Shown here one piece after another: positions 1 through 64,000 of a DNA stretch of 64,000 nt; within the stretch, counting starts at the first letter, position 1; each line of letters begins with the position of its first letter. Where the stretch lies: positions 1,054,001 through 1,118,000 of the forward strand of contig NZ_CP069620.1 in assembly GCF_026109735.1 (NCBI RefSeq). Reading direction: 5' to 3'. The position numbers and the translations under genes are program-made. The notes under the pieces are model-generated. The model was given only the letters and a program-made list of their open reading frames with translations. It had not been told where the DNA came from and did not search any database. Source of the stretch: Salinimicrobium tongyeongense (GTDB taxonomy: Bacteria; Bacteroidota; Bacteroidia; Flavobacteriales; Flavobacteriaceae).

Positions 1-335
1 CATTGCAGGAGGGCCATTGGGTGAGAACACACTTTTTTAATATCGGTGATCTTCTGCCCAGGCAGCACCATGAGGTTCATAAAAATAGGAATGTAATGCT
101 CACCCTTAATTTGTAGATTATTATCATCAATAAGGGCGTAATTGGGGAGAATGGTACCCGCAGTAGAATTCTCTATCGCCATGACTGCGCTTACAGAACG
201 GTTGGTCAATAAGCTGTCAACAACTTCCCTAAACGATTGGCATTCGTCTACCGGAACTTCCTTTCCAAAATATTCCCGTGCAACCTGGTGGTGAAATGAT
301 CCTTTTATTCCCTGTATGGCTATTTTTTCCTGCAT
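1..335 (-). CDS. pheA: prephenate dehydratase, N-terminal part (runs off the window)
   Basis: Prephenate dehydratase converts prephenate to phenylpyruvate, the committed step of phenylalanine synthesis. The visible 111 codons start at the ATG at 335-333 and contain the early KGSFHHQVAREYFG segment and the family motif AIENSTAGTI, typical of the dehydratase domain. The C-terminal half, including any ACT regulatory domain, lies beyond base 1. The gene follows an aromatic leader peptide and terminator (347-476), which independently supports the assignment and predicts control by aromatic aminoacyl-tRNA supply. Confidence 0.88.
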   Translation of the reverse strand, partial: MQEKIAIQGIKGSFHHQVAREYFGKEVPVDECQSFREVVDSLLTNRSVSAVMAIENSTAGTILPNYALIDDNNLQIKGEHYIPIFMNLMVLPGQKITDIKKVCSHPMALLQ

Positions 336-346
336 ATACTTTTTGG

Positions 347-379
347 CAAAAAAAAATCCCGATGCTTACATCGGGATTT
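347..379 (-). terminator. attenuator terminator of pheA
   Basis: On the minus strand a perfect 11-bp stem (AAATCCCGATG / CATCGGGATTT, arms 379-369 and 364-354 with loop TAAG) is followed by a run of T residues, ending 12 nt before the pheA ATG. Its 5' arm contains TCCCGAT, which can alternatively pair with ATCGGGA (416-410) inside the leader peptide gene. This is the expected terminator/antiterminator switch of a leader-peptide attenuator. Confidence 0.88.
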
Positions 380-398
380 CAGTTATAATATTGGTTAA

Positions 399-476
399 TT
401 ATACGGCACTCCCGATCTTATCTCTGAAATAGAAATAAAAGTAATACCAGGCGTTCCAGATAAATAAATTGTTCAT
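399..476 (-). CDS. aromatic leader peptide of pheA (25 aa)
   Basis: A 25-codon minus-strand ORF lies between the promoter and the pheA terminator. Residues 10-17 read WYYFYFYF, eight aromatic residues in a row, with F5 and W7 in addition; the tail is RDKIGSAV. This is the composition expected of a phenylalanine/tyrosine control peptide, comparable in role to E. coli PheL. Codons for K20-S23 (AAG ATC GGG AGT) carry ATCGGGA, complementary to the 5' arm of the downstream terminator. Stalling at the aromatic codons would leave this segment free to form an antiterminator; completing translation would cover it and allow termination. Confidence 0.88.
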   Translation of the reverse strand: MNNLFIWNAWYYFYFYFRDKIGSAV

Positions 477-494
477 TTTTCTCTTTGTGAAAAG

Positions 495-523
495 CTAATG
501 TAGCATATATTTTCAAAAAACAA
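495..523 (-). promoter_or_regulatory. promoter of the pheA leader
   Basis: On the minus strand TTG (523-521), an 18-nt spacer and TACATTAG (502-495) resemble the Bacteroidota promoter consensus TTG-N17-23-TAnnTTTG with one mismatch. Transcription would begin near 488, just upstream of the leader ATG at 476. Confidence 0.6.
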
Positions 524-639
524 TGTTTTTTCCTGAAAAAACAACGAGAACGATTTCGCTAATTTTAACAACATTTGAATTCTTCTGAATAATTTTCTGC
601 CTTATAAAAAAGATGATTTACTTTTGAAAAAAAGCTGTT

Positions 640-1539
640 ATGTCAATACTGGTAAACAAGGTCTCTAAGTACTACGGAGAACAAAAAGCCCTCGATGAAG
701 TTTCCTTTTCCATCCAAAAAGGGGAAATTGTGGGGTTCTTAGGCCCCAATGGCGCAGGAAAGTCTACACTTATGAAGATCCTTACCGGTTATTTACAACC
801 TTCTTCGGGAGAAGCCACTGTAAACGGCTTTGCCCTTGAAGAAGATTTGCTGCAGGCACAAAAAAGCACCGGATACCTCCCCGAGCACAACTCCCTTTAT
901 ACCGAAATGTATGTGCGGGAATACCTGGAGTTTAACGCCCTTATATATAAGGTACCAAAAAGCCGTATTGAAGAGGTTATTCTCCAAACCGGACTTCTAC
1001 CCGAAGCCAATAAAAAGATCGAGCAGCTCTCTAAAGGTTACCGGCAGAGAGTAGGCCTGGCTAATGCACTTCTGCACAACCCCGATGTGCTCATCCTCGA
1101 TGAACCCACCACAGGCCTCGATCCCAACCAGCTGGTAGAGATCAGGGAATTGATCAAAACAATTGGAAAGGAAAAAACCATCTTTCTCTCCACCCACATT
1201 ATGCGGGAAGTAGAAGCTTTGTGTGAGCGGGTGATCATCATCAACCACGGAAAAATTGTTGCCGATAAAAGGTTGGAGGAGCTGCGCGATGAGCAGATGC
1301 AGATCATTGAAGTGGAGTTTGATTACCGAATTGAAGAAGTTGCCCTCAATCGCCTGCCTCACCTTATGGACCTCAGGAACACCGGCGGATTCGTTTATGA
1401 ACTCTATTTTGACACTGAAAAAGACATGCGCCCTACCGTTTTTGATTTTGCACATGACAATGGATTGAAGACCTTACAGCTCAACCGGAAGAATAAGAAC
1501 CTGGAGAATTTATTTTCAGAGCTAACGCTGAAGAAGTAG
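640..1539 (+). CDS. gldA: gliding-motility ABC transporter ATPase GldA
   Basis: ATP-binding subunit of an ABC transporter; in Flavobacterium GldA works with GldF and GldG and is required for gliding. The 299-aa protein has Walker A GPNGAGKST at residues 35-43, the signature LSKGYRQRVGLANALL near 128 and Walker B VLILDEPTTGLDP near 150, followed by a roughly 90-residue C-terminal extension usual in this family. A TACTTTTG -7 box lies at 619-626. No membrane subunit is adjacent, which fits gldA being unlinked from gldFG in many genomes. The N-terminus and length match GldA closely; a general ABC-2 ATPase is the alternative. Confidence 0.85.
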   Translation: MSILVNKVSKYYGEQKALDEVSFSIQKGEIVGFLGPNGAGKSTLMKILTGYLQPSSGEATVNGFALEEDLLQAQKSTGYLPEHNSLYTEMYVREYLEFNALIYKVPKSRIEEVILQTGLLPEANKKIEQLSKGYRQRVGLANALLHNPDVLILDEPTTGLDPNQLVEIRELIKTIGKEKTIFLSTHIMREVEALCERVIIINHGKIVADKRLEELRDEQMQIIEVEFDYRIEEVALNRLPHLMDLRNTGGFVYELYFDTEKDMRPTVFDFAHDNGLKTLQLNRKNKNLENLFSELTLKK

Positions 1540-1551
1540 GGTTTTTCTACC

Positions 1552-1582
1552 CGACCTGCAAGGTTTTGAAAACCTTGCAGGT
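1552..1582 (+). terminator. terminator after gldA
   Basis: Perfect inverted repeat (GACCTGCAAGGTTTT / AAAACCTTGCAGGTC) directly after the gldA stop, followed by TATATTTTTTG. It probably terminates gldA and is also the first unit of a palindrome-rich stretch. Confidence 0.7.
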
Positions 1583-2045
1583 CTATATTTTTTGATCAAC
1601 CTAAAGGTAAAAAAGACCTGGCAGACCGATGATATTACGAAACGATCTGCAAATTCCTGCCATTTCGGAATTTAGAATTGGGCTAAAGCCCTGGGTGAAG
1701 ATCCTCTTTATTATCCCCGACTTAAAAGTCGGGGCAATTAATTTCTGTGGAATTTTAAATAACAACCAAAACCTACAAGGTCAGAAAAAGACCCTGCAGG
1801 TTTGATGATAACCCGGCACGGATTTCAAATCCGCGCCAACTAATCAAAACCGCAACAAGGAGAAACGGAAACAGATAACGCGGATCTGTGATCCGTGCTG
1901 ATTTCCAGCAACTAAACCTAACAGGTTTTAGAAACCTGTTAGGTTTGAATACGAAAACCTTCAAACAATTTCAAGTATTTGTCGCGGATTGTAAATCTGC
2001 GCCATCTTCACCTGTTAGCGCGGATCTGTGATCTGTGCCGAAGAA
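1583..2045. repeat. palindrome-rich intergenic stretch
   Basis: About 460 bp without a convincing gene between gldA and a convergent DUF2807 gene. It holds a series of different short palindromes: GGGCTAAAGCCC (1680-1691), CCCCGACTT/AAGTCGGGG (1715-1734), several CGCGGAT/ATCCGTG hairpins (1815-2040) and a 31-bp inverted repeat with arms AACCTAACAGG (1915-1945). The GGGCTAAAGCCC unit recurs at 32.7 and 33.1 kb. I see accumulated REP-like sequence rather than a gene. Confidence 0.6.
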
Positions 2046-2052
2046 CCTCTTT

Positions 2053-2823
2053 TCATTCGAATATCAACTTCCCCGAATAAAAGGTCTCCACCTCCACCAC
2101 CGGCGGGCGGTTAACAGAAATCACATCCCCCGTACTTCTTATTTCTCCTCTCAACACCTGCTGCGGATTTACAAACAACTTATTGGTTCCCCGATGCTGA
2201 ATTTCAACAGTGCCGGCAGTCAGTTCCTGTGCCTCAACCCTGCCATCGCCGTTGGCGATATAGAGATCCAAATAATTTGTTTCCCCCTGAAGGAAAAAGT
2301 TCGAAAAATCATCTCCCGTTACCCGCACATAATCTGACACCAGATGCAGGTCAAAATCCCCTACGGTATATACTTCATTTGAATCTTCCTGGTTCAGGCT
2401 GCGCAGCCAGATGTCTGGGAAATGCAATTCTCCCACACTTTTTACCACCCGGTTTCCTGCATTTTGTAACCATGTAAGGTTGGGTACCGTCACATAAATG
2501 GAAGTGAGTTTATAATCCCGCACAAAGTTACAGCTGTTGCCATTCCGGAGAATAAGTCGGCCGTCGATTACTTCAGCAGAAATTTCGTTCATCAGGTTTT
2601 CACCTGTTTTTACTATTACTTTATGGTCTTCTCCCTGTTCAATAAAAAGCTCAATATTTTCATAAACCATGAGCTCTTCAAAAGGGCCTACCTGCAACTC
2701 TTTTTCGATCATGCTTCCGGCGGTTTGAAAACAATCGGGAGCATCTTCAGTATTACAAGCCATAAAAAGTATCAGGCCCAAAAATGGCAAATTCAGAAGA
2801 GATTTTTTCAGCAGCTGTTTCAT
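2053..2823 (-). CDS. DUF2807 putative auto-transporter adhesin-like lipoprotein
   Basis: 256-aa exported protein of the DUF2807 family (right-handed beta-helix), common in Bacteroidota and of unknown function. It starts with a lipoprotein signal (MKQLLKK...FMAC, lipobox Cys near residue 23). The core has short beta repeats with conserved polar positions such as ELMVYENIELFIEQGEDHKVIVKTGENL and TWLQNAGNRVVKSVG. Its start overlaps the stop of the upstream PagL-like gene by 4 nt, so the two are probably co-transcribed envelope genes. Confidence 0.78.
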   Translation of the reverse strand: MKQLLKKSLLNLPFLGLILFMACNTEDAPDCFQTAGSMIEKELQVGPFEELMVYENIELFIEQGEDHKVIVKTGENLMNEISAEVIDGRLILRNGNSCNFVRDYKLTSIYVTVPNLTWLQNAGNRVVKSVGELHFPDIWLRSLNQEDSNEVYTVGDFDLHLVSDYVRVTGDDFSNFFLQGETNYLDLYIANGDGRVEAQELTAGTVEIQHRGTNKLFVNPQQVLRGEIRSTGDVISVNRPPVVEVETFYSGKLIFE

Positions 2824-3908
2824 AAGCGGTATCCTATTGAAAATTCCACAGCTTCGGCATTTGCCCCGTGAGAACGTACCGTTACAGAACCAAAAAAGTC
2901 GTTCCAGATCTCCCTTTGCAAACCTACCCTGTTGTACACCCTGTCTACATACTTATCATAAGGATAGTAAATGTAATATCCAAGATGAGTAATTAGGGAA
3001 AGCTTTCGAAAAGTGAGTTGATGGCCGGCAAATACTCCTACGCGCTTTGCATCTTCATCACCCGTAGTACCCACCAGTGGAAAAGCGACCGAATAATAGT
3101 AAATATACTCCTCCATAGCACGTGAAAGGAATAATTCGGCACCCGCCTGCAGGGTACTTTTATGGTTTAAAGCTTTATCTGCATAAGCCGAAAGCGTTAA
3201 AAATGGATAAGATTCTGAACCAATGACCCCGGTAGTATTCACCCCGCCACGTAATACAAGGTTGTACCGAAAAGGTGCCGAAAATGGCATTTTTGGATCT
3301 TTAGGTATGAACTCTCTTTGAACCTCATGGTTGAAGTCGTAATTTAACCCGGCACTTAGAGCCAGGGTATTTGTAGAGCTGTTGGGCGATATAAAATCGG
3401 CGTTGGAATAATGGATCAGCGAAAGGCCGGTTTGGAACCCCAGGCCGCCAATGATATTTTCGAACTGCAGGTTTCCGGTAAAAATAGTGGAGCTAAGAAG
3501 CCGGGAGCCATAAGCATTGTTCTGGTAATTTTTATCGGGATGGTACGGATTGGTAGTAACTGCCAGCCCCTGACCCACTTTTAGCAAAAGGTGCCGCTTC
3601 AGAAAATAAAAGCCCAGGTGGGCGTAGGCGCCGAAATTCTCTCCCAAATGCTCATTTTTGAGATCCTGGTAAGAGAGGGAAAAACCCACATTGGGATAGT
3701 TATAGCGGCGTTCCCAGGCCTGATCTCCGTAGGTTTTCCGGTTAAAATGCAACAGCACTCCGTGAGGATGTTCGGTGATCAAATGAGAAATATTGCGGTT
3801 GTGCTCCCAAATACTTCCGTAGAAATAATTCGCTTCTACGGAAAAATCTTTCTCCTGTGAAAAAACTTCCGAAGAAAACAACAAAATGAGCAGCAGCAAT
3901 TTTCGCAT
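2820..3908 (-). CDS. PagL-like lipid A 3-O-deacylase family protein
   Basis: 362-aa outer-membrane protein with a signal peptide (residues 1-17, cut after SEVFSQ) and alternating beta-strand pattern ending in an aromatic-type terminus (SIGYRL). The segment GLSLIHYSNADF matches the His-x-Ser-Asn-Ala region of the PagL/acyloxyacyl hydrolase family, which removes the 3-O-linked acyl chain of lipid A. The protein is about twice the length of Proteobacterial PagL, as is usual in Bacteroidota homologues. Activity is inferred from the motif only. It overlaps the DUF2807 gene downstream by 4 nt. Confidence 0.7.
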   Translation of the reverse strand: MRKLLLLILLFSSEVFSQEKDFSVEANYFYGSIWEHNRNISHLITEHPHGVLLHFNRKTYGDQAWERRYNYPNVGFSLSYQDLKNEHLGENFGAYAHLGFYFLKRHLLLKVGQGLAVTTNPYHPDKNYQNNAYGSRLLSSTIFTGNLQFENIIGGLGFQTGLSLIHYSNADFISPNSSTNTLALSAGLNYDFNHEVQREFIPKDPKMPFSAPFRYNLVLRGGVNTTGVIGSESYPFLTLSAYADKALNHKSTLQAGAELFLSRAMEEYIYYYSVAFPLVGTTGDEDAKRVGVFAGHQLTFRKLSLITHLGYYIYYPYDKYVDRVYNRVGLQREIWNDFFGSVTVRSHGANAEAVEFSIGYRL

Positions 3909-3922
3909 GGAAGGTGCCGGAC

Positions 3923-4348
3923 TTACTGATTTACCGGCGAACCGTTGAGGATGATTTCTGAAGAGATCTCGGCTGTTTTTTCCAGCATTTTTGCTACCGA
4001 ACAGTATTTTTCGAGAGAAAGATCTACTGCCCTTTTAGCTTTATTTTCGGGAATATCCCCATCTATAAATATCTTTAAGTGGATTCTTTTAAAGACGTTT
4101 GGAATTGCACCATCCACTCTGAATCCTTCTACATCCATCTCGAGATTAGTCATCTCCAGTTGCTGTTTTTTGAGGATCATTACAATATCAATACTGCTGC
4201 AACCGGCAATACCCATAAGCAGTAGCTCCATGGGGCTTGCTCCCTGCGGGCTGGGTTCGCTCTTGTTGTCGAGATGCACTACATCTCCACGCTCATTTCT
4301 GGTTTCAAAATGGTAGTTTTCGTTAAGTCTCTTAAGATGGATCTTCAT
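3923..4348 (-). CDS. OsmC/Ohr family protein
   Basis: 141-aa thiol peroxidase-fold protein. The two family cysteines are visible at C50 (GIAGCSSID) and C116 (EKYCSVAK). Proteins of this family reduce organic hydroperoxides, although many flavobacterial members have unknown substrates. It lies 148 bp downstream of the siroheme/sulfite reductase run on the same strand, with a C-rich low-complexity spacer between them, and may be a separate transcript. Confidence 0.85.
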   Translation of the reverse strand: MKIHLKRLNENYHFETRNERGDVVHLDNKSEPSPQGASPMELLLMGIAGCSSIDIVMILKKQQLEMTNLEMDVEGFRVDGAIPNVFKRIHLKIFIDGDIPENKAKRAVDLSLEKYCSVAKMLEKTAEISSEIILNGSPVNQ

Positions 4349-4496
4349 TTATCGTGGAATTTATGCAAAGTTAGGAAAAAACTTTTCCCTAATCCCATCC
4401 CTTTATCCCCATCCCCGGCCCTTCATCCCATCCCCCACCCTTCCCAAGGGGAAGGGAGTAAAATGAAATACAACATGGAAGTAAATTAGAATAGAT

Positions 4497-5558
4497 TTAT
4501 CCAATACTCTGTACCACTTCCCGCTTGGCTTCTTTTTTGGTACCGTCAAATCCTTCTACCCCGCCAACAGTAGTATATTTTAGAACGTACTTTTTGTTAG
4601 GGTGGATTCGCTGATAGGCACTCTGGCACATGATGGCGGCTTCATGAAATCCGGAGAGGATCAGCTTTAGCTTTCCTTTATAGGTGTTGACATCTCCAAT
4701 AGCATAGATCCCAGGAATGTTGGTCTGGTAATCATACGAATTATCGACCTTAATGGCATTTTTTTCAATTTCCAGCCCCCAATTCGCCATAGGTCCCAGC
4801 TTTGGAGAAAGTCCGAATAGCGGGATGAAATGATCTGTAGATTTCAGTTCCTCCCCACGGGCAGTATCGTTGTGCCGAATGACCACCTGCTCCAGACGCT
4901 CTTCTCCTTTTAGCCCCACTACTTCGGCATTTGTGATAAGCTCTACTTTACCCAGTTTGGCAAGTTCAGAAAGACGTTCTACCGAATCAAGTGCGCCCCT
5001 GAATTCATTCCTCCTGTGAACCAGGGCAACTTCAGCAGCGACATCGGCCAGGAAAATTGCCCAGTCTAATGCCGAATCTCCTCCCCCGGCGATAACTACT
5101 CTTTTGTCGCGGTACACTTCGGGGTCTTTTATAAAATAAGCCACGCCATTATCCTCAAAATCAGAAATATTTGGAATGGGCGGTTTGCGTGGCTCGAAAG
5201 ATCCCAATCCGCCAGCTATCGCGACCACCGGCGCGTTATGCTGAGTACCTTTATTTGTGGTCACCACAAAAGTTTCATCCTCCAGCTTTTCGATGGTTTC
5301 GGCCCGTTCGCCCAGGGTGAAGCCGGGATTAAAAGGCCTGATCTGTTCCATGAGATTGTTCACCAGATCGCCGGCAAGAATTTCAGGAAAAGCAGGAATG
5401 TCATAAATGGGCTTTTTGGGATAAATTTCTGAACACTGGCCGCCGGGCTGCGGCAAAGCATCTATTAAATGTGTTTTTAGCTTTAAAAGTCCGGCTTCAA
5501 ATACCGTGAACAATCCGGTGGGTCCGGCACCTATGATGAGGATGTCTGTTTTAATCAT
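4497..5558 (-). CDS. ferredoxin-NADP+ reductase, thioredoxin-reductase-like
   Basis: 353-aa flavoprotein with FAD-binding GAGPTG near residue 11, an NADPH-binding GGGDSALDWA near 160 and the C-terminal GIYAIGDVNTYKG FAD motif. It lacks the CxxC redox pair of thioredoxin reductase, which places it in the TrxR-like ferredoxin-NADP+ reductase group. It overlaps the siroheme synthase gene by 8 nt, at the end of the sulfite reductase operon. The likely job is to pass NADPH electrons to ferredoxin for sulfite reduction; that link is inferred from position. Confidence 0.85.
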   Translation of the reverse strand: MIKTDILIIGAGPTGLFTVFEAGLLKLKTHLIDALPQPGGQCSEIYPKKPIYDIPAFPEILAGDLVNNLMEQIRPFNPGFTLGERAETIEKLEDETFVVTTNKGTQHNAPVVAIAGGLGSFEPRKPPIPNISDFEDNGVAYFIKDPEVYRDKRVVIAGGGDSALDWAIFLADVAAEVALVHRRNEFRGALDSVERLSELAKLGKVELITNAEVVGLKGEERLEQVVIRHNDTARGEELKSTDHFIPLFGLSPKLGPMANWGLEIEKNAIKVDNSYDYQTNIPGIYAIGDVNTYKGKLKLILSGFHEAAIMCQSAYQRIHPNKKYVLKYTTVGGVEGFDGTKKEAKREVVQSIG

Positions 5559-6153
5559 TACTTACTTTTTTTGCTTTTAAGGATTCGGTTATTTTGTTCA
5601 TCTGGTTCACTTTCTCATCAAAATCTCCTTTGATGGTCGAGCGGTACTCATTGAGGTTTTCAACCATCTGGTTGATGTTATCGGGGATCACCTCTTCAAA
5701 AAACTGCCGTAGTCGCTTGGCTGTGGTAGGTGATTTGCCATTCGTTGAAATAGCGATCTTTACATGACCTTTATTGACGATCCCGCCCATATAGAAATCA
5801 CATAAATCGGGAGTATCTGCTATATTGGCCAGTAAAAACCTCTTTTTCGCGTGGGTATAGATGCGCCTGTTCAGCTTTTCGTCATTGGTGGCAGCAATAA
5901 CCACATGCCGCTTTTTCAGCTGACTTTTTTTGTACCTGCTTTTGGTGATCTTCAAATCATGTTTTTTGGCCAAAGCTTCAGTTTCCGGAAGGAACTCCTT
6001 TGCCACCACCTCCACATTCGCATTCGGGCTGGACTTCAGCAGAAAATGCAATTTTTCATGCCCTACATTTCCGCCGCCAACAATGAGGATATTGAGCTTA
6101 TTTACCTTTAGGAAAACAGGGTACAATTCGTTTCTTTCTTCCATAATCCACAC
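5551..6153 (-). CDS. precorrin-2 dehydrogenase / sirohydrochlorin ferrochelatase
   Basis: 200-aa protein matching the N-terminal half of CysG (Met8/CysG-N type). It oxidises precorrin-2 and inserts iron to make siroheme. The NAD-binding LNILIVGGGNVGHEKLHFLL motif is near the N-terminus, followed by the IAISTNGKSPTTAKRLRQ segment of the family. The methyltransferase half is a separate gene (cobA) immediately upstream, with a 2-nt gap. ATG codons at 6153 and 6144 are both possible. Together with CobA it supplies siroheme to the adjacent sulfite reductase. Confidence 0.88.
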   Translation of the reverse strand: MWIMEERNELYPVFLKVNKLNILIVGGGNVGHEKLHFLLKSSPNANVEVVAKEFLPETEALAKKHDLKITKSRYKKSQLKKRHVVIAATNDEKLNRRIYTHAKKRFLLANIADTPDLCDFYMGGIVNKGHVKIAISTNGKSPTTAKRLRQFFEEVIPDNINQMVENLNEYRSTIKGDFDEKVNQMNKITESLKAKKVSND

Positions 6154-6155
6154 CC

Positions 6156-6941
6156 CTAGCTCCGAATTGGGGAATTTAGATATTCATTCTCTTTGATCAC
6201 ACTTTCAAAAAGAGCCTGTAATTTTGGCCTTTCGTTTACTACATCTCCAATGACGATAATCGCCGGAGAGGAGAGTTTCTTTTTTAAAACCACTTTTTCG
6301 ATATCCCGGATGCGGCCAAAGCCGGACTTCTCATTCACGGTAGTTCCATTTTGAATGATCGCCACGGGTGTATCTTCTCTTCCGAAGTGACTGAAGATAT
6401 CCACGATCTCGTGCAGTTTCCCCATTCCCATCAGGATGACAACGGTAGCGGTTGATTGAGCCGCAAGCCGGACATCTTCTGAAAGTTTTCGCTGAGTAGT
6501 AGTTCCCGTAATCACCCAAAAACTTTCAGAAACTCCCCTTTTTGTAAGGGGAATGCCCGAAGCTGCCGGCACAGCAATAGAAGAAGTCACTCCCGAAACC
6601 ACGGCGGTCTCAAGCCCACGGCTCCTGGCATAATCAATTTCTTCAGAACCACGCCCAAAGATAAAAGGATCGCCACCTTTTAATCGTACCACATGGCCGC
6701 GTTCCCGGGCATATTTCACGATCAGATCATTAATTTCATCCTGGGAATAGTAGTGACTGCCTTTACGCTTCCCTACAAAAATATGTTCTGCCTGGGGTGC
6801 ATAATCCAGTAATTCTCTGTTGATAAGGGCATCGTATAATACCACATTGGCTGCTTTCAAAGTATTCACAGCTTTAATGGTGATCAATTCGGGGTCTCCC
6901 GGACCAGCACCTACTACGCTTAATTTTGGTTCATTATACAT
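6156..6941 (-). CDS. cobA: uroporphyrinogen-III C-methyltransferase
   Basis: S-adenosylmethionine-dependent methyltransferase making precorrin-2 for siroheme. The 261-aa protein begins MYNEPKLSVVGAGPGDPELIT, a classic SUMT N-terminus, followed by VRLKGGDPFIFGRG and a PVAIIQNGTT segment. I chose the ATG at 6941, where this motif begins, over the longer in-frame start at 6968. The chosen start overlaps the sulfite reductase stop by 8 nt, indicating translational coupling. Confidence 0.92.
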   Translation of the reverse strand: MYNEPKLSVVGAGPGDPELITIKAVNTLKAANVVLYDALINRELLDYAPQAEHIFVGKRKGSHYYSQDEINDLIVKYARERGHVVRLKGGDPFIFGRGSEEIDYARSRGLETAVVSGVTSSIAVPAASGIPLTKRGVSESFWVITGTTTQRKLSEDVRLAAQSTATVVILMGMGKLHEIVDIFSHFGREDTPVAIIQNGTTVNEKSGFGRIRDIEKVVLKKKLSSPAIIVIGDVVNERPKLQALFESVIKENEYLNSPIRS

Positions 6942-9027
6942 TTTGCACCTCCTTTGTTCTATAAGCATCTACCCGCTTAAGGAATAGCTGCGCGTCCTCT
7001 AAATATTTTTTTGCAAATTCTTCTGTGGGTTCATGTTCATTCATTTGATAAACAAAGTCTTTAAAAGAAGTGGATAATTCTATTTTTCCCGGCTCCACGA
7101 AAAGTTCATCAAATTGGGCTATGATCCCCGCCTGGGTATTGGTAGCAACATTTTCAGACAACAACAAAGCCTTGGCCGAATTCACCAGTGAAGAATAGGA
7201 ATGGTAAATACTGTCTGACCATACTTTTCTCTCAAGGGCAGTTTGTGCATTCTGTATTTTCTCATCGCTTTCAAACAACAGGGTAGCGATAAGGTCAATG
7301 ACCACTCCCGCACATTCGCCTACTCCCACCGCCTTGATGTATGGTTGCGTGTGGCCCCAATCGACAAGATCTTCAGAAGTAGTTGTGCTGGTATCTGAAA
7401 GATCCTTGAGCAGGTCATAGAAATAGGTTTTCCCCTGCCGGTCGTAGTAACTCACAAACTTTTCATCTCTTGCAGAATTTTTCTCAAAATCATTCAGCAG
7501 CAATCTCAGTGCCTGCGGTCCGCGTTTGCTGGGCACTTTTATCACTTTATCTGCAAACCTGCCTTCGCCGTCTCCAAGGGTGCCACCGCCGAGCAATACC
7601 TGCAGGGCCGGGGCTACTGTTTTACCCACTTTTATCGACATTCCCTGAAAACCTATCTCGGCCATGTTGTGCTGGCCACAGGCATTCATACATCCACTTA
7701 TTTTAATGGTAATATCACGGCCATTCACAAACTGCGGATATTCTTCTTTCAGAACATCTTCCAGTACATCGGCAATCCCCGTACTACTGGCAATGCCGAG
7801 GTTACAGGTATCTGTTCCGGGGCAGGCGGTGATATCAACGGTTTTATTATATCCGGCTTCTGCCAGACCTAATTCTTTTAAACGAGTATAAAAGAACGGC
7901 AGCAAGTCTTCCCGTACGTGACGTATCAAAATATCCTGCCTTAGCGTAAATCTAAGTTCATTGCCTGCATAATCGCTAATAAGATCGGCCAGTTTTCTTG
8001 CTGCCCCGGTATAGAAATCTCCCAGCGGCACTCTCACGCCAACAGCAAACAAACCTTGCTGTTTTTGGGCAGCTACATTGGTGTTTCTCCACTCCTCATA
8101 GGCTTTTCGATCCTCAATAATTACTTCCGGAATTTCCACTTTTGGAAGGTCTGGCTCCTCTTTAAAAGCTTCGAGATCAAAGTGCACAGCTTCCTTTGAA
8201 AGAGCAGTTTGCTGCTCTTCCACCAGCTCCATAAAAGCTTCTTTCCCTATATCTTTAATAAGATATTTCATTCTGGCTTTCATCCTTTTTGCACGCTCCC
8301 CGTGACGATCAAACACTCTCAATACTCCTTCTATAAGCGGAATAATTTTCTCTGCCTCCAAAAAGTCGAAGAGTTCATCGGCGTGTCGCGGCTGGGAACC
8401 GAGTCCGCCGCCGAGCATAACCTTGAATCCGCGTTTCCCGTCTTTTATTTTGGCGATAAATCCGAGGTCGTGGATATAACTCAGCGCCGTATCTTCTTCT
8501 GAAGCCGAAAAGGAGATCTTGAATTTCCTACCCATTTCCTGGCAGATGGGATTCCGCAGAAAAAACTGGAAAGCGGCATGCGCATAGGGTGAAACATCAA
8601 ATGGTTCCTTCACATCAATTCCTGCTGTTGGTGAGGCCGTGATGTTACGCACCGTATTCCCACAGGCTTCGCGAAGAGTGATATCATCTTTTTCCAGCTG
8701 CGCCCACAACTCGGGAGTCCTATCCAGGCTTACATGATGTATCTGTATATCCTGCCGGGTGGTGATATGCAATCTTCCGGTAGAATATTCATCGGAAACA
8801 TCGGCTATCCGGTGTAACTGCTGAGAGGTAACCTTCCCAAAAGGCAATTTTATACGTACCATTTGAACACCTGCCTGGCGTTGCCCGTAAACCCCGCGGG
8901 CTAGCCTGAGACTCCTGAACTTTTCTTCATCTGCCTTTCCTTCCCTGAACAACCTGATCTTTTTTTCAAGGTCAATTATGTCCTGTTGTACAATGGGGTT
9001 CTCTATTTCGGTTCTAAAACTTTGCAT
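6934..9027 (-). CDS. sulfite reductase hemoprotein with C-terminal HEPN-like domain
   Basis: 697-aa NirA/Sir-type ferredoxin-dependent reductase. Two ferredoxin-like half domains alternate with siroheme/4Fe-4S domains. The cluster ligands are visible as CPGTDTC near residue 400 and CMNAC near 446. Residues from about 555 to 697 are not part of standard sulfite reductases; this helical region (TQPYIKAVGVGECAG, then YHSYSSLVNSAKALLL) resembles the HEPN-type extension seen in Bacteroidota homologues. Genes for siroheme synthesis and a ferredoxin reductase follow, and cysH precedes it by 31 nt, supporting sulfite over nitrite as substrate. Confidence 0.88.
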   Translation of the reverse strand: MQSFRTEIENPIVQQDIIDLEKKIRLFREGKADEEKFRSLRLARGVYGQRQAGVQMVRIKLPFGKVTSQQLHRIADVSDEYSTGRLHITTRQDIQIHHVSLDRTPELWAQLEKDDITLREACGNTVRNITASPTAGIDVKEPFDVSPYAHAAFQFFLRNPICQEMGRKFKISFSASEEDTALSYIHDLGFIAKIKDGKRGFKVMLGGGLGSQPRHADELFDFLEAEKIIPLIEGVLRVFDRHGERAKRMKARMKYLIKDIGKEAFMELVEEQQTALSKEAVHFDLEAFKEEPDLPKVEIPEVIIEDRKAYEEWRNTNVAAQKQQGLFAVGVRVPLGDFYTGAARKLADLISDYAGNELRFTLRQDILIRHVREDLLPFFYTRLKELGLAEAGYNKTVDITACPGTDTCNLGIASSTGIADVLEDVLKEEYPQFVNGRDITIKISGCMNACGQHNMAEIGFQGMSIKVGKTVAPALQVLLGGGTLGDGEGRFADKVIKVPSKRGPQALRLLLNDFEKNSARDEKFVSYYDRQGKTYFYDLLKDLSDTSTTTSEDLVDWGHTQPYIKAVGVGECAGVVIDLIATLLFESDEKIQNAQTALERKVWSDSIYHSYSSLVNSAKALLLSENVATNTQAGIIAQFDELFVEPGKIELSTSFKDFVYQMNEHEPTEEFAKKYLEDAQLFLKRVDAYRTKEVQNV

Positions 9028-9058
9028 TTCTTTTCTCTTTAAGATTTATATCAGGTAA

Positions 9059-9688
9059 TCAGGTGTGTAAACCACATTCCCGGTTGCTTAACGCCTTGGT
9101 GGGATCAAAATATCTGAATTCGTTGGGGAGGTTATTTTCAACAAGATATTTGTCCAGCTTTTCGTCACTCCAGTGGTAGAAAGGACTCACTTTTAATATT
9201 CCGTCTTTGCTGTAACTCAAAATGCCAATACTATCCCGAAAAGCAGTTTGTCCTTTCCGCAAATTGGTAAACCAAACATCGGGCTCATGCTCCTGCATGG
9301 CGCGTTGAAAAGGCTCGAGTTTTACCTGCCGGGTAAACTCGGCATGGTTGGGATCATCTACCTGGGGTATGCCCTCAAAAATGGCATCTCTATAGGCAGC
9401 TGTTTGAAGAGGCATATACAACTTCACATTGAGGTTCAGCTTGTCTATAACTTCTTTGGCATGCCTGTAGGTTTGGGGCGTATTATAGCCGGTATCACAC
9501 CAAATCACTTTTATAGTGGGCAGGATATCTACACAGGCGTGAAGTATAGCTGCTTCATAAGGCCTGAAGTTGGTAGTGACCACCGGACGGTGGCAATTAT
9601 CGATCACCCATTGAATTACTTCTGCGGGCGGAATCCCCTGTAAGTGCCTGTTAAAATTTTCAAGCTCTTCTTGTGTAAACTTTTTCAT
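9059..9688 (-). CDS. cysH: phosphoadenylyl-sulfate (PAPS/APS) reductase
   Basis: Reduces activated sulfate to sulfite. The 209-aa protein has the PP-loop-like N-terminal half (VVTTNFRPYEAAILHACV), the VIWCDTGYNTPQTYRHA segment, and ends in the hallmark ECGLHT whose Cys is the catalytic nucleophile. The extra paired cysteines that bind a 4Fe-4S cluster in APS reductases are not evident, which favours the PAPS type. The start at 9688 (MKKFTQEEL) was chosen over 9721; it lies 2 nt after the DUF2061 stop. No cysD or cysN lies nearby. Confidence 0.85.
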   Translation of the reverse strand: MKKFTQEELENFNRHLQGIPPAEVIQWVIDNCHRPVVTTNFRPYEAAILHACVDILPTIKVIWCDTGYNTPQTYRHAKEVIDKLNLNVKLYMPLQTAAYRDAIFEGIPQVDDPNHAEFTRQVKLEPFQRAMQEHEPDVWFTNLRKGQTAFRDSIGILSYSKDGILKVSPFYHWSDEKLDKYLVENNLPNEFRYFDPTKALSNRECGLHT

Positions 9689-9690
9689 AT

Positions 9691-9942
9691 TTATCCCTTT
9701 CCAAAATTGATCTTGTTCCATATTCTTTCGTGTCCAAAGTAGAGCAGCATCTTAGTGATCACTTCTACCGTTCCTATTGCCAGTGCCGTCTTAATTTCCC
9801 CGGTTAAGAACCAGGATACAAGTATGGTATCCAGGGTTCCTATAATTCTCCAGCTTATTGCTTTAGCAATGCTCCGTACCGGCTTTTCTGAAGCCTTTTC
9901 TTTCTTTTCACTTCTCCTGGAGAATACCCGATCTAATATCAT
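9691..9942 (-). CDS. DUF2061 small membrane protein
   Basis: 83-aa protein with two predicted membrane segments (about residues 30-45 and 53-68) and the family core KAISWRIIGTLDTI. DUF2061 genes commonly sit at the head of sulfate-assimilation operons in Bacteroidota, as here directly before cysH (2-nt gap). Function is unknown. A palindromic site at 9958-9982 lies just upstream of its start, so this is probably the first gene of a cys transcript. Confidence 0.85.
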   Translation of the reverse strand: MILDRVFSRRSEKKEKASEKPVRSIAKAISWRIIGTLDTILVSWFLTGEIKTALAIGTVEVITKMLLYFGHERIWNKINFGKG

Positions 9943-9957
9943 AATCCTTATTTTAAT

Positions 9958-9982
9958 CCTATTACCCTATCGGAATAGTAGG
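9958..9982 (-). promoter_or_regulatory. imperfect inverted repeat upstream of the cys genes
   Basis: CCTATTA and TAGTAGG flank an 11-nt centre (one mismatch), 16 nt upstream of the DUF2061 start. The right part shares GGAATAGTAG with a second site at 15167-15176, just upstream of metY. Only these two copies were noticed next to sulfur genes, and an Rrf2 regulator gene lies between them, so it is a candidate operator. Protein and effect are unproven. Confidence 0.4.
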
Positions 9983-10063
9983 TTATTAGACAAAGAAAAT
10001 AAAATATTTTCCTAAATCGGCTGTTGTGACCGATTATTTACATTTTAATTAACTGCGTGCCTG

Positions 10064-10477
10064 TTATTGTTTTGTGATATCGGCTAGGGTATTATTGCCC
10101 AGCACCTTCAAAGTACTGTCCCGCACCTGTATCATAAGCTGGTGCACAGAGCAGGTCACCTCATCCTTGCAGTCATCGCATTTCTCATAGTAGTTAAGGC
10201 TCACACAGGGCACCATGGCTATAGGCCCTTCCAGGATCCTTATCACGGCCGTCATTGGGATCTCAGCCGGGTTTTTGATGAGATAATATCCTCCTCCCTT
10301 GCCCTTTTTGGCACCCAAAAATCCTGCTTTGCGCAGTTGAACCAGAATACTTTCCAAAAATTTATGGGAGATATTCTCACTTTCGGCGATCTCTGAAGTT
10401 TGCACAGGTTTCTTTGCCGGCTGCCTCGCAATGTAGGTAAGGGCTTTTATCCCGTATTTTGTCTTTTTTGAAAGCAT
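10064..10477 (-). CDS. Rrf2-family transcriptional regulator with cysteine cluster
   Basis: 137-aa winged-helix regulator starting MLSKKTKYGIKALTYIARQ, the usual Rrf2 N-terminus; the longer in-frame start at 10552 was rejected for that reason. The HTH is around residues 25-50, followed by the GxGGGY wing (AKKGKGGGYYL). Near residues 95-115 it has C-x8-C-x2-C-x5-C, a possible Fe-S or metal site as in IscR/NsrR relatives. It lies between the methionine and sulfate-reduction genes, 81 nt after metZ, suggesting control of sulfur assimilation (inference). Confidence 0.85.
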   Translation of the reverse strand: MLSKKTKYGIKALTYIARQPAKKPVQTSEIAESENISHKFLESILVQLRKAGFLGAKKGKGGGYYLIKNPAEIPMTAVIRILEGPIAMVPCVSLNYYEKCDDCKDEVTCSVHQLMIQVRDSTLKVLGNNTLADITKQ

Positions 10478-10558
10478 AAGGCGAAGATAATTATTTATCT
10501 TCTTTCTATGCTGCGAAATCCTCCTCTCCCGTTTCTGCTGAATTACTCCCATTTCCTT

Positions 10559-11728
10559 TTATTTTTTCAGGTTTAAAGCATTTTGTAAATCGGCATAAAT
10601 ATCCTGCCAGTGCTCAAGTCCTACCGAAATCCTCACCAGGCCGGGAGTAATCCCGGCTTCCAGTTTGTCTTCTTCTGAAAGCCTGCCATGCGTGGTTGAC
10701 GCCGGATGGGTGACGATGGTCCTGGTGTCTCCCAGGTTGGCGGACCTGGAGCAGAGTTGTAAGTTGTCTATGAATTTCCTCCCTGCTTCCAATCCTCCCT
10801 TTATTTCAAACGAAATGATATTGCCGCCCAGCTTCATTTGTTTCTTTGCCACCTCATATTTAGGATGGGATTTCAAAAAGGGATATTTCACATTTTCGGC
10901 ATTTTCTTCCTTTTCCAAAAGTTCAGCTATTTTCAGGGCGTTCTCACAATGCCTGTCAAGCCTTACCGGCAGCGTCTCCAGGCTTTTTGACAGGATCCAG
11001 GCATTGAACGGGGATAAAGCCGGACCAGTATTACGTGAGAACAGGTAAATTTCCCTTATCAGGTCTGCGCGGCCAACAGTCACGCCGCCAAGCACCCGGC
11101 CCTGCCCGTCCATTAATTTGGTGGCCGAATGTATCACCAGGTCGACACCAAATTTAATCGGGTTCTGCAGGTAAGGCGTGGCAAAACAGTTGTCTATAAT
11201 AAGCAGCAGGTTGTGCTTTTTGGCTATTCTTCCCAGGTTTTCCAGATCCAGAATATCCACCCCCGGATTTGTAGGAGATTCGGCAAACAAAATCTTCGTT
11301 TCCGGCTTTATGAGGCTTTCGATTTTCTCCTCTTCGTGAACATTAAAGTAGCTGTGCGAAATGTTCCACTTCGGAAAATACTTAGTAAAAAGGCTGTGGG
11401 TTGATCCAAAAACAGATCTTGATGATACAATGTGATCGCCGCTGTTTAGAAGACTGGCCAGTGTGGAATACACAGCCGACATGCCCGAGGCAAAAGCGAA
11501 ACCTGCCTCTGCACCTTCCAAAAGTGCCACTTTTTCAGCAAATTCTGAAGTATTGGGGTTGCTAAACCTGCTGTATATATTTCGTTCCTTTTCTTCAGCA
11601 AAAGCAGCCCTCATTTCTTCGGCATCTCCAAAAACATAACTTGAGGTGAGAAAAAGCGGAGACGAATGCTCCTGGTACTGTGTGCGCTCCAGTTGGGTAC
11701 GAACTGCCTGTGTTTCTATCTGTGACAT
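10559..11728 (-). CDS. metZ: PLP-dependent homoserine-ester sulfhydrylase / gamma-synthase
   Basis: 389-aa Cys/Met-metabolism PLP enzyme. The PLP lysine is in HSATKLMDGQGRVLGG near residue 203, and the C-terminal THPASTTHGRLS motif is conserved. It resembles O-succinylhomoserine sulfhydrylase (MetZ) most, but cystathionine gamma-synthase cannot be excluded from sequence alone. It is the second such enzyme in the operon after MetY, separated from hom by 10 nt, so the operon may support both direct sulfhydrylation and another gamma-replacement reaction. Confidence 0.82.
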   Translation of the reverse strand: MSQIETQAVRTQLERTQYQEHSSPLFLTSSYVFGDAEEMRAAFAEEKERNIYSRFSNPNTSEFAEKVALLEGAEAGFAFASGMSAVYSTLASLLNSGDHIVSSRSVFGSTHSLFTKYFPKWNISHSYFNVHEEEKIESLIKPETKILFAESPTNPGVDILDLENLGRIAKKHNLLLIIDNCFATPYLQNPIKFGVDLVIHSATKLMDGQGRVLGGVTVGRADLIREIYLFSRNTGPALSPFNAWILSKSLETLPVRLDRHCENALKIAELLEKEENAENVKYPFLKSHPKYEVAKKQMKLGGNIISFEIKGGLEAGRKFIDNLQLCSRSANLGDTRTIVTHPASTTHGRLSEEDKLEAGITPGLVRISVGLEHWQDIYADLQNALNLKK

Positions 11729-11738
11729 AGCCTTGTTT

Positions 11739-12809
11739 TTATAATTTTTCTGCTAATTGAAGAATATCCGAGACCACTCCCCTGGCCGTTACTGCTGCCC
11801 CGGCACCGGCTCCCTGTATCACCAGCGGCCGTTCTCCATACGATTCGGCGTAGATCTCAAAAGAAGAATCGGCATGTTTAAGTGCCCCAAAAGCTGAAAA
11901 TTTCTTCTCTTTTACCAGCTTCACTTCAAGCGTTCCCAGGGCAACATTCAGCTCTCCCACGTGCCGAATCACTTCGTCCTGCCCAAGTTCCTTCTTCAGG
12001 TTGAGAAAAACCGGATCGAGGTCTTTCTTGTTTTTCTGAAATTCCTGTAAAGTAGACTGCCCGTTAAGATGCACCGGCACCAGGTCTTGAATGTCAATTT
12101 CTTCAAATTCTTTCTCCAGCCCCAGCTCCCTGCCCAGAATGAGTAATTTCCTGGCCACGTCTTTCCCCGAAAGGTCAACCCGCGGATCGGGTTCGGTAAA
12201 GCCTTTCTCTCCGGCTTCGGCAAGAACTTCAGAAAAAGCTTTATCCTCATCACAATAGGTATTGAAAATGTAGCTGAGAGAACCCGAAAATACACCTCTT
12301 ACCTTTGTCACCCGCTCGTTTGACCTGTGAAAGTTGCGCAGCGTTTCCACAACTGGCAAACCTGCACCCACGTTGGTCTCATAAAAGAAATGCCTGTTGT
12401 GCTCCTGCAATTTTTTCCGCAGCCCCGCATAAAATTCTGAAGAGCGGGTATTTGCCACTTTATTGGCCGCAACTATGTGAAAACCGGCCTCAATGAGCTC
12501 AAAATATTTGTCTACAAAATCTTCACTGGCCGTTGCATCTACGGCAATGAGGTTTTCATAGCCCTGCTTTTTCACGTATTCCAAAATATCATCAAGTTTG
12601 TACGCAAAGCCCAGAGTGTTGAGATCGGCTTCCCAGGAGGGCTGCTGATTCTCATTTTGAAAATATGCCCTGGTAGAATTGGCAATTACCGGAAGGTTGA
12701 GCTCTACTCCTTCTTTCTGGCGCAGCGATTCGCGGGCCTCCAGCAATTGTGCTACCAGTTTACTCCCTACGTTACCGGTTCCAAACAGGACTATATTTAT
12801 TTTCTTCAT
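11739..12809 (-). CDS. hom: homoserine dehydrogenase
   Basis: Converts aspartate semialdehyde to homoserine, the shared precursor of Met and Thr. The 356-aa protein begins MKKINIVLFGTGNVGSKL (Rossmann fold) and carries NKVANTRSSEFY and the family signature GFTEPDPRVDLSGKDVARKLLIL. It lacks an aspartokinase domain and an ACT domain. The start at 12809 matches the Rossmann motif and overlaps the end of metX by 38 nt; 12821 is an alternative. Its place behind Met/Cys leaders suggests a methionine-dedicated isozyme. Confidence 0.9.
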   Translation of the reverse strand: MKKINIVLFGTGNVGSKLVAQLLEARESLRQKEGVELNLPVIANSTRAYFQNENQQPSWEADLNTLGFAYKLDDILEYVKKQGYENLIAVDATASEDFVDKYFELIEAGFHIVAANKVANTRSSEFYAGLRKKLQEHNRHFFYETNVGAGLPVVETLRNFHRSNERVTKVRGVFSGSLSYIFNTYCDEDKAFSEVLAEAGEKGFTEPDPRVDLSGKDVARKLLILGRELGLEKEFEEIDIQDLVPVHLNGQSTLQEFQKNKKDLDPVFLNLKKELGQDEVIRHVGELNVALGTLEVKLVKEKKFSAFGALKHADSSFEIYAESYGERPLVIQGAGAGAAVTARGVVSDILQLAEKL

Positions 12810-13785
12810 TATGAGTGACATTTTGTTTAAAAATGGGGGTTAGAATTTGTGACAGTTGCTCGTATTCAATAAGAAAAGCATCGTGCCCGTGAATTGATTT
12901 GATCTCGTGATACTGTATATTTTTTTTCTCTTCGGAAAGCTCCCTGTAAGTTTCCCTTACTTCCTGCGGAAGAAAAAACAAGTCGGAATCTATCCCAACC
13001 AAATGGATATTCCCGCTGATGGTTTTTGCGGCGGCTGAAGGTTTTTCCCTGCCTCCCGAAATATCTATTGTGGTGAGCAGGTGGTTCATGAGCTTGTATG
13101 ATGCAAGTTCATAGCGTTCCTCCAGCTTCCTGCCGTGATGGCTCAACCAGTTGGCAACTTCAAACTGGGCGTTTTCCTCATTCTTTTTTCTTCGGAATTT
13201 TTCAGAAAAAGAGGCCGGGGTCCTGTAAAAGGTCATGGCATGCATTCGCGCATCGTGAATGGGATCTGCCGAATTGTTAAGGATCTGGTCCTGCACCTTG
13301 CACTGCCCCAGCACCCAGTCGGTCGCTTTGAGGTCGGTCGCGATAGGCACAAGGTTCTCGATAAGGTTTGGTTTAAGAGCTGCCAGGTGCCAAACCAGGG
13401 CTCCGCCTATAGACCCGCCTATGGCCGCAAAAAGTTTATCAATATTCAACTTTTCAAGCACCAGCGAAAATAGGCGGGCCACATCATCGAGGTTAAACTC
13501 GCTGTAGTTGTGCAACAGCTGCCTTTTTTCCCCACCTGCGCCATTGCCGGGCACATTGATCGCCAGGACCGTGAATTTATTGGTGTCAACGCACTTTTCG
13601 GGGCCAATAAGCTCCTTCCACCACCCTGTCTCTCCCGAAACATCGGCATTGCCGGTGAGGGCATGATTTACCAGCACCACCGGTGCCGTGCCAGTTTCCC
13701 TTCCAAAAATGCGATAAAACACCCGTATTTCCTGAAAGCTGCCGGCTGAATTTTGAAAATGTGGAAATATGATCTCCTGTAACAT
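12772..13785 (-). CDS. metX: homoserine O-acetyltransferase
   Basis: 337-aa alpha/beta-hydrolase-fold acyltransferase that activates homoserine for sulfhydrylation. Visible motifs: NHALTGNADVSG (oxyanion-hole region), nucleophile elbow GGSIGGA with Ser near residue 123, IDSDLFFLPQ carrying the catalytic Asp, and SIHGHDAFLIE carrying the His. The elbow has Ile where most MetX proteins have Met. It lies 54 nt downstream of metY, whose enzyme uses its product. Confidence 0.9.
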   Translation of the reverse strand: MLQEIIFPHFQNSAGSFQEIRVFYRIFGRETGTAPVVLVNHALTGNADVSGETGWWKELIGPEKCVDTNKFTVLAINVPGNGAGGEKRQLLHNYSEFNLDDVARLFSLVLEKLNIDKLFAAIGGSIGGALVWHLAALKPNLIENLVPIATDLKATDWVLGQCKVQDQILNNSADPIHDARMHAMTFYRTPASFSEKFRRKKNEENAQFEVANWLSHHGRKLEERYELASYKLMNHLLTTIDISGGREKPSAAAKTISGNIHLVGIDSDLFFLPQEVRETYRELSEEKKNIQYHEIKSIHGHDAFLIEYEQLSQILTPIFKQNVTHNEENKYSPVWNR

Positions 13786-13839
13786 AAATAATCGTTTGCC
13801 TGGAACAGAGGAGGTTTTCCGGCTGTTCCCAGTTTGGGT

Positions 13840-15144
13840 TTAAACAGATTTCACATTCTTCTTTGAAACAGCCGCAGCCAGTGCCTGTTCTAAATCGGCT
13901 TTGATATCTTCGAGATCTTCAAGGCCTACAGACAGTCTTACAAGATCTTTGGTTACGCCGGTAGATTCCTGCTGCTCATCATTGAGTTGCTGGTGAGTGG
14001 TACTCGCCGGGTGAATGATCAGGGATTTGGTGTCACCAATATTGGCCAGCAGGGAGAAAAGTTTGGTCTCATCAACCAGTACCTTTGCGGCTTCATACCC
14101 GCCCTTTACGCCAAAAGTGATAAGGCCGCTTTGCCCTTTTGGAAGGTATTTTTGAGCCAGTTCATAGTATTCGCTCGTTTCCAGCCCCGGATAGTTCACC
14201 CAGCTCACTTCCTCTTTTTGCTGAAGCCATTTTGCCAGAGCCAGAGCATTCTCGCTGTGCTTTTTGATCCTGATCTCTAAAGTTTCCAGTCCCTGAATAA
14301 TTTGAAAAGCATTAAACGGACTCAGCGCGGCACCAAGATCCCGCAAGCCTTCAATCCTTACTTTTGCTATAAAGGCCGCTTCTTTTAAAGCCTCGTGGTA
14401 AACCAGGCCGTGGTACCCGGGAGAAGGTTCGGTGAACTCAGGGAACTTGCCGTTGGCCCAGTCGAATTTTCCGGCATCTATGATGACTCCACCCAAAGAA
14501 GTTCCGTTACCGCCAATGTATTTGGTAAGGGAATGAATTACAAGGTCGGCCCCGTGTTCAATAGGCTTTACGAGTGCTGAAGTCGCTACCGTATTATCAA
14601 CAATAAATGGCACTTTATGCGCTTTGGCTACTTTAGAAATGGCGTCGAGGTCAAGCACGTCCAGTTTCGGGTTTCCCAGCGACTCGGCAAATACCGCACG
14701 GGTGTTCTCTTTAACTGCATCGGCAAAGTTTTGTGCGTCCTGTGGATCTACAAAAGTAGTGGTGATCCCCAGCCTTGGCAGGGTGACACTTAAGAGGTTA
14801 TAGGTGCCTCCATAAAGGCTGCTGGAAGCTACAATATGATCTCCGGCTTTAAGCAATGTGAGCAGGGTGGTGCTGATAGCTGCAGTTCCCGATGCTGTTA
14901 CCACAGCCGCAATCCCACCTTCGAGGGCTGCCAGTCTTTGTTCCAGTACATCGTTTGTAGGGTTGTTCAACCGGGTATAGATGAATCCGGGTTCTGCCAG
15001 GGAGAAAAGATTCGCAGCGTGGTCTGAATCTTTAAACACATAAGAAGTAGTTTGGTAAATGGGAACTGCTCTTGTGCCTCCATTTGCTGTTACGTCATGT
15101 CCTGCATGCAGGGCGTTGGTCGAAAATTTTTGTACTGTACTCAT
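13840..15144 (-). CDS. metY: O-acetylhomoserine aminocarboxypropyltransferase
   Basis: 434-aa PLP enzyme making homocysteine from O-acetylhomoserine and sulfide. The PLP lysine lies in HSLTKYIGGNGTSLGG near residue 207, with the long insert after it (KFPEFTEPSPGYHGL) typical of MetY rather than MetB/MetZ. The C-terminus has HPASTTHQQLN. It is first in the metY-metX-hom-metZ-rrf2 run and directly follows the two leader-peptide attenuators at 15441-15799, so it should be off when Met and Cys are plentiful. Confidence 0.92.
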   Translation of the reverse strand: MSTVQKFSTNALHAGHDVTANGGTRAVPIYQTTSYVFKDSDHAANLFSLAEPGFIYTRLNNPTNDVLEQRLAALEGGIAAVVTASGTAAISTTLLTLLKAGDHIVASSSLYGGTYNLLSVTLPRLGITTTFVDPQDAQNFADAVKENTRAVFAESLGNPKLDVLDLDAISKVAKAHKVPFIVDNTVATSALVKPIEHGADLVIHSLTKYIGGNGTSLGGVIIDAGKFDWANGKFPEFTEPSPGYHGLVYHEALKEAAFIAKVRIEGLRDLGAALSPFNAFQIIQGLETLEIRIKKHSENALALAKWLQQKEEVSWVNYPGLETSEYYELAQKYLPKGQSGLITFGVKGGYEAAKVLVDETKLFSLLANIGDTKSLIIHPASTTHQQLNDEQQESTGVTKDLVRLSVGLEDLEDIKADLEQALAAAVSKKNVKSV

Positions 15145-15166
15145 GGGTTCAATGTTTAAGGTTTAA

Positions 15167-15176
15167 GGAATAGTAG
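15167..15176 (-). promoter_or_regulatory. GGAATAGTAG motif before metY
   Basis: Ten-base motif 22 nt upstream of the metY ATG, identical to the core of the inverted repeat at 9958-9982 before the cys genes. It is a possible operator for the Rrf2 regulator encoded between them. The match is short and could be coincidental. Confidence 0.3.
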
Positions 15177-15246
15177 TTAATTGTTAATTGTTAATCGGTT
15201 TGTCATTTATTGTTGCAATTGTCGGTTCCCGGTTCTCTTTTTTTGT

Positions 15247-15437
15247 AATCTCGACAGCGCATTTTCTTTCGGAGAAAGGAGATGCGACGAGAGATCTCAT
15301 TCGGTTTTCCCCTGTTATTGTTTTCTACTCATTGTTGTTTGATAATTGTTCATTGTTTGCTTCTGCCTGCTGTCTACTCAAATCTTCCTTCTAAATTTCC
15401 CTTTCTTCGGAGGGGTGCCCGCAGGACGGGGCGGATT
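15247..15437. repeat. REP-like palindromes between attenuator and metY
   Basis: About 260 nt separate the second terminator from metY. They contain an imperfect palindrome (15248-15296, arms ATCTCGACAGCGCAT and GATGCGACGAGAGAT) and a copy (15397-15437) of the CCGAAG/GGGCACCCC element that recurs at 32.8 and 33.2 kb. No leader-like ORF rich in particular residues was seen here. If transcribed, this is part of the metY 5' UTR. Confidence 0.5.
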
Positions 15438-15440
15438 GTT

Positions 15441-15477
15441 AAAAAAAATCCCTTTGGCTGGCTTGCCAAAGGGATTT
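15441..15477 (-). terminator. second Met/Cys attenuator terminator
   Basis: On the minus strand a perfect 13-bp stem (AAATCCCTTTGGC / GCCAAAGGGATTT, loop AAGCCA) is followed by eight T. It lies 32 nt after the second leader peptide stop. The end of the leader gene contains GCCAAA (15520-15515), complementary to TTTGGC of the 5' arm, giving a possible antiterminator. Confidence 0.9.
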
Positions 15478-15508
15478 TTAGTACTCAATATATAACTAAC
15501 TTAGATCC

Positions 15509-15589
15509 TCATTTTTTGGCAATAGCTGGTGGGGCGCACATCATGCACATCATCATACAACACATTATCATGGCTACTGCTTTATACAT
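15509..15589 (-). CDS. Met/Cys leader peptide 2 (26 aa)
   Basis: A 26-codon ORF with residues 7-18 reading MIMCCMMMCMMC: eight Met (including the start) and four Cys in the peptide, then APPAIAKK and a stop. An A-rich stretch precedes the ATG. The stop is followed within 35 nt by a strong intrinsic terminator, and the last codons (GCC AAA AAA) hold the segment that can pair with the terminator 5' arm. This is the pattern of a ribosome-sensed attenuator responding to charged tRNA-Met and tRNA-Cys. Confidence 0.88.
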   Translation of the reverse strand: MYKAVAMIMCCMMMCMMCAPPAIAKK

Positions 15590-15624
15590 TTTTCTTTTTT
15601 TATCTATCAAACTCAATTCTGAAA

Positions 15625-15655
15625 GAGGTGTCAAAAATGCCATTTTTGGCACCTC
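15625..15655. repeat. dispersed CAAAAATGSCATTTTTG palindrome, copy 1
   Basis: 31-bp near-perfect palindrome with GAGGTG and CACCTC outer arms. It lies inside the Met leader transcript, between terminator 1 and leader 2. One of 13 intergenic copies in the window. Confidence 0.85.
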
Positions 15656-15678
15656 AGCTTTTTAATTTTTACTGCAAC

Positions 15679-15706
15679 AAAAAAGCCGCTGCGGTGGCAG
15701 CGGCTT
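15679..15706 (-). terminator. first Met/Cys attenuator terminator
   Basis: On the minus strand a perfect 10-bp GC-rich stem (AAGCCGCTGC / GCAGCGGCTT, loop CACC) followed by six T, 24 nt after the first leader stop. CGCTGC in its 5' arm can pair with GCAGCG (15751-15746) in codons 15-16 (A-A) of the leader. Confidence 0.88.
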
Positions 15707-15730
15707 CTTGCAAATTTTATCTTTTCAGGA

Positions 15731-15799
15731 TCATGCAATAGGACGCGCTGCGGAAGGTTTCCACATCATGCACATCATATTACAAATTACCTGGTTCAT
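15731..15799 (-). CDS. Met/Cys leader peptide 1 (22 aa)
   Basis: A 22-codon ORF; residues 6-12 read CNMMCMM, followed by W13 and the tail KPSAARPIA. Five Met and two Cys codons cluster in its first half. The codons for A15-A16 (GCA GCG) contain the predicted antiterminator segment. It is the first of two tandem leaders of similar design but clearly different sequence, so the second is not a recent copy. Confidence 0.85.
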   Translation of the reverse strand: MNQVICNMMCMMWKPSAARPIA

Positions 15800-15818
15800 T
15801 TCTCGTTTTGTTCTGTCA

Positions 15819-15850
15819 CAAAGTTAACGACAGAAAATTCATTTCTCCAA
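15819..15850 (-). promoter_or_regulatory. promoter of the methionine leader-operon
   Basis: On the minus strand a perfect TAACTTTG -7 box (15826-15819) with TTG 21 nt upstream (15850-15848). The predicted start near 15811 is about 12 nt before leader 1. Confidence 0.65.
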
Positions 15851-16222
15851 AATAAATTTTCATTTTTTTTGCCCTCCTGTAATTTAAACCTTTCAAAATG
15901 CCGGGCAAACCATAGTAAATACAGCAGCTTAAGCCACATAAAATTATTTTTCTTTCTGCTTTTTAATAGAAAATGCACCACCCAGGTATTTATACTGAAT
16001 TTTTCCAGCTCCTGAAGGCTTATCTCCTCCCTTCCCCGCCCGACTCCTCTAAAAGGTGTTTATTTTTTTACAAATTTTAAGAGAACCCCGTGCCGGTTTC
16101 ACAAACTCACGTGAATTTGCTATTAAAATGTATTAAAAATTCCGCCAGAACTCAGTGCCTGTCTACCTTCGTACCGAATTTGATTTCCCTGAAAAAGGGA
16201 GAAAACGTTTAAATCTTTAAAA
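15851..16222. other. intergenic stretch, nothing recognised
   Basis: About 370 bp of AT-rich DNA between the methionine promoter and the outer-membrane protein gene. A 61-codon minus-strand ORF (15796-15981) overlaps the promoter and leader 1, has no recognisable similarity and is probably not a gene. I see no RNA gene or repeat here. Confidence 0.5.
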
Positions 16223-16864
16223 ATGAAAGTTATGAAAAGAGTATTACTGTTAGCTAGCCTTATGATCTTTGGATTTACAGCTACCTCCCACGCACAATTG
16301 CAGGAAGGAAACATCATGCTGGGGGCCGATTTGGGTAGCGGCGTCACCACTACCGCCACTAATGGCCTGTTCGGGTTTAACCTTGGGCTCGAAGAAGATT
16401 CGGGTTACAACATAGGCTTGAGCCCAAAAATGGGGTATTTTATAAATGACGATTTTGTGCTGGGTGGAATCCTCAATTTGGGTTACTACAATCCGGCGGG
16501 AGATGATGACGAGACCAGCAACATGTTCATCTACGGAATTCAGGCGTTTAGCCGGTACTATTTAACCCCCGAAGACATTGAGCTTGGCGACGAGGTGCCT
16601 GCAGGGCAGTTCTTCATTGAAACCAACGCTGGGCTGGCCGGAAGCAACATTGAAGACGGGGATACCACAAACGGCTTTGCCTTTGGGTTTGGCCCGGGTT
16701 ACTCCCTGTTCCTCAACGAAAATGTGGCGCTCGATGCAAGCCTGAAGTACAGCGGCCTTGCCGGTGGTGGTAACGACAACTACACCCACTCCCTTGGCAT
16801 TAACCTGGGGGTACAGATCTTCCTTTCAAAAAATGAAGCCGAAGATACTGTAGAGCAGTTCTAG
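16223..16864 (+). CDS. outer-membrane beta-barrel protein
   Basis: 213-aa exported protein with a signal peptide (MKRVLLLASLMIFGFTATSHAQ) and alternating Gly-rich strands such as YNIGLSPKMGYFINDDFVLGG and LGINLGVQIFLSKN, typical of the OmpW/PorT-like small barrels of Bacteroidota. The ATG at 16232 (MKRVLL) is an equally good start. Exact function unknown. A strong hairpin terminator follows. Confidence 0.75.
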   Translation: MKVMKRVLLLASLMIFGFTATSHAQLQEGNIMLGADLGSGVTTTATNGLFGFNLGLEEDSGYNIGLSPKMGYFINDDFVLGGILNLGYYNPAGDDDETSNMFIYGIQAFSRYYLTPEDIELGDEVPAGQFFIETNAGLAGSNIEDGDTTNGFAFGFGPGYSLFLNENVALDASLKYSGLAGGGNDNYTHSLGINLGVQIFLSKNEAEDTVEQF

Positions 16865-16887
16865 GTTTATTTCAAACTAACCAGCTT

Positions 16888-16930
16888 AAAAAAAGGCTTT
16901 TTTGGGTACCCTCTCAAAAAGGCCTTTTTT
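16888..16930 (+). terminator. terminator after the beta-barrel gene
   Basis: Hairpin with arms AAAAGGCTTTTTTG and CAAAAAGGCCTTTT around a GGTACCC loop, followed by TTT, 24 nt after the stop. Confidence 0.75.
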
Positions 16931-16991
16931 GATGGTTATTTTTAAAAGGAAAATGAGCTGAAGCGCTAAGGATTGAGCGGTTGTTGGAGCT

Positions 16992-17071
16992 CTCCCTAAG
17001 CCCGGGGCTTAGGGAAGCGACCCGCGAAAGCCAGACGGTACGACCGGCAGGGAGAACCGGAGCGCCCAAAT
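16992..17071. repeat. GC-rich palindromic intergenic element
   Basis: Contains a near-perfect palindrome CCCTAAGCCC/GGGGCTTAGGG and a second hairpin ACCGGCAGGGAGAACCGG. Base composition is much richer in GC than its surroundings. It resembles REP elements and lies upstream of the metK promoter. Confidence 0.5.
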
Positions 17072-17116
17072 TATTCTTAAAACTGAGATAAAGCGGCTGA
17101 TTTAAAACAAATTTTA

Positions 17117-17124
17117 TACATTTG
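17117..17124 (+). promoter_or_regulatory. -7 box of metK
   Basis: Perfect TACATTTG match to the Bacteroidota TAnnTTTG box. The start near 17131 would put the SAM-II riboswitch at the very 5' end of the mRNA. No clear -33 TTG at standard spacing was seen. Confidence 0.5.
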
Positions 17125-17137
17125 CTGCTGATAAATC

Positions 17138-17187
17138 ACAGGGAAAAATTTGACTGATTGCAACCCTCTAAAATGCTAAAGCAGTGA
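17138..17187 (+). promoter_or_regulatory. SAM-II riboswitch aptamer
   Basis: Matches the SAM-II pattern: AGGG (17140-17143) pairs with CCCT (17164-17167); the loop carries ATTTGACTGATTGCA; ACTG (17153-17156) can form the pseudoknot with CAGT (17182-17185) after the conserved GCTAAAG. SAM-II RNAs are known in Alphaproteobacteria and Bacteroidota upstream of methionine genes. AAAAATTTGAC (17144-17154) is perfectly complementary to GTCAAATTTTT (17208-17218), suggesting a competing structure that is excluded when SAM is bound. Confidence 0.85.
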
Positions 17188-17219
17188 CAACTTCTCTAGC
17201 GCTTCCTGTCAAATTTTTT
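17185..17219 (+). terminator. possible riboswitch-controlled terminator
   Basis: TGACA (17185-17189) and TGTCA (17207-17211) flank a 17-nt loop and are followed by AATTTTTT. The stem is short and weak. Its 3' side overlaps the sequence able to pair with the aptamer, so it may form only when SAM stabilises the aptamer. Confidence 0.4.
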
Positions 17220-17249
17220 CTGAATTTAACTCATAAAAAATAAAGAAGC

Positions 17250-18506
17250 ATGCCATATTTATTTACTTCAGAAAGTGTTTCTGAAGGCCACCCCGATAAA
17301 GTTGCCGACCAGATTAGCGATACCTTACTTGACAATTTTCTCGCTTTTGACCCCGAATCTAAAGTTGCCTGCGAAACCCTTGTTACCACCGGGCAGGTGG
17401 TGCTTGCGGGTGAGGTAAAGAGCGACACCTACCTGGATGTGCAGTCTATTGCCCGCGATGTGATCAACGATATTGGTTACACCAAAGGGGCCTATAAATT
17501 TAGCGGGGACTCCTGCGGGGTGATTTCTTTGATCCACGAGCAATCCCAGGACATAAGCCAGGGCGTTGACCGCGGAAACAAGGAAGAACAGGGCGCGGGC
17601 GACCAGGGAATGATGTTTGGTTACGCCACTAAAGAAACTTCTAACTACATGCCGCTGGCCCTGGATATTTCCCATAAGATCTTAATCGAGCTGGCAAAAC
17701 TGCGACGCGAAAATGACGACATCACTTACCTGCGGCCCGATTCAAAGAGCCAGGTAACCATAGAATACAGTGACGACAACGTGCCACAGCGCATTGTGTC
17801 TATCGTGGTCTCTACCCAGCACGACGAATTTGATGAAGATGACCAGCGAATGCTGGAGAAGATAAAAAAGGATATTATCGAGATCCTTATTCCGAGGGTG
17901 ATCGAACAGCTTCCAGAGTACGTTCAAAAGCTGTTTAACGACAAGATCAAATACCACATCAACCCTACCGGAAAATTTGTTATTGGCGGGCCTCACGGAG
18001 ATACCGGCCTTACCGGAAGAAAGATTATCGTAGATACTTACGGCGGAAAAGGTGCTCACGGCGGGGGCGCATTCTCGGGGAAAGACCCAAGTAAAGTAGA
18101 CCGTTCAGCGGCTTATGCGGCAAGGCACATCGCCAAAAACCTAGTGGCTGCAGGAGTGGCCGATGAGGTGTTGATACAGGTTTCTTACGCCATTGGCGTG
18201 GTAGAACCCACCTCTCTGCTTGTGGAAACCTACGGCACCAAAAAAGTAGACATCAGCAACGGGGAGATCGCAGAAAAAGTGCTGGAGATCTTTGACATGA
18301 GGCCTGCTGCCATTGAAGACAGGCTGGGCCTTAGAAATCCTATTTACAGGGAAACCGCTGCCTATGGCCACTTCGGAAAAGAGCCGCGCAAAGAAAGAAA
18401 GATCTTTAAGAGCCCCTACAACGGAGAAAAGACCATTGAAGTGAACCTGTTTACCTGGGAAGAACTCGATATGGTTGACAAGGTAAAAGAGGCTTTCAAA
18501 ATATAA
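17250..18506 (+). CDS. metK: S-adenosylmethionine synthetase
   Basis: Makes SAM from methionine and ATP. The 418-aa protein has the N-terminal [20 protein letters not shown] motif, the GAGDQG loop ([15 protein letters not shown]) and the [22 protein letters not shown] phosphate-binding signature. Length is normal for Bacteroidota. It stands alone, 63 nt after a SAM-II aptamer, so its expression should fall when its own product is abundant. It sits 2.1 kb from the divergently transcribed methionine operon. Confidence 0.96.
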
Positions 18507-18524
18507 GACCTGCAATAAAACCAT

Positions 18525-18560
18525 AAAAGGGAGGCCGACTTTAAAATCGGCCTCCCTTTT
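18525..18560. terminator. bidirectional terminator between metK and PAP2 gene
   Basis: Stem AAAAGGGAGGCCGA / TCGGCCTCCCTTTT with a short loop and A/T runs on both sides, located between two convergent genes. Confidence 0.85.
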
Positions 18561-18588
18561 TATTGCTGTAGCGCCTGGTTTTTTAGCT

Positions 18589-19200
18589 TTAAAACCTGTA
18601 AACCAGCCCCAACAGAAATTGATCTTCCCCGCTGTTAAATGTGACCTGCACATTTTCCTGCAGGTAAGGCCGGGTAAATATAAAACTGCTGCCTATACCT
18701 ATCACCGCCCCGGCAAGTATGTCGTAGCCGTCGTGCCGGGTGGCGTTAATACGGCTATAGGCCGTCCAGCCGGCAAGGGCATAAGCCGGGATTCCGTATT
18801 TAAATCCGTAGCGTTTGTGAATAAAGGAAGCCGCCTGAAAAGTAATGGACGTATGGCCCGAGGGGAAAGCCTGCCCGCCACTGTTAAACGGGCGCCTCTT
18901 GTTAATGGCATATTTTAGCCCCACCGTTACCGCTATATTAGTTGCAAAACCTTTACTGAACTGCCAGAAGCCCTGCCTGTCTTTCATTAGCGCAGTGGTG
19001 AGCACTGCGCTTGCCGGCAGTGCCAGCAGGATAATATCGCCGCTGGTTTCTACAGCCTCACTGTTGGGTTCAATAAGCTGTGCCTGCATGTTTGAAGGCA
19101 GGCTTAGCAGAAGGCCAAACAGGAAAAGAAAAACAATCTTTTTTAGCCTGGCCGCAAAAAACCTAATTGCTTCAGGATCTGAATTCGGGGAATAGTTCAT
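18589..19200 (-). CDS. PAP2-superfamily membrane phosphatase
   Basis: 203-aa membrane protein with the phosphatidic acid phosphatase type 2 motifs: KYAINKRRPF (motif 1, KxxxxxxRP), PSGHTS (motif 2) and SRINATRHDGYDILAGA (motif 3, SRxxxxxHxxxD). Such enzymes dephosphorylate lipid phosphates such as undecaprenyl diphosphate or phosphatidic acid; substrate not determinable here. An N-terminal membrane segment lies near residues 17-40. Confidence 0.85.
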   Translation of the reverse strand: MNYSPNSDPEAIRFFAARLKKIVFLFLFGLLLSLPSNMQAQLIEPNSEAVETSGDIILLALPASAVLTTALMKDRQGFWQFSKGFATNIAVTVGLKYAINKRRPFNSGGQAFPSGHTSITFQAASFIHKRYGFKYGIPAYALAGWTAYSRINATRHDGYDILAGAVIGIGSSFIFTRPYLQENVQVTFNSGEDQFLLGLVYRF

Positions 19201-19228
19201 TAAAAATTATTGCAATTTCAGGGTTAAA

Positions 19229-20125
19229 CTAAATAGTGGGGGTTCCTCCGGTAACCTGTACTGTAGAACCAGTCATATAACTGGATCCTTCGGAAGCCAG
19301 AAGCACAAAAGGCGCGGCTAGTTCTGCCGGTTGCCCCGGCCTGCCAATGGGCGTATTCTTACCAAAGTTCTCTACCTGGTCCATCGGCATGGTTGAAGGG
19401 ATCAAAGGCGTCCAGACCGGCCCCGGCGCCACACAATTCGCACGGATTCCCTTGGGTGCTAAAATTTGCCCCAGGTTAGCCGTAAAATTCTGGATCGCTC
19501 CTTTGGTGGCCGCATAGGCAAGGAGTTTTGGGTGGGGTTTATAGGCATTGATAGAAGTGGTGTTAATAATGGTACTTCCCGGCTTCATATGAGGTTCTGC
19601 GGCTTTTACAAGGTAGAACATCGAATAGATATTGGTCTTGAAAGTCTTGTCCCACTCATCACTCGGAATATCCTGTATGCTCTCCCGCGCCATTTGAAAA
19701 GCTGCATTGTTCACCAGGATATCAATTTGCCCAAACTCATCTACGGCTTTTTGCACTATATTTCTACAATGTGCCTCTTCGCTCACATCACCGGCCACTA
19801 AAATAGCTTTTTTACCGGCTTCCCGCACATGTTTTGCGGTTTCCTCAGCATCTTTATCTTCGCTAAGGTAAGCGATAAGCACATTGGCGCCCTCTCTGGC
19901 AAAGGCAATAGCCACAGCTCTTCCAATCCCCGAATCTCCGCCGGTAATTATGGCATTTTTGCCCTCCAGCTTGCCCGATCCTTTATAAGATTCTTCGCCG
20001 TGATCTACTTTAGGCTGCATTTTCGCTTCTTTTCCCGGCGTGTCCTGCTGCCGCTCCTGATCTTTAAAAGGAGGTTGTGCTTCCTTTTTCTGCGGGTGCT
20101 TCATTTCTTTGTTGTCATCTTTCAT
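19229..20125 (-). CDS. SDR-family oxidoreductase (GSP39-like)
   Basis: 298-aa short-chain dehydrogenase with a charged, Gln/Lys-rich N-terminal extension (residues 1-50), TGGDSGIGRAVA cofactor loop (TGxxxGIG), NNAA motif and the catalytic Ser-Tyr-Lys set with YAATKGA. The extension and sequence resemble B. subtilis YdaD/GSP39-type stress dehydrogenases. NAD(P) specificity and substrate unknown. A dispersed palindrome (20145-20175) lies directly upstream. Confidence 0.85.
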   Translation of the reverse strand: MKDDNKEMKHPQKKEAQPPFKDQERQQDTPGKEAKMQPKVDHGEESYKGSGKLEGKNAIITGGDSGIGRAVAIAFAREGANVLIAYLSEDKDAEETAKHVREAGKKAILVAGDVSEEAHCRNIVQKAVDEFGQIDILVNNAAFQMARESIQDIPSDEWDKTFKTNIYSMFYLVKAAEPHMKPGSTIINTTSINAYKPHPKLLAYAATKGAIQNFTANLGQILAPKGIRANCVAPGPVWTPLIPSTMPMDQVENFGKNTPIGRPGQPAELAAPFVLLASEGSSYMTGSTVQVTGGTPTI

Positions 20126-20144
20126 AGCTCATACTTTTTTTGAA

Positions 20145-20175
20145 GAGGTTCCAAAAATGGCATTTTTGACACCTC
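20145..20175. repeat. dispersed CAAAAATGSCATTTTTG palindrome, copy 2
   Basis: 31-bp palindrome GAGGTTCCAAAAATG / CATTTTTGACACCTC between the PH-domain gene and the SDR gene, both on the minus strand. Confidence 0.85.
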
Positions 20176-20247
20176 ATGTTTCCGCATGAATTTACGGAAA
20201 GTAACTCGCGGCACAGAAATGAAGGAAACTAAAATTTTGCTAAAAGT

Positions 20248-20628
20248 CTATTTTAGTACATGTTGCGCCAAAAGTTTCTGAACCTCATAGACATTTACCG
20301 ATTTGTTGAACCTCCTGCAAATACTGGGCTGCTGCTCCGAAGAAATCCAGATCTTTAGCTCGGCATCGAGGTCAAAAGTCCCTGCTGTTTCCACGCTAAA
20401 CCGGGAAATACTTTTGTAGCTTATGGATAAATACTGGGTTTTGCTCCCGGTAAGCCCCTGTTTATCTACCAGGATCAGCCTTTTGTTAGTAAAGATAAAG
20501 GTGTCCCTGAATATCTTAAAGCCCGCTTCAATTACTTCGGAATCGCACAACAGCTGCGCGAAATCACTTTGTAGTTTTTGATTGTCTACCGCCCCGGCAT
20601 TGCCCATTAAAGATGAAAAAATTCCCAT
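20248..20628 (-). CDS. bacterial PH-domain protein
   Basis: 126-aa protein matching the bacterial pleckstrin-homology (DUF1696/bPH) family: FRDTFIFTNKRLILVDKQGLTGSKTQYLSISYKSI followed by KIWISSEQ and a C-terminal helix. These domains form oligomeric rings; cellular function is generally unknown. No signal peptide. It is divergent from the acyl-CoA dehydrogenase gene. Confidence 0.8.
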   Translation of the reverse strand: MGIFSSLMGNAGAVDNQKLQSDFAQLLCDSEVIEAGFKIFRDTFIFTNKRLILVDKQGLTGSKTQYLSISYKSISRFSVETAGTFDLDAELKIWISSEQQPSICRRFNKSVNVYEVQKLLAQHVLK

Positions 20629-20756
20629 GGTGATTTGTGTTTTTCAGGAAATTTAAAACAAATAATCCATTTTTTGAGCTTCTGGATCGTGGCCTTTGAG
20701 AAAGCTTTAACAAGCTGCCTTCGCTTTAATGCCTATTTTTAGAAAAACCTTGTACT

Positions 20757-22121
20757 ATGGCCTTCTTCGGAAAAGTGAGAAACACCATCAACCTTTTAAA
20801 GAACATTGATCTTGACCAGCTGGCGAAGATCAACAAACAAATAGATCTTTCTGAAGCCATGCAAACCCTGGGGCAGCTGGATGACAATCAGCTCAAGGGG
20901 CTCATGAAAATGCTGAAGACCAAACGCCGGAAAGGGCAGCACGACCTGCCACCTATTGACGGGGATTTTTACCAGCTCGACCTGAAGCTTTCCGAAGAAC
21001 AGCGAGAGCTTCAGCTAAAGGTGCGCAACTTCATGGAAGACGAAGTGCGCCCCCTGGTGAACGACCACTGGAACAGGGCAAAATTCCCGTTTGAGATCAT
21101 AGAAAAATTCAAGAAGCTCAACATTACCGGAGTTCCTTATGAAGGATACGGCTGCCCAAATTTGCCATTTTTGATGGAGGGCATTATTGCGCAGGAGATC
21201 GCACGGGTAGATGTTTCCATTTCCACTTTCTTTGGCGTACACAGCGGGCTGGCCATGGGCTCTATTTATCTCTGCGGAAGCGAGGAACAAAAAGAAGAAT
21301 GGCTCCCAAAGATGCAGCGCCTGGAAACTATTGGCGCCTTTGGCCTTACCGAACCCAACGTGGGCAGCGGTGCTGCCGGCGGGCTTGAAACTACCTGCAG
21401 GTGGGATGGCGAGCATTGGGTACTCAACGGACAGAAAAAATGGATTGGGAATGCCACTTTTGCCGATGTGATCATCATCTGGGCGCGTGATGAAGACTCC
21501 AACCAGGTAAAAGGCTTTTTGGTTAAAAAAGACAACCCCGGCTTCAAGGCTGAAAAAATGGAAGACAAGATGGCGCTGCGAATCGTGCAAAACGCCCTGA
21601 TCACTCTAAACGATTGCAAAGTACCTGAAAGCGACCGACTTCAGAAAGCAGAATCATTCAGGGATACGGCAAAAGTGCTTAAAATGACCCGGGCAGGGGT
21701 AGCATGGCAGGCTGTGGGCTGTGCCCGGGGTGCTTATGAAAGTGCTTTGAAATACACCAAGAAAAGGGAACAATTTGGAAGGCCAATTGCTTCCTATCAG
21801 CTTATACAAAACCACCTGGTTGAAATGATCGCCAACCTCACCTCTATGCAAACGCTCTGTTTCAGGTTATCTGAACTCCAGGACCAGGGACTTTTAAAGG
21901 ATGAGCATGCATCTTTAGCAAAAGTCTATACCAGCATGCGAATGCGCGATGTGGTGAGCAGGGCCCGCGAAGTGATGGGAGGCAACGGGATTCTCCTGGA
22001 ATACGACGTTGCCCGCTTTGTAGCCGATGCCGAAGCCATTTACAGCTATGAAGGCACCAAAGAGATCAACTCCCTTATTGTGGGAAGGGCGATCACGGGC
22101 TATAGTGCGTTTGTAAATTAG
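20757..22121 (+). CDS. acyl-CoA dehydrogenase family protein
   Basis: 454-aa FAD-dependent dehydrogenase. Conserved parts: FGLTEPNVGSGAAG (FAD loop), the KKWIGNATFADV segment, REQFGRPIASYQLIQ, and the C-terminal YSYEGTKEINSLIVGR carrying the catalytic Glu. The pattern is close to glutaryl-CoA dehydrogenases. About 75 N-terminal residues (NLLKNIDLDQLAKINKQIDLSE...) precede the usual start of the fold and are not typical. Substrate uncertain. Confidence 0.85.
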   Translation: MAFFGKVRNTINLLKNIDLDQLAKINKQIDLSEAMQTLGQLDDNQLKGLMKMLKTKRRKGQHDLPPIDGDFYQLDLKLSEEQRELQLKVRNFMEDEVRPLVNDHWNRAKFPFEIIEKFKKLNITGVPYEGYGCPNLPFLMEGIIAQEIARVDVSISTFFGVHSGLAMGSIYLCGSEEQKEEWLPKMQRLETIGAFGLTEPNVGSGAAGGLETTCRWDGEHWVLNGQKKWIGNATFADVIIIWARDEDSNQVKGFLVKKDNPGFKAEKMEDKMALRIVQNALITLNDCKVPESDRLQKAESFRDTAKVLKMTRAGVAWQAVGCARGAYESALKYTKKREQFGRPIASYQLIQNHLVEMIANLTSMQTLCFRLSELQDQGLLKDEHASLAKVYTSMRMRDVVSRAREVMGGNGILLEYDVARFVADAEAIYSYEGTKEINSLIVGRAITGYSAFVN

Positions 22122-22466
22122 GCATAAGACCGCTGCGCTGCTGGAACTTACAGCCAAGATGAAGTAGGCAGTGCACAGTTTTAAGCTGGCAGTTAAAAAA
22201 GAGCCAAGAGCCAAGAGCCAAGAGTCAAGAGTCAAGAGCCAAGAGCCAAGACTTATAGTAACCAGGGTACAGTTTTAAGTTGGCAGTTGTGAAGTGGAGA
22301 GCGGAGTGGTGAAACGGAATTAGTGAAAAGCTCCTCTCTTTTGAAGAGGCGGGGTGAGGATGAGAAAAAGTAAGCAGTTCGCAGTATCACGTAAGCAGTA
22401 AAAAAATAAAAAAGTCTAGATTCTGGCTTCTAGCATCTAGTCTCTTAATAGAAAATCACCCAGCCA
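22122..22466. repeat. low-complexity spacer with GAGCCAA/GAGTCAA heptads
   Basis: 345 bp without a gene. Seven to eight copies of a 7-bp unit (GAGCCAA with GAGTCAA variants) run from about 22199 to 22252. A GACCGCTGCGCTGCT motif at 22127 recurs at 32355. No RNA gene recognised. Confidence 0.65.
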
Positions 22467-23386
22467 ATGTCATTTCTAATCATGAGTCCGCAGAAAGATC
22501 CTAAAGCCTGGATAGAGGCCTTGAAAGCCGAAGCACCAGATTTAGATCTGGAAGTATATCCTGAAGTTAAAGATCCCAAAAAAGTGGAATATGTACTTTC
22601 ATGGAAGCACCCGCACGGAATTTTTCGCGATTACCCAAACCTGAAAGTAATAGCCTCTATGGGTGCAGGCATAGATCACATTATTGGCGATAAAGAAATT
22701 GCGAAGCACATAAAGATCACCCGCCTGGTTGATGAACAGCTCACCAAAGACATGAGCGTGTTTGTACTTTCCCTTATTCTCGAATACCTGCGAAACCTGA
22801 AGGAACACCATTGCAGCCACGAATGGAATCCAAAGGCTTACGGGCGGCCAGAAAACACACAGGTGGGAATAATGGGCATGGGCGTACTGGGAGTGGGCGT
22901 CGCCGAAAAACTGATCCGGAATAAATTCAATGTCACCGGCTGGTCAAAGACTAAAAAGGAAATTCTGGGCGTGACTACCTACCACGGCGATGAACAGCTG
23001 CAGGAGTTTTTAAAAAATACCCAAATACTGGTGAATTTGCTGCCGCTGACTTCCAAAACAAAAAACATCCTGAATAAACAGCTTTTTGAGAAGCTCCCAA
23101 AAGGGGCTTATGTGATCAACGTGGCCCGGGGGAACATCTTATAGACGATGACCTGCTGGAGATGATCCATACCAAACATCTGTCTGGCGCTGCCCTCGAT
23201 GTTTTCCGGCAGGAACCTTTACCCGCAGAACACCCTTTCTGGAAGAACGAAAAGATCAAAGTGTCTCCACATATAGCAAGTATTACCCATCCCAAAAGTG
23301 TAGTGCCGCAGATTCTTGAGAATTATAAGAGAATGAAAGAAGGAAAGGAATTGAAGAACGTGGTTGACAGGGAGAAAGAGTATTAG
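22467..23386 (+). pseudogene. D-2-hydroxyacid dehydrogenase (GhrA-like), frameshifted
   Basis: Two adjacent frames together encode one glyoxylate/hydroxypyruvate reductase A-like enzyme. The first (22467-23144) runs through the NAD-binding GIMGMGVLGVGVAEKL to INVARGNIL and stops; the second (23162-23386) continues DDDLLEMIHTKHLSGAALDVFRQEPLP and ends normally. One missing base near 23141 explains it, as family members read ARGxxLVDxDLL here. It is either a recent null mutation or a sequencing error. An IS element lies 37 bp downstream. Confidence 0.85.
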
Positions 23387-23456
23387 TATTCAGTGGTCAG
23401 TGGTCAGTGGTCAGTATGTACGTCCCTGATATAGGTTGACCATAAAATCAACTTAC

Positions 23457-23855
23457 ATGAAGTCAAATATTCGATTGCTCAGTAAACATCGGAAATTCTC
23501 CGATGAGTTCAAAAGACAAATTGTGAATGATTATGAAAGTGGCAGGTACAGTGTATTTCAACTGTCTAAGCTTCACGGAATGTCACGGTCTATGATCTAT
23601 AACTGGATTCATAAATTTTCTACCTTTAACGAGAAAGGTTATAGAGTTGTAGAAATGAAAGACAGTAGCAGTAAAAAGATGCAAGAGCTGGAGGCCAAAA
23701 ACAAGGAACTGGAAGCAGCTTTAGGGCGTAAACAGATACAGTTGGATTATTTAGAAAAGATGATCGAACTGGCTAAGTCAGAACTCGATATCGACATTAA
23801 AAAAAACTACAGCACCCCACAATCAACTGGTTCAGGAAAAACAAAGAAAAAGTGA
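23457..23855 (+). CDS. IS3-family transposase OrfA
   Basis: DNA-binding subunit: a helix-turn-helix (KFSDEFKRQIVNDYESGRYSVFQLSKLHGMSRSMIYNWIHKF) followed by a leucine-zipper-like coiled coil (residues 70-105). I chose the ATG at 23457 (MKSNIRLL). It ends in an A-rich AAAAAG just before TGA, and orfB is in the -1 frame overlapping by 4 nt, the usual layout for programmed frameshifting to an OrfAB fusion. Confidence 0.88.
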   Translation: MKSNIRLLSKHRKFSDEFKRQIVNDYESGRYSVFQLSKLHGMSRSMIYNWIHKFSTFNEKGYRVVEMKDSSSKKMQELEAKNKELEAALGRKQIQLDYLEKMIELAKSELDIDIKKNYSTPQSTGSGKTKKK

Positions 23856-24694
23856 GTTATTCCATGAATCAATTCTATGAAGGCATTGGGATCAGTAAAC
23901 AAGCTGTCCATCAATATGCTAGAAGACAAAGAATTTTTGATCATCGTTTGATGGAATTAATGTCTGAAGCTGATGATATTCGTAGAGATCATCCTGGTTG
24001 TGGGGTGGAAAAAATGTACTATACTTTAAAGCCTGATTTTATTGGGAGAGATCGTTTTGTAGAGACTTTTATGCAATTAGGTTATCGTCTCAAAAGAAAG
24101 AAGAATTATAGACGCACAACCATTGCCGGTAATATCTACTATCCGAATAAAATTAAAGGAATAAAGATCAATGCACCTTCGGTAGTATGGCAAAGCGATA
24201 TTACTTACTATCGGGTAGGAGACAAATTTTATTATGCAGTATTTATAATTGATGTTTACACCAAGAAAATAGTCGGTTATGAAGTCTCTGATCATATGAG
24301 AGGGACAGCAAATTTAAAAGCTTTGAAGATGGCTTTAAAACAAAACAAAGCTCCTAAGATCCATCACTCAGATCGAGGAAGCCAGTATACGTACAAATCT
24401 TATACTGAACTCTTACAATCAAATACGACCACTATAAGTATGGCCTTAAGTGCTCAGGACAATGCATATGCCGAGAGGATCAATAGAACAATAAAAGAGG
24501 AGTATCTGGATCACTGGAAGCCACAATCCTTTAGCCAACTCAAGAACCAGGTGAACAAAGCAGTAAAAAATTATAACACCAAAAGATCCCATGATCATTT
24601 AGAGAAAAGAAACCCTGAAGAGTTCATTAGTTATTGGTCAACCCTCAAAACAGAAGAAAGACCAATTATTACTATTTTTGATAATGAAAATTAA
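23852..24694 (+). CDS. IS3-family transposase OrfB (DDE integrase)
   Basis: 280-aa catalytic subunit with an rve integrase core. The catalytic triad is visible as WQSDITYY (D), HHSDRGSQYT (D) and NAYAERINRTIKEEYL (E). The protein is intact. It could start at GTG 23852, at ATG 23864, or be made mainly as a frameshifted fusion with OrfA. Confidence 0.9.
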   Translation: MSYSMNQFYEGIGISKQAVHQYARRQRIFDHRLMELMSEADDIRRDHPGCGVEKMYYTLKPDFIGRDRFVETFMQLGYRLKRKKNYRRTTIAGNIYYPNKIKGIKINAPSVVWQSDITYYRVGDKFYYAVFIIDVYTKKIVGYEVSDHMRGTANLKALKMALKQNKAPKIHHSDRGSQYTYKSYTELLQSNTTTISMALSAQDNAYAERINRTIKEEYLDHWKPQSFSQLKNQVNKAVKNYNTKRSHDHLEKRNPEEFISYWSTLKTEERPIITIFDNEN

Positions 24695-24801
24695 TATCTA
24701 AAACCGGTCAACACTAATCAGGGAAGTTTAGTAAAAATATCATTTTATAAATTTCCGTAAGCGACAAACCACGAACAACAAACAACAAACAAACCAACAT
24801 C

Positions 24802-25248
24802 ATGAAAGAACTAAAGAACATTCTGGTAGCTGTAGATTTTAATGATGCCGTAGGAGATTTACTGGGATATGCCGAAGGCCTGGCCCTAAAATTTGGTGCC
24901 AAGGTTTGGGTTTTGCATGTCGCAGCTCCCAACCCCGATTTTGTAGGCTATGAACCGGGGCCGCAGTACATAAGAGACTTTAAAGCAGAAGAATTTCGGG
25001 AAGAACATCGCAACCTGCAAATGTATTGTGACACCTTCCTTAGTGAAAATATTGAAAAAGAAGCTTTGCTCATTCAGGGTTCTACCATTGAAGCTGTACT
25101 GGAAGAGGCAAAAAAGTTAAAATCTGACCTGCTTATTGTGGGCACCCATAAGCACAGCTTTCTGCACAACCTCTTACAGGAAAGTGTTTCCCTGGAGCTG
25201 CTGAAAAAAGCGAGTATTCCCATTTTGACAATTCCAATCGAGGAGTGA
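24802..25248 (+). CDS. universal stress protein family
   Basis: 148-aa single UspA domain starting MKELKNILVAVDFNDAVGDLL. The C-terminal segment LLIVGTHKHSFLHNLLQESVSLELLKKASIPILTIP fits the fold, but the G-x2-G-x9-G(S/T) ATP-binding signature is not intact, so it is probably a non-ATP-binding member. Function not predictable. Confidence 0.85.
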   Translation: MKELKNILVAVDFNDAVGDLLGYAEGLALKFGAKVWVLHVAAPNPDFVGYEPGPQYIRDFKAEEFREEHRNLQMYCDTFLSENIEKEALLIQGSTIEAVLEEAKKLKSDLLIVGTHKHSFLHNLLQESVSLELLKKASIPILTIPIEE

Positions 25249-25559
25249 TTTTTTAAAGTGATCAGTATTCAGTGGTCAGTCATCAGTAAAAAATAAAATT
25301 TAAAAATATTCATTTTATTATCTGCGCAAATCTGTGAGATCTGCGGGAAACCTTTTATGGGAGTAAAAAAATCAATCATCAATGGTCAGTCATCAGTCTT
25401 CACTGAAAAATCATCTGTGGGCAGTGCCATTCTGAAATTCTTAATCCTGTCTCTTGTTTCTTTCTTCATAATCACATTCAACAAAAAATCCACGCTTTGT
25501 AGCGAGGATTTTTGTGAAATAAACCTGTTTGATAAAATCTATAAAATCAGCTGTATGTT
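25249..25559. other. intergenic stretch with CAGTGGTCAGT-type repeats
   Basis: 311 bp between convergent genes. Short CAGTGGTCAGTCATCAGT-like repeats occur at 25263-25285 and 25388-25398, the same unit that flanks the left end of the IS at 23394-23415. The 85-codon ORF here has no protein-like character. Confidence 0.5.
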
Positions 25560-28007
25560 TTACGCGTCCACATCTAAGGCCTGGTCTATCCTTGCGATCA
25601 GGTCATTCCAGTGATAGACGCTCAATTGATCATTGGTCCTGTTTCTGCGGGATCGAAGATCCCTGCGTAACTGCTCCAGATCTCCGCGCATCAAGGCGAT
25701 CACATCGGTGGCAGCCACCTCATCTCTCTCTTCCTTTTTTAAATTCTGAACGTATTCGGCAGCGGCATCTACATAAGCCCGCTGAATACTCCTCCTGTAA
25801 GCATCAACTTTCTTAGCTCTGTATAGCTCTTCAAAAATGCCTTTTCTAAGGTCATTTATCATTTCTACCGCCGTGTATGCCTGCCTGCCGTTCACCTGTT
25901 CATTGGTGATCATACGTTGCAGGCGGTCTTCATCTAAAAGATCGTTCAACGCACGGCTTTGCAGGTTCTGTACCCGTTCAATGGCACCCGTAGGTTCAAT
26001 GCGCGCCAGTATTTCCTGGTTTAACAGCCAGTTGGGTGTAGAGAACGCCTGTTCGTTCAAAAAGGCCAGTGCGGCCCTTTGTTTTTCTTTAGGAACATGG
26101 GTATACACCGTTCCTTCCTGATCGGCGGTCTTTCGGGTTTCGTAAACCCCGCCTACATTCGCCACCACGTGAGAAACGTAACCTCGCCACATGCTGGTAA
26201 GCTCCCGGTAAACTTCAGATAATTCGGAATAATCGGCATTATCTTTTGCAGTCCATTCCACTAAATTCGGAACCACTTTTTTCAGGTTTGCGAGTCCGTA
26301 CTCGCTGGCCTTCACCTGGTCATCGCCCAGACTTTCCCTTTGCGACTGCGGATCAATTCCGCCGTAACCATTTCCGAATTCATAAACAGGATCCCCGGCT
26401 TTTTCAAGTATCCACTCGCTTAGAATGGGTTTTTCTGCTTCAGAAGAACTGGCTTCAGGAATATAGCGGTAGCCCCAGTTGATGGCATAAAGGTCATAGG
26501 GCCCCATCATCCTGATGTAGCGAACGCCTTTATCTTCGGGTTGGGCAACATAATTCACCCGGGCATAATCCATGATGGAAGGCGTTAGCCCATATTTTTG
26601 AGTGAATTCAGGAGAACGCAACGAATCTGTAGCATAAGCCGAACTCGCCTTCATATTGTGTGGCAAACCAAGGGCATGGCCTACCTCGTGCGCAATCACC
26701 ATGCGCATCATTTCCCCAATCTCCTCTTCGGGGGTATTAAGGGTCCTGGCCGATTCCAGCTGGGCACCGGCCTCGATCATGTAACGGTTGCGGTATGAAC
26801 GCAGGTGGTTGTGGTACCAGATGATGTCACTTTCGATAATCTCCCCGGTACGCGGATCGGTCACACTTGGCCCCATCGCATTTCTGGTGGTACTGGCAAC
26901 GTAACGCACCACCGAATACCGCACATCTTCCGGACTAAAATCGGGGTCTTCTTCTTTTGTCGGCGGATCTTTGGCGATCACTGCATTCTTAAAACCTGCC
27001 GCTTCAAAAGCCACATTCCAGTCTTCGATCCCCTGTTTAAAATAAGGCCTCCATTTTTCAGGCGTTGCAGGATCAAGGTACCATACAATAGGCTCTACCG
27101 GTTCTACCAGCTCCCCTCTTTTGTAAGCTTCAATATCTTTGGGGATAAGTTTCCAGCGGTTAATAATCCTGTAGTCATCACTCTTGAGCTCGTCACTGTT
27201 GTAGTCGTACTTACGGGTAGTGAACCAGCCCACACGATGATCGGCCAGGCGCGGCTGCATCTTTTCTTCGGGCAGCAGGATCATAGACTGGTTCATCAGC
27301 ATGGTAATGGTTCCTGCCTGCTCCCTTTCGGGCGGCTCCTCGGCTTCATAGGTCATCACGTGCTTCACCTCCACGTTTTCAGGAAAAGCTTTTGCCTGGT
27401 CTATATACGACCTGGATTTATCGAGCCTCTTTATTTTGTAACGCTTCTTAAGATCGGGTGAAACCCCGTTTATGGCAGCTACTTCTTCTGTGAACAGTTC
27501 GCTCACCTCAATTACTGCGGAAGTTTTATCGTCATTATAAGCCGCGATCTTCGCGCTGAAAAGGATAGGAAAGAAATTATTGGCGGCAACCGACTGATAT
27601 ATTGGGGTACCTTCATCACTCTCGTTCTCGAAACTTATCACTTTCATGTCTATGTGGTTTCCCCTTTTTGACCAGCGCACCACCTGCTCATTGGCTTTGG
27701 AGCCGGCATTGACGTAGCCACCGCCAAAACCCGCGGGCACGCCGGCAATGCGGCTCACCAGCAGCATATCTTTTTCAAGCATGTTAAGCGGAATCTCAAA
27801 ATATAACTTATCACCTACAAAATGCGTGGTGAACAGGCCTTCATCGCTTTTTGCAGCCGCCGTGATCACCTCTTTGTAAGGCTTGGTGCCATCTTGCGTC
27901 TTTTTTTGTGCCGCAGCATCAGGCTTTGGTGCCGGTACTCCTTTTTGCGTCTGGCAACTTACACCAACCGCCAAAAGCAGTCCGTACATCGGTAACTTTT
28001 TCATCAT
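25560..28007 (-). CDS. zinc metalloprotease lipoprotein (DUF5117/DUF4953)
   Basis: 815-aa exported protein starting with a lipoprotein signal (MKKLPMYGLLLAVGVSC). The zinc site is HEVGHALGLPHN near residue 437 (HExxHxxGxxH), preceded by an N-terminal DUF5118/DUF5117-type region (FSAKIAAYNDDKTSAVIEVSELF). Family members are large Bacteroidota secreted or surface metalloproteases of unknown substrate. A conserved C-terminal helical part (residues 650-815) follows. Confidence 0.82.
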   Translation of the reverse strand: MMKKLPMYGLLLAVGVSCQTQKGVPAPKPDAAAQKKTQDGTKPYKEVITAAAKSDEGLFTTHFVGDKLYFEIPLNMLEKDMLLVSRIAGVPAGFGGGYVNAGSKANEQVVRWSKRGNHIDMKVISFENESDEGTPIYQSVAANNFFPILFSAKIAAYNDDKTSAVIEVSELFTEEVAAINGVSPDLKKRYKIKRLDKSRSYIDQAKAFPENVEVKHVMTYEAEEPPEREQAGTITMLMNQSMILLPEEKMQPRLADHRVGWFTTRKYDYNSDELKSDDYRIINRWKLIPKDIEAYKRGELVEPVEPIVWYLDPATPEKWRPYFKQGIEDWNVAFEAAGFKNAVIAKDPPTKEEDPDFSPEDVRYSVVRYVASTTRNAMGPSVTDPRTGEIIESDIIWYHNHLRSYRNRYMIEAGAQLESARTLNTPEEEIGEMMRMVIAHEVGHALGLPHNMKASSAYATDSLRSPEFTQKYGLTPSIMDYARVNYVAQPEDKGVRYIRMMGPYDLYAINWGYRYIPEASSSEAEKPILSEWILEKAGDPVYEFGNGYGGIDPQSQRESLGDDQVKASEYGLANLKKVVPNLVEWTAKDNADYSELSEVYRELTSMWRGYVSHVVANVGGVYETRKTADQEGTVYTHVPKEKQRAALAFLNEQAFSTPNWLLNQEILARIEPTGAIERVQNLQSRALNDLLDEDRLQRMITNEQVNGRQAYTAVEMINDLRKGIFEELYRAKKVDAYRRSIQRAYVDAAAEYVQNLKKEERDEVAATDVIALMRGDLEQLRRDLRSRRNRTNDQLSVYHWNDLIARIDQALDVDA

Positions 28008-28119
28008 GGTTAAATGGGATTTAAGGTTCCCAAGATAATCAATGAAGTTATAACTACGAAATGGGAAGTAGGATGTAGAAGTACGATTTTAGAAGGACGA
28101 AGTTAGAGCGGAAAAGCTT

Positions 28120-28248
28120 TTGGCTGTTAGCTTTTGGCTATTGGCCAGGGAATTTGGAATTTGGAATTTTGAATTTGGTGCCTGGATTTTGGAATTTGTG
28201 ACTTGGAATTTATGGTTTGATTTGGTGCTTGAATTTGAGAATTATTTT
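28120..28248. repeat. TTGGAATTT-type low-complexity repeat
   Basis: Degenerate repeats of TTGGAATTT/TTTGGAATT around 28140-28215, of the same kind found at 46970-47010. No gene or RNA recognised. Confidence 0.5.
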
Positions 28249-28878
28249 TCAACTCAAATTATCTTCCTTCCAGTTCCGGGGGTTATTTTGAATATATGCC
28301 GAAATATTCTGAAAAGAACTGGAATCCCTGATGATATGATGGAAAAAGAGTGATTGCCAGCCAAATTCTAAATTTAACCGGTTTGCATGTTTGGTCACGG
28401 CCGATTTATATGAACCTACAATAGAGAAAATGGTATTTTTTCCCTGATTTTGAAACCGTTTTTGCCCGATTGTTTTTTCAGATTCCGGGGTGCTGGGTTC
28501 ATCTATTAATCCATCGGTAAATTGTTGTGGTATTGATTGCGGGCTCAAGGCATGCCTTGAGCCCGCAGGCCTGTCATTAACATCCATTGTCCAGGGTGGT
28601 TTATTCCCATTCAAAATAATAATTCCGTGAATATGATTGGGCATCACCATAAGTTCCCCCAATTCCACATTTTTTGCATGGTGTAATATTTCACACCACA
28701 GCACATTGGCGATGGCACCCGCCGGTGACAATTTCATTTCTCGATCCTGCACCTCTCCAAAAAAATGTTTCCGGTCTTTGGTACAAATAGTAATAAAATA
28801 TGCTGCATCCCATCCATAATCCCAATGCTGCAACCGGATGGATCCATTCCGAAATTTATTCCCCGATTTTGCCGACAT
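28249..28878 (-). CDS. REP-associated tyrosine transposase (Y1/RAYT)
   Basis: 209-aa single-strand transposase of the Y1 (IS200-like, TnpA-REP) family. The HUH-type motif is in VMPNHIHGIIILN (His-x-His), and the N-terminal RLQHWDYGWDAAYFITICTKDRKHFFG is characteristic of flavobacterial RAYTs. The catalytic Tyr probably lies in the C-terminal helix near VGSYKSAVTKHANRL. RAYTs mobilise REP palindromes, relevant because this window is full of palindromes. It is a domesticated-type single gene without IS ends. Confidence 0.85.
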   Translation of the reverse strand: MSAKSGNKFRNGSIRLQHWDYGWDAAYFITICTKDRKHFFGEVQDREMKLSPAGAIANVLWCEILHHAKNVELGELMVMPNHIHGIIILNGNKPPWTMDVNDRPAGSRHALSPQSIPQQFTDGLIDEPSTPESEKTIGQKRFQNQGKNTIFSIVGSYKSAVTKHANRLNLEFGWQSLFFHHIIRDSSSFQNISAYIQNNPRNWKEDNLS

Positions 28879-28916
28879 AAATATTGTGATTTGTTAGGGG
28901 AGGCATTTTAAAGATA

Positions 28917-28941
28917 GTCAAAAATGGCATTTTTGAAAGGT
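28917..28941. repeat. dispersed CAAAAATGSCATTTTTG palindrome, copy 3
   Basis: GTCAAAAATG/GCATTTTTGAAAGGT between the divergent RAYT and amidohydrolase genes. Confidence 0.8.
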
Positions 28942-29032
28942 ATTTTTAAATGCCTTCCCTGTTGCCCCTTCAGCAATAAAACCTTCAAAAAATCCCTATA
29001 TTTAGCCCTCTTAAAATTTTCAAATTTCACTT

Positions 29033-32000
29033 ATGATCCACAAACCCCTACTGGCATTACTCCTGCTAATGACCACCTCTGCCATTTTTGCGCAGGAAGA
29101 AGAAAAAAAAGATGACAAAAAATGGGATGTCAACGATCCCTACACCTCCGACTGGAACATTAAAGAAGTTGCCCTCAATACCGATGAAGGTACCTGGATG
29201 AACCTCGATGTAAGCCCCGATGGGAAGCAGATCGTTTTTGACCTTTTAGGGGATATTTATATTATGCCCGCTACCGGCGGGAAAGCCACGGCACTTACCA
29301 GCGGTATGGCCTATGATGTGCAGCCGCGCTTTAGCCCCGACGGGAAAAGCATCTCCTTTACCAGCGATGCCGGTGGTGGCGATAACATCTGGATCATGAA
29401 TGCCGATGGCAGCGATGCAAAACAGCTAACCAAAGAGAGCTTCAGGCTGCTCAACAATGCGGTGTGGATGCCCGACGGCAATGCAATTGTCGCCCGTAAG
29501 CACTTCACCTCGGGCCGCTCGCTGGGAGCCGGTGAGATGTGGATGTACCACATAGGTGCAGGCGATGCGGGGATTCAGCTGGTAGAAAAAGCCAACGAGC
29601 AACAGGATATCAACGAGCCCAGCATCTCGCCCGATGGCCGCTACCTGTACTACAGTCAGGATGTGTATCCGGGAGGGGCTTTTCAGTATAACAAAGACCC
29701 GAACAACCAGATCTACGTGATCAACCGCTATGACTTCGAAACAGGCGAGATCGACCGTGTTACCGGCGGACCTGGCGGTGCCGCGAGACCACAGGTGTCA
29801 CCCGACGGGAAGAAGCTGGCTTTTGTAAAGCGCGTGCGCACCAGCTCGGTGCTTTACATCCACGACCTCGAAACAGGCGAGGAATGGCCGGTTAATGATC
29901 AGTTGAGCAAAGATCAGCAGGAAGCCTGGGCCATCTTTGGCGTGTATCCCGGTTTTGGCTGGATGCCAAACAGCCAGGAGATCATTTTCTGGAGCCAGGG
30001 AAAGATCAAAAAAGCAAATATTGAAAACGCCGGTGTTTCTGAAATTCCGTTCGAGGTGAACAACAGCATCAAAATCGCAGAGACGCATCACGTGAAGCAC
30101 GAGGTATTTTCCGAAGAATTTAATCCGAAGGTAATTCGCCACGCCGTCACTTCCCCCGATGGAAAGACGCTTGTCTTCAATGCCGTGGGTTACCTGTGGA
30201 AGAAAAGCCTTCCCAAGGGAACTCCCGAAAGGATCACCAAAGCTGAAGAATTTGAATTTGAACCGGCTTTCTCCCCAGATGGCAAGAGCATCGTGTACGT
30301 GACCTGGAGCGACAATAATATGGGCGCTGTGAGAACAGTTGGCCTTAACGGAAGGAATGCCAAAAAACTGACTGCCGAAAAAGGCATTTTTCGCAACCCT
30401 TCTTTTTCAAGCGACGGCCGCATGATCGTCTTCAACAAGGAAGGTGGAAATTCTGACCTCGGAAGGACTTTTACAAAAAACCCCGGAATTTATTTGATGA
30501 ACGCCTCCGGAGAAAACCTGAGAAAGATCAATGATGAGGGGGAATTCGCGATATTCAACACCAATAATGACCGCATCCTGTTCCAAACGGGCGGATATTT
30601 ATTCGGAAGCCTTACCAAGAAGCTGAAAAGTGTTGACCTCAACGGAAAAGACGAGCGCACGCACATGGAATCGAAATACGGCGGGCGGCTCGTACCAAGC
30701 CCCGACAATAAATGGGTGGCCTTTAGCAACCTGCACAAAGCATACGTGGCTCCGCTGTTAATGACAGGAAAGCCTGTGGAAATTGGGCCCGATTCCAAGA
30801 CAGTTCCGGTGAGTCAGCTGGCGAAAGATGCAGGGATCAACATTCACTGGTCTAATGACAGCCAGAATGTACACTGGACGTTGGGAGATGAATATTTCAC
30901 CAATAAAATTACCGAGCGTTTTACCTTTTTAGAGAACTCGGCAGACTCCATTCCGCCAATTACCGAACAGGGCACAAAGATTGGATTAAAAGTAAAGACC
31001 GATGTTCCTTCAGGACAGATCGCTTTCACCAATGCGCGTATCATCACCATGAACGGCGACAAAGTGATCGACAACGGAAGTATCGTGATCGAAGCAAACA
31101 AGATCGTGCAGATAGGAAATGCTTCCGAAGTAAATGTGCCGAAAAATGCGAAGGTTTACGATGTGCAGGGCAAAACCATCATGCCCGGAATGGTAGATGC
31201 CCATGCCCACATTGGCGCCTTTAGATATGGATTAACGCCGCAGCAGCACTGGCCTGCTTTTGCAAACCTGGCCTATGGGGTTACTACTGCGCATGATCCT
31301 TCAGCTTTGAGTGAAACTGTCTTCGGAATGGCCGAACTCATCAAAAGCGGTGACATGGTTGGCCCACGCCTCTACTCCACCGGGATCATTCTCTATGGTG
31401 CTGAAGGAGATTTCAAAGCCGAGATCAACAGCCTCGAAGATGCCAGATCTGCTTTGAGAAGAACCAAAGCTTTTGGGGCGACTTCGGTAAAAAGTTACAA
31501 TCAGCCGCGCCGGGAGCAACGCCAGCAGGTGATGCAGGCCGCCAAAGAACTCGACATGAACGTGGTGCCTGAGGGCGGAAGCACTTTCTTTCACAACATG
31601 AACATGATCGTGGACGGGCATACCGGGATTGAACACAACATCCCAATCGCGCCGGTCTATAAAGACATCAAGACACTTTGGGGCAACTCCAGCACCGGCT
31701 ATACTCCAACGCTCATCGTAAATTACGGCGGGATCAACGGGGAATATTATTTCTATGATAAGCACAATGTTTGGGAGAATGAGAAACTGCTGGAGTTCAC
31801 TCCGCGTTCAGTGATCGACTCCCGTTCGCGACACCGCACCAAATTACCTGAAGAAGAGTATGAGCACGGACCTATTCTGGTTTCAGAAACAGCAAAAGAA
31901 CTTTCTGATGTCGGCGTAAAAGTGAACATGGGTGCGCACGGACAGTTACAGGGCCTAGGAGCACACTGGGAGCTATGGCTGATACAAATGGGAGGCATGA

Positions 32001-32314
32001 GCAACATGGAAGCTTTAAAAACTGCCACTATCAACTCAGCCGAATATCTTGGATTGGGTGACGAGATCGGAAGTCTGGAAGTCGGAAAACTCGCTGACCT
32101 GCTGGTACTGGAGGAGAATCCGCTGGAAGATATCCAGAACACCAACAGCATCCTCTACACGATGATAAACGGAAGGCTGTATGATGCCAGCACTATGAAC
32201 GAAATAGGAAACCATCCGAAGGAAAGACTTAATTTTTACTGGGAGAACAACAACTACAACCCTTCCTTTGGATGGCACGAGGAAGTGCATGCACATGGGT
32301 GTATGGCGCATTAA
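29033..32314 (+). CDS. beta-propeller / amidohydrolase fusion protein
   Basis: 1093-aa exported protein. After a signal peptide (cut near IFAQ) residues about 50-620 contain repeated WD40/TolB-like PD40 blades (ISPDGRYLYYS, FSPDGKSISFTS, FSPDGKSIVYVTW). Residues from about 660 form an amidohydrolase domain: GKTIMPGMVDAHAHIG metal ligands, HTGIEHN, and the C-terminal GSLEVGKLADLLVLEENP. The fusion is widespread in Bacteroidota and probably acts on peptides or related amides in the periplasm. The substrate is unknown. Confidence 0.85.
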   Translation: MIHKPLLALLLLMTTSAIFAQEEEKKDDKKWDVNDPYTSDWNIKEVALNTDEGTWMNLDVSPDGKQIVFDLLGDIYIMPATGGKATALTSGMAYDVQPRFSPDGKSISFTSDAGGGDNIWIMNADGSDAKQLTKESFRLLNNAVWMPDGNAIVARKHFTSGRSLGAGEMWMYHIGAGDAGIQLVEKANEQQDINEPSISPDGRYLYYSQDVYPGGAFQYNKDPNNQIYVINRYDFETGEIDRVTGGPGGAARPQVSPDGKKLAFVKRVRTSSVLYIHDLETGEEWPVNDQLSKDQQEAWAIFGVYPGFGWMPNSQEIIFWSQGKIKKANIENAGVSEIPFEVNNSIKIAETHHVKHEVFSEEFNPKVIRHAVTSPDGKTLVFNAVGYLWKKSLPKGTPERITKAEEFEFEPAFSPDGKSIVYVTWSDNNMGAVRTVGLNGRNAKKLTAEKGIFRNPSFSSDGRMIVFNKEGGNSDLGRTFTKNPGIYLMNASGENLRKINDEGEFAIFNTNNDRILFQTGGYLFGSLTKKLKSVDLNGKDERTHMESKYGGRLVPSPDNKWVAFSNLHKAYVAPLLMTGKPVEIGPDSKTVPVSQLAKDAGINIHWSNDSQNVHWTLGDEYFTNKITERFTFLENSADSIPPITEQGTKIGLKVKTDVPSGQIAFTNARIITMNGDKVIDNGSIVIEANKIVQIGNASEVNVPKNAKVYDVQGKTIMPGMVDAHAHIGAFRYGLTPQQHWPAFANLAYGVTTAHDPSALSETVFGMAELIKSGDMVGPRLYSTGIILYGAEGDFKAEINSLEDARSALRRTKAFGATSVKSYNQPRREQRQQVMQAAKELDMNVVPEGGSTFFHNMNMIVDGHTGIEHNIPIAPVYKDIKTLWGNSSTGYTPTLIVNYGGINGEYYFYDKHNVWENEKLLEFTPRSVIDSRSRHRTKLPEEEYEHGPILVSETAKELSDVGVKVNMGAHGQLQGLGAHWELWLIQMGGMSNMEALKTATINSAEYLGLGDEIGSLEVGKLADLLVLEENPLEDIQNTNSILYTMINGRLYDASTMNEIGNHPKERLNFYWENNNYNPSFGWHEEVHAHGCMAH

Positions 32315-32406
32315 AAAGTATAATGTATATTGAATATTGAATAATGGATGATTAGACCGCTGCGCTGCTAGATATTAGACATGAGACGATAGATTTTAGA
32401 AAATGG

Positions 32407-32440
32407 ATAAGCCGAAATCCTTTGAGATTTCGGCTTTTTA
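32407..32440 (+). terminator. terminator after the amidohydrolase gene
   Basis: Stem AGCCGAAATC / GATTTCGGCT with a 6-nt loop followed by TTTTTATTT. Confidence 0.85.
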
Positions 32441-32601
32441 TTTAGACTAAAGTCTGGATTGTTTTTATTTCTTTGATATCCTACCTTCAAGTAGGGATAC
32501 TTTTGTCAATTCGACCGGAGGGAGAAATCTCATCCTGCTGGAAGCTCAAAAGGGAGCCGGAATAAGAAAAAAGGGAATCTCTGTCTAAAACTCCATTCCC
32601 T

Positions 32602-33400
32602 CCCTTTAGGGCTGGGAAAAAGAAATGAATTTTTAGCGGGGTGACAAAAATGGCACTTTTGAGAGGTTTTTTATCGAATTAGTTTAGAGCCGCCTTTTTA
32701 ATATATGCCGTCCCTCAGGGATTCGGATTGGGCTAAAGCCCTGGAACTAGTTTTATATTAAATCCCCCACCTGAAGGAGGGGGCAGTTGAAGAATTTTTG
32801 TTCTCTCCCACCCCGCCCGGCGGGCACCACTCCGAAGGAGGGGACAAAAGTAGCCCACAGGAGCAATGAATTGCCTCCGGCTTTAGCCGGAGGATTAAAT
32901 GTAGAATGAAAAGGCTTTAGCCCAACTCTTTTGAAATATCAACTTAAAACCCATTTCCCCTTTAGGACTGGGAAAAAGGAATGGGGTTTTAGCGGGGTGT
33001 CAAAAAGGGCATTTTAGAGAGGTTTTTTATCCAATTATTTTAGAGTCACTTTTTTAATATATGCCGTCCCTCAGGGATTCGGATTGGGCTAAAGCCCTAT
33101 GCCATTTATCTAATTAGTCCCTCACCTGAAGGTGGGGGCAATTGAAGGAATTTTGTTCTCTCCCACCCCGCCCTGCGGGCACCCCTCCGAAGGAGGGGAC
33201 AAAAGTAGCCCACAGGAGCAATGAATTGCCTCCGGCTTTAGCCGGAGGATTAAAAGTGGAATGAAAAGGGCTTTAGCCCAACTATTTTGAAATATCAACT
33301 TAAAAACCCCATTTCCCCTTTAGGGCTGGGAAAAAGAAATTAATTTTTAGCGGGGTGTCAGAAATGGCATTTTCGAGGAGTTTTTTATTCCATTGATTAA
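32602..33400. repeat. 357-bp tandem repeat, 2.2 copies
   Basis: Unit starts at 32602, 32958 and 33316 (spacing 356 and 358 bp; the third copy is partial). Each unit has CCCTTTAGGRCTGGGAAAAAG, a degenerate CAAAAATGSCATTTTTG palindrome, GGGCTAAAGCCC, a CCCCGCCC/GGGCACC hairpin flanked by CTCCGAAGGAGGGG, and TTGCCTCCGGCTTTAGCCGGAGG. No coding potential. Composite of REP-like palindromes lying between convergent genes. Confidence 0.9.
32641..32668. repeat. dispersed palindrome, copies 4-6 (degenerate, in tandem repeat)
   Basis: ACAAAAATGGCACTTTTGAGAGG here, with further diverged versions at 32998-33022 and 33357-33381, one per tandem unit. They are the least perfect copies in the window. Confidence 0.65.
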
Positions 33401-33439
33401 ACTGTTTTTCAGCAGCATGGGAGAACACAACAAAAAACT

Positions 33440-35566
33440 TCAGGATAAAAGTTCTGCGGGGTTTTTGGAGTGGATCTTTTGCTGCAACTTAAAAACAATC
33501 CGGGTTCCTTCAGGATTCCCTGCTTCGTCCTTCTTATCAATGATTTCAAAATCAATATGCCCCGAATAACTCTTATTGTAAAGCTCTACCCGCTCCTTCA
33601 GGATCTTCATCCCCATGCTTTTATGCTCCTTTTCTGAAGACCTTTTTTCAGTAAAAGTCCTTCCTACCCCGTTATCATCAATTATGATCTTAACCTCCTC
33701 CCCTTCAGGAATAACTTCAAGCAGTAAGATCTTCACTTCTTTTTTACTGGGCAGGAGTCCGTGCCAAATGGCATTTTCAATAAGGGGCTGCAGGAGTAAA
33801 GGCGGGATCATGAACTTAGAAATTTCGGGAGCATCATCTCCTTTGATCTCAAAAGTAAAATCCTTTTCAAAACGGTTCTTTTCGAGGGTTAAATAATATT
33901 GGGTTAGCTGCAGTTCTTCAGACAAGGGTACCACGTGTTTTTGCGAAGTTTCCAGCACCATCCTGGTATAACGGCTAAAAACCACGAGGTACTTCATAGC
34001 CTTGGCGTTCTGCTGACTTTGAATGAGATAAGTGATCGCATTGAGACTGTTAAAGATAAAATGAGGATTGATGCGCAGGCGCGTGACGAGGATCTCTGCC
34101 CGGGCAAGGTTGCGCTCGTAAATGGCCTTCATCTTCGCCTTCTCCTCTTCCAAAATGCGGGCATTCACCTTCTTTTTCATTTGATGGTTGCGGTACTGCA
34201 ACAGGAAAATCACCAGGATGAACAATAGGCCCGTACCAAGAAGGATCATTAGGATCCTGCGCCGTTCCAGTTTTTGTTGCTGATTGTCCAAAAGGGTTTG
34301 CTGCAAGGCCTTGTCTTTTTCGAGCAGCTGAATATGATCTTCTTTTTTCTCGATATCATATTGCCGGATAAGGGCCGCGATCTCAACATTTTGTTCCTCA
34401 AGCTTTATACTGTCCTCATAAGCCTTCCCCTGCTTAAGATATTGCAGGGCTGCAGAAGGCTGGTTTTGTCTTTCGAGGATCTCTGCCAGTTGATAGGAAT
34501 TCTGCATGATCAACCCATGCTGATTAAGTTCTTTGGCAAGATTTAAGGATCTCTCATAATAATTACGGGCTGCTGCCAATGCTCCCTGATTAAAATGCAC
34601 ATCTCCCAGGCTCCCCAGGATCTGGGCCTGCTGGTGGGCATCTCCCAGGTTTTCAAACCTGTTTAGGGCATCTTCAAAATAATTGGCAGCGCGTTCCATA
34701 TCTTTCCCCTCCTCCAAATACGATTTCCCGTAGAATTCATAAGTGATAGCAAGACCGTAATCATCATTCCTTTCCCGGTTGATCTTAAGAAGTTCATCCA
34801 GGTACTTCCGGGCAGTTACAAATTCTTTTTTATTGATATAATGGTCACTAATGGAAAGATAGTTCATAGCGACTCCCAGGCTGTTGTCCCTTTGCTTTTC
34901 GGCTTCCAGGGAACGCTCAAAATAGGCCAGAGCTTCATCCTGCCTCCCCGGAATATTCCCCAAAGTGTTACCTATCCCGTTGCCTGCAATAGCAATATTT
35001 TTGAGATCGTTCTCCTCTTCGGCTATTTTTAAAGCCTTCATGTAATAGGACACCGCAGTATCATATCTCTGATCGTACCTGCCTGCCACACCGGCATTAT
35101 TTGCAAAGATCATTTTATAAACGGGATCTATATCCATATGCTCCACCAGGTTAAATGCCTTGATGTGCAGGGGCAAAGCCTGGTCATAATGCTGATGGTA
35201 CCTGTAAAGCAACCCGAGATTATCCAGGGTTCTGGCGTATAGGAGTGAATCTCCTGTGTTTAATGCATTCTCAATTATTTTCCGGGCGAGCGCGTATTCG
35301 GTTTCTTCCTCGTGCTCACTCCTATGCAATGCTCTTAAATACTGTAAGCCCTGGACTACTTTAAGGGAATCATTTGAGGAATTCTCAAAAGAAGTTTTCA
35401 GGCTGTCCAGCCCTGACTGGGAAAATCCGAAATTGAACTGCAGCAGAAGAAACAGGAAAGTGATGAAAAACTTACGGCTGCAGGATATTTCCCAAGTATT
35501 TTTAAATAGCTTCAGTATAGAGAATTCATGTTTTGAGATATCAGGCTGTTTTGGTGATTGCATCAA
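33440..35566 (-). CDS. TPR-containing LytS-type sensor histidine kinase
   Basis: 708-aa sensor: an N-terminal signal/membrane segment (ITFLFLLLQFNFGFSQ), about seven tetratricopeptide repeats (residues 80-380, e.g. ALAYFERSLEAEKQRD, AARNYYERSLNLAKEL), a coiled coil, one transmembrane helix near 440 and a His_kinase domain with LRINPHFIFNSLNAITYL (phospho-His near residue 501), then a HATPase with IDDNGVGRTF. It overlaps the LytTR regulator gene by 26 nt. The ligand is unknown. Confidence 0.88.
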   Translation of the reverse strand: MMQSPKQPDISKHEFSILKLFKNTWEISCSRKFFITFLFLLLQFNFGFSQSGLDSLKTSFENSSNDSLKVVQGLQYLRALHRSEHEEETEYALARKIIENALNTGDSLLYARTLDNLGLLYRYHQHYDQALPLHIKAFNLVEHMDIDPVYKMIFANNAGVAGRYDQRYDTAVSYYMKALKIAEEENDLKNIAIAGNGIGNTLGNIPGRQDEALAYFERSLEAEKQRDNSLGVAMNYLSISDHYINKKEFVTARKYLDELLKINRERNDDYGLAITYEFYGKSYLEEGKDMERAANYFEDALNRFENLGDAHQQAQILGSLGDVHFNQGALAAARNYYERSLNLAKELNQHGLIMQNSYQLAEILERQNQPSAALQYLKQGKAYEDSIKLEEQNVEIAALIRQYDIEKKEDHIQLLEKDKALQQTLLDNQQQKLERRRILMILLGTGLLFILVIFLLQYRNHQMKKKVNARILEEEKAKMKAIYERNLARAEILVTRLRINPHFIFNSLNAITYLIQSQQNAKAMKYLVVFSRYTRMVLETSQKHVVPLSEELQLTQYYLTLEKNRFEKDFTFEIKGDDAPEISKFMIPPLLLQPLIENAIWHGLLPSKKEVKILLLEVIPEGEEVKIIIDDNGVGRTFTEKRSSEKEHKSMGMKILKERVELYNKSYSGHIDFEIIDKKDEAGNPEGTRIVFKLQQKIHSKNPAELLS

Positions 35567-36305
35567 ATAAATTAGTGATAAGGTCCTTTTTACTTTTGCT
35601 TACCGGTATAGACTTCCCATCCTGCATCACAAGGTACCCGCCGTCATTGCGATAGTACTTTTTCATGTAATTTGGATTGATGAGAAAGGATTTATGAATG
35701 CGGATAAAGAAATACTTATCGAGGAGTTTTTCGAAATCCTTGAGAGTTTTGCTCAAAACAAGTTTCCGGTTACCTACAGTAAACAGGAGGGTGTAATTAT
35801 TTTGGCTCTGGCAGTATAAAATTTCATTGGTTTCAATGAATTCAAAACCTTCGGTCACCGGCACCGCAATCTTATTCTTCAGGATCCCTTCCCGCTTCAT
35901 GTGATCCAGCAGCTCGTTCATCTTTTCAGAAGGAAGGTTGTTCTTCATTTCCCTTTCCTGCTTCCATTGTAGCACAGCGGTTTCAAATTCGGTTTCATCA
36001 ATGGGCTTAAGCAGGTAATTAACAGCCTTGGCCTTAAAAGCCTGTGCCGCATACTGGCTGTAGGCAGTTGTAAAAATGACATCAAAATTTTCTGCAGAAA
36101 GCTGGTCGAGCAATTCAAACCCATTCATTCCCGGCATCTCTACATCAAGAAATAAGAGGTCGGGCTTAACTTTAGGCAGAGTCAGTAAGGCATCCTGCGG
36201 GCGGGTTCCCTTAAAGACAATCTCAGCTTCAGGAAACTTGCTCTTTATGTGCAGGACCATGCCCTCTACACAATGCACCTCATCATCTACAATTGCTACT
36301 CTCAT
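35541..36305 (-). CDS. LytTR-family response regulator
   Basis: 254-aa regulator with a receiver domain (D54 in LLFLDVEMPGMNG phosphoacceptor, acidic pair D7-D8, K near 104) and a C-terminal LytTR DNA-binding domain (FIETNEILYCQSQNNYT, FFIRIHKSFLINPNYM). First gene of a two-component operon with the LytS-like kinase that overlaps its 3' end. Targets unknown. Confidence 0.9.
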   Translation of the reverse strand: MRVAIVDDEVHCVEGMVLHIKSKFPEAEIVFKGTRPQDALLTLPKVKPDLLFLDVEMPGMNGFELLDQLSAENFDVIFTTAYSQYAAQAFKAKAVNYLLKPIDETEFETAVLQWKQEREMKNNLPSEKMNELLDHMKREGILKNKIAVPVTEGFEFIETNEILYCQSQNNYTLLFTVGNRKLVLSKTLKDFEKLLDKYFFIRIHKSFLINPNYMKKYYRNDGGYLVMQDGKSIPVSKSKKDLITNLFDAITKTA

Positions 36306-36618
36306 TTGGGTTAAACTTCAAACAGTGAACTCTTTATCATACTAAATGTAGGTTTTATAAATGATGTTTAAAAACATGAGAGGGTAAAATACTGATATTC
36401 ATTAGGCTAGGCAGGGTTTGAATTAGAGTGGTGGGTGCTTCCCACTTATTTCACAAAGTATACAACAGAATAATTCCCCGGCAGTACAAACTAATCCAAA
36501 AGCCCGCTACACTCAATTATCACCCGTGTAAGTAATTTATATTTAGACATTTACACCAGTCAATGAGAAATAGTAATTTCTGAAAGACCTTTAATAACCG
36601 ACTTTAAAAACTTAAAAA
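36306..36618. other. intergenic region between divergent genes
   Basis: 313 bp separating the LytTR regulator from an outer-membrane protein gene. A TATATTTA -7-like box lies at 36538-36545 on the plus strand. A small hairpin is formed by GTGGGTGCTTCCCAC (36430-36444). Nothing else recognised. Confidence 0.4.
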
Positions 36619-37122
36619 ATGAAAACGAAACTACTTGTTATTACCGCCCTGTTTTTTATTGGAAGCTTTGTTACCACAGCCCAGAACGATACCCGTTTTG
36701 GTGCCATGCTTGCTTATGGAACCGAGATTGAAAACCTGGGGATTGGGGTGAATGCAGAATTTCCCGTTATGGAGAACCTTAATATTTCTCCCGGATTCAC
36801 TTATTTTTTTCCGAAGGATGAATACGGGATCAATGTAAACTGGTGGGAAATAAATGGAAATGCGAATTACTATTTTACAGACAGGGAAGATTTTGGATTT
36901 TATGGACTCGCCGGCCTCAATTACACCCATGTGAGCATAGATTATGATGATTCGCCTATAGGAGGCTCTATGGAAGCCAGTGACGGCAGGTTTGGCCTCA
37001 ATCTGGGTGCAGGTGCGAATTTCGATATAGGAAGCAGCATCACTCCTTTTGCTGAAGCTAAATATGTCATTATAGACGGAAGCCAGCTAGTGATCGCAGC
37101 CGGTATAAAATTCAATATCTAG
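36619..37122 (+). CDS. small outer-membrane beta-barrel protein
   Basis: 167-aa protein with a signal peptide (MKTKLLVITALFFIGSFVTTAQ) and eight-strand-barrel pattern (FGAMLAYGTEIENLGIGVNAEF, GLNLGAGANFDIGSSITPFAEAKYVI), ending in an aliphatic terminal strand. Family of OmpA-like/porin-family small barrels common in Flavobacteriia. Function unknown. Confidence 0.75.
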   Translation: MKTKLLVITALFFIGSFVTTAQNDTRFGAMLAYGTEIENLGIGVNAEFPVMENLNISPGFTYFFPKDEYGINVNWWEINGNANYYFTDREDFGFYGLAGLNYTHVSIDYDDSPIGGSMEASDGRFGLNLGAGANFDIGSSITPFAEAKYVIIDGSQLVIAAGIKFNI

Positions 37123-37244
37123 AATTGAAATTTTTACAGAAAGACCTTACTAACCAAGCATTTTTTGCCCGGCTATTTTCCCTATGCAAGTCCGGCAGAT
37201 CACCTTACACAACATAAAAAATTTGGAATTAAATAATACACGCT

Positions 37245-37598
37245 ATGGAAACCGGAAATACACATGCTGAAACTAAAAAGGACAAAACAGAAGATATTAC
37301 AATTGCAGTTATAGCCTACCTCACTATTATTGGCCTTGTTGTAGCCTTTGTAATGAACAATGAAAAAAAAGATGCTTTTGCAGCCTGGCACATTAGGCAA
37401 TCCATGGGCCTCACCGTTCTTGGAATTGCAGTTTTCGCCATAGGAATGGTCCCCATCCTAGGCTGGTTAATAAGTTTCTTTGGCTCTCTCTTCCTGTTAT
37501 ACCTGTGGATCATGGGCCTTATAAATGCCATTAACGGAAAAGTCAAACCTGTTCCTGTTTTGGGAAGCAAATTTGAAGAATGGTTTAAAAATATTTAA
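37245..37598 (+). CDS. DUF4870 family membrane protein
   Basis: 117-aa protein with three predicted membrane segments (about residues 24-42, 62-80, 83-105) and the FAAWHIRQSMGLTVLG segment that characterises the DUF4870/Tic20-like family. The start ATG at 37245 is preceded by A-rich DNA. Function unknown. Confidence 0.8.
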   Translation: METGNTHAETKKDKTEDITIAVIAYLTIIGLVVAFVMNNEKKDAFAAWHIRQSMGLTVLGIAVFAIGMVPILGWLISFFGSLFLLYLWIMGLINAINGKVKPVPVLGSKFEEWFKNI

Positions 37599-37645
37599 AA
37601 CTTCTCCCTTTTTTAATCTCAAACTGACTATTTAAAACCGAAATT

Positions 37646-37963
37646 ATGAAAATCAACTCTTCAATACTATATATGATCATGCTCGTGGGCTTTTTAGGAA
37701 TTCAGTCCTGTTCTGAAGACGATTCAAATAACTCCGATGATAATATTGCAGGCTGTAATAACTTTGAAGCCAATAGTGAACAATTTCAAGAAGCTTTAAT
37801 CGCATACTCACAAAACCCGACTCCACAAACCTGCGAAGCCTATAAAGATGCTTTGCTCGATTTTTACGACAACTATAATGACTGTCCTTTTTGGAAAGAT
37901 AATTACCAGGAATACTACGAGGAAATCGAGAATTACAATTGTAGTGAAGAAGCCGTAGATTAA
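37646..37963 (+). CDS. hypothetical acidic lipoprotein
   Basis: 105-aa lipoprotein: signal MKINSSILYMIMLVGFLGIQSC with lipobox Cys at 22, then a Ser/Asp/Asn-rich linker (SEDDSNNSDDN) and a small helical domain with four cysteines (AGCNN, TCEAY, DCPFW, YNCSE) that could form disulfides. No family recognised. It follows two other small envelope-protein genes. Confidence 0.7.
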   Translation: MKINSSILYMIMLVGFLGIQSCSEDDSNNSDDNIAGCNNFEANSEQFQEALIAYSQNPTPQTCEAYKDALLDFYDNYNDCPFWKDNYQEYYEEIENYNCSEEAVD

Positions 37964-38089
37964 TATTAACCATTCTAAAGAAAAGGTCTAAAATCATTTG
38001 GGGGAGTGAATTTTAGATCTGGAAAATGGATGGACAGTGAAAACTGTTCATCCATTTCGCGTTTTATATATTTACGGTTCTTAATTGGA

Positions 38090-38180
38090 TATTGAATATG
38101 GAATATGGAATATTGGTTTTGAGTGATGAACCCAGAACCTTGAACCTTGAATTTTTGAACCTTGAACCTTAAACCCGGAA
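38090..38180. repeat. AACCTTG / GGAATAT low-complexity repeat
   Basis: Short degenerate direct repeats (GAATATGGAATATGGAATAT, then AACCTTGAACCTTGAA) just before the DUF6122 gene. They may include its promoter but no box is clear. Confidence 0.5.
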
Positions 38181-38184
38181 CCGC

Positions 38185-38550
38185 TTGCTGCAAACACTAG
38201 TTCATTACTTCTTACATTTCATCTTCATTGGTGCTATTGCGTACTGGTACGACAAAACGAACTGGAAAAAATACTGGCTCATCCTGCTCGCCACCATGCT
38301 GGTAGACCTCGATCATTTGCTCGCCACTCCAATATTTCAGGCTGAGAGATGCAGCATCGGGTTTCACATTTTACATTCCGAATATGTTGTTCCGCTCTAC
38401 TTTCTTGGTGCCATTTTCATTAAACATAAGATCATACGGCTGGTAATGATTGGCCTGGCCTTTCACATGATCACCGATTTCATCGATTGCCTCTGGATGC
38501 TGTCTAAATGCGGAAATTGTGCTGCTTCGGAAGTCTTCCGCGGAATATGA
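38185..38550 (+). CDS. DUF6122 family membrane protein
   Basis: 121-aa protein with about four membrane segments and conserved metal-like residues (VHYFLHF, DLDHLLATPIF, HILHSEY, HMITDFIDC). It matches the DUF6122 family of Bacteroidota. The only in-frame start near the N-terminus is TTG at 38185. A dispersed palindrome begins immediately after the stop codon. Confidence 0.7.
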   Translation: MLQTLVHYFLHFIFIGAIAYWYDKTNWKKYWLILLATMLVDLDHLLATPIFQAERCSIGFHILHSEYVVPLYFLGAIFIKHKIIRLVMIGLAFHMITDFIDCLWMLSKCGNCAASEVFRGI

Positions 38551-38576
38551 TCCAAAAATGCCATTTTTGACAGGTA
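38551..38576. repeat. dispersed CAAAAATGSCATTTTTG palindrome, copy 7
   Basis: TCCAAAAATG/CCATTTTTGACAGGT directly abutting the DUF6122 stop codon. Confidence 0.8.
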
Positions 38577-38807
38577 ATTTCCGAAGTAATTAAAAATTCA
38601 CCAATGGCTTTAGCAGTTAGCCATAAGCTTACTAAGCGTTCAAATTAACAAATTTACCTTGAGCAAATTGCTCATAAACCTTTCCCCTGTTAACCATTTT
38701 CAAATCCCCAATAACCAATTTTTATCTTTTATTAAAATATCTATTTCCATTATATTTACCACCTGAAGTTTTCACCACTCATCTATCAACAGCCAAATTC
38801 ACTGAAC

Positions 38808-39425
38808 ATGCACGTAGCCATTGCGGGAAACATTGGGGCGGGAAAAACCACCCTTACCAAATCACTAGCAAAACATTTTAACTGGGAAGCTCAATATGAA
38901 GACGTACTGGAAAACCCCTACCTCGAAGACTTCTACAACAAAATGGAACGCTGGTCTTTTAACCTGCAAATCTACTTTTTGAACAGCCGTTTCCGCCAAA
39001 TCCTTGAAATTAGGGAAAGCGGCAAAGCCATCATTCAGGATCGCACCATCTATGAAGATGCTCACATCTTTGCGCCCAACCTGCATGCCATGGGCCTTAT
39101 GACCAACCGCGATTACGAAAATTACCGCTCGCTTTTTGACCTTATGGAAAGCGTGGTGCAGGGCCCCGACCTGTTGATCTACCTGCGCAGCAGCATTCCC
39201 AACCTGGTCTCACAGATCCATAAACGTGGCAGGGATTACGAAAATTCCATTTCCATTGATTACCTAAGCCGTCTAAACGAACGCTACGAGGCCTGGGTAC
39301 ACAACTACAACAAAGGAAATCTGCTTATCATTGATGTTGATAACATCAACTTTGTAGACAACCCCGAAGACCTTGGGAATATCATCACCCGGGTTGATGG
39401 GGAACTCAATGGCCTTTTTAAATAA
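38808..39425 (+). CDS. deoxynucleoside kinase
   Basis: 205-aa dNK-family enzyme phosphorylating deoxynucleosides (deoxyadenosine/deoxyguanosine-type in relatives). P-loop GNIGAGKTT at residues 7-15, the ERWSFNLQIYFLNSRF substrate segment, the DRTIYEDAHIFA motif (DR-x-E) and YLRSSIPNLVSQIHKRGRDYE lid. Stands alone; salvage role with the downstream nucleoside transporter and thyA is only general. Confidence 0.9.
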   Translation: MHVAIAGNIGAGKTTLTKSLAKHFNWEAQYEDVLENPYLEDFYNKMERWSFNLQIYFLNSRFRQILEIRESGKAIIQDRTIYEDAHIFAPNLHAMGLMTNRDYENYRSLFDLMESVVQGPDLLIYLRSSIPNLVSQIHKRGRDYENSISIDYLSRLNERYEAWVHNYNKGNLLIIDVDNINFVDNPEDLGNIITRVDGELNGLFK

Positions 39426-39629
39426 TTGGTTTATAGTTCACATTTCTAAGTTTGAAACGTATTTTTTAAAGAGGTTTCTTCGGAAGGCTTCTGCTCCAAA
39501 AAATTCGCAATTCATTATTCCTGAACTTTAAACCTCTGTTTCTGCAGCAGGTTTATTTCCCTCTTGACTTTTGAAGCCGAGTGCTTTAACTTAGTGAGAA
39601 AAATTTCTCACCTGGTTAAAATTATTGCT

Positions 39630-40283
39630 ATGGAATCTCAAAAGCTCAAGAGGCCAAAACACAAAGGCTCCCCCAAACTCTTCAAAAACCCGATTTTAGA
39701 ACGGCTTACCCACACGCATATTTCGGCACCTTTGATCATCTTTTTTGGGATCGCCGCCCTGCTCATCTACTACGGGATCATAGAGAAAGGTTTTAAAGTT
39801 CCGCAGATGATCCTGCTGTTCTTTGGCGGACTCTTCTTTTTTAGCCTGGTAGAATACCTGATGCACCGCTACCTCTACCACATTCCCGCCACCACGCCAA
39901 GGCGAAAGAATATCTCGTACACCATGCACGGGGTGCACCACGATTACCCCAAAGACAAATCGCGCCTGGCCATGCCGCCGGTGCTTAGCCTGCTCATTGC
40001 CACAATTCTGTTCATCGTTTACAGGGCTGTACTGGGAGATCTCGTCTTTGGGTTTTTAGCAGGTTTTCTTGTGGGTTACGCCGGTTATCTCGCCATACAT
40101 TATTCAGTTCATGCCTTTAGGGTCCCAAAAAATTTCCTGAAGGTTTTGTGGCACCACCACGCCATTCACCACTACCGCGAGCCTGACCGCGCATTTGGCG
40201 TTTCCTCTCCTCTCTGGGATTATGTTTTCAGGACTATGCCCAGGAAAAGTCCGGTAGAGCGAAAAAGCGGGTATATTGATTAG
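39630..40283 (+). CDS. fatty-acid hydroxylase / sterol desaturase family
   Basis: 217-aa integral membrane di-iron enzyme. Histidine clusters characteristic of the family are visible: HRYLYH, HGVHHDYP, HYSVH, HHHAIHHYREP. Arrangement is close to FA2H/Scs7-type fatty acid 2-hydroxylases, fitting the 2-hydroxy fatty acids of flavobacterial sphingolipid-like lipids (inference). I chose the ATG at 39630 (MESQKLKRPKHKGS) rather than 39564. Confidence 0.82.
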   Translation: MESQKLKRPKHKGSPKLFKNPILERLTHTHISAPLIIFFGIAALLIYYGIIEKGFKVPQMILLFFGGLFFFSLVEYLMHRYLYHIPATTPRRKNISYTMHGVHHDYPKDKSRLAMPPVLSLLIATILFIVYRAVLGDLVFGFLAGFLVGYAGYLAIHYSVHAFRVPKNFLKVLWHHHAIHHYREPDRAFGVSSPLWDYVFRTMPRKSPVERKSGYID

Positions 40284-40365
40284 CCTGTAGGCGGAAGGCT
40301 TTAGTCTGTAGACGGGATTTCGGAGTGGAGAGAATTTAAATTGTGGTTATTTGAGTGGGAAATAG

Positions 40366-41397
40366 CTAAATAAATCCGTGTTCTTTTGCATGTTCACGGG
40401 CCTGTTCTGAGGTTTCTACCAGGAGCATGGGAACGGTCTCAAAATTATCGACTATACTTCTTACCCTGCGCATTTGTCGGCGGTGCTTTACGCTTCTCAG
40501 GTAGATGGCCAGGATACGGTCGGGATATTGAGCAGCGATCTCGGTGTAAATGGCCGGGTCGTGTTCGCCGCTGTCGCCTATCAGGATAAAACTGAGGTGT
40601 GGATAGGTTTTCAGGATATTGATGATCTCCTTTTGCTTATGCGGTTTTTCAGGTTTTAGGGTTCTGTCAAAAGGGGTTCGAAAATCCCGCAACAGGATGG
40701 GACCTTTTGGAAAATCATTGATTTGCAGGAACAACTTCAGGTATTGATACAGGTTCCAGGGGCTGTTGCTCAAGTAAATGACAGGGTTCTGTTCATCCCC
40801 TTTTTTCCCGGCGTGCAGGTCGCGATAAAACCCGGGCGCACCTTCCAGCGAGATCCTTTTGTGAGCATTCTTAAAAAGGGAATTTTTGATCACCCGCCAT
40901 TTCAGGAAAGAAGTGACCCCGGTGTGCAAAATCGTATCGTCAATATCACTAATCACCCCGTAAGCTGCCTTAACAGGCGGGATGAGCAGTTCAGCTTCAA
41001 AATTGTTGTTACTGGTAATGATGCTGTTGGGCACTTCATTTGAAAAGGAAGCCTTCAGCCTTAGCCAGCCACCCTCATCGGCAAATTCTTTCAGGTTTAT
41101 GGAAATCGTCCTGTCAAAGAGGAAATAGCCTTCAGCATTGGTCATAGCATTAAGCACAGTACCATCGGGAAGTTCCAGGGAAACTTCGGTGTTGGCAATT
41201 TCATAGCTGTCAAACTGCTTATAGGTGTTGGCCAGGGTTCTAAAAAAGCTCTGGTCTTCGTGCATCTTCAGCTTATCATCATCAATGGCGCGACCCAGCA
41301 GGTAAAGATGGCTGGCAGTGCCGTAACTGCGGTAAGTGGCCAGTTTTACTTCGGGTTTTGCGGTAAGGTGTTTTTTGAGCCTGGAAAGAAGCTTCAT
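40366..41397 (-). CDS. App1-family phosphatidate phosphatase (DUF2183)
   Basis: 343-aa protein with the App1 catalytic motif SDIDDTILHTG (DxDxT) in GVISDIDDTI and downstream HAD-like motifs (YLSNSPWNLYQYL, FILIGDSGEHDP). An N-terminal beta domain (residues 40-120) precedes it. Yeast App1 dephosphorylates phosphatidic acid; the bacterial substrate is uncertain. No signal peptide. Confidence 0.85.
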   Translation of the reverse strand: MKLLSRLKKHLTAKPEVKLATYRSYGTASHLYLLGRAIDDDKLKMHEDQSFFRTLANTYKQFDSYEIANTEVSLELPDGTVLNAMTNAEGYFLFDRTISINLKEFADEGGWLRLKASFSNEVPNSIITSNNNFEAELLIPPVKAAYGVISDIDDTILHTGVTSFLKWRVIKNSLFKNAHKRISLEGAPGFYRDLHAGKKGDEQNPVIYLSNSPWNLYQYLKLFLQINDFPKGPILLRDFRTPFDRTLKPEKPHKQKEIINILKTYPHLSFILIGDSGEHDPAIYTEIAAQYPDRILAIYLRSVKHRRQMRRVRSIVDNFETVPMLLVETSEQAREHAKEHGFI

Positions 41398-41404
41398 AAA
41401 AGGG

Positions 41405-41431
41405 TTTTAAAAATGGCATTTTTGACACCTC
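41405..41431. repeat. dispersed CAAAAATGSCATTTTTG palindrome, copy 8
   Basis: TTTTAAAAATG/GCATTTTTGACACCTC just upstream of the App1 gene and downstream of hppA. Confidence 0.75.
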
Positions 41432-41451
41432 TTTCAAGTTACATTTAAAAA

Positions 41452-41483
41452 CAAAAATCCCCCGCAGTTGCAGGGGATTTTAA
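41452..41483 (-). terminator. terminator after hppA
   Basis: Minus-strand hairpin AAAATCCCC / GGGGATTTTT around a GC-rich centre followed by T residues, 27 nt after the hppA stop. Confidence 0.8.
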
Positions 41484-41510
41484 AAATACTTTAGCAAATA
41501 TCTTCGGAAA

Positions 41511-43877
41511 TCACTCTTTTTGGGAGGTGACTTCGGAAATATTCCCTTCTGAAGTTTTTTCTTCGGCAGCTTTTACTGCTTCAGCTATTTTATCAGCCTT
41601 GGCAAGGGTTTCAGATTTATCGACTGAAAATTCAGCAACAGCCTCGGTTTGCTCAGCCTGAATTAGAGTGACCTCATCAACTTCGGGCGTGGTGGCAACT
41701 TCCATATCCTGACCTAAAATAGGGGCGATCACCAGCCCGATAAGACAGGTAAGTTTAATAAGGATGTTCATGGAAGGCCCTGAAGTGTCTTTAAAAGGAT
41801 CTCCAACCGTATCACCGGTCACGGCTGCTTTATGGGCTTCAGACCCTTTGTAGGTCATCTCGCCGTTGATCATCACCCCGGCTTCAAAAGATTTCTTGGC
41901 ATTGTCCCAGGCACCGCCGGCATTGTTCTGGAAGATCGCCCAAAGCACCCCGCTCACGGTCACCCCGGCCATGTAGCCTCCAAGCATTTCGGCGATAAGG
42001 CGGTTCTCATATCCCAAAGCCATGGGAACAAGCACGATGATAATAGGGAAGCCAATGGTGAGAAGGCCAGGCAGGAGCATCTCGCGAAGCGCTGCTTTGG
42101 TAGAGATCTCCACACACTTGTCGTATTGGGGTTTCCCGGTGCCTTCCATAATTCCCGGAATGTCACGGAACTGGCGACGCACCTCGTTCACCATGTCCAT
42201 AGCTGCTTTTCCTACAGATTGCATAGCAAGGGCAGAGAACACCACGGGGATCATTCCTCCAATAAACAGCATGGCAAGCACAGGGGCCTTAAAAATGTTG
42301 ATCCCGTCAATGCCCGTAAAAGTCACATAGGCGGCAAAAAGGGCAAGAGAAGTAAGGGCTGCCGAAGCGATCGCAAAACCTTTTCCGGTTGCAGCCGTGG
42401 TGTTTCCAACAGAATCGAGAATATCTGTTCTCTCCCTAACTTCGGAAGGCAGTTCGCTCATTTCGGCAATACCTCCGGCGTTATCAGCGATTGGCCCAAA
42501 GGCATCAATGGCCAGCTGCATTGCAGTGGTAGCCATCATGGCCGAAGCCGCAAGGGCAACCCCGTAGAAACCAGCAAAGGCATAAGACGCCCAGATAGCG
42601 ATTGCGAAAAGAAGTACAGAATAGAAGGTAGAGATCATCCCGGTAGAAAGGCCTGCAATAATGTTGGTCCCGGCACCGGTGCTGGAGTTTTGTACGATAG
42701 ACAGCACAGGTTTTTTACCAAGGCCTGTATAATATTCGGTCACGGCAGAGATCACACCTCCAACTACAAGCCCAACCAAAGTAGCATAGAACACCCGCAT
42801 TGAGGAGATGGTTTGCGCACCTTCGCCAAAGAATTCCATTTGCATGGTTTCGGGCAGCATCCAGGTTACCAGGAAGAATGACGAAACTGCCACCAGCGCG
42901 ATCGAGATCCAGTTACCGCGGTTAAGCGCCGATTGTACTTCAGCTTCTTTAACCGAGTTACTGCTGATCTTTACCAGCAGGGTTCCTACTATAGAGAAAA
43001 TAATCCCGAAACCGGCAATGGCCATTGGGAGAAGTACGGGCCCAATTCCGCCGAAACCTTCAGCAACAATATTACCGCCCATATCTTTGATCACATAGTT
43101 ACCCAGTACCATGGCGGCAAGTACGGTAGCCACATAACTTCCGAAGAGGTCGGCACCCATCCCGGCTACGTCACCCACGTTATCGCCCACGTTATCGGCA
43201 ATGGTGGCGGGGTTGCGCGGATCATCTTCGGGGATACCGGCTTCCACTTTTCCCACCAGGTCGGCACCCACATCGGCTGCCTTGGTGTAGATACCGCCAC
43301 CCACACGGGCAAAAAGGGCGATAGATTCGGCCCCAAGCGAGAACCCGGCAAGGGTTTCAAGCACAATGGTCATTTGGTGAACATCGGTCCATTCCCCGCC
43401 CATAAAGACGTGGAAGAAGATGATGAAAAAAGTGGTCAACCCTAAAACGGCAAGCCCGGCCACACCAAGCCCCATAACGGTACCGCCTCCAAATGACACT
43501 TTTAAGGCCTGCGGCAGACTTGTTCTTGCTGCCTGGGTAGTTCTTACGTTAGACTGGGTTGCAATGCGCATCCCGATATTTCCGGCGAAAGCCGAAAAAA
43601 TAGCCCCAAATATGAAGGCTACAACAATTAAAATATGAGTGGTTGGAACAATAAAAGAAATTCCTGCCAGCAGGATACTGGCTACAATAACAAAAATAGT
43701 AAGGATCTTGTATTCGGCGTTAAGAAAAGCAAGAGCTCCTTCATAAATGTGAGACGAAATATCCTTCATTTTTCCGTCTCCCGCGTCCTGCTTTAAAACC
43801 CAGGCGCGTTTTGCCCACATGAAAATGAGCCCTATGATTGCCAGGATAGCCGGCAACCAAATCATCAATGATTCCAT
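41511..43877 (-). CDS. hppA: membrane-bound ion-translocating pyrophosphatase
   Basis: 788-aa integral membrane pyrophosphatase with the substrate motifs [35 protein letters not shown] and [16 protein letters not shown]. The segment [18 protein letters not shown] has Ala where K+-independent enzymes have Lys, so it should be the K+-dependent type; whether it pumps Na+, H+ or both cannot be read reliably here. The last 60 residues are an unusual acidic Ala/Glu-rich tail ([19 protein letters not shown]...). A soluble pyrophosphatase gene lies just upstream. Confidence 0.92.
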
Positions 43878-44010
43878 AATTTTTTGTTAATTTTATTTAT
43901 GCTGTTAAAGTTAGCAAAAGAGGGATAAATATGGCTTAATAAAAATGATCTTTCTCATAATCTTAAAGGAAATATTTACTTATTCTCAGCCATAACGGGA
44001 GATGGACGGG

Positions 44011-44031
44011 CAAAAATGCATTTTTGAAAGG
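44011..44031. repeat. dispersed palindrome, copy 9 (short core)
   Basis: CAAAAATG-CATTTTTGAAAGG lacking one central base, between hppA and ppa. Confidence 0.7.
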
Positions 44032-44070
44032 AAATGCCCCGGAAGTTTAATTTCTTTTAAAATGAAAGCT

Positions 44071-44092
44071 TAAAATGCCATTTTTGGAAGGA
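44071..44092. repeat. dispersed palindrome, copy 10
   Basis: TAAAATGCCATTTTTGGAAGG, 40 bp from copy 9 in the same intergenic region and same orientation. Confidence 0.65.
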
Positions 44093-44110
44093 AATCAAAG
44101 AGACCCATTA

Positions 44111-44183
44111 AAAAAAAGGCTGCCCGGGAAAGCCTTCCATCCAATCTTAAGATTGCCGAAAATTGCTTTACCAGACAGCCTCC
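44111..44183 (-). terminator. long-stem terminator after ppa
   Basis: Minus strand: AGGCTGTCTGGTAAAGC pairs imperfectly with GCTTTCCCGGGCAGCCT around an inner CAATCTTAAGATTG palindrome, followed by eight T. Same AGGCTG...CAGCCT arms as the elements at 58738-58875 and 62743-62885. Confidence 0.75.
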
Positions 44184-44203
44184 TGTCTTAGATTCAGAAG
44201 AAA

Positions 44204-44719
44204 TTAAAGGATAGAGAAATTACCTTTTTCCCCCTTGCTATCTTTATATCTTTGAATACAATCTTTGATGATAGCGTTTGCTTCATTAACATCGCCCCAG
44301 CCTTCAACATCTACTTTCTTTTGCTCAAGGTCTTTGTAAACCTGGAAGAAATGCTCGATCTCCTTTATAAGGTGGCCATTCACATCGCCAAGGTCGTTAA
44401 GCCTGTTCCAGATAGGATCGGAAACCGGTACGCAGATCACTTTTTCATCGGGCCCTTTCTCATCGGCCATGTGGAATACACCAATGGGCTTTACTTCCAT
44501 CACACAACCGGGAAAAGTGGGCTCTGTAACCAGCACCAGTACATCTAGCGGGTCGCCATCAAGGGCGAGGGTCTCGGGGATAAACCCGTAATCTGCAGGA
44601 TACATCATAGAAGAGAAGATCATCCTGTCGTAACGCACCTTCTTTAGCTCGAAATCGTATTCATATTTATTTCGACTTCCCTTGGGGATTTCGATAAGAA
44701 CATCAAATGTTTTACTCAT
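44204..44719 (-). CDS. ppa: soluble inorganic pyrophosphatase
   Basis: 171-aa family I pyrophosphatase. Conserved residues: EIPKGSRNKYEYD, YPADYGFIPET, the metal-binding DGDPLDVLV, and DEKGPDEKVICVPVSDP. It hydrolyses diphosphate in the cytoplasm, while the neighbouring HppA would conserve that energy as an ion gradient. The two genes are in the same orientation, separated by 326 bp with its own terminator. Confidence 0.95.
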   Translation of the reverse strand: MSKTFDVLIEIPKGSRNKYEYDFELKKVRYDRMIFSSMMYPADYGFIPETLALDGDPLDVLVLVTEPTFPGCVMEVKPIGVFHMADEKGPDEKVICVPVSDPIWNRLNDLGDVNGHLIKEIEHFFQVYKDLEQKKVDVEGWGDVNEANAIIKDCIQRYKDSKGEKGNFSIL

Positions 44720-44864
44720 TACTGTATTATATATTTAAGTCTGTTTTTGCCTTTAGGGGGCGGCAAATATAATACTTCATTCGGTTTTAAGCAGATATAA
44801 AACATTCAGAAGTTGCTCCTGAACAAAAAGTTTAGGTTTTTCTTCACAAAAAGCGGAGCAAATT

Positions 44865-44960
44865 CCAAACAACAAATTACAAATTCCAAGCACCAAATTT
44901 CAAGCTACAAATTCCAGACAACAAATTACAAGTACTAAGTTCCAACACGAATCCAAATTT
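44865..44960. repeat. ACAAATTCCA-type low-complexity repeat
   Basis: Degenerate repeats of CAAATTCCAA/ACAAATTACAA in the 315-bp gap between ppa and pdhB. No gene seen. Confidence 0.5.
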
Positions 44961-44987
44961 TAATTCGGGGGATTTAGGGGTTAAAAA

Positions 44988-45032
44988 AAAGCCTCCCAAA
45001 AAGGAGGCTCTAAAAATGTCATTTTTGAAAGG
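44988..45032 (-). terminator. pdhB terminator plus dispersed palindrome, copy 11
   Basis: AGCCTCC / GGAGGCT hairpin (44991-45010) with an A-run on the plus strand, giving a U-run for minus-strand transcripts, immediately next to TAAAAATGTCATTTTTGAAAGG (45011-45032). Both lie just after the pdhB stop. Confidence 0.75.
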
Positions 45033-45034
45033 TT

Positions 45035-46015
45035 TTAGTCCTTATACATCACCTTCTTCACTGCTTTGATCACATCGTTGTGATTTGGCAGCCACTCTTC
45101 GAGCAGTGCCGGAGAATAAGGCGCAGGAGTATCGGCGGTATTGATCTTTACAATAGGTGCATCAAGGAAATCGAATGCCTGTGACTGTACCTGGTAAGTG
45201 ATCTCTGTAGCTACGTTGCCAAATGGCCAGGCTTCTTCGACGATCACCAAACGATTGGTTTTCTTCACAGATTCCAGGATGGTCTCATGATCCATCGGGC
45301 GGATGGTACGCAAGTCGATGATCTCACATGAAATTCCTTCTTTTTCAAGTTCTTCAGCTGCCTTGTAACAGATCTTGATGATCTTTCCGAAGGAAACAAT
45401 GGTTACATCACTGCCTTCTCTTTTAATATCGGCTTTCCCAATTGGCAATACATATTCTTCTTCGGGCACTTCTCCCTTGTCTCCATACATTTGCTCAGAT
45501 TCCATAAAGATCACAGGATCGTCATCGCGAATGGCGGCTTTTAGAAGCCCTTTTGCATCGTAAGGGTTAGAAGGCACAATTACTTTTAGCCCCGGTGTAT
45601 TGGCATACCAGCTTTCAAAGGCCTGTGAGTGCGTCGCACCCAATTGACCTGCCGAAGCTGTTGGCCCGCGAAACACAATGGGGATATTAAACTGCCCGCC
45701 ACTCATTTGGCGCATTTTGGCAGCGTTGTTTATAATCTGGTCAATTCCCACCAGGGAAAAGTTAAAGGTCATGAATTCTATGATGGGACGGTTTCCGTTC
45801 ATGGCGCTACCAACACCTATCCCGGAAAAACCTAATTCGGAAATAGGGGTATCGATCACGCGATCTGGACCAAATTCATCCAACATCCCTTTAGATGCTT
45901 TATAGGCACCGTTATATTCAGCAACCTCTTCTCCCATAAGGTACACAGATTCATCCCTGCGCATTTCTTCGCTCATGGCCTGGGCAATTGCTTCCCTGAA
46001 TTGGATTGTCTTCAT
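45035..46015 (-). CDS. pdhB: pyruvate dehydrogenase E1 component, beta subunit
   Basis: 326-aa E1-beta of the pyruvate (2-oxo acid) dehydrogenase complex: MKTIQFREAIAQAMSEEMRRDESVYLMGEEVAEYNGAYKASKG, FMTFNF, RGPTASAGQLGATHSQAFE and the C-terminal ADTPAPYSPALLEEWLPN. The start at 46015 matches the family N-terminus; the 17-residue extension to 46066 was rejected. The alpha subunit is not adjacent, as often in Flavobacteriia. Confidence 0.92.
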   Translation of the reverse strand: MKTIQFREAIAQAMSEEMRRDESVYLMGEEVAEYNGAYKASKGMLDEFGPDRVIDTPISELGFSGIGVGSAMNGNRPIIEFMTFNFSLVGIDQIINNAAKMRQMSGGQFNIPIVFRGPTASAGQLGATHSQAFESWYANTPGLKVIVPSNPYDAKGLLKAAIRDDDPVIFMESEQMYGDKGEVPEEEYVLPIGKADIKREGSDVTIVSFGKIIKICYKAAEELEKEGISCEIIDLRTIRPMDHETILESVKKTNRLVIVEEAWPFGNVATEITYQVQSQAFDFLDAPIVKINTADTPAPYSPALLEEWLPNHNDVIKAVKKVMYKD

Positions 46016-46180
46016 TACACGTATTTGATTAAAATTTTCGAAACACAAAAATAGTAATTCAATCAAGGATTATGGCTAACTTAAGGACAAAAATTTCTTA
46101 TGCATGCACAGTAATTTTCCTTAGGTTTTGTGTATCTTCGTAATCTATTTATAATTTTTATTTACAAAATTCTGAGAAAT

Positions 46181-46927
46181 ATGAAAATATTAGTGTGTAT
46201 TAGTCACGTTCCTGATACCACCTCAAAGATTAATTTTTCTGAAGGTGATACAAAATTCGACACCGCGGGGGTTCAGTTCGTGATCAATCCAAATGATGAA
46301 TTTGGCCTCACCAGGGCCATGTGGTTCAAAGAAAAACAAGGTGCAACAGTAGATGTTGTGAATGTGGGCGGCACCGAAACCGAACCTACATTGAGAAAAG
46401 CCCTGGCTATTGGCGCCGATAATGCCATACGTGTTAACACTCCCGCTACAGACGGGATCTACGTTGCAAAACAACTGGCAAAAGTAGCACAGGATGGCGG
46501 TTACGATCTTATTATTGCCGGGCGTGAATCTATTGATTACAACGGCGGAATGGTTCCCGGAATGGTAGCTGGTCTAATTGGGGCAAATTTCGTGAACACC
46601 TGTATAGGTCTGGAAGTAGAAGGAAATGAAGCTACGGTTACCCGCGAAATCGATGGAGGAAAAGAAACGCTGAAGACGCAACTTCCTTTAGTGGTTGGTG
46701 CCCAAAAGGGAATTGTTCAGGAAAGCGACCTTCGCATCCCCAACATGCGCGGAATTATGCAGGCACGAAAAAAGCCGCTTAACGTGGTTGAGCCTGTAGA
46801 GGCCGGAACTCATTCTGAAGCCGTTAAGTTTGAAAAACCCAAACCAAAAGGAGATATCAAATTAGTTGATGCAGACAACCTGGATGAATTAGTGAATTTA
46901 CTCCACAATGAGGCGAAAGTAATTTAG
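46181..46927 (+). CDS. etfB: electron transfer flavoprotein beta subunit
   Basis: 248-aa ETF beta: MKILVCISHVPDTTSKINF, AMP-binding AGRESIDYNGGMVPGMVAGLIG and the C-terminal RIPNMRGIMQARKKPL signature. It accepts electrons from acyl-CoA dehydrogenases. Start at 46181 chosen from the family N-terminus. etfA follows after 94 bp containing AAGGTTTAA-type repeats. Confidence 0.94.
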   Translation: MKILVCISHVPDTTSKINFSEGDTKFDTAGVQFVINPNDEFGLTRAMWFKEKQGATVDVVNVGGTETEPTLRKALAIGADNAIRVNTPATDGIYVAKQLAKVAQDGGYDLIIAGRESIDYNGGMVPGMVAGLIGANFVNTCIGLEVEGNEATVTREIDGGKETLKTQLPLVVGAQKGIVQESDLRIPNMRGIMQARKKPLNVVEPVEAGTHSEAVKFEKPKPKGDIKLVDADNLDELVNLLHNEAKVI

Positions 46928-47021
46928 AGTTCAGGGTTTAAAGTTTAAGGTTCAAGGTTTAAGGTTTGAACTAGAGGCTTTGGAATTTGGAATTTGTTAA
47001 TTGGAATTTAAAGAAAAAAAT

Positions 47022-47990
47022 ATGTCAGTATTAGTATATACAGAATCTGAAGAAGGACAATTTAAGAAGACTGCCTTTGAGGTGGCTTCTTATGCCAAAG
47101 GGGTTGCCGACATGCTGGGGACAGAAGTTACAGCTGTTTCCTTCAATGCGCAAAGTGCAGGCGACCTTGGAAAATACGGGGTGAGCAAAGTATTAAAGGT
47201 AAACGACGAGAAGCTTCAAAAGTTTACCGCTAAAGCTTATGCCGATGCCATTAAACAGGCAGCTGAAAAAGAAGGGTCAAAAGTGATCATTCTAAGTCAG
47301 AGTGCCAATGCAAAGTATTTAGCGCCTTTACTGGCGGTACAACTAGAGGCCGGGTACGCTTCAAACGTGGTGGCATTGCCAGAAGGCACAGACCCGCTTC
47401 AGGTAAAAAGAACAGCGTTTACCAACAAGGCCTTTAACTTCACCAAATTATCTACAGATGTGAAGATCATTGGTCTTTCCAAAAATGCCTTCGGATTAAA
47501 AGAAAACCAGGCAGAAGCTACTGAAGAAGATTTCTCCCCTTCCCTTTCTGAAGGAGACTTTGCGGTAAATGTGGTTTCTGTAGACAAAGCAGCCGACAAG
47601 GTGACCATTGCCGATGCCGAAATAGTGGTATCTGGCGGAAGAGGGTTGAAAGGCCCTGAAAACTGGGGTATGCTTGAAGAACTTGCCGAAACCCTGGGAG
47701 CAGCAACAGCCTGTTCAAAACCCGTGAGCGACATGGGCTGGAGGCCTCACAGCGAACACGTAGGCCAAACCGGTAAGCCCGTTGCGGCCAATCTTTACAT
47801 TGCCGTTGGAATCTCCGGGGCAATACAGCACCTGGCAGGAGTAAGTGCCTCAAAAACAAAGGTAGTGATCAATAACGACCCCGAAGCGCCTTTCTTTAAA
47901 GCTGCCGATTACGGGGTGGTGGGAGACGCCTTTGAAATAGTGCCTAAACTCACCGAAAAATTAAAGGAATTTAAGGCTGGTAACTCATAA
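47022..47990 (+). CDS. etfA: electron transfer flavoprotein alpha subunit
   Basis: 322-aa ETF alpha with the FAD-binding C-terminal domain: [89 protein letters not shown], the family signature region. It pairs with EtfB upstream. Start at 47022 (MSVLVYTES) chosen over 47001. A hairpin terminator follows. Confidence 0.95.
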
Positions 47991-48012
47991 TTTTTTTAAC
48001 TTGCAAGCCGTT

Positions 48013-48061
48013 AAAAGGGCTGTCTTAATTAGGTATTTTGCCCGTTGAGACAGCTTTTTTT
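48013..48061 (+). terminator. terminator after etfA
   Basis: GGGCTGTCT and AGACAGC arms with a 24-nt interior and seven T, 25 nt after the stop. Confidence 0.75.
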
Positions 48062-48074
48062 GTATTTTTGAAGT

Positions 48075-48695
48075 ATGAGTTTAGTGCGCCTTAACATTAA
48101 AGGAATTTCTTACAGCCAGACACAGAATGGGGCTTACGCCTTAATCCTGAGCGAGGTGGAAGGAGAACGCAAACTCCCTATAGTCATTGGAGCTTTTGAA
48201 GCCCAATCTATCGCCATTGCTCTTGAAAAAGAGATCAAACCTCCCCGCCCCCTCACCCACGACCTTTTCAAGAATTTTGCCGACAGGTTTGAGGTTGTTG
48301 TAAAACAGGTGATCATCCACAAGCTGGTAGACGGGGTTTTTTATTCCAGCCTCATTTGTGAACGCGATAAGATCGAGGAGATCATTGATGCCAGGACCAG
48401 CGACGCCATTGCACTGGCCCTAAGGTTTCAGGCCCCAATATTCACCTATAAGAACATCCTGGACAAGGCCGGTATTTACCTCAAGGGAGATGCCGAAAAG
48501 GAAAAAGAAGAGCAGGAGAAAGAAGATATTATTGTAGATGAACTCTTTTCAAAAGAAATTGAGATAAAATCGGACCAACCCGATTATAGGAAACTATCAC
48601 TCAACGAACTCAACAACATGTTAGACCAGGCCGTGAAAAGCGAAGATTATGAAAAAGCGGCCCGTATAAGAGATGAGATCTCCAAGCGAAAATAA
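48075..48695 (+). CDS. bifunctional nuclease (BFN/DUF151) with UVR motif
   Basis: 206-aa protein. Residues 1-140 are a DUF151/bifunctional-nuclease domain (LPIVIGAFEAQSIAIALE, RTSDAIALALRFQAPIF). An acidic linker leads to a C-terminal UvrB/UvrC motif (LNELNNMLDQAVKSEDYEKAARIRDEISKRK). Nuclease activity is known only for plant relatives; the bacterial role is unknown. The next gene starts 12 nt downstream, suggesting co-transcription. Confidence 0.88.
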   Translation: MSLVRLNIKGISYSQTQNGAYALILSEVEGERKLPIVIGAFEAQSIAIALEKEIKPPRPLTHDLFKNFADRFEVVVKQVIIHKLVDGVFYSSLICERDKIEEIIDARTSDAIALALRFQAPIFTYKNILDKAGIYLKGDAEKEKEEQEKEDIIVDELFSKEIEIKSDQPDYRKLSLNELNNMLDQAVKSEDYEKAARIRDEISKRK

Positions 48696-48707
48696 CCCCC
48701 ATTCATA

Positions 48708-50420
48708 ATGAATAAAATCTGGTGCTTCCTGTTCCTGATCTTCTTCGGAATTTCCCCATTATTTGCACAATCCATTTCTAAAACCTGGGACTTTGAAGCC
48801 GTTGAAGGCAGCCCCCAAAACACCATTTTTGACATCTCCCCCGGAAATGACTATCTGAAACTGGACAATGGGGATTTTCAACTCAGCCTTACCAATGAAG
48901 ATTCTCCCAGCTCAAGCGGAAATTATGTCTTTCAAAATGATGTTTTAGTCCTTTTCTTTGACAACCCGGGCGACAGTATTCAAAACTTCAGGGTAAATAC
49001 CCTAACCGATTCCACGCTGGTACTCAGCTCCCGAGATGTCACCTATTCCCTTAAAGAAGTTCCGCAGACCGTACAAGAAGTACTGCCGGTAGAAACGGCA
49101 AAGACCGTAATCCCCAACCAGGGCTTTACCTTTACAAGCTTCTGGAGAGGTGCATTGGGAATGGTCTCGCTAATCTTACTCGCCTTTATCTTCAGCAGCA
49201 ATCGCAGGGCCATCAACTGGAAGACCATTCTGGTGGGGTTAAGCGCACAGCTTTTACTGGCTTTTGGGGTTTTAAAGATCACTATAGTTCAAAAAATATT
49301 TGAGACCGTAGGTTATTTTTTTGTGCTCATCCTCGATTTCACCGCGGCAGGGAGTGAATTTTTGCTCGGCGGACTGATGAGTGTAGAAAGTTACGGCTTT
49401 ATCTTCCTGTTCCAGGTACTACCCACCATTGTATTCTTTTCGGCGCTTACCTCGGTACTTTTTTACCTGGGCGTGATTCAGATCGTGGTAAAGGGAATGG
49501 CCTGGGTACTTACAAAGTTATTGGGCATTTCGGGCCCTGAAAGTTTAAGTGTGGCCGGAAACATCTTTTTAGGCCAAACAGAAGCCCCGCTTATGATCAA
49601 GGCTTACCTCGAAAGAATGAGCCGGTCTGAGATCCTGCTGGTCATGATTGGCGGAATGGCTACCGTGGCAGGTGGAGTACTGGCTGCTTATATAGGCTTT
49701 TTGGGTGGCGATGATCCTGCTCTAAGAGTGGAATTTGCAAAGCACCTGCTGGCAGCATCGGTCATGGCAGCACCCGGAGCTATTGTGATTTCCAAGATCC
49801 TTTATCCGCAGCAGGACAAGATCACGACCGATGTAGAGGTCTCTTCCGACAAAATTGGATCTAATATCCTGGATGCCATTGCCAACGGTACTACCGAAGG
49901 TTTAAAGCTCGCAGCCAACGTTGCTGCAATGCTCCTCGTGTTCATTGCTTTTATAGCCATGATCAATTACGGCCTCGGAAAAATTGGAGACTGGACCAGC
50001 CTTAACGGTATTATGGCGGCAAACACCCCATATGCCAGGTTATCTCTGGAATCTCTCCTCGGAATTATTTTTGCTCCGCTCATGTGGCTTATCGGGGTAG
50101 CACAAGCCGATATGATGCTCATGGGGCAGTTGCTGGGAATAAAACTGGCAGCCAGTGAGTTCGTTGGCTACATTCAGCTGGCCGAACTTAAAAATCCGGT
50201 GAACGCGCTTAGCCTTACCTATGAAAAATCCATCATCATGGCTACGTACATGCTATGCGGATTTGCCAACTTCGCTTCTATCGGGATACAGATTGGCGGA
50301 ATTGGATCCCTGGCACCCGGGCAGCGTAAAACCCTGTCTGAATTTGGAATGAAAGCTCTAATTGGCGGAACCCTCGCTTCTTTGCTTTCAGCAACGATTG
50401 CCGGGATGATCATTGGATAA
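48708..50420 (+). CDS. NupC-family nucleoside transporter with N-terminal extension
   Basis: 570-aa protein. A signal peptide (FLFLIFFGISPLFAQS) and a 130-residue periplasmic region of lipocalin-like beta character (KTWDFEAVEGSPQNTIFDISPG) precede a concentrative nucleoside transporter domain: PTIVFFSALTSVLFYLGVIQ, VAGNIFLGQTEAPLMIKAYL, MLCGFANFASIGIQIGGIGSLAPGQRKTLSEFG. It probably imports nucleosides by ion symport. The extension is absent from E. coli NupC. Confidence 0.87.
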   Translation: MNKIWCFLFLIFFGISPLFAQSISKTWDFEAVEGSPQNTIFDISPGNDYLKLDNGDFQLSLTNEDSPSSSGNYVFQNDVLVLFFDNPGDSIQNFRVNTLTDSTLVLSSRDVTYSLKEVPQTVQEVLPVETAKTVIPNQGFTFTSFWRGALGMVSLILLAFIFSSNRRAINWKTILVGLSAQLLLAFGVLKITIVQKIFETVGYFFVLILDFTAAGSEFLLGGLMSVESYGFIFLFQVLPTIVFFSALTSVLFYLGVIQIVVKGMAWVLTKLLGISGPESLSVAGNIFLGQTEAPLMIKAYLERMSRSEILLVMIGGMATVAGGVLAAYIGFLGGDDPALRVEFAKHLLAASVMAAPGAIVISKILYPQQDKITTDVEVSSDKIGSNILDAIANGTTEGLKLAANVAAMLLVFIAFIAMINYGLGKIGDWTSLNGIMAANTPYARLSLESLLGIIFAPLMWLIGVAQADMMLMGQLLGIKLAASEFVGYIQLAELKNPVNALSLTYEKSIIMATYMLCGFANFASIGIQIGGIGSLAPGQRKTLSEFGMKALIGGTLASLLSATIAGMIIG

Positions 50421-50556
50421 ACTTGAAGTTAGAAGTTAGAAGTTGAAGATATAGGAGGGCAAAGAGAAAAAAGGAAAGCAAGTACTTACGTAAATCCATC
50501 AGCAGTCCCCACAGTACAATTTTCAACAGCTTAGTTAATAAATAAAATAAAAAAAA

Positions 50557-50592
50557 TGTAAGAACCGGTATTCCTGTAGTGCCGGTTTTTTA
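50557..50592 (+). terminator. hairpin before thyA
   Basis: AACCGG / CCGGTT hairpin followed by TTTTTTATTTT, 140 nt after the transporter stop and 107 nt before thyA. No leader-like ORF precedes it, so it is treated as an ordinary terminator. Confidence 0.6.
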
Positions 50593-50698
50593 TTTTAGCA
50601 GAGATTCAGCAGCCTGATCTGTTTCTGAGAATCAGGATAATGAGAAAGAAATAGACACAATTCAGCCATTTACACAGTGGCCGAGAAACCTAAAGAAA

Positions 50699-51523
50699 AT
50701 GAAGCAATATCACGATCTTATAAAACACGTTCTTGAAAACGGAAACGAAAAAGGAGACCGCACGGGAACCGGTACCAAAAGCGTATTTGGTTACCAGATG
50801 CGGTTTGATTTGAGCGAAGGTTTCCCTATGGTCACCACCAAAAAGCTCCACCTTAAGTCTATTATCTACGAGTTGCTCTGGTTCCTCAACGGCGATACCA
50901 ATATTAAATATTTACAGGAAAACGGGGTGCGCATCTGGAACGAATGGGCCGACGAAAACGGTGACCTGGGCCCCATTTACGGTCACCAGTGGCGTAACTG
51001 GAACAGCGAAGATATAGACCAGATTAAAGAGGTCGTGGAAACTTTAAAGACCAACCCCAACAGCCGCCGCATGCTGGTTACTGCCTGGAACCCTTCGGTA
51101 CTGCCGGATACTTCAATATCTTTTTCAGAAAATGTGGCGAATGGAAAAGCCGCGCTCCCTCCCTGCCATGCGTTTTTCCAGTTCTACGTTGCCAACGGCA
51201 AATTGTCCTGCCAGCTTTACCAGCGCAGTGCAGACATTTTTCTCGGCGTACCTTTCAATATTGCTTCCTATGCCCTGCTCACTATGATGATTGCGCAGGT
51301 ATGCGGTTATGAAGCGGGAGACTTTATCCACACTTTTGGCGATGCACATATTTACAACAACCACCTGGAGCAGGTAAACCTGCAGCTATCGCGAGATACG
51401 AGGCCATTGCCCGTAATGAAACTGAACCCGGAAGTAAAAAATATTTTTGATTTTAAGTTTGAAGATTTTAAATTGGAAAATTACGATCCGCATCCTGCTA
51501 TAAAAGGCCGGGTAGCGGTTTAA
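50699..51523 (+). CDS. thyA: thymidylate synthase
   Basis: 274-aa enzyme making dTMP from dUMP and methylene-tetrahydrofolate. Catalytic C156 in [13 protein letters not shown], substrate motifs [41 protein letters not shown] and a C-terminal RVAV. Slightly longer than E. coli ThyA because of inserts. DHFR is encoded 5.3 kb downstream, not in the same operon. Confidence 0.96.
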
Positions 51524-51554
51524 TTTTTGTTCAATTTTAAATTTTTTAAACCTT

Positions 51555-51929
51555 ATGAAGAAGTTATTGGTTATTGCATGTTTTTTCTTTGGAGGAATAG
51601 CAACTGCCCAGGCACAACAAACCTCTCCTGTATGGCCGGGCTGCGAAGACGCTGAAGACAAATCTGAATGTTTTAACGAAAAACTAAATGCCCATGTTCG
51701 GGAACATTACGAGTACCCAATGAAAGAGAACGCCTACGTTAGGGGAGAGGTCAAAGTCTCTTTCGATATCAATGAAGAAGGAAAAGTTGTGGTAAAATCG
51801 GTAGAGGGCTCTGAGCCACTGGTGAATGAAGCCGCCAGGGAAATGCTCAAAAAGATTCCAGATATGAAGCCGGGGACTTTGAACGGCAAACCCGATTCCC
51901 GTAACTTTACTACCACCTACCGCTTTTAA
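51555..51929 (+). CDS. TonB C-terminal-domain-only protein, copy 1
   Basis: 124-aa exported protein: signal peptide (cut near AQAQ), PVWPGCEDAEDKSECFNEKLNAHV, then a TonB_C-like fold (RGEVKVSFDINEEGKVVVKSVEG...EAAREMLKKIPDMKPG). No transmembrane anchor or Pro-rich spacer, so it is not a standard TonB. The next gene is a divergent tandem paralogue 15 nt away. Function unknown; conserved Cys pairs may form a disulfide. Confidence 0.78.
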   Translation: MKKLLVIACFFFGGIATAQAQQTSPVWPGCEDAEDKSECFNEKLNAHVREHYEYPMKENAYVRGEVKVSFDINEEGKVVVKSVEGSEPLVNEAAREMLKKIPDMKPGTLNGKPDSRNFTTTYRF

Positions 51930-51944
51930 AAAAAGCCCCAAATC

Positions 51945-52358
51945 ATGAAAAAACTATTTTTTGTCCTTTTCCTCTTTACTGCAGGAACAACGTTTGCACA
52001 GGAAGGAGTAAGTATTTCCAAAAACAGGCTTACTACCAAAGAGACCCCTCCGGTCTGGCCGGGTTGTGAAGATTTTTCGGGCCCTTCCAAAACCTGCTTT
52101 AAGGAAAAGCTCACCCAGCATCTAAGGGAAAATTACAAGTTCCCAAAAGATGAGGCCGGTAATTACATAAGGGGAAAGGCGATAGTTTCTTTCGTTATTA
52201 ATAAAGAAGGAAAGCCCGTGGTCACCAAAGTGGAAGGACCTAAAAAGGAACTCAATGCAGAGGCTAAGAAAATCATTCTTGCCATTCCACAAATGGAGCC
52301 GGGGCAAATGGCCGGGAAACCCGTAGAAGTGAGCTATAAAGTTCCTTTTACGTTCTAA
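51945..52358 (+). CDS. TonB C-terminal-domain-only protein, copy 2
   Basis: 137-aa tandem paralogue of the preceding gene with the same plan: signal peptide (FLFTAGTTFAQ), PPVWPGCEDFSGPSKTCFKEKLTQHLRENYKFPKDE, then RGKAIVSFVINKEGKPVVTKVEGPKKELNAEAKKIILAIPQMEPGQMAGKPV. Spacing of 15 nt suggests one transcript ending at the hairpin at 52417. Confidence 0.78.
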   Translation: MKKLFFVLFLFTAGTTFAQEGVSISKNRLTTKETPPVWPGCEDFSGPSKTCFKEKLTQHLRENYKFPKDEAGNYIRGKAIVSFVINKEGKPVVTKVEGPKKELNAEAKKIILAIPQMEPGQMAGKPVEVSYKVPFTF

Positions 52359-52416
52359 ACCCATTCTTATTATTCCTTTAACTAAAAGGGATTTTTAAAA
52401 GTTTAAATTTGAAGGA

Positions 52417-52438
52417 AACCTGCGGGTTTCCTTTTTTT
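52417..52438 (+). terminator. terminator after the TonB-C pair
   Basis: GGAAACC / GGTTTCC hairpin followed by seven T. Confidence 0.8.
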
Positions 52439-52478
52439 ATTCTCCAAAAAAGGTAAATCTGCCGGAAATTTTTCCCTT

Positions 52479-53453
52479 ATGAACAACACCAAACCTCCGG
52501 AATTCAAGACCCAGTTTGCAGAAGACGTCTTCAAAGGCCTTACTTCCTATCCTAAAAAAATAAGCTCAAAATTTCTGTATGACGAGAAAGGAGATGAGCT
52601 TTTTCAGCAGATCATGGAACTGCCCGAATATTATCTCACGGGCAAGGAATACCAGATCCTTAAGCGCCACCGGGAAGAATTAGGAGATGAATTTGCCTCT
52701 TTAGAAGGTTTTGACCTTATAGAACTTGGTGCCGGTGACGGGAAAAAGACAAAGGTGCTGTTAAGCCACTTTGAAGAAAAAAACTACGATTACAAATACC
52801 TGCCGGTTGATATAAGCAAAAATGTGCTGGAACAGCTAAGCAAAAGCCTGCAACAGGAGTATCCGGCAGTAGAAGTAGAGCCGCAGCAGGGCACTTATGC
52901 TGAAGTGCTCTCCCGCCTGGCCGACTATCGCGACCGCAAAAAGGTCATCCTTTTTCTGGGCTCAAATATCGGTAACCTCACTCCCGAAGAAGCTGTGAGC
53001 TTTCTAAAGAAAATATCTTCTGCAATGCATGAAAAAGACCTTTTCTTTATGGGAGTAGATCAAAAAAAAGAACCCGCGGTAATCCTCGATGCTTACAACG
53101 ATTCGGCCAAAGTAACTGAAGCATTCAACAAAAATTTGCTGGTGCGCATGAACCGGGAACTGGATGCCGAATTTGATCCTGAAGATTTTATGCACTGGCC
53201 CCTTTACGACCCTGAAACAGGAGTGGCCAAAAGCTTCCTGGTAAGTAAAAAAGAACAAACCATAGCAATAAATGCCCTTGACCTCCAGGTGCATTTTCAA
53301 AAGTGGGAGACCATACATACCGAAGTATCCCAAAAATATGACGACACCTCCATCGCCTGGCTGGCCAGAGAAGCAGGGTTGGAGATTACAGGCTGTTGGG
53401 CCGACAAAGACAGCTGCTTCAAAAATTACCTTTTTAAAAGAACAAGCTCATGA
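52479..53453 (+). CDS. EgtD-like histidine N-alpha-methyltransferase family
   Basis: 324-aa SAM-dependent methyltransferase of the EgtD/DUF2260 family. Motifs: SSKFLYDEKGDELFQQIMELPEYYLTGKEYQIL, SAM-binding ELGAGDGKKT, FLGSNIGNLTP, MGVDQKKEP and HTEVSQKY. EgtD trimethylates histidine in ergothioneine synthesis, but no EgtB or other ergothioneine gene is next to it, so the product could be trimethylhistidine (hercynine) or something else. It overlaps the DUF427 gene by 4 nt. Confidence 0.85.
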   Translation: MNNTKPPEFKTQFAEDVFKGLTSYPKKISSKFLYDEKGDELFQQIMELPEYYLTGKEYQILKRHREELGDEFASLEGFDLIELGAGDGKKTKVLLSHFEEKNYDYKYLPVDISKNVLEQLSKSLQQEYPAVEVEPQQGTYAEVLSRLADYRDRKKVILFLGSNIGNLTPEEAVSFLKKISSAMHEKDLFFMGVDQKKEPAVILDAYNDSAKVTEAFNKNLLVRMNRELDAEFDPEDFMHWPLYDPETGVAKSFLVSKKEQTIAINALDLQVHFQKWETIHTEVSQKYDDTSIAWLAREAGLEITGCWADKDSCFKNYLFKRTSS

Positions 53454-53731
53454 AAGCAATCTGGAACAATACAGTAATAGCCGAAAGCGATAAAACCATT
53501 GAAGTTGAGAACAACCAGTACTTCCCCCCGGAATCTATAAATTCTGATTTTTTTCAACTGAGTGACACGCATACCACCTGCCCGTGGAAAGGAAAAGCCT
53601 CTTATTTTCACCTCAAAGTGGGCGATGAAAAAAACCCCGATGCCGCCTGGTTTTATCCACAACCAAAGCCCGGGGCAGCAAAAATTAAAAACCACGTGGC
53701 CTTCTGGAAAGGTGTGAAAGTTGAAAAATAA
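53450..53731 (+). CDS. DUF427 family protein
   Basis: 93-aa protein of the DUF427 family: MKAIWNNTVIAESDKTIEVENNQYFPPESI...THTTCPWKGKASYFHLKVGDEKNPDAAWFYPQPKPGA. Small beta-tent fold of unknown biochemical function. Its ATG overlaps the EgtD-like stop codon region, so translation is coupled and the two proteins probably act in one pathway. Confidence 0.9.
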   Translation: MKAIWNNTVIAESDKTIEVENNQYFPPESINSDFFQLSDTHTTCPWKGKASYFHLKVGDEKNPDAAWFYPQPKPGAAKIKNHVAFWKGVKVEK

Positions 53732-53733
53732 AT

Positions 53734-53763
53734 TTGCGGTCTAAAAAATTTGTTCTAAGTTTA
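53734..53763 (+). promoter_or_regulatory. promoter of the asnA leader
   Basis: TTG (53734-53736), 19-nt spacer, TAAGTTTA (53756-53763), one mismatch from TTG-N-TAnnTTTG. Predicted start near 53770, about 18 nt before the first leader. Confidence 0.6.
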
Positions 53764-53787
53764 CCAAAATCAAAAGAAAGAAATCAG

Positions 53788-53865
53788 GTGATTTTCAATA
53801 ATAACAATAATAATTTCAACAACAATCTGAATCAAATCAGGTTGCGGAAAGCTATTATTGTATAA
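53788..53865 (+). CDS. asparagine leader peptide A (25 aa)
   Basis: A 25-codon ORF starting with GTG and ending TAA. Residues 4-9 are six Asn, 11-13 three Asn and 15 another: ten of 25 residues. The tail is QIRLRKAIIV. It precedes an intrinsic terminator by 23 nt and asnA by 195 nt. Codons for R19-A21 (CGG AAA GCT) with the preceding G give GCGGAAAG (53844-53851), complementary to CTTTCCGC in the terminator 5' arm. Starvation for Asn-tRNA would stall the ribosome and favour the antiterminator. No in-frame ATG exists, so GTG is the likely start. Confidence 0.85.
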   Translation: MIFNNNNNNFNNNLNQIRLRKAIIV

Positions 53866-53888
53866 CAAGATCCCTTAAACAATATTCA

Positions 53889-53922
53889 AAGCCTTTCCGC
53901 CACCCGGAAAGGCTTTTTTTTT
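53889..53922 (+). terminator. attenuator terminator A of asnA
   Basis: Perfect 11-bp stem AAGCCTTTCCG / CGGAAAGGCTT with loop CCACC and a run of nine T. Its 5' arm and loop edge (53893-53900) are complementary to the 3' part of leader A. Confidence 0.9.
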
Positions 53923-53930
53923 GCGTGAAT

Positions 53931-54050
53931 ATGAAACTACTTCAAAATAATAATATCAATAATAATAGTCCGCCACCCGGGGGAGAGGATTTCTGTGCTT
54001 TAAAGCCTGCCTCCTTCCCGGGGCGGGCTTTTTTTTTCTTAAACATTTAA
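53931..54050 (+). CDS. asparagine leader B, apparently frameshifted or rearranged
   Basis: ORF starting ATG (53931) with MKLLQ then NNNINNN at residues 6-12, clearly another Asn control run. However it has no stop before the next terminator and reads through it, ending at 54050. A one-base change in the C3G5 run at 53976-53983 would give a stop at 54001-54003, right before the terminator, as in the other leaders. The CCGCCACCCGG after the Asn codons is identical to the centre of terminator A, suggesting a rearranged duplicate. It may be decayed, or the sequence may have an indel error. Confidence 0.6.
   Translation: MKLLQNNNINNNSPPPGGEDFCALKPASFPGRAFFFLNI
54003..54037 (+). terminator. attenuator terminator B of asnA
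   Basis: Nine-bp stem AAGCCTGCC / GGCGGGCTT (one G-T pair), 10-nt loop and nine T, 23 nt before the asnA ATG. CCGGGGGAGAGG (53977-53988) in leader B can pair with CCTCCTTCCCGG (54010-54021) with one mismatch and two G-U pairs. Confidence 0.85.
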
Positions 54051-54060
54051 AACAAACATT

Positions 54061-55083
54061 ATGAAAACTACCTTACAACAATTATCACAAAAGCTGGCAA
54101 CTGAAGAAGCCGTTGACTTTGTAAAATCTGAATTTGAAAAACACCTGAAAGAGCGGCTTTCGCTAGTAAAAATTTCGGCACCCACCGTTGTACTTCACGG
54201 TACCGGCATTAACGACGACCTCAACGGCATAGAAAGGCCAGTAGGTTTTCCAATAAAAGCAATGCAGGAACGCCGCGCCGAAGTGGTGCAGTCTCTGGCC
54301 AAATGGAAAAGGCTAAGGTTACGGGAGTACGAACTGGAATCGGGAATGGGAATCGTGACCGATATGAAAGCCCTGCGGCCCGACGAAGAACTGGGCCCCA
54401 TACATTCCATTTCGGTAGACCAGTGGGATTGGGAAAAGGTAATGCTGCCCGAAGAACGACACCTGGAATTTCTGAAAACCCAGGTGCGCAGCATATATTC
54501 TTCCATCCTCGCCACACAGGCTGCCATCACTAAAAAGTACCCTCTCCTCTCCCTCGACCTGCCTGAAGAAATCAGCTTTTTACACACCGAAGACCTGCTG
54601 CAAAAATATCCCCACCTCAGCCCAAAACAACGTGAAGACAGGGCAGCTAAAGAATTTGGAGCCGTATTTTTAATTGGTATAGGAGGAATTTTGGAAAGCG
54701 GGGAACCTCATGACGGCCGCGCGCCCGATTATGATGACTGGAGCACCCCCACCTCTGCCGCCACAAAAGGCCTTAACGGCGATATTCTTGTTTGGAACCC
54801 GGTTTTGGAGCAGGCTTTTGAATTGTCTTCAATGGGAATTCGAGTAGACAAGAAAACCCTGGAGCTGCAACTGCAGGAGAGGAAAGCCGAAGACCGCAAA
54901 AGCCTCTATTACCATGAGCAGTTACTAAAAGAAGAACTTCCGCAAACGATTGGTGGCGGGATAGGGCAATCGAGACTTTGCATGTTCCTGCTTCAAAAAA
55001 AGCACATTGGAGAGGTGCAGGCGAGCATCTGGCCCGAAGAAATGCGGGAAGAGTTAAAATCTGAAGGCGTGTTTTTACTTTAA
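54061..55083 (+). CDS. asnA: aspartate--ammonia ligase (asparagine synthetase A)
   Basis: 340-aa ammonia-dependent asparagine synthetase of the class II aminoacyl-tRNA-synthetase fold. Motifs: VLHGTGINDDLNGIERPVGF, SVDQWDWEKVM, LFLIGIGG-type AVFLIGIGGILESGEPHDGRAPDYDDW and the C-terminal GGGIGQSRLCMFLLQKKHIGEVQASIWP. Preceded by two Asn-codon leaders with terminators, so its transcription should depend on asparagine supply. Single-gene unit ending at a strong terminator. Confidence 0.96.
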   Translation: MKTTLQQLSQKLATEEAVDFVKSEFEKHLKERLSLVKISAPTVVLHGTGINDDLNGIERPVGFPIKAMQERRAEVVQSLAKWKRLRLREYELESGMGIVTDMKALRPDEELGPIHSISVDQWDWEKVMLPEERHLEFLKTQVRSIYSSILATQAAITKKYPLLSLDLPEEISFLHTEDLLQKYPHLSPKQREDRAAKEFGAVFLIGIGGILESGEPHDGRAPDYDDWSTPTSAATKGLNGDILVWNPVLEQAFELSSMGIRVDKKTLELQLQERKAEDRKSLYYHEQLLKEELPQTIGGGIGQSRLCMFLLQKKHIGEVQASIWPEEMREELKSEGVFLL

Positions 55084-55113
55084 AAACATAAAAACTTCGC
55101 CTCAACCTTAACC

Positions 55114-55148
55114 AGGCCTCACAGGTATTAAAAACCTGTGAGGCCTTT
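55114..55148 (+). terminator. terminator after asnA
   Basis: Perfect 13-bp stem AGGCCTCACAGGT / ACCTGTGAGGCCT with a 7-nt loop, then TTTG. Confidence 0.85.
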
Positions 55149-55170
55149 GTATTTACGGAACAGTCACAAA

Positions 55171-55208
55171 ATAAAGCTACTCAAAAATGCCATTTTTGGG
55201 TAGCTTTA
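55171..55208. repeat. dispersed palindrome, copy 12, as bidirectional terminator
   Basis: ATAAAGCTACTCAAAAATG / CCATTTTTGGGTAGCTTTAT: the common core extended by AAAGCTAC arms, lying between convergent asnA and the aminotransferase gene. The arms give A/U-rich ends both ways. Confidence 0.8.
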
Positions 55209-56279
55209 TTATAACTGCTTCAGCAGGTGTTCCAGGTCTTCTTCAGTATTGAAGTAGTGAAAACTAAGCCTTATCCCCTCTCCTCTTTGCGAGCAGATGA
55301 TCCTGTTGCTGCGAAGCTTCTGAAACAACTTGTCATCTCCTTTGATGTTAAAGATCGAAGAATGTAACTTTCTGTTCAGCACTGCGGGCTCTAGCATTTC
55401 CTTTTCAGCGAGCCTGGCCTTTGCAAGAGCAGCAAGATCTTTGATCCTGGCTTCAGTCTCGTCAATACCGGCCTGTTTTAGCAGATCTATCGCGGTTTTT
55501 AGGCTTCCGAAGTTTAAAGTATCGAGGTGGCCGGGTTCAAATTTGCCGATAAAGCTGCCTTGGTGAGGCTTGTTCCTTCCCTGCAACGCCTTCACTTCTA
55601 AACTGGCAGGGGCAATCTCCTGCTGCATGTGTTCCTTAAACAGGAAAAATCCGTTGTCGTAACCTGCATTGAGCCACTTGTAAGCACTGGCCCCAAGCAC
55701 ATCAAGGGCCGAGGCTTCAAAATCAAATTTTTCGGTACCGCAATACTGGGTGCCGTCGGCAAAAAACAGCAGATTGGGATTTTCATTTTTCAGCTTCAGG
55801 AGAAAATCGGGGTCAATTTTAATCCCGTTGATGTACTGCACGAGGCTAAAGGCGAAAATATCCGGTTTTTCACGCGCAACAACTTCAGCAATATTCTCCT
55901 CCAGGTTTTCGTCAATTTCCGCATGGCACACCTTAAACCCGCGAGATTCTACGGCCCAGTTTACTGAGGGATAATCATTTTTAAGCAACAGGATCTTCTT
56001 GCTGCGGTCAATGGTTTCCAAAAGGGTATTAAATCCGAAGGAAAAATTGGGCGTAAGTGCTACAAGGTTGGGGGCACAGCCAAACAGATCTCCCACCGAT
56101 TTTCTTACTTTTAGAAAGAGAGAGTCCCGTTTATCCCGAAATAAACTGCCCCCAATGAGAAAGTCGAGGTCGTGCTCATGCCTGAATTCCAGCAGATTTT
56201 CAGACATTAATCCGGAAGCCGCCGTATTCAGGTAAGTGTACTGTTCCAAAAGGGGAAAGTGTTTCTTAAAATTCTTCAT
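55209..56279 (-). CDS. class V aminotransferase family protein
   Basis: 356-aa PLP enzyme of the aminotransferase class V (cysteine desulfurase-like) fold: YLNTAASGLMSENLLEF, FADGTQYCGTEKFDFEASALDVLGASAYKWLNAGYDNGFFL (Lys in AYKW binds PLP) and a C-terminal HYFNTEEDLEHLLKQL. I chose ATG 56279 (MKNFKKHFPLLEQ) because the 101 codons upstream are not protein-like and overlap the divergent gene. Substrate unknown; not a clear IscS/SufS. Confidence 0.85.
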   Translation of the reverse strand: MKNFKKHFPLLEQYTYLNTAASGLMSENLLEFRHEHDLDFLIGGSLFRDKRDSLFLKVRKSVGDLFGCAPNLVALTPNFSFGFNTLLETIDRSKKILLLKNDYPSVNWAVESRGFKVCHAEIDENLEENIAEVVAREKPDIFAFSLVQYINGIKIDPDFLLKLKNENPNLLFFADGTQYCGTEKFDFEASALDVLGASAYKWLNAGYDNGFFLFKEHMQQEIAPASLEVKALQGRNKPHQGSFIGKFEPGHLDTLNFGSLKTAIDLLKQAGIDETEARIKDLAALAKARLAEKEMLEPAVLNRKLHSSIFNIKGDDKLFQKLRSNRIICSQRGEGIRLSFHYFNTEEDLEHLLKQL

Positions 56280-56343
56280 AAACAGGGAAGATTCCGCAGT
56301 AAAATCAATAAATTTGAGAATATCTCTAAAATTACGTTTAAAT

Positions 56344-56793
56344 ATGGGGCTGGAAAAGAATAGTGCTTCAAAAATTGATCCCGAACAGCGCAGGTTAATT
56401 GAAAGGGCGCAGATGCGGGCGCGGCAAAAGAGAAGATTGTACCAACATTTTATAGTTTTTCTATTGGGATCGGTGGTTTTGATCCTGCTGAATGTGATCT
56501 TTGACATTGGCCGCAACATCAACCCTTTTGGAATAGACTGGTTTGTGTGGGCCATTATTTTCTGGGCGTTGCTCCTGCTCATTCACGTTTTCAATGTGTA
56601 TGTGACCAATAAATTCTTCGGAAAAGACTGGGAAAATGAACAGGTAGACAGGCTGGTGGCAAAGCAGCAAAAGAAAATTGCCGAACTTCAGAAAAAAGTG
56701 GAAAAAGATTACCCGCTGCCCGAAAAGGGGCAACCCTACATCCCGCCCACCACCAAAAAACCAATTGACCCGGACGCTCCAATAAATTCTTAA
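56344..56793 (+). CDS. 2TM domain protein
   Basis: 149-aa protein with a basic N-terminal helix (ERAQMRARQKRRLYQHFIVF), two transmembrane segments (about residues 40-60 and 70-92) and a C-terminal coiled coil then Pro-rich tail. This matches the Bacteroidota 2TM domain family of unknown function. ATG 56344 (MGLEKNSASK) chosen. The dihydrofolate reductase gene starts 2 nt after its stop, so they are likely coupled. Confidence 0.8.
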   Translation: MGLEKNSASKIDPEQRRLIERAQMRARQKRRLYQHFIVFLLGSVVLILLNVIFDIGRNINPFGIDWFVWAIIFWALLLLIHVFNVYVTNKFFGKDWENEQVDRLVAKQQKKIAELQKKVEKDYPLPEKGQPYIPPTTKKPIDPDAPINS

Positions 56794-56795
56794 AA

Positions 56796-57287
56796 ATGGG
56801 AAAAGTCACTCTAATTGCCGCTGCCGGAGAAAACAACGAGTTGGGTAAGGACAAAGACCTGGTATGGCACCTGCCCGATGATTTTAAACGTTTTAAAAAG
56901 CTCACCACCGGCCATTTTATCATTATGGGGCGCAAAACTTTTGAGACCTTTCCAAAACCGCTTCCCAACCGCACGCATGTGGTCATTACCCGGCAAAAAG
57001 ATTATGAGCCGGAAGGAGCCATAGTGGTGAATTCCCTGGAAAAAGCCCTTGAAGTGGCCAAAGATGACCCGCAGCCATTTGTGATTGGCGGCGGTGAAAT
57101 CTACAGGCTTTCCCTGGAAAAAGCCGATGCCATTGAGCTCACCCGCGTACATGGCACTTTTGAAGCCGACACCTATTTTCCCGATTTTGATGAGAAAAAC
57201 TGGAACCTGGTGGCAAAAGAGGAACATCCTGTAGATGAGCGGCACAAATACGCTTTCACCTATCTCACCTACGAACGTGCGCAATGA
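56796..57287 (+). CDS. folA: dihydrofolate reductase
   Basis: 163-aa DHFR regenerating tetrahydrofolate: VTLIAAAGENNELGKDKDLVWHLPDDFKRFKKLTTGHFIIMGRKTFE, the classical N-terminal motif, then PLPNRTHVVITRQ, FVIGGGEIYRLSLEKAD and ELTRVHGTFEADTYFPDFD. The catalytic acidic residue is in LPDDF. Downstream kinase gene overlaps its 3' end. Confidence 0.95.
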   Translation: MGKVTLIAAAGENNELGKDKDLVWHLPDDFKRFKKLTTGHFIIMGRKTFETFPKPLPNRTHVVITRQKDYEPEGAIVVNSLEKALEVAKDDPQPFVIGGGEIYRLSLEKADAIELTRVHGTFEADTYFPDFDEKNWNLVAKEEHPVDERHKYAFTYLTYERAQ

Positions 57288-58131
57288 CCGCGACCTCATA
57301 GAAGAAGTGGCCAGGAAACACGGCTTTGTCTTAAATGGCCTTAATTCGCTGGCCGGCGGCAGCATTAATGAGGTGTACCTTTTAAATACTTCGGAAGCTA
57401 AAAAAGTAATAAAAATCAATTCGGCTGAAGATTTTCCCGGTATGTTTGCTGCCGAAAAACAGGGGCTGGAAACCCTGCTGCAAGCCCGTGCTTTTGATGT
57501 GCCAGAAGTTTTTGGCCTGGGGGAAATCGAAAATACAGCCTATCTTCTTTTAGAGTACAAAAAAGAAGGGAGCCAAAAAGGGCATTTTTGGAAGGTATTT
57601 GGAGAGCAGCTTTCAAAGCTTCACAAAACCTCAGCAAAGAAGTTCGGGTTCTCTGATTCCAATTATATTGGGAGCCTTAGGCAGTACAACTCACCCGAAA
57701 CAGAAGCGGCTGAGTTTTATATAAACCAGCGATTGGAGCCGCAGGTAAGAATGGCTTCAGAAAATGGTTTTTCACTGGGAGATCTTTCAGGGTTTTACAG
57801 GAATATTTCAGAAGAAATTCCGCAGGAACCTCCTGCCCTGCTCCACGGGGATTTGTGGAGCGGAAATTACCTTGTAAATGCCGAAGGTTTGCCCTGCCTC
57901 ATAGATCCTGCAGTTTGCTACGGGCCCAGAGAAATGGACCTGGCCATGATGCAGCTGTTTGGCGGTTACCCTGCGGAAGTATTTGAGACCTACAACGAAC
58001 ATTTTCAGCTTCAGCCGGGTTGGGAACAGCGAATTCCCCTCTGGCAACTCTATTACCTGCTGGTGCACCTCAATATTTTTGGGCGCAGTTACCTTCCGCA
58101 GGTAAAAGAGATCATACAGCGCTTTTCATAA
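57277..58131 (+). CDS. fructosamine kinase family protein
   Basis: About 284-aa member of the fructosamine-3-kinase/aminoglycoside phosphotransferase-like family: GGSINEVYLLN, FGLGEIENTAYLLLEYKKEG, FWKVFGEQLSKLHK, GFSDSNYIGSLRQYN, and the catalytic LLHGDLWSGNYLVN with IDPAVCYGPREMDLAMMQLFGG. It would phosphorylate glycated amines. Start uncertain: GTG 57277 (11-nt overlap with folA) fits the family better than ATG 57235 (53-nt overlap). Confidence 0.87.
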   Translation: MRNDRDLIEEVARKHGFVLNGLNSLAGGSINEVYLLNTSEAKKVIKINSAEDFPGMFAAEKQGLETLLQARAFDVPEVFGLGEIENTAYLLLEYKKEGSQKGHFWKVFGEQLSKLHKTSAKKFGFSDSNYIGSLRQYNSPETEAAEFYINQRLEPQVRMASENGFSLGDLSGFYRNISEEIPQEPPALLHGDLWSGNYLVNAEGLPCLIDPAVCYGPREMDLAMMQLFGGYPAEVFETYNEHFQLQPGWEQRIPLWQLYYLLVHLNIFGRSYLPQVKEIIQRFS

Positions 58132-58222
58132 TCTTAACAGCCAGACTCTTTCTTTTAGCAGTTCTTTAGAGGGGAAAGGCCTCTAATTCCTTTATATTTA
58201 ATTAGATAAATCAAAAAAAGTT

Positions 58223-58723
58223 ATGAGCACAGAAAATTTAAATAAAGAGGAATCACAAAAGAAATTCAGAACACTGGTAGATGACATTAAAGTAGCCATG
58301 ATGGTTACGGGGCTTGAAAAAAGACCGATTAATGCCATTCCCATGACCACCAAAAAAGTGGATGAGCAGGGAAATGTCTGGTTTATTAGCATGGGAAATA
58401 GCGAACACAACAAAGACCTGGAGCTCAACCCCGACGTTCACCTGCTTTACAGTGACCCCGACGATATGGAGTTTTTAAGCCTCTACGGAAAAGCGGAAAT
58501 TACCAAAGACAGAGCGGTGCTTGATGAACTTTACAACCCGAGAACCGACAACTGGTTTGACGGCCCAGATGACCCGCAGCTTACGGCGATTAAGGTCACC
58601 CCTGGGGAAGCCTATTTTTGGGATACCAAAACCAATAAATATGTTGCGCTTCTTAAAATGGGGGTTGGTGCCATTACCGGTGATCATAAAGACATAGGTG
58701 AAAAAGGAAAACTGAAGCTTTAG
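58223..58723 (+). CDS. pyridoxamine 5'-phosphate oxidase-fold stress protein
   Basis: 166-aa protein of the general-stress-protein-26-like PPOX family: IKVAMMVTGLEKRPINAIPMTTKKVDEQGNVWFISMGNSEH and FLSLYGKAEITKDRAVLDELYNP...AYFWDTKTNKYV. These bind flavin or F420-like cofactors; enzymatic role unknown. A TAGATAA-rich upstream region and a long-stem terminator downstream delimit it. Confidence 0.86.
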   Translation: MSTENLNKEESQKKFRTLVDDIKVAMMVTGLEKRPINAIPMTTKKVDEQGNVWFISMGNSEHNKDLELNPDVHLLYSDPDDMEFLSLYGKAEITKDRAVLDELYNPRTDNWFDGPDDPQLTAIKVTPGEAYFWDTKTNKYVALLKMGVGAITGDHKDIGEKGKLKL

Positions 58724-58737
58724 AACCCCATTTTAGA

Positions 58738-58875
58738 CAGGAGAGGCTGGCTGAAAAGTAGCATTGCCCACCCCAAAAATTGTTTTTGAACCACAGGCTT
58801 TTAAACATCAAAGCCTTATCATCAAAAGCATTTGACAGGTAAGACGGCAGCGCTTTTTAGTCAGCCTCTTTTATT
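58738..58875 (+). terminator. long inverted-repeat element (AGAGGCTG arms)
   Basis: AGAGGCTGGCTGAAAAG at the left pairs with CTTTTTAGTCAGCCTCT at the right across about 100 nt, followed by TTTATTTT. Acts plausibly as a large terminator, or is a MITE-like element. It shares its arms with the element at 62743-62885 though the interiors differ. Confidence 0.6.
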
Positions 58876-58879
58876 TTAC

Positions 58880-58887
58880 TAATTTTG
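58880..58887 (+). promoter_or_regulatory. -7 box of fabD
   Basis: Perfect TAATTTTG match to TAnnTTTG, 20 nt before the fabD ATG. Confidence 0.45.
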
Positions 58888-58907
58888 CAGTCTAATCATC
58901 ATTTATT

Positions 58908-59789
58908 ATGAAGGCATATATTTTTCCGGGACAGGGAGCTCAATTCACAGGAATGGGCCAGGATCTCTACGAGAAGTCCCCACTAGCAAAAGAACTTTTT
59001 GAAAAAGCCAATGATATTTTGGGGTTTTCTATCACCCAGACCATGTTTGAAGGAAGCGCTGAAGACCTTAAAAAAACAAAGGTGACGCAGCCCGCGATCT
59101 TTCTTCATTCGGTTATTTTGTCAAAGGTGCTGGGCGACGAATTCAAGCCCGACATGGTTGCAGGGCATTCATTAGGAGAGTTTTCGGCCCTGGTTGCCAA
59201 CGGCACTTTAAAATTTGAAGATGCTTTAAAGCTGGTTTCAAAACGAGCCCTGGCCATGCAAAAAGCCTGTGAGCTTGAAGAATCTACCATGGCCGCGGTT
59301 TTAGGACTTGAAGATCACCTGGTAGAAGCCATTTGTGCCGATGTGCAGGGCGTGGTGGTTGCTGCAAATTACAACTGCCCCGGGCAACTGGTAATTTCGG
59401 GAGACCAGCTGGCGGTTGCAAAAGCCTGTGAAGAACTGAAGGAAAGAGGCGCAAAGAGGGCAATGATCCTCCCAGTGGGCGGGGCTTTTCACTCTCCTCT
59501 TATGGAACCGGCAAGAGAAGAACTTGCGGCAGCAATAGAAGAAACTGAATTCCACCAGCCTGTATGTCCTATTTACCAGAACGTATCTACTTTTGCTGTC
59601 ACCGACAGGAGTCAGATCAAGAAAAACCTCATTTTTCAGCTTACCGCTCCGGTAAAATGGACCCAGAGCGTACAAAATATGATCAAAGACGGTGCTACAG
59701 AATTCATTGAAGTGGGCCCCGGAAAAGTCTTACAGGGACTGGTTAAAAAGATAGACCGCACTGCCCAGGTAAGGTCTGCAGAGATTTAG
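58908..59789 (+). CDS. fabD: malonyl-CoA:ACP transacylase
   Basis: 293-aa acyltransferase loading malonate on ACP for fatty-acid synthesis. N-terminal IFPGQGAQFTGMG, nucleophile S88 in GHSLGEFSALVA, R near 113, and GGAFHSPLM with the catalytic His; C-terminal FIEVGPGKVLQGLVKKI. No other fab genes adjacent. Confidence 0.95.
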   Translation: MKAYIFPGQGAQFTGMGQDLYEKSPLAKELFEKANDILGFSITQTMFEGSAEDLKKTKVTQPAIFLHSVILSKVLGDEFKPDMVAGHSLGEFSALVANGTLKFEDALKLVSKRALAMQKACELEESTMAAVLGLEDHLVEAICADVQGVVVAANYNCPGQLVISGDQLAVAKACEELKERGAKRAMILPVGGAFHSPLMEPAREELAAAIEETEFHQPVCPIYQNVSTFAVTDRSQIKKNLIFQLTAPVKWTQSVQNMIKDGATEFIEVGPGKVLQGLVKKIDRTAQVRSAEI

Positions 59790-59867
59790 TTGCGGGTTGG
59801 AGCAATGAATTAAGATCCTTAAGATTTTGAATACCCAGCTTTACTGAAACTTCAAAAATACTGGTAC

Positions 59868-59900
59868 AAAAAACCCGAAGCTTTTGGCTTCGGGTTTTTT
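59868..59900. terminator. bidirectional terminator between fabD and aminotransferase
   Basis: AAAAAACCCGAAGC / GCTTCGGGTTTTTT perfect stem between convergent genes. Confidence 0.92.
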
Positions 59901-59926
59901 GCTTTGAAAAAGATATTTTAAAGAGG

Positions 59927-61060
59927 CTATTTTTTCAGAAAATCAGCGATGGTACTGGTAATATATTTAATTTGCTCATCATCCAGTTCGGTATGCATTG
60001 GCAGGGAGATCACTTCTTTCACCAGCTGATTGGTCACCGCAAAATCTTCTTCCCTGTACCGCTCATCCTTGTAGGCCTTTTGGTTATGCAGCGGGATGGG
60101 GTAATATATTCCGAAGGGAATTCCTTTTTCTGAAAGGTGTTTTGCAAGCGCATCTCTTTTTCCGTCGGCAATCTTTATGGTGTACTGGTGGTACACATGC
60201 GTATCGGCTGAACTTTCGGTATAAGGAACTGTAAGCCCTTCCACATTCTCGAGAGCGCTGGTGTATTTTTGGGCAGCCTCCTGCCGCGCTGTATTATACT
60301 GGTCTAAGTAAGGGAGTTTTGCCCTCAACACAGCAGCCTGCAAACTGTCAAGCCGGGAATTCACCCCTACCACATCGTGATGGTAGCGCTCATACATACC
60401 GTGGTTCACAATACCCCTAATGCGATGTGCAAGCTCATCATCATTGGTAAAAATGGCACCGCCATCGCCATAGCAACCCAGGTTCTTCGAGGGGAAGAAA
60501 GAGGTAGATGCCGCATGACCTATAGCTCCGGCTTTTTTGACAGTACCGTCTTTAAAATGGTAATTTGCACCTATAGCCTGGGCGTTATCTTCTATTACAT
60601 AAAGGTCATGCTCCCGCGCAATTTCCATGATCTCATCCATGTTTGCCGCCTGTCCAAAAAGGTGAACCGGCACTATGGCTTTGGTATTGGGGGTAATTGC
60701 TTTTCTAATGGCATCTGGGTCTATGTTGAAAGTATCGGGCTCCACATCAACCAGTACAGGGGTAAGCTGTAGCAGTGCGATAACCTCAACGGTAGCTGCG
60801 AAGGTAAAATCGGCAGTGATCACTTCATCTCCGGGTTTCAAACCAAGGCCCATCATTGCAATTTGTAAGGCATCTGTCCCGTTTGCACAGGGAATCACAT
60901 GTTTCACCCCAAGGTACTCTTCCAGCTCCTTTTGAAAAGCATGAACTTCGGGGCCATTGATAAATGCCGTGGTATCGAGTACCTCGAGCAGAGATTGATT
61001 GACTGTATCTTTTATTTTTTCGTATTGACCCTTAAGGTCAACCATTTGTAATTTTTTCAT
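59927..61060 (-). CDS. DegT/DnrJ/EryC1-family sugar aminotransferase
   Basis: 377-aa PLP aminotransferase of nucleotide-sugar biosynthesis: PCANGTDALQIAMMGLGLKPGDEVI, VPVHLFGQAANMDEI, IEDNAQAIGA, and PLP lysine K192 in TSFFPSKNLGCYGDGGAI. Members convert keto-sugars to amino-sugars for LPS or glycans. Divergent from waaA, consistent with an envelope-glycan role; the exact sugar is unknown. Confidence 0.9.
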   Translation of the reverse strand: MKKLQMVDLKGQYEKIKDTVNQSLLEVLDTTAFINGPEVHAFQKELEEYLGVKHVIPCANGTDALQIAMMGLGLKPGDEVITADFTFAATVEVIALLQLTPVLVDVEPDTFNIDPDAIRKAITPNTKAIVPVHLFGQAANMDEIMEIAREHDLYVIEDNAQAIGANYHFKDGTVKKAGAIGHAASTSFFPSKNLGCYGDGGAIFTNDDELAHRIRGIVNHGMYERYHHDVVGVNSRLDSLQAAVLRAKLPYLDQYNTARQEAAQKYTSALENVEGLTVPYTESSADTHVYHQYTIKIADGKRDALAKHLSEKGIPFGIYYPIPLHNQKAYKDERYREEDFAVTNQLVKEVISLPMHTELDDEQIKYITSTIADFLKK

Positions 61061-61143
61061 CTTAAAATGTTAGGCTTACGAAAATACAAAGAATGCCAGT
61101 ATTCCCAATGCTAATTTCTTAATTTAGCACTCAAAACACCCAA

Positions 61144-62382
61144 TTGCATTTTCTTTATAATATAGCGGTTAAAGCCACAGAAAACCTGCTTCCCCTGGCC
61201 GGCAGGTACAGTGAAAAACTTCGGAAATTTAGCGACGGAAGAAATGGCCTTTTTGAAGACCTGGCTTCAAAAATTGCCCCCGGCGATAAGACCATCTGGT
61301 TTCATGCCGCCTCCCTGGGAGAGTATGAACAGGCAGTACCCGTAATTCTGAAGGTGAAAGAAATTTTTCCGGGGCACAAGATCGTATTGAGTTTCTTTTC
61401 CCCCTCGGGCTTTGAAGTAAAGAAAAATACTTCAGTAGCCGATGTGGTTACCTACCTCCCGCTGGACACGCCTGCAAATGCCGAAAAATTCCTGAAAGTG
61501 GCACATCCCGACTGGGCGCTGTTCATAAAATATGAATTCTGGCCCAACTTTTTACAGGCGCTCAAAAATAGCAATATCAGGAGCCTTTTAATTTCAGGGG
61601 TTTTCAGGGAGAATCAGCTGTTCTTTAAGCCCTACGGAAAATGGATGCGGCAGTACCTCGAAGCTTTTGAGTTCTTTTTTGTTCAGAATAAAAAATCGGA
61701 ACAGCTTTTACAGCAAATAGGTTTTGAAAATTGTAAAGTAAGCGGGGACACGAGGTTTGACAGGGTAAATGCGCAACTGAAACAGGACAACCGGCTGCAG
61801 TTTATCGAAGAATTTGTGGGCGATAAGCTTTGTGTTGTGGCAGGAAGCACCTGGCCCGAAGATGAAGATTTAATTGTAGACTTCATTAACAGGAATCATC
61901 AAGGCGTAAAGTTCATTATTGCTCCGCACGCCATAAAAGCTGAAAAAATTCAGGGTTTACAGTCAAAGCTGAAAGCAGAATCGGTATTGTTTTCAGAAAA
62001 AGAAGGCAAACCGCTTAAAGATGCCGGCGTGTTCATTATTGACACCGTGGGATTGCTTACAAAGATCTACAGCTATGCCCATATTGCCTACGTGGGCGGT
62101 GCGGCCGGAAATACCGGTTTGCACAATATCCTGGAACCGGCAGCTTTTGGGGTTCCGGTGGTGATTGGACATAACTTTGAGAAATTTCCGGAAGCAAAAG
62201 AACTTATGGAAGCCGGCGGACTCTTTTCAGCAGAAAATAGTACCCAGGCAAATGAGATTTTTCACAAGCTGGTTAATGACAGGGAGTTCAGGGAAAAAAC
62301 AGGTTCAAATTCGGTAGCTTTTATTGAACAAAACAAGGGAGCCACAGAGAGAATTTATAATTATTTCTTAAAAAACAAATAA
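61144..62382 (+). CDS. waaA: 3-deoxy-D-manno-octulosonic acid (Kdo) transferase
   Basis: 412-aa glycosyltransferase transferring Kdo to lipid A precursor at the inner membrane. WaaA motifs: FHAASLGEYEQAVPV, FFSPSGFE, KYEFWPNFLQAL, SGDTRFDRV, VAGSTWPEDE, and AYVGGAAGNTGLHNILEPAAFGVPVVIGHNFEKFPEAKEL. The start codon is TTG at 61144 (MHFLYNIAVK); no better upstream start was seen. Confidence 0.93.
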   Translation: MHFLYNIAVKATENLLPLAGRYSEKLRKFSDGRNGLFEDLASKIAPGDKTIWFHAASLGEYEQAVPVILKVKEIFPGHKIVLSFFSPSGFEVKKNTSVADVVTYLPLDTPANAEKFLKVAHPDWALFIKYEFWPNFLQALKNSNIRSLLISGVFRENQLFFKPYGKWMRQYLEAFEFFFVQNKKSEQLLQQIGFENCKVSGDTRFDRVNAQLKQDNRLQFIEEFVGDKLCVVAGSTWPEDEDLIVDFINRNHQGVKFIIAPHAIKAEKIQGLQSKLKAESVLFSEKEGKPLKDAGVFIIDTVGLLTKIYSYAHIAYVGGAAGNTGLHNILEPAAFGVPVVIGHNFEKFPEAKELMEAGGLFSAENSTQANEIFHKLVNDREFREKTGSNSVAFIEQNKGATERIYNYFLKNK

Positions 62383-62484
62383 AAATAACCTTGCTTTAAC
62401 AGCATGAACGAGAGTTTATTGAAACTCTGTTTTGCATATATAAAAAATAGTTTAAATTTGTTTCAACTAATTAAACATACTAAC

Positions 62485-62724
62485 ATGAAAAAATTATTTT
62501 TAGGATTACTTGTAGCTGCATTTACTCTTTCTATCTACTCTTGTAGAGAAACTACTGAAGAGAATGTGGAAACTAACTTGGAAGAAGTAGAATCTGATCT
62601 TGAAGAAACAGGAGAAGACATTGAGTCTGGTCTTGAAGACGCAGGAAATGAAATAGAAGAAACTGCTGAACAAACTGAGCAGGAAATCGAAGAAGAAGTT
62701 AACAATACTGACGATATCCAGTAG
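62485..62724 (+). CDS. small acidic lipoprotein, copy 1
   Basis: 79-aa protein: signal MKKLFLGLLVAAFTLSIYSC with lipobox Cys at 20, then a Glu/Thr-rich helical region (VETNLEEVESDLEETGEDIESGLEDAG...) with heptad-like periodicity. Paralogue of the gene at 62898. No known family function. ATG 62485 chosen over 62404 because it begins the signal peptide. Confidence 0.75.
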   Translation: MKKLFLGLLVAAFTLSIYSCRETTEENVETNLEEVESDLEETGEDIESGLEDAGNEIEETAEQTEQEIEEEVNNTDDIQ

Positions 62725-62742
62725 ACTTTTTCCTTTTAAAAA

Positions 62743-62885
62743 TTTAGAGGCTGCCTAAAAAGCCGTGTTTGTGTCAACCTGAAGCTGATTTCAGGTTCTG
62801 GTGAAATCTTGAATTGGATTTTTTTTAGATTCTGAAGTAAAAATCAGGAAGACCATGGCATTGCATTTTGGGCAGCCTCTTTTTA
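62743..62885 (+). repeat. long inverted-repeat element (AGAGGCTG arms), second copy
   Basis: AGAGGCTGCCTAAAA and TTTTGGGCAGCCTCT bound a 143-bp segment containing CCTGAAGCTGATTTCAGG. It ends in TTTTT and separates the two small lipoprotein genes. Looks like a REP/MITE-type unit serving as terminator. Confidence 0.6.
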
Positions 62886-62897
62886 ATGAACAGAAGT

Positions 62898-63143
62898 ATG
62901 AAAAAGATAATTTTAGGTGTTGTAATTGCCGGGATGTCTCTGGTCACTTATTCCTGCAGGGAGTCTACCCAGGAAAAAACCCAGGATGCCGTAGAGGCCA
63001 TTGGGGAAGATATTGAAGACGGAACCAGGCGTGCTGCCGAAGAAGTGGAAAAAGGTGCCGACAAGGTGAAAAGGGAAATAGATGAAGAAATTCACGAGAC
63101 CGATGACCAGGTACAGCACGAAGATTTAGAAGCACAAAACTAA
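62898..63143 (+). CDS. small charged lipoprotein, copy 2
   Basis: 81-aa paralogue of the 62485 gene: signal MKKIILGVVIAGMSLVTYSC (lipobox Cys at 20), then RESTQEKTQDAVEAIGEDIEDGTRRAAEEV and an alternating acidic/basic amphipathic helix. Similar proteins occur in Flavobacteriia as hypothetical lipoproteins. ATG 62898 chosen over 62868. Followed by a strong terminator. Confidence 0.75.
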   Translation: MKKIILGVVIAGMSLVTYSCRESTQEKTQDAVEAIGEDIEDGTRRAAEEVEKGADKVKREIDEEIHETDDQVQHEDLEAQN

Positions 63144-63160
63144 CCTGAACAAAGATTGGA

Positions 63161-63187
63161 AAAAGCTGCCCGCGGGCAGCTTTTTTA
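63161..63187 (+). terminator. terminator after the second small lipoprotein
   Basis: AAAGCTGCCCG / CGGGCAGCTTT self-complementary stem followed by TTTTATTTTT. Confidence 0.85.
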
Positions 63188-63203
63188 TTTTTAAGGAAGA
63201 AAG

Positions 63204-63236
63204 ACAGGTGGTCAAAAATGGCATTTTTGACTACCT
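63204..63236. repeat. dispersed CAAAAATGSCATTTTTG palindrome, copy 13
   Basis: ACAGGTGGTCAAAAATG / GCATTTTTGACTACCT, extended by AGGT/ACCT arms, in the 433-bp gap before the response regulator gene. Confidence 0.85.
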
Positions 63237-63408
63237 ATCTCAGACAGAAAAAACGGATAATTTTACGAGCCCATAAATTAGGTGGTACTTTGCTTTGTTG
63301 AGGCGAAAATCTGGTATTTAGAACCGAAATAGTACCTCCCCGCAAGCTTCGGAAGCATAAAAGTCCCAAAAAAGCTATTCCGGCTTATTATTTCTGAAGA
63401 TTTAGATT

Positions 63409-63456
63409 TAAAAAAGCCTTTTTAGCTGAAAAGCTTCAGCAGAAAAGGCTTTTTTA
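63409..63456. terminator. bidirectional A/T-flanked hairpin
   Basis: AAAAAAGCCTTTTT / AAAAGGCTTTTTT arms around GCTGAAAAGCTTCAGC. It lies 121 nt after the response regulator stop on the minus strand. The rest of 63237-63576 holds nothing I recognise. Confidence 0.65.
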
Positions 63457-63576
63457 GTCTTTAAATTCAGGGGGTTGTACTTTTTCCGAAGAAAAAAATG
63501 CTGTTCTTCCAAAAGTGTCAAATTATATGACGTTTTATGGCTGAGCTCCAGACAAATTTCCGCAGAAAAACACCCA

Positions 63577-63954
63577 TCAGTTTGCCACTTTTTGCCCCAG
63601 GATGGAGTTGATCTTTTCAACCAGGTCATCCATTTCGAAGGGTTTTGCAATAAAATCGTTCGCACCGGCTTCCCTGCATTTTGAACCCGCATCGTGCAGG
63701 GCAGACATCATGAGCACGGGAATATCCCGGGTTTCGGGGTTGTTGCGAAGGCGTGCGCAAACATCGGTGCCGTTAACACCCGAGATGAGCATATCCAGCA
63801 TTACCAGATCAACATTTTCCTGAAGGATGAGTTTTTCAGTCTCTTCGGGCCTTGGCGTAACGATAACGTCAAACTCGTAGAACTCAAGCAAAGTCTTGAG
63901 CATTTCCCCTATTCCGGAGTCATCATCGACCACCAGTATCTTTTTTTTGTTCAT
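63577..63954 (-). CDS. CheY-like response regulator (receiver only)
   Basis: 125-aa single receiver domain: acidic cluster DDD at residues 9-11, phosphoacceptor D53 (VMLDMLISGVNG), Thr/Ser switch (VLMMSALHD) and Lys near 107 (FIAKPFEMDDL). No output domain, so it signals through protein contacts. The kinase partner, if adjacent, lies beyond the window end. Confidence 0.88.
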   Translation of the reverse strand: MNKKKILVVDDDSGIGEMLKTLLEFYEFDVIVTPRPEETEKLILQENVDLVMLDMLISGVNGTDVCARLRNNPETRDIPVLMMSALHDAGSKCREAGANDFIAKPFEMDDLVEKINSILGQKVAN

Positions 63955-64000
63955 TTTTATTGGTTTTCAAGAAGCACAAAACTAAAGTCTGATCCTTCCC

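Follow-up and report, generated by a model that had tools for sequence, protein, structure and literature searches.

Two putative ribosome-mediated attenuators in series, with Met/Cys-rich leader peptides, upstream of the metY operon in Salinimicrobium

The window, a stretch of 64,000 nucleotides of Salinimicrobium DNA, carries on its minus strand (15837-15439) a Bacteroidota-type promoter sequence followed by a short leader (MNQVICNMMCMMWKPSAARPIA), a 10-bp terminator, a second leader (MYKAVAMIMCCMMMCMMCAPPAIAKK), a 13-bp terminator and the genes metY-metX-hom-metZ, after which come genes of sulfate assimilation. This arrangement very probably represents two ribosome-mediated transcription attenuators in series before a methionine and cysteine biosynthesis operon. 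Comparison of related sequences gives good support for methionine sensing by both attenuators, and cysteine sensing by both is probable. The -7 box, two leaders, two terminators and a palindrome that had been listed in a preliminary description of this DNA were all recovered at minus-strand positions. Its proposal of two checkpoints sensing charged tRNA-Met and tRNA-Cys is retained as the best-supported reading with regard to the serial arrangement and the Met/Cys control codons, but its cysteine part can be called probable only.

The putative promoter contains a -7 box (TAACTTTG, 15819..15826, minus strand, as all features of the leader region below) that matches the TAnnTTTG-type consensus of the Bacteroidota housekeeping promoter. 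The sequence around this box, TTTCTGT(C/T)GTTAACTTTG, was kept in 9/9 aligned genus sequences, and TAnnTTTG is given as the promoter consensus in passages of PMC9723704. Leader peptide 1 (MNQVICNMMCMMWKPSAARPIA, 15731..15799) is an ORF with orthologous frames in relatives; its control codons are ATG ATG TGC ATG ATG (15764..15778), the Cys codon being TGC or TGT depending on the species. Each leader was found to comprise segments that can pair alternately to form a protector (1:2), an antiterminator (2:3) and a terminator (3:4). In leader 1, segment 1 is TGTAATA (15778..15784), assigned as the partner of segment 2 by the pairing tests and a three-way change in locus L089. Pairing tests identified segment 2, which consists of GCAGCG (15751-15746) and TATTGCA (15740-15734) and spans 15734..15751, and segment 3, which consists of TGCAA (15712-15708) and CGCTGC (15702-15697) and spans 15697..15712. 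Terminator 1 (segments 3:4, 10 bp) and its T run occupy 15679..15706, with the hairpin at 15706-15683; in the alignment of 23 species all its cells were paired, and a single species accounted for the two pairs that were changed on both sides.

Leader peptide 2 (MYKAVAMIMCCMMMCMMCAPPAIAKK, 15509..15589) is likewise an ORF with orthologous frames, and an in-frame alternative start is present at 15643. Its control codons MIMCCMMMCMMC lie at 15536..15571. Segment 1 (GCAGTAGC, 15573..15580) is able to pair with GCTATTGC of segment 2, segment 2 (GCTATTGCCAAA, 15515..15526) was assigned by the pairing tests, and segment 3 (TTTGGCAA, 15463..15470) is the 5' arm of terminator 2; one pair of the 2:3 helix is G-C, G-U or A-U across species. 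Terminator 2 (13 bp) with its T run extends over 15439..15477, the hairpin being at about 15477-15446; 96% of its cells were paired in the 23-species alignment and five pairs were changed on both sides. The protector segment had been missed by the preliminary description and is clear in leader 1 and weaker in leader 2. The 6-nt segments GCAGCG and GCCAAA that it had placed 13-16 nt after the last control codon, as able to pair with the terminator arm, start at 12 nt (GCAGCG) and 15 nt (GCCAAA). Between the attenuators lies a 14-bp palindrome (15625..15655), which displayed a terminator-like score on the plus strand; its conservation was partial even inside the genus.

In the proposed mechanism, RNA polymerase would start at the TAACTTTG promoter and a ribosome would follow on leader 1. 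When Met-tRNA (and Cys-tRNA) is charged, the ribosome would reach the stop codon and cover segment 2, the terminator 3:4 would form and transcription would stop. At low charging, as predicted for Met/Cys starvation, the ribosome would stall on the AUG/UGY run, 2:3 would pair before segment 4 is made and the polymerase would pass. Leader 2 would then repeat the same choice. This scheme is similar to that of the trp/his/phe-type attenuators in its short control-codon leader, its 1:2, 2:3 and 3:4 pairings and the amino-acid operon downstream, and differs from it in the Met/Cys control codons, in the presence of two complete units in series and in its occurrence in Flavobacteriaceae. Since the control codon AUG is also the start codon, starvation should affect initiation as well, and an attenuator of this kind is unexpected. 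The ribosome would need to be close behind RNA polymerase, which makes coupling directly testable in Bacteroidota, a phylum mostly without Shine-Dalgarno sites.

The genes downstream of the leaders, all on the minus strand, are in agreement with the control codons, as profile matches identified both Met and Cys genes. They start with metY, an O-acetylhomoserine sulfhydrylase (13840..15144; TIGR01326, 661 bits, cut-off 495), followed by a metX-like homoserine acyltransferase (12772..13785), whose best model, TIGR01392, scored 192 bits and thus under the cut-off of 500, hom, a homoserine dehydrogenase (11739..12821; PF00742, PF03447), and a metZ-like sulfhydrylase (10559..11728; PF01053), whose best model, NF006003, reached 512 bits, just under the cut-off of 522. 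After metZ, genes for an Rrf2 regulator, a DUF2061 protein, a cysH-like PAPS reductase, a NIR/SIR reductase and a uroporphyrinogen-III C-methyltransferase are found (6156..10552). The downstream genes mostly overlap or sit close together, with the exception of a 121-nt gap before DUF2061, and this spacing suggests that those at 6156..10552 may be co-transcribed. The only Rfam match at gathering score in the window was a SAM-II riboswitch (17134-17189, plus strand) directly before the divergent metK (17250-18506), and this genome would therefore rely on SAM sensing at metK and on leaders at metY.

The genus sample consisted of 12 genomes, nine of which were aligned, and the promoter box, both leaders and both terminators were kept in 9/9 of the aligned ones. 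A diverged tandem pair was present in G001 (L017), and in G002 the pair was located on a separate contig (L137). For G011 neither a metY match at 1e-100 nor a match to the leader pattern was obtained. Elsewhere in the genus, pattern matches (L041, L048) fall inside genes and were taken as chance. The same order of parts was observed in 14 further species (seven Gillisia, two Salegentibacter and five Christiangramia), and the same tandem precedes metY also in more distant Flavobacteriaceae. It has to be considered that one attenuator does the work and the other is a relic or a tuning element, as single-leader loci (3/64 named loci, including L062 on a cut contig) and degenerate copies in Gillisia might indicate. 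This is improbable, given that control codons, terminator and alternative pairing were retained by both leaders in 23/23 species, belonging to four genera. Two functional units in series are thus favored.

Conservation of the Met/Cys frames had been put forward beforehand as the test on which the attenuator reading could fail. The frames were kept: Gillisia, Christiangramia and distant genera differ in nucleotides and yet maintain the Met/Cys runs. The order within the run varies (MMCMM, MCMMM, MMRKMM, MMMRMMM). In the leader 2 run, alignment gaps are multiples of three; past the run the frame shifts (AIAK vs RYCQK) and the DNA, GCTATTGCC, is mostly kept. Conservation of the peptide tail through peptide function was ruled out by this frame shift with the pairing DNA kept. 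The same observations bear on the idea that the nascent Met/Cys chains serve to bind metals such as copper or to sense the redox state. Short Met/Cys-rich peptides can indeed bind copper, but Met and Cys vary in order and spacing, the tail shifts frame over unchanged DNA and the neighbouring genes are Met/Cys genes, all of which makes such a role very improbable.

Specificity was evaluated by shuffling and by an opposite-strand control. An ORF with at least 5 Met/Cys per 10 residues was present in 31/105 regions upstream of metY, a set in which a few genomes were counted twice, compared with 4/525 dinucleotide-shuffled regions. On the opposite strand, 0/105 loci had a unit of ORF and terminator with a Met/Cys run. 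Based on the shuffles and this control, a chance origin of the leaders was rejected. The search for Met/Cys ORFs plus terminators upstream of metY that had been suggested earlier was productive, yielding 103 leader-terminator units at 60/134 loci, 43 of these with two; 29 loci of this set had been chosen via model R1 or R2, and one genome was included twice (L024 = L149). The simple ORF-plus-terminator rule and two covariance models also locate additional cases. No such Met/Cys ORF was found within 1500 nt upstream at the 25 named loci with SAM-I.

The alternative pairing was analyzed in several ways. No 2:3 covariation beyond shuffles was detected on the 23-species alignments for either leader. 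For leader 1, no 2:3 pair was changed on both sides in the MAFFT alignment, GCAGCG being invariant in the 23 species, and the TTGCA part was 81% paired and partly misaligned. For leader 2, three pairs were changed on both sides, a count reached by 71/500 shuffles, and no measure was above the shuffles. Since alignment counts were uninformative for 2:3, region-wise tests were used instead. Among 103 elements, the 2:3 duplex had a mean of -16.3 kcal/mol with its own partner, -9.9 with segment 2 shuffled and -9.3 with a dissimilar partner, and in 73 of them the own pairing ranked above at least 95% of swaps. In 24/103 elements the 2:3 pairing did not exceed 95% of the shuffles, including leader 2 of the window, for which 10% of shuffles were as good, and in 5 elements more than 20% of shuffles matched it. 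As relatives are not independent, the permutation tests were repeated on unlike representatives; with 37 of these the 2:3 means were -16.2 (own) and -11.0 (permuted), and 0/1000 permutations were as good. The 1:2 pairing of first or only leaders gave 0/1000 permutations as good both with 52 elements and with 20 unlike representatives. The second part of the leader 1 antiterminator (TTGCA:TGCAA) was matched by 1/1000 permutations with 52 elements and by 161/1000 with 20 unlike representatives, and thus loses its support when close relatives are thinned out.

Individual loci illustrate the coordinated changes. The leader 1 segments generally read TGYAATA (covering the C and N codons and the initial A of the ATG that follows), GCAGCG...TATTGCA and TGCAA...CGCTGC. 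In L089 three segments changed together, AACAATA/TATTGTT/AACAA taking the place of TGYAATA/TATTGCA/TGCAA. Segment 2 of leader 2 (GCTATTGCC) is partnered by TTTGGCAA in Salinimicrobium and by GGTAATAGC in Christiangramia and Salegentibacter. At distant loci the entire 2:3 helix has been replaced and is still complementary, for example CGCAAAGG:CCTTTGCG in L106 and CAGAGGC:GCCTCTG in L097. The 1:2 pairing was weak in L010, L153 and L157.

Full-length equilibrium folding with ribosome blocks gave the terminator in every state and no discrimination, which implies that the switch must be kinetic. As this approach was uninformative, it was replaced by the folding of transcripts cut before segment 4, averaged over the control codons in 23 species and with an assumed E. 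coli-like footprint. With a stalled ribosome, the mean number of expected 2:3 pairs was 15.9 for leader 1 and 18.3 for leader 2. With the ribosome at the stop codon it decreased to 0.5 and 1.1, respectively, a drop that is partly due to the assumed footprint. The stalled value was higher than the stop-codon value in 23/23 species for both leaders. The spacing fits the mechanism under the same footprint, as segment 2 would be left free by stalling and covered once the ribosome has reached the stop codon. An exception was seen in some second leaders of Christiangramia, whose last control codon is too near segment 2 to free it.

In the absence of a ribosome, 1:2 was favored over 2:3 in 19/23 first leaders (mean of 3.0 2:3 pairs) and in 4/23 second leaders (mean of 17.4), 70% of the 1:2 alignment cells of leader 2 being paired. 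An untranslated leader 1 transcript would thus mostly fold as 1:2, which suggests that its terminator is the default; 1:2 of leader 2 is weaker. Due to this difference, stalling raised 2:3 over the untranslated state in 22/23 first leaders and in only 11/23 second leaders. It may tentatively be proposed, with considerable doubt, that the two units form a gate, in which leader 1 terminates when untranslated and leader 2 tends to antiterminate. As Met is also needed for translation start, the operon would open when ribosomes initiate but stall on the Met/Cys codons, and would shut when initiation collapses. If true, this would solve the paradox of a methionine attenuator and offer a natural readout of how transcription and translation are coupled in Bacteroidota.

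Met was the constant residue: no leader of the 43 tandem loci lacked it in its dense window. Cys was absent from this window in 4/43 first leaders and 5/43 second leaders. Cys is thus common but variable, and its sensing is probable rather than shown. The mechanism could also operate with Met-tRNA charging alone, the Cys codons being tolerated and in part dictated by RNA pairing, as with the TGC of segment 1 in leader 1. Besides the constancy of Met and the leaders that lack Cys, the replacement of the control-run Cys by Arg (CGT) in L012, L059 and L089 is in line with this. So are the residue-pair counts, in which Met+Ile and Met+Cys scored 30 loci each, indicating that Met drives the signal. 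A Met-only sensor is nevertheless unlikely. The Cys content was 9.4% in ORFs picked by Met alone compared with 2.4% in other short ORFs, a fourfold enrichment that also holds on only the 105 loci picked by MetY similarity, and at least three Cys were found in the window of 29/43 second leaders. Moreover, in L160 (1500-3147) the genes for serine acetyltransferase and cysteine synthase (cysE-cysK) are preceded by a Met/Cys leader (CNMCCMM). In the Christiangramia locus L108 (11867-11991) a third, Cys/Met leader (TICYMCMCYSPHT) with a terminator stands directly before sulfite reductase, and L070 (11862-11991) has a third leader of the same kind (TICYMCMCYSPHT), also with a terminator and probably before sulfite reductase; the R2 score was weak in both. 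Sensing of both amino acids is accordingly the reading preferred here, with cysteine as its probable component.

In bacteria, the control of methionine genes is commonly attributed to SAM riboswitches, T-boxes or repressors. No Rfam family reached the gathering score in the metY leader, and a permissive scan returned sub-threshold matches only. A SAM riboswitch was therefore rejected for this leader, no Rfam SAM model matching at gathering score, and so was a T-box, which was absent among the Rfam matches. In related lineages, the SAM-I riboswitch (RF00162) occupies the same place before the same genes, from which a so far undescribed riboswitch that binds a metabolite such as SAM could be envisaged, the ORFs being incidental. 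This is extremely improbable, since no Rfam family was matched at gathering score and the conserved parts are a coding run and interchangeable complementary segments, with no fixed aptamer. SAM-I differs from the leaders in that it senses SAM via an aptamer.

The distribution of both elements was determined on 64 named metY loci (L049-L111 and L114), 16 of the 80 named loci (L112, L113 and L115-L128) being left out as they belong to other phyla. SAM-I was present in 25, two leaders in 22, one leader in 3, neither in 14 and both in 0. One locus tallied as neither, L096, has a weak R1 match just before metY. On the MetY tree at least 9 label changes were needed, compared with 31 for shuffled labels. 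In the family sample 270/397 genomes had a metY match, and the best 150 matches were divided into 30 loci and 120 others with 900 nt upstream. Among these best 150, SAM-I was found in 107/120 upstream regions (56/60 + 51/60) and in 10/30 loci, and the other 20/30 had leaders (for G002 on another contig). SAM-I is thus the commoner state in this sample, and leaders replace it in a minority. One of the 13/120 regions without SAM-I among the best 150, L213, had a plausible single leader, and an R1 match was found in 0 of these 13. The L213 leader (MIPVMKKIMCCMNDRGS), with no SAM-I, lies about 600 nt before metY, and its end (GGGGGAGTTAAAAGG) looks complementary to the terminator arm by eye. The SAM-I regions L205, L241 and L242 passed a lax ORF filter; a Met/Cys run like the others was absent from them.

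SAM-I was not found upstream of metY at the scanned leader-bearing loci. In L024, L028, L146 and L152, leaders stand at metY, and SAM-I lies between metY and the following gene. The position of the leader element at the SAM-I site of relatives suggests that, within one family, the same gene has had one feedback RNA swapped for another, with charged tRNA sensed in place of SAM. Upstream of metX in L084 (11037-12258) and L138, one or more leader attenuators are followed by SAM-I, so that two types of putative sensor are placed in series; Met/Cys codons are sparse in the first leader of L084, which scored weakly with R1.

With R1, 80/397 genomes of the family gave a match at E up to 0.001. The best 30 of these family loci comprised 25 before metY, one before metX, one before metZ, one at a contig end, one at another gene and one with neither leader nor met gene. 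Outside the family, nine genomes matched at E up to 1e-4. Eight of the matches were chance-like (terminator only), and one (L163, 1477-1780), from another family of the same class, is a real-looking Met/Cys leader with a terminator before a NIR/SIR gene.

The mechanism itself is classical. Tandem units with Met/Cys leaders and terminators, and their exchange with SAM-I, were not found described and, together with the lineage, are considered a new variant. According to passages of PMC2965389, leader-peptide systems had as of 2010 been shown only in Proteobacteria and Actinobacteria, and sensing systems are exchanged at the same gene. For Streptomyces lividans, the parts of PMC8079986 considered here propose eight leader peptides, of which one, metL, would depend on methionine; it has 29 residues ending in CMCRRMCAF and lies before metNIQ, with no typical Rho-independent terminator. 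This metL is likewise a proposed methionine attenuator mixing Met and Cys, but it precedes a Met importer, is single and leaderless, and lacks a typical terminator or, in those passages, an alternative pairing. The preliminary description had called tandem Met/Cys attenuators unusual. This stands for the tandem with terminators, but a Met leader peptide as such had been proposed earlier, in S. lividans and without a clear terminator. Apart from it, no Met or Met-Cys leader attenuation was found among the matches listed by title and abstract opening, subscription papers being outside this scope.

Actinobacterial cysteine leaders are described in passages of PMC1262725 as having no conserved terminator hairpins, with no RNA structures before methionine operons. 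They share the runs of Cys codons ahead of Cys genes and differ from the present leaders, which have terminators and alternative pairings. Membership in this terminator-less class was rejected, as terminators are present at the flavobacterial leaders. Within the same family, strong clues of leader-peptide attenuation before amino-acid biosynthesis operons have been reported for Flavobacterium psychrophilum in passages of PMC9723704, whose section 19 gives pheA, hisG, alaS and others as conserved 5' elements and, in contrast to the operon studied here, names no met or cys gene. Passages of PMC7366714 mention short ORFs of B. thetaiotaomicron that are leader-like.

Additional copies were also observed. 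A second tandem copy is present in four Gillisia loci (L057:10710-11048, L058:10780-11118, L105:10799-11131 and L055:5727-6063); most of its Met/Cys codons have been lost, and in L057 it precedes a second hom gene. In L145 (1516-1706) and L088 (2357-2577), Met/Cys leaders are found ahead of a long ORF, which on the basis of a motif we take to resemble a TonB-dependent receptor.
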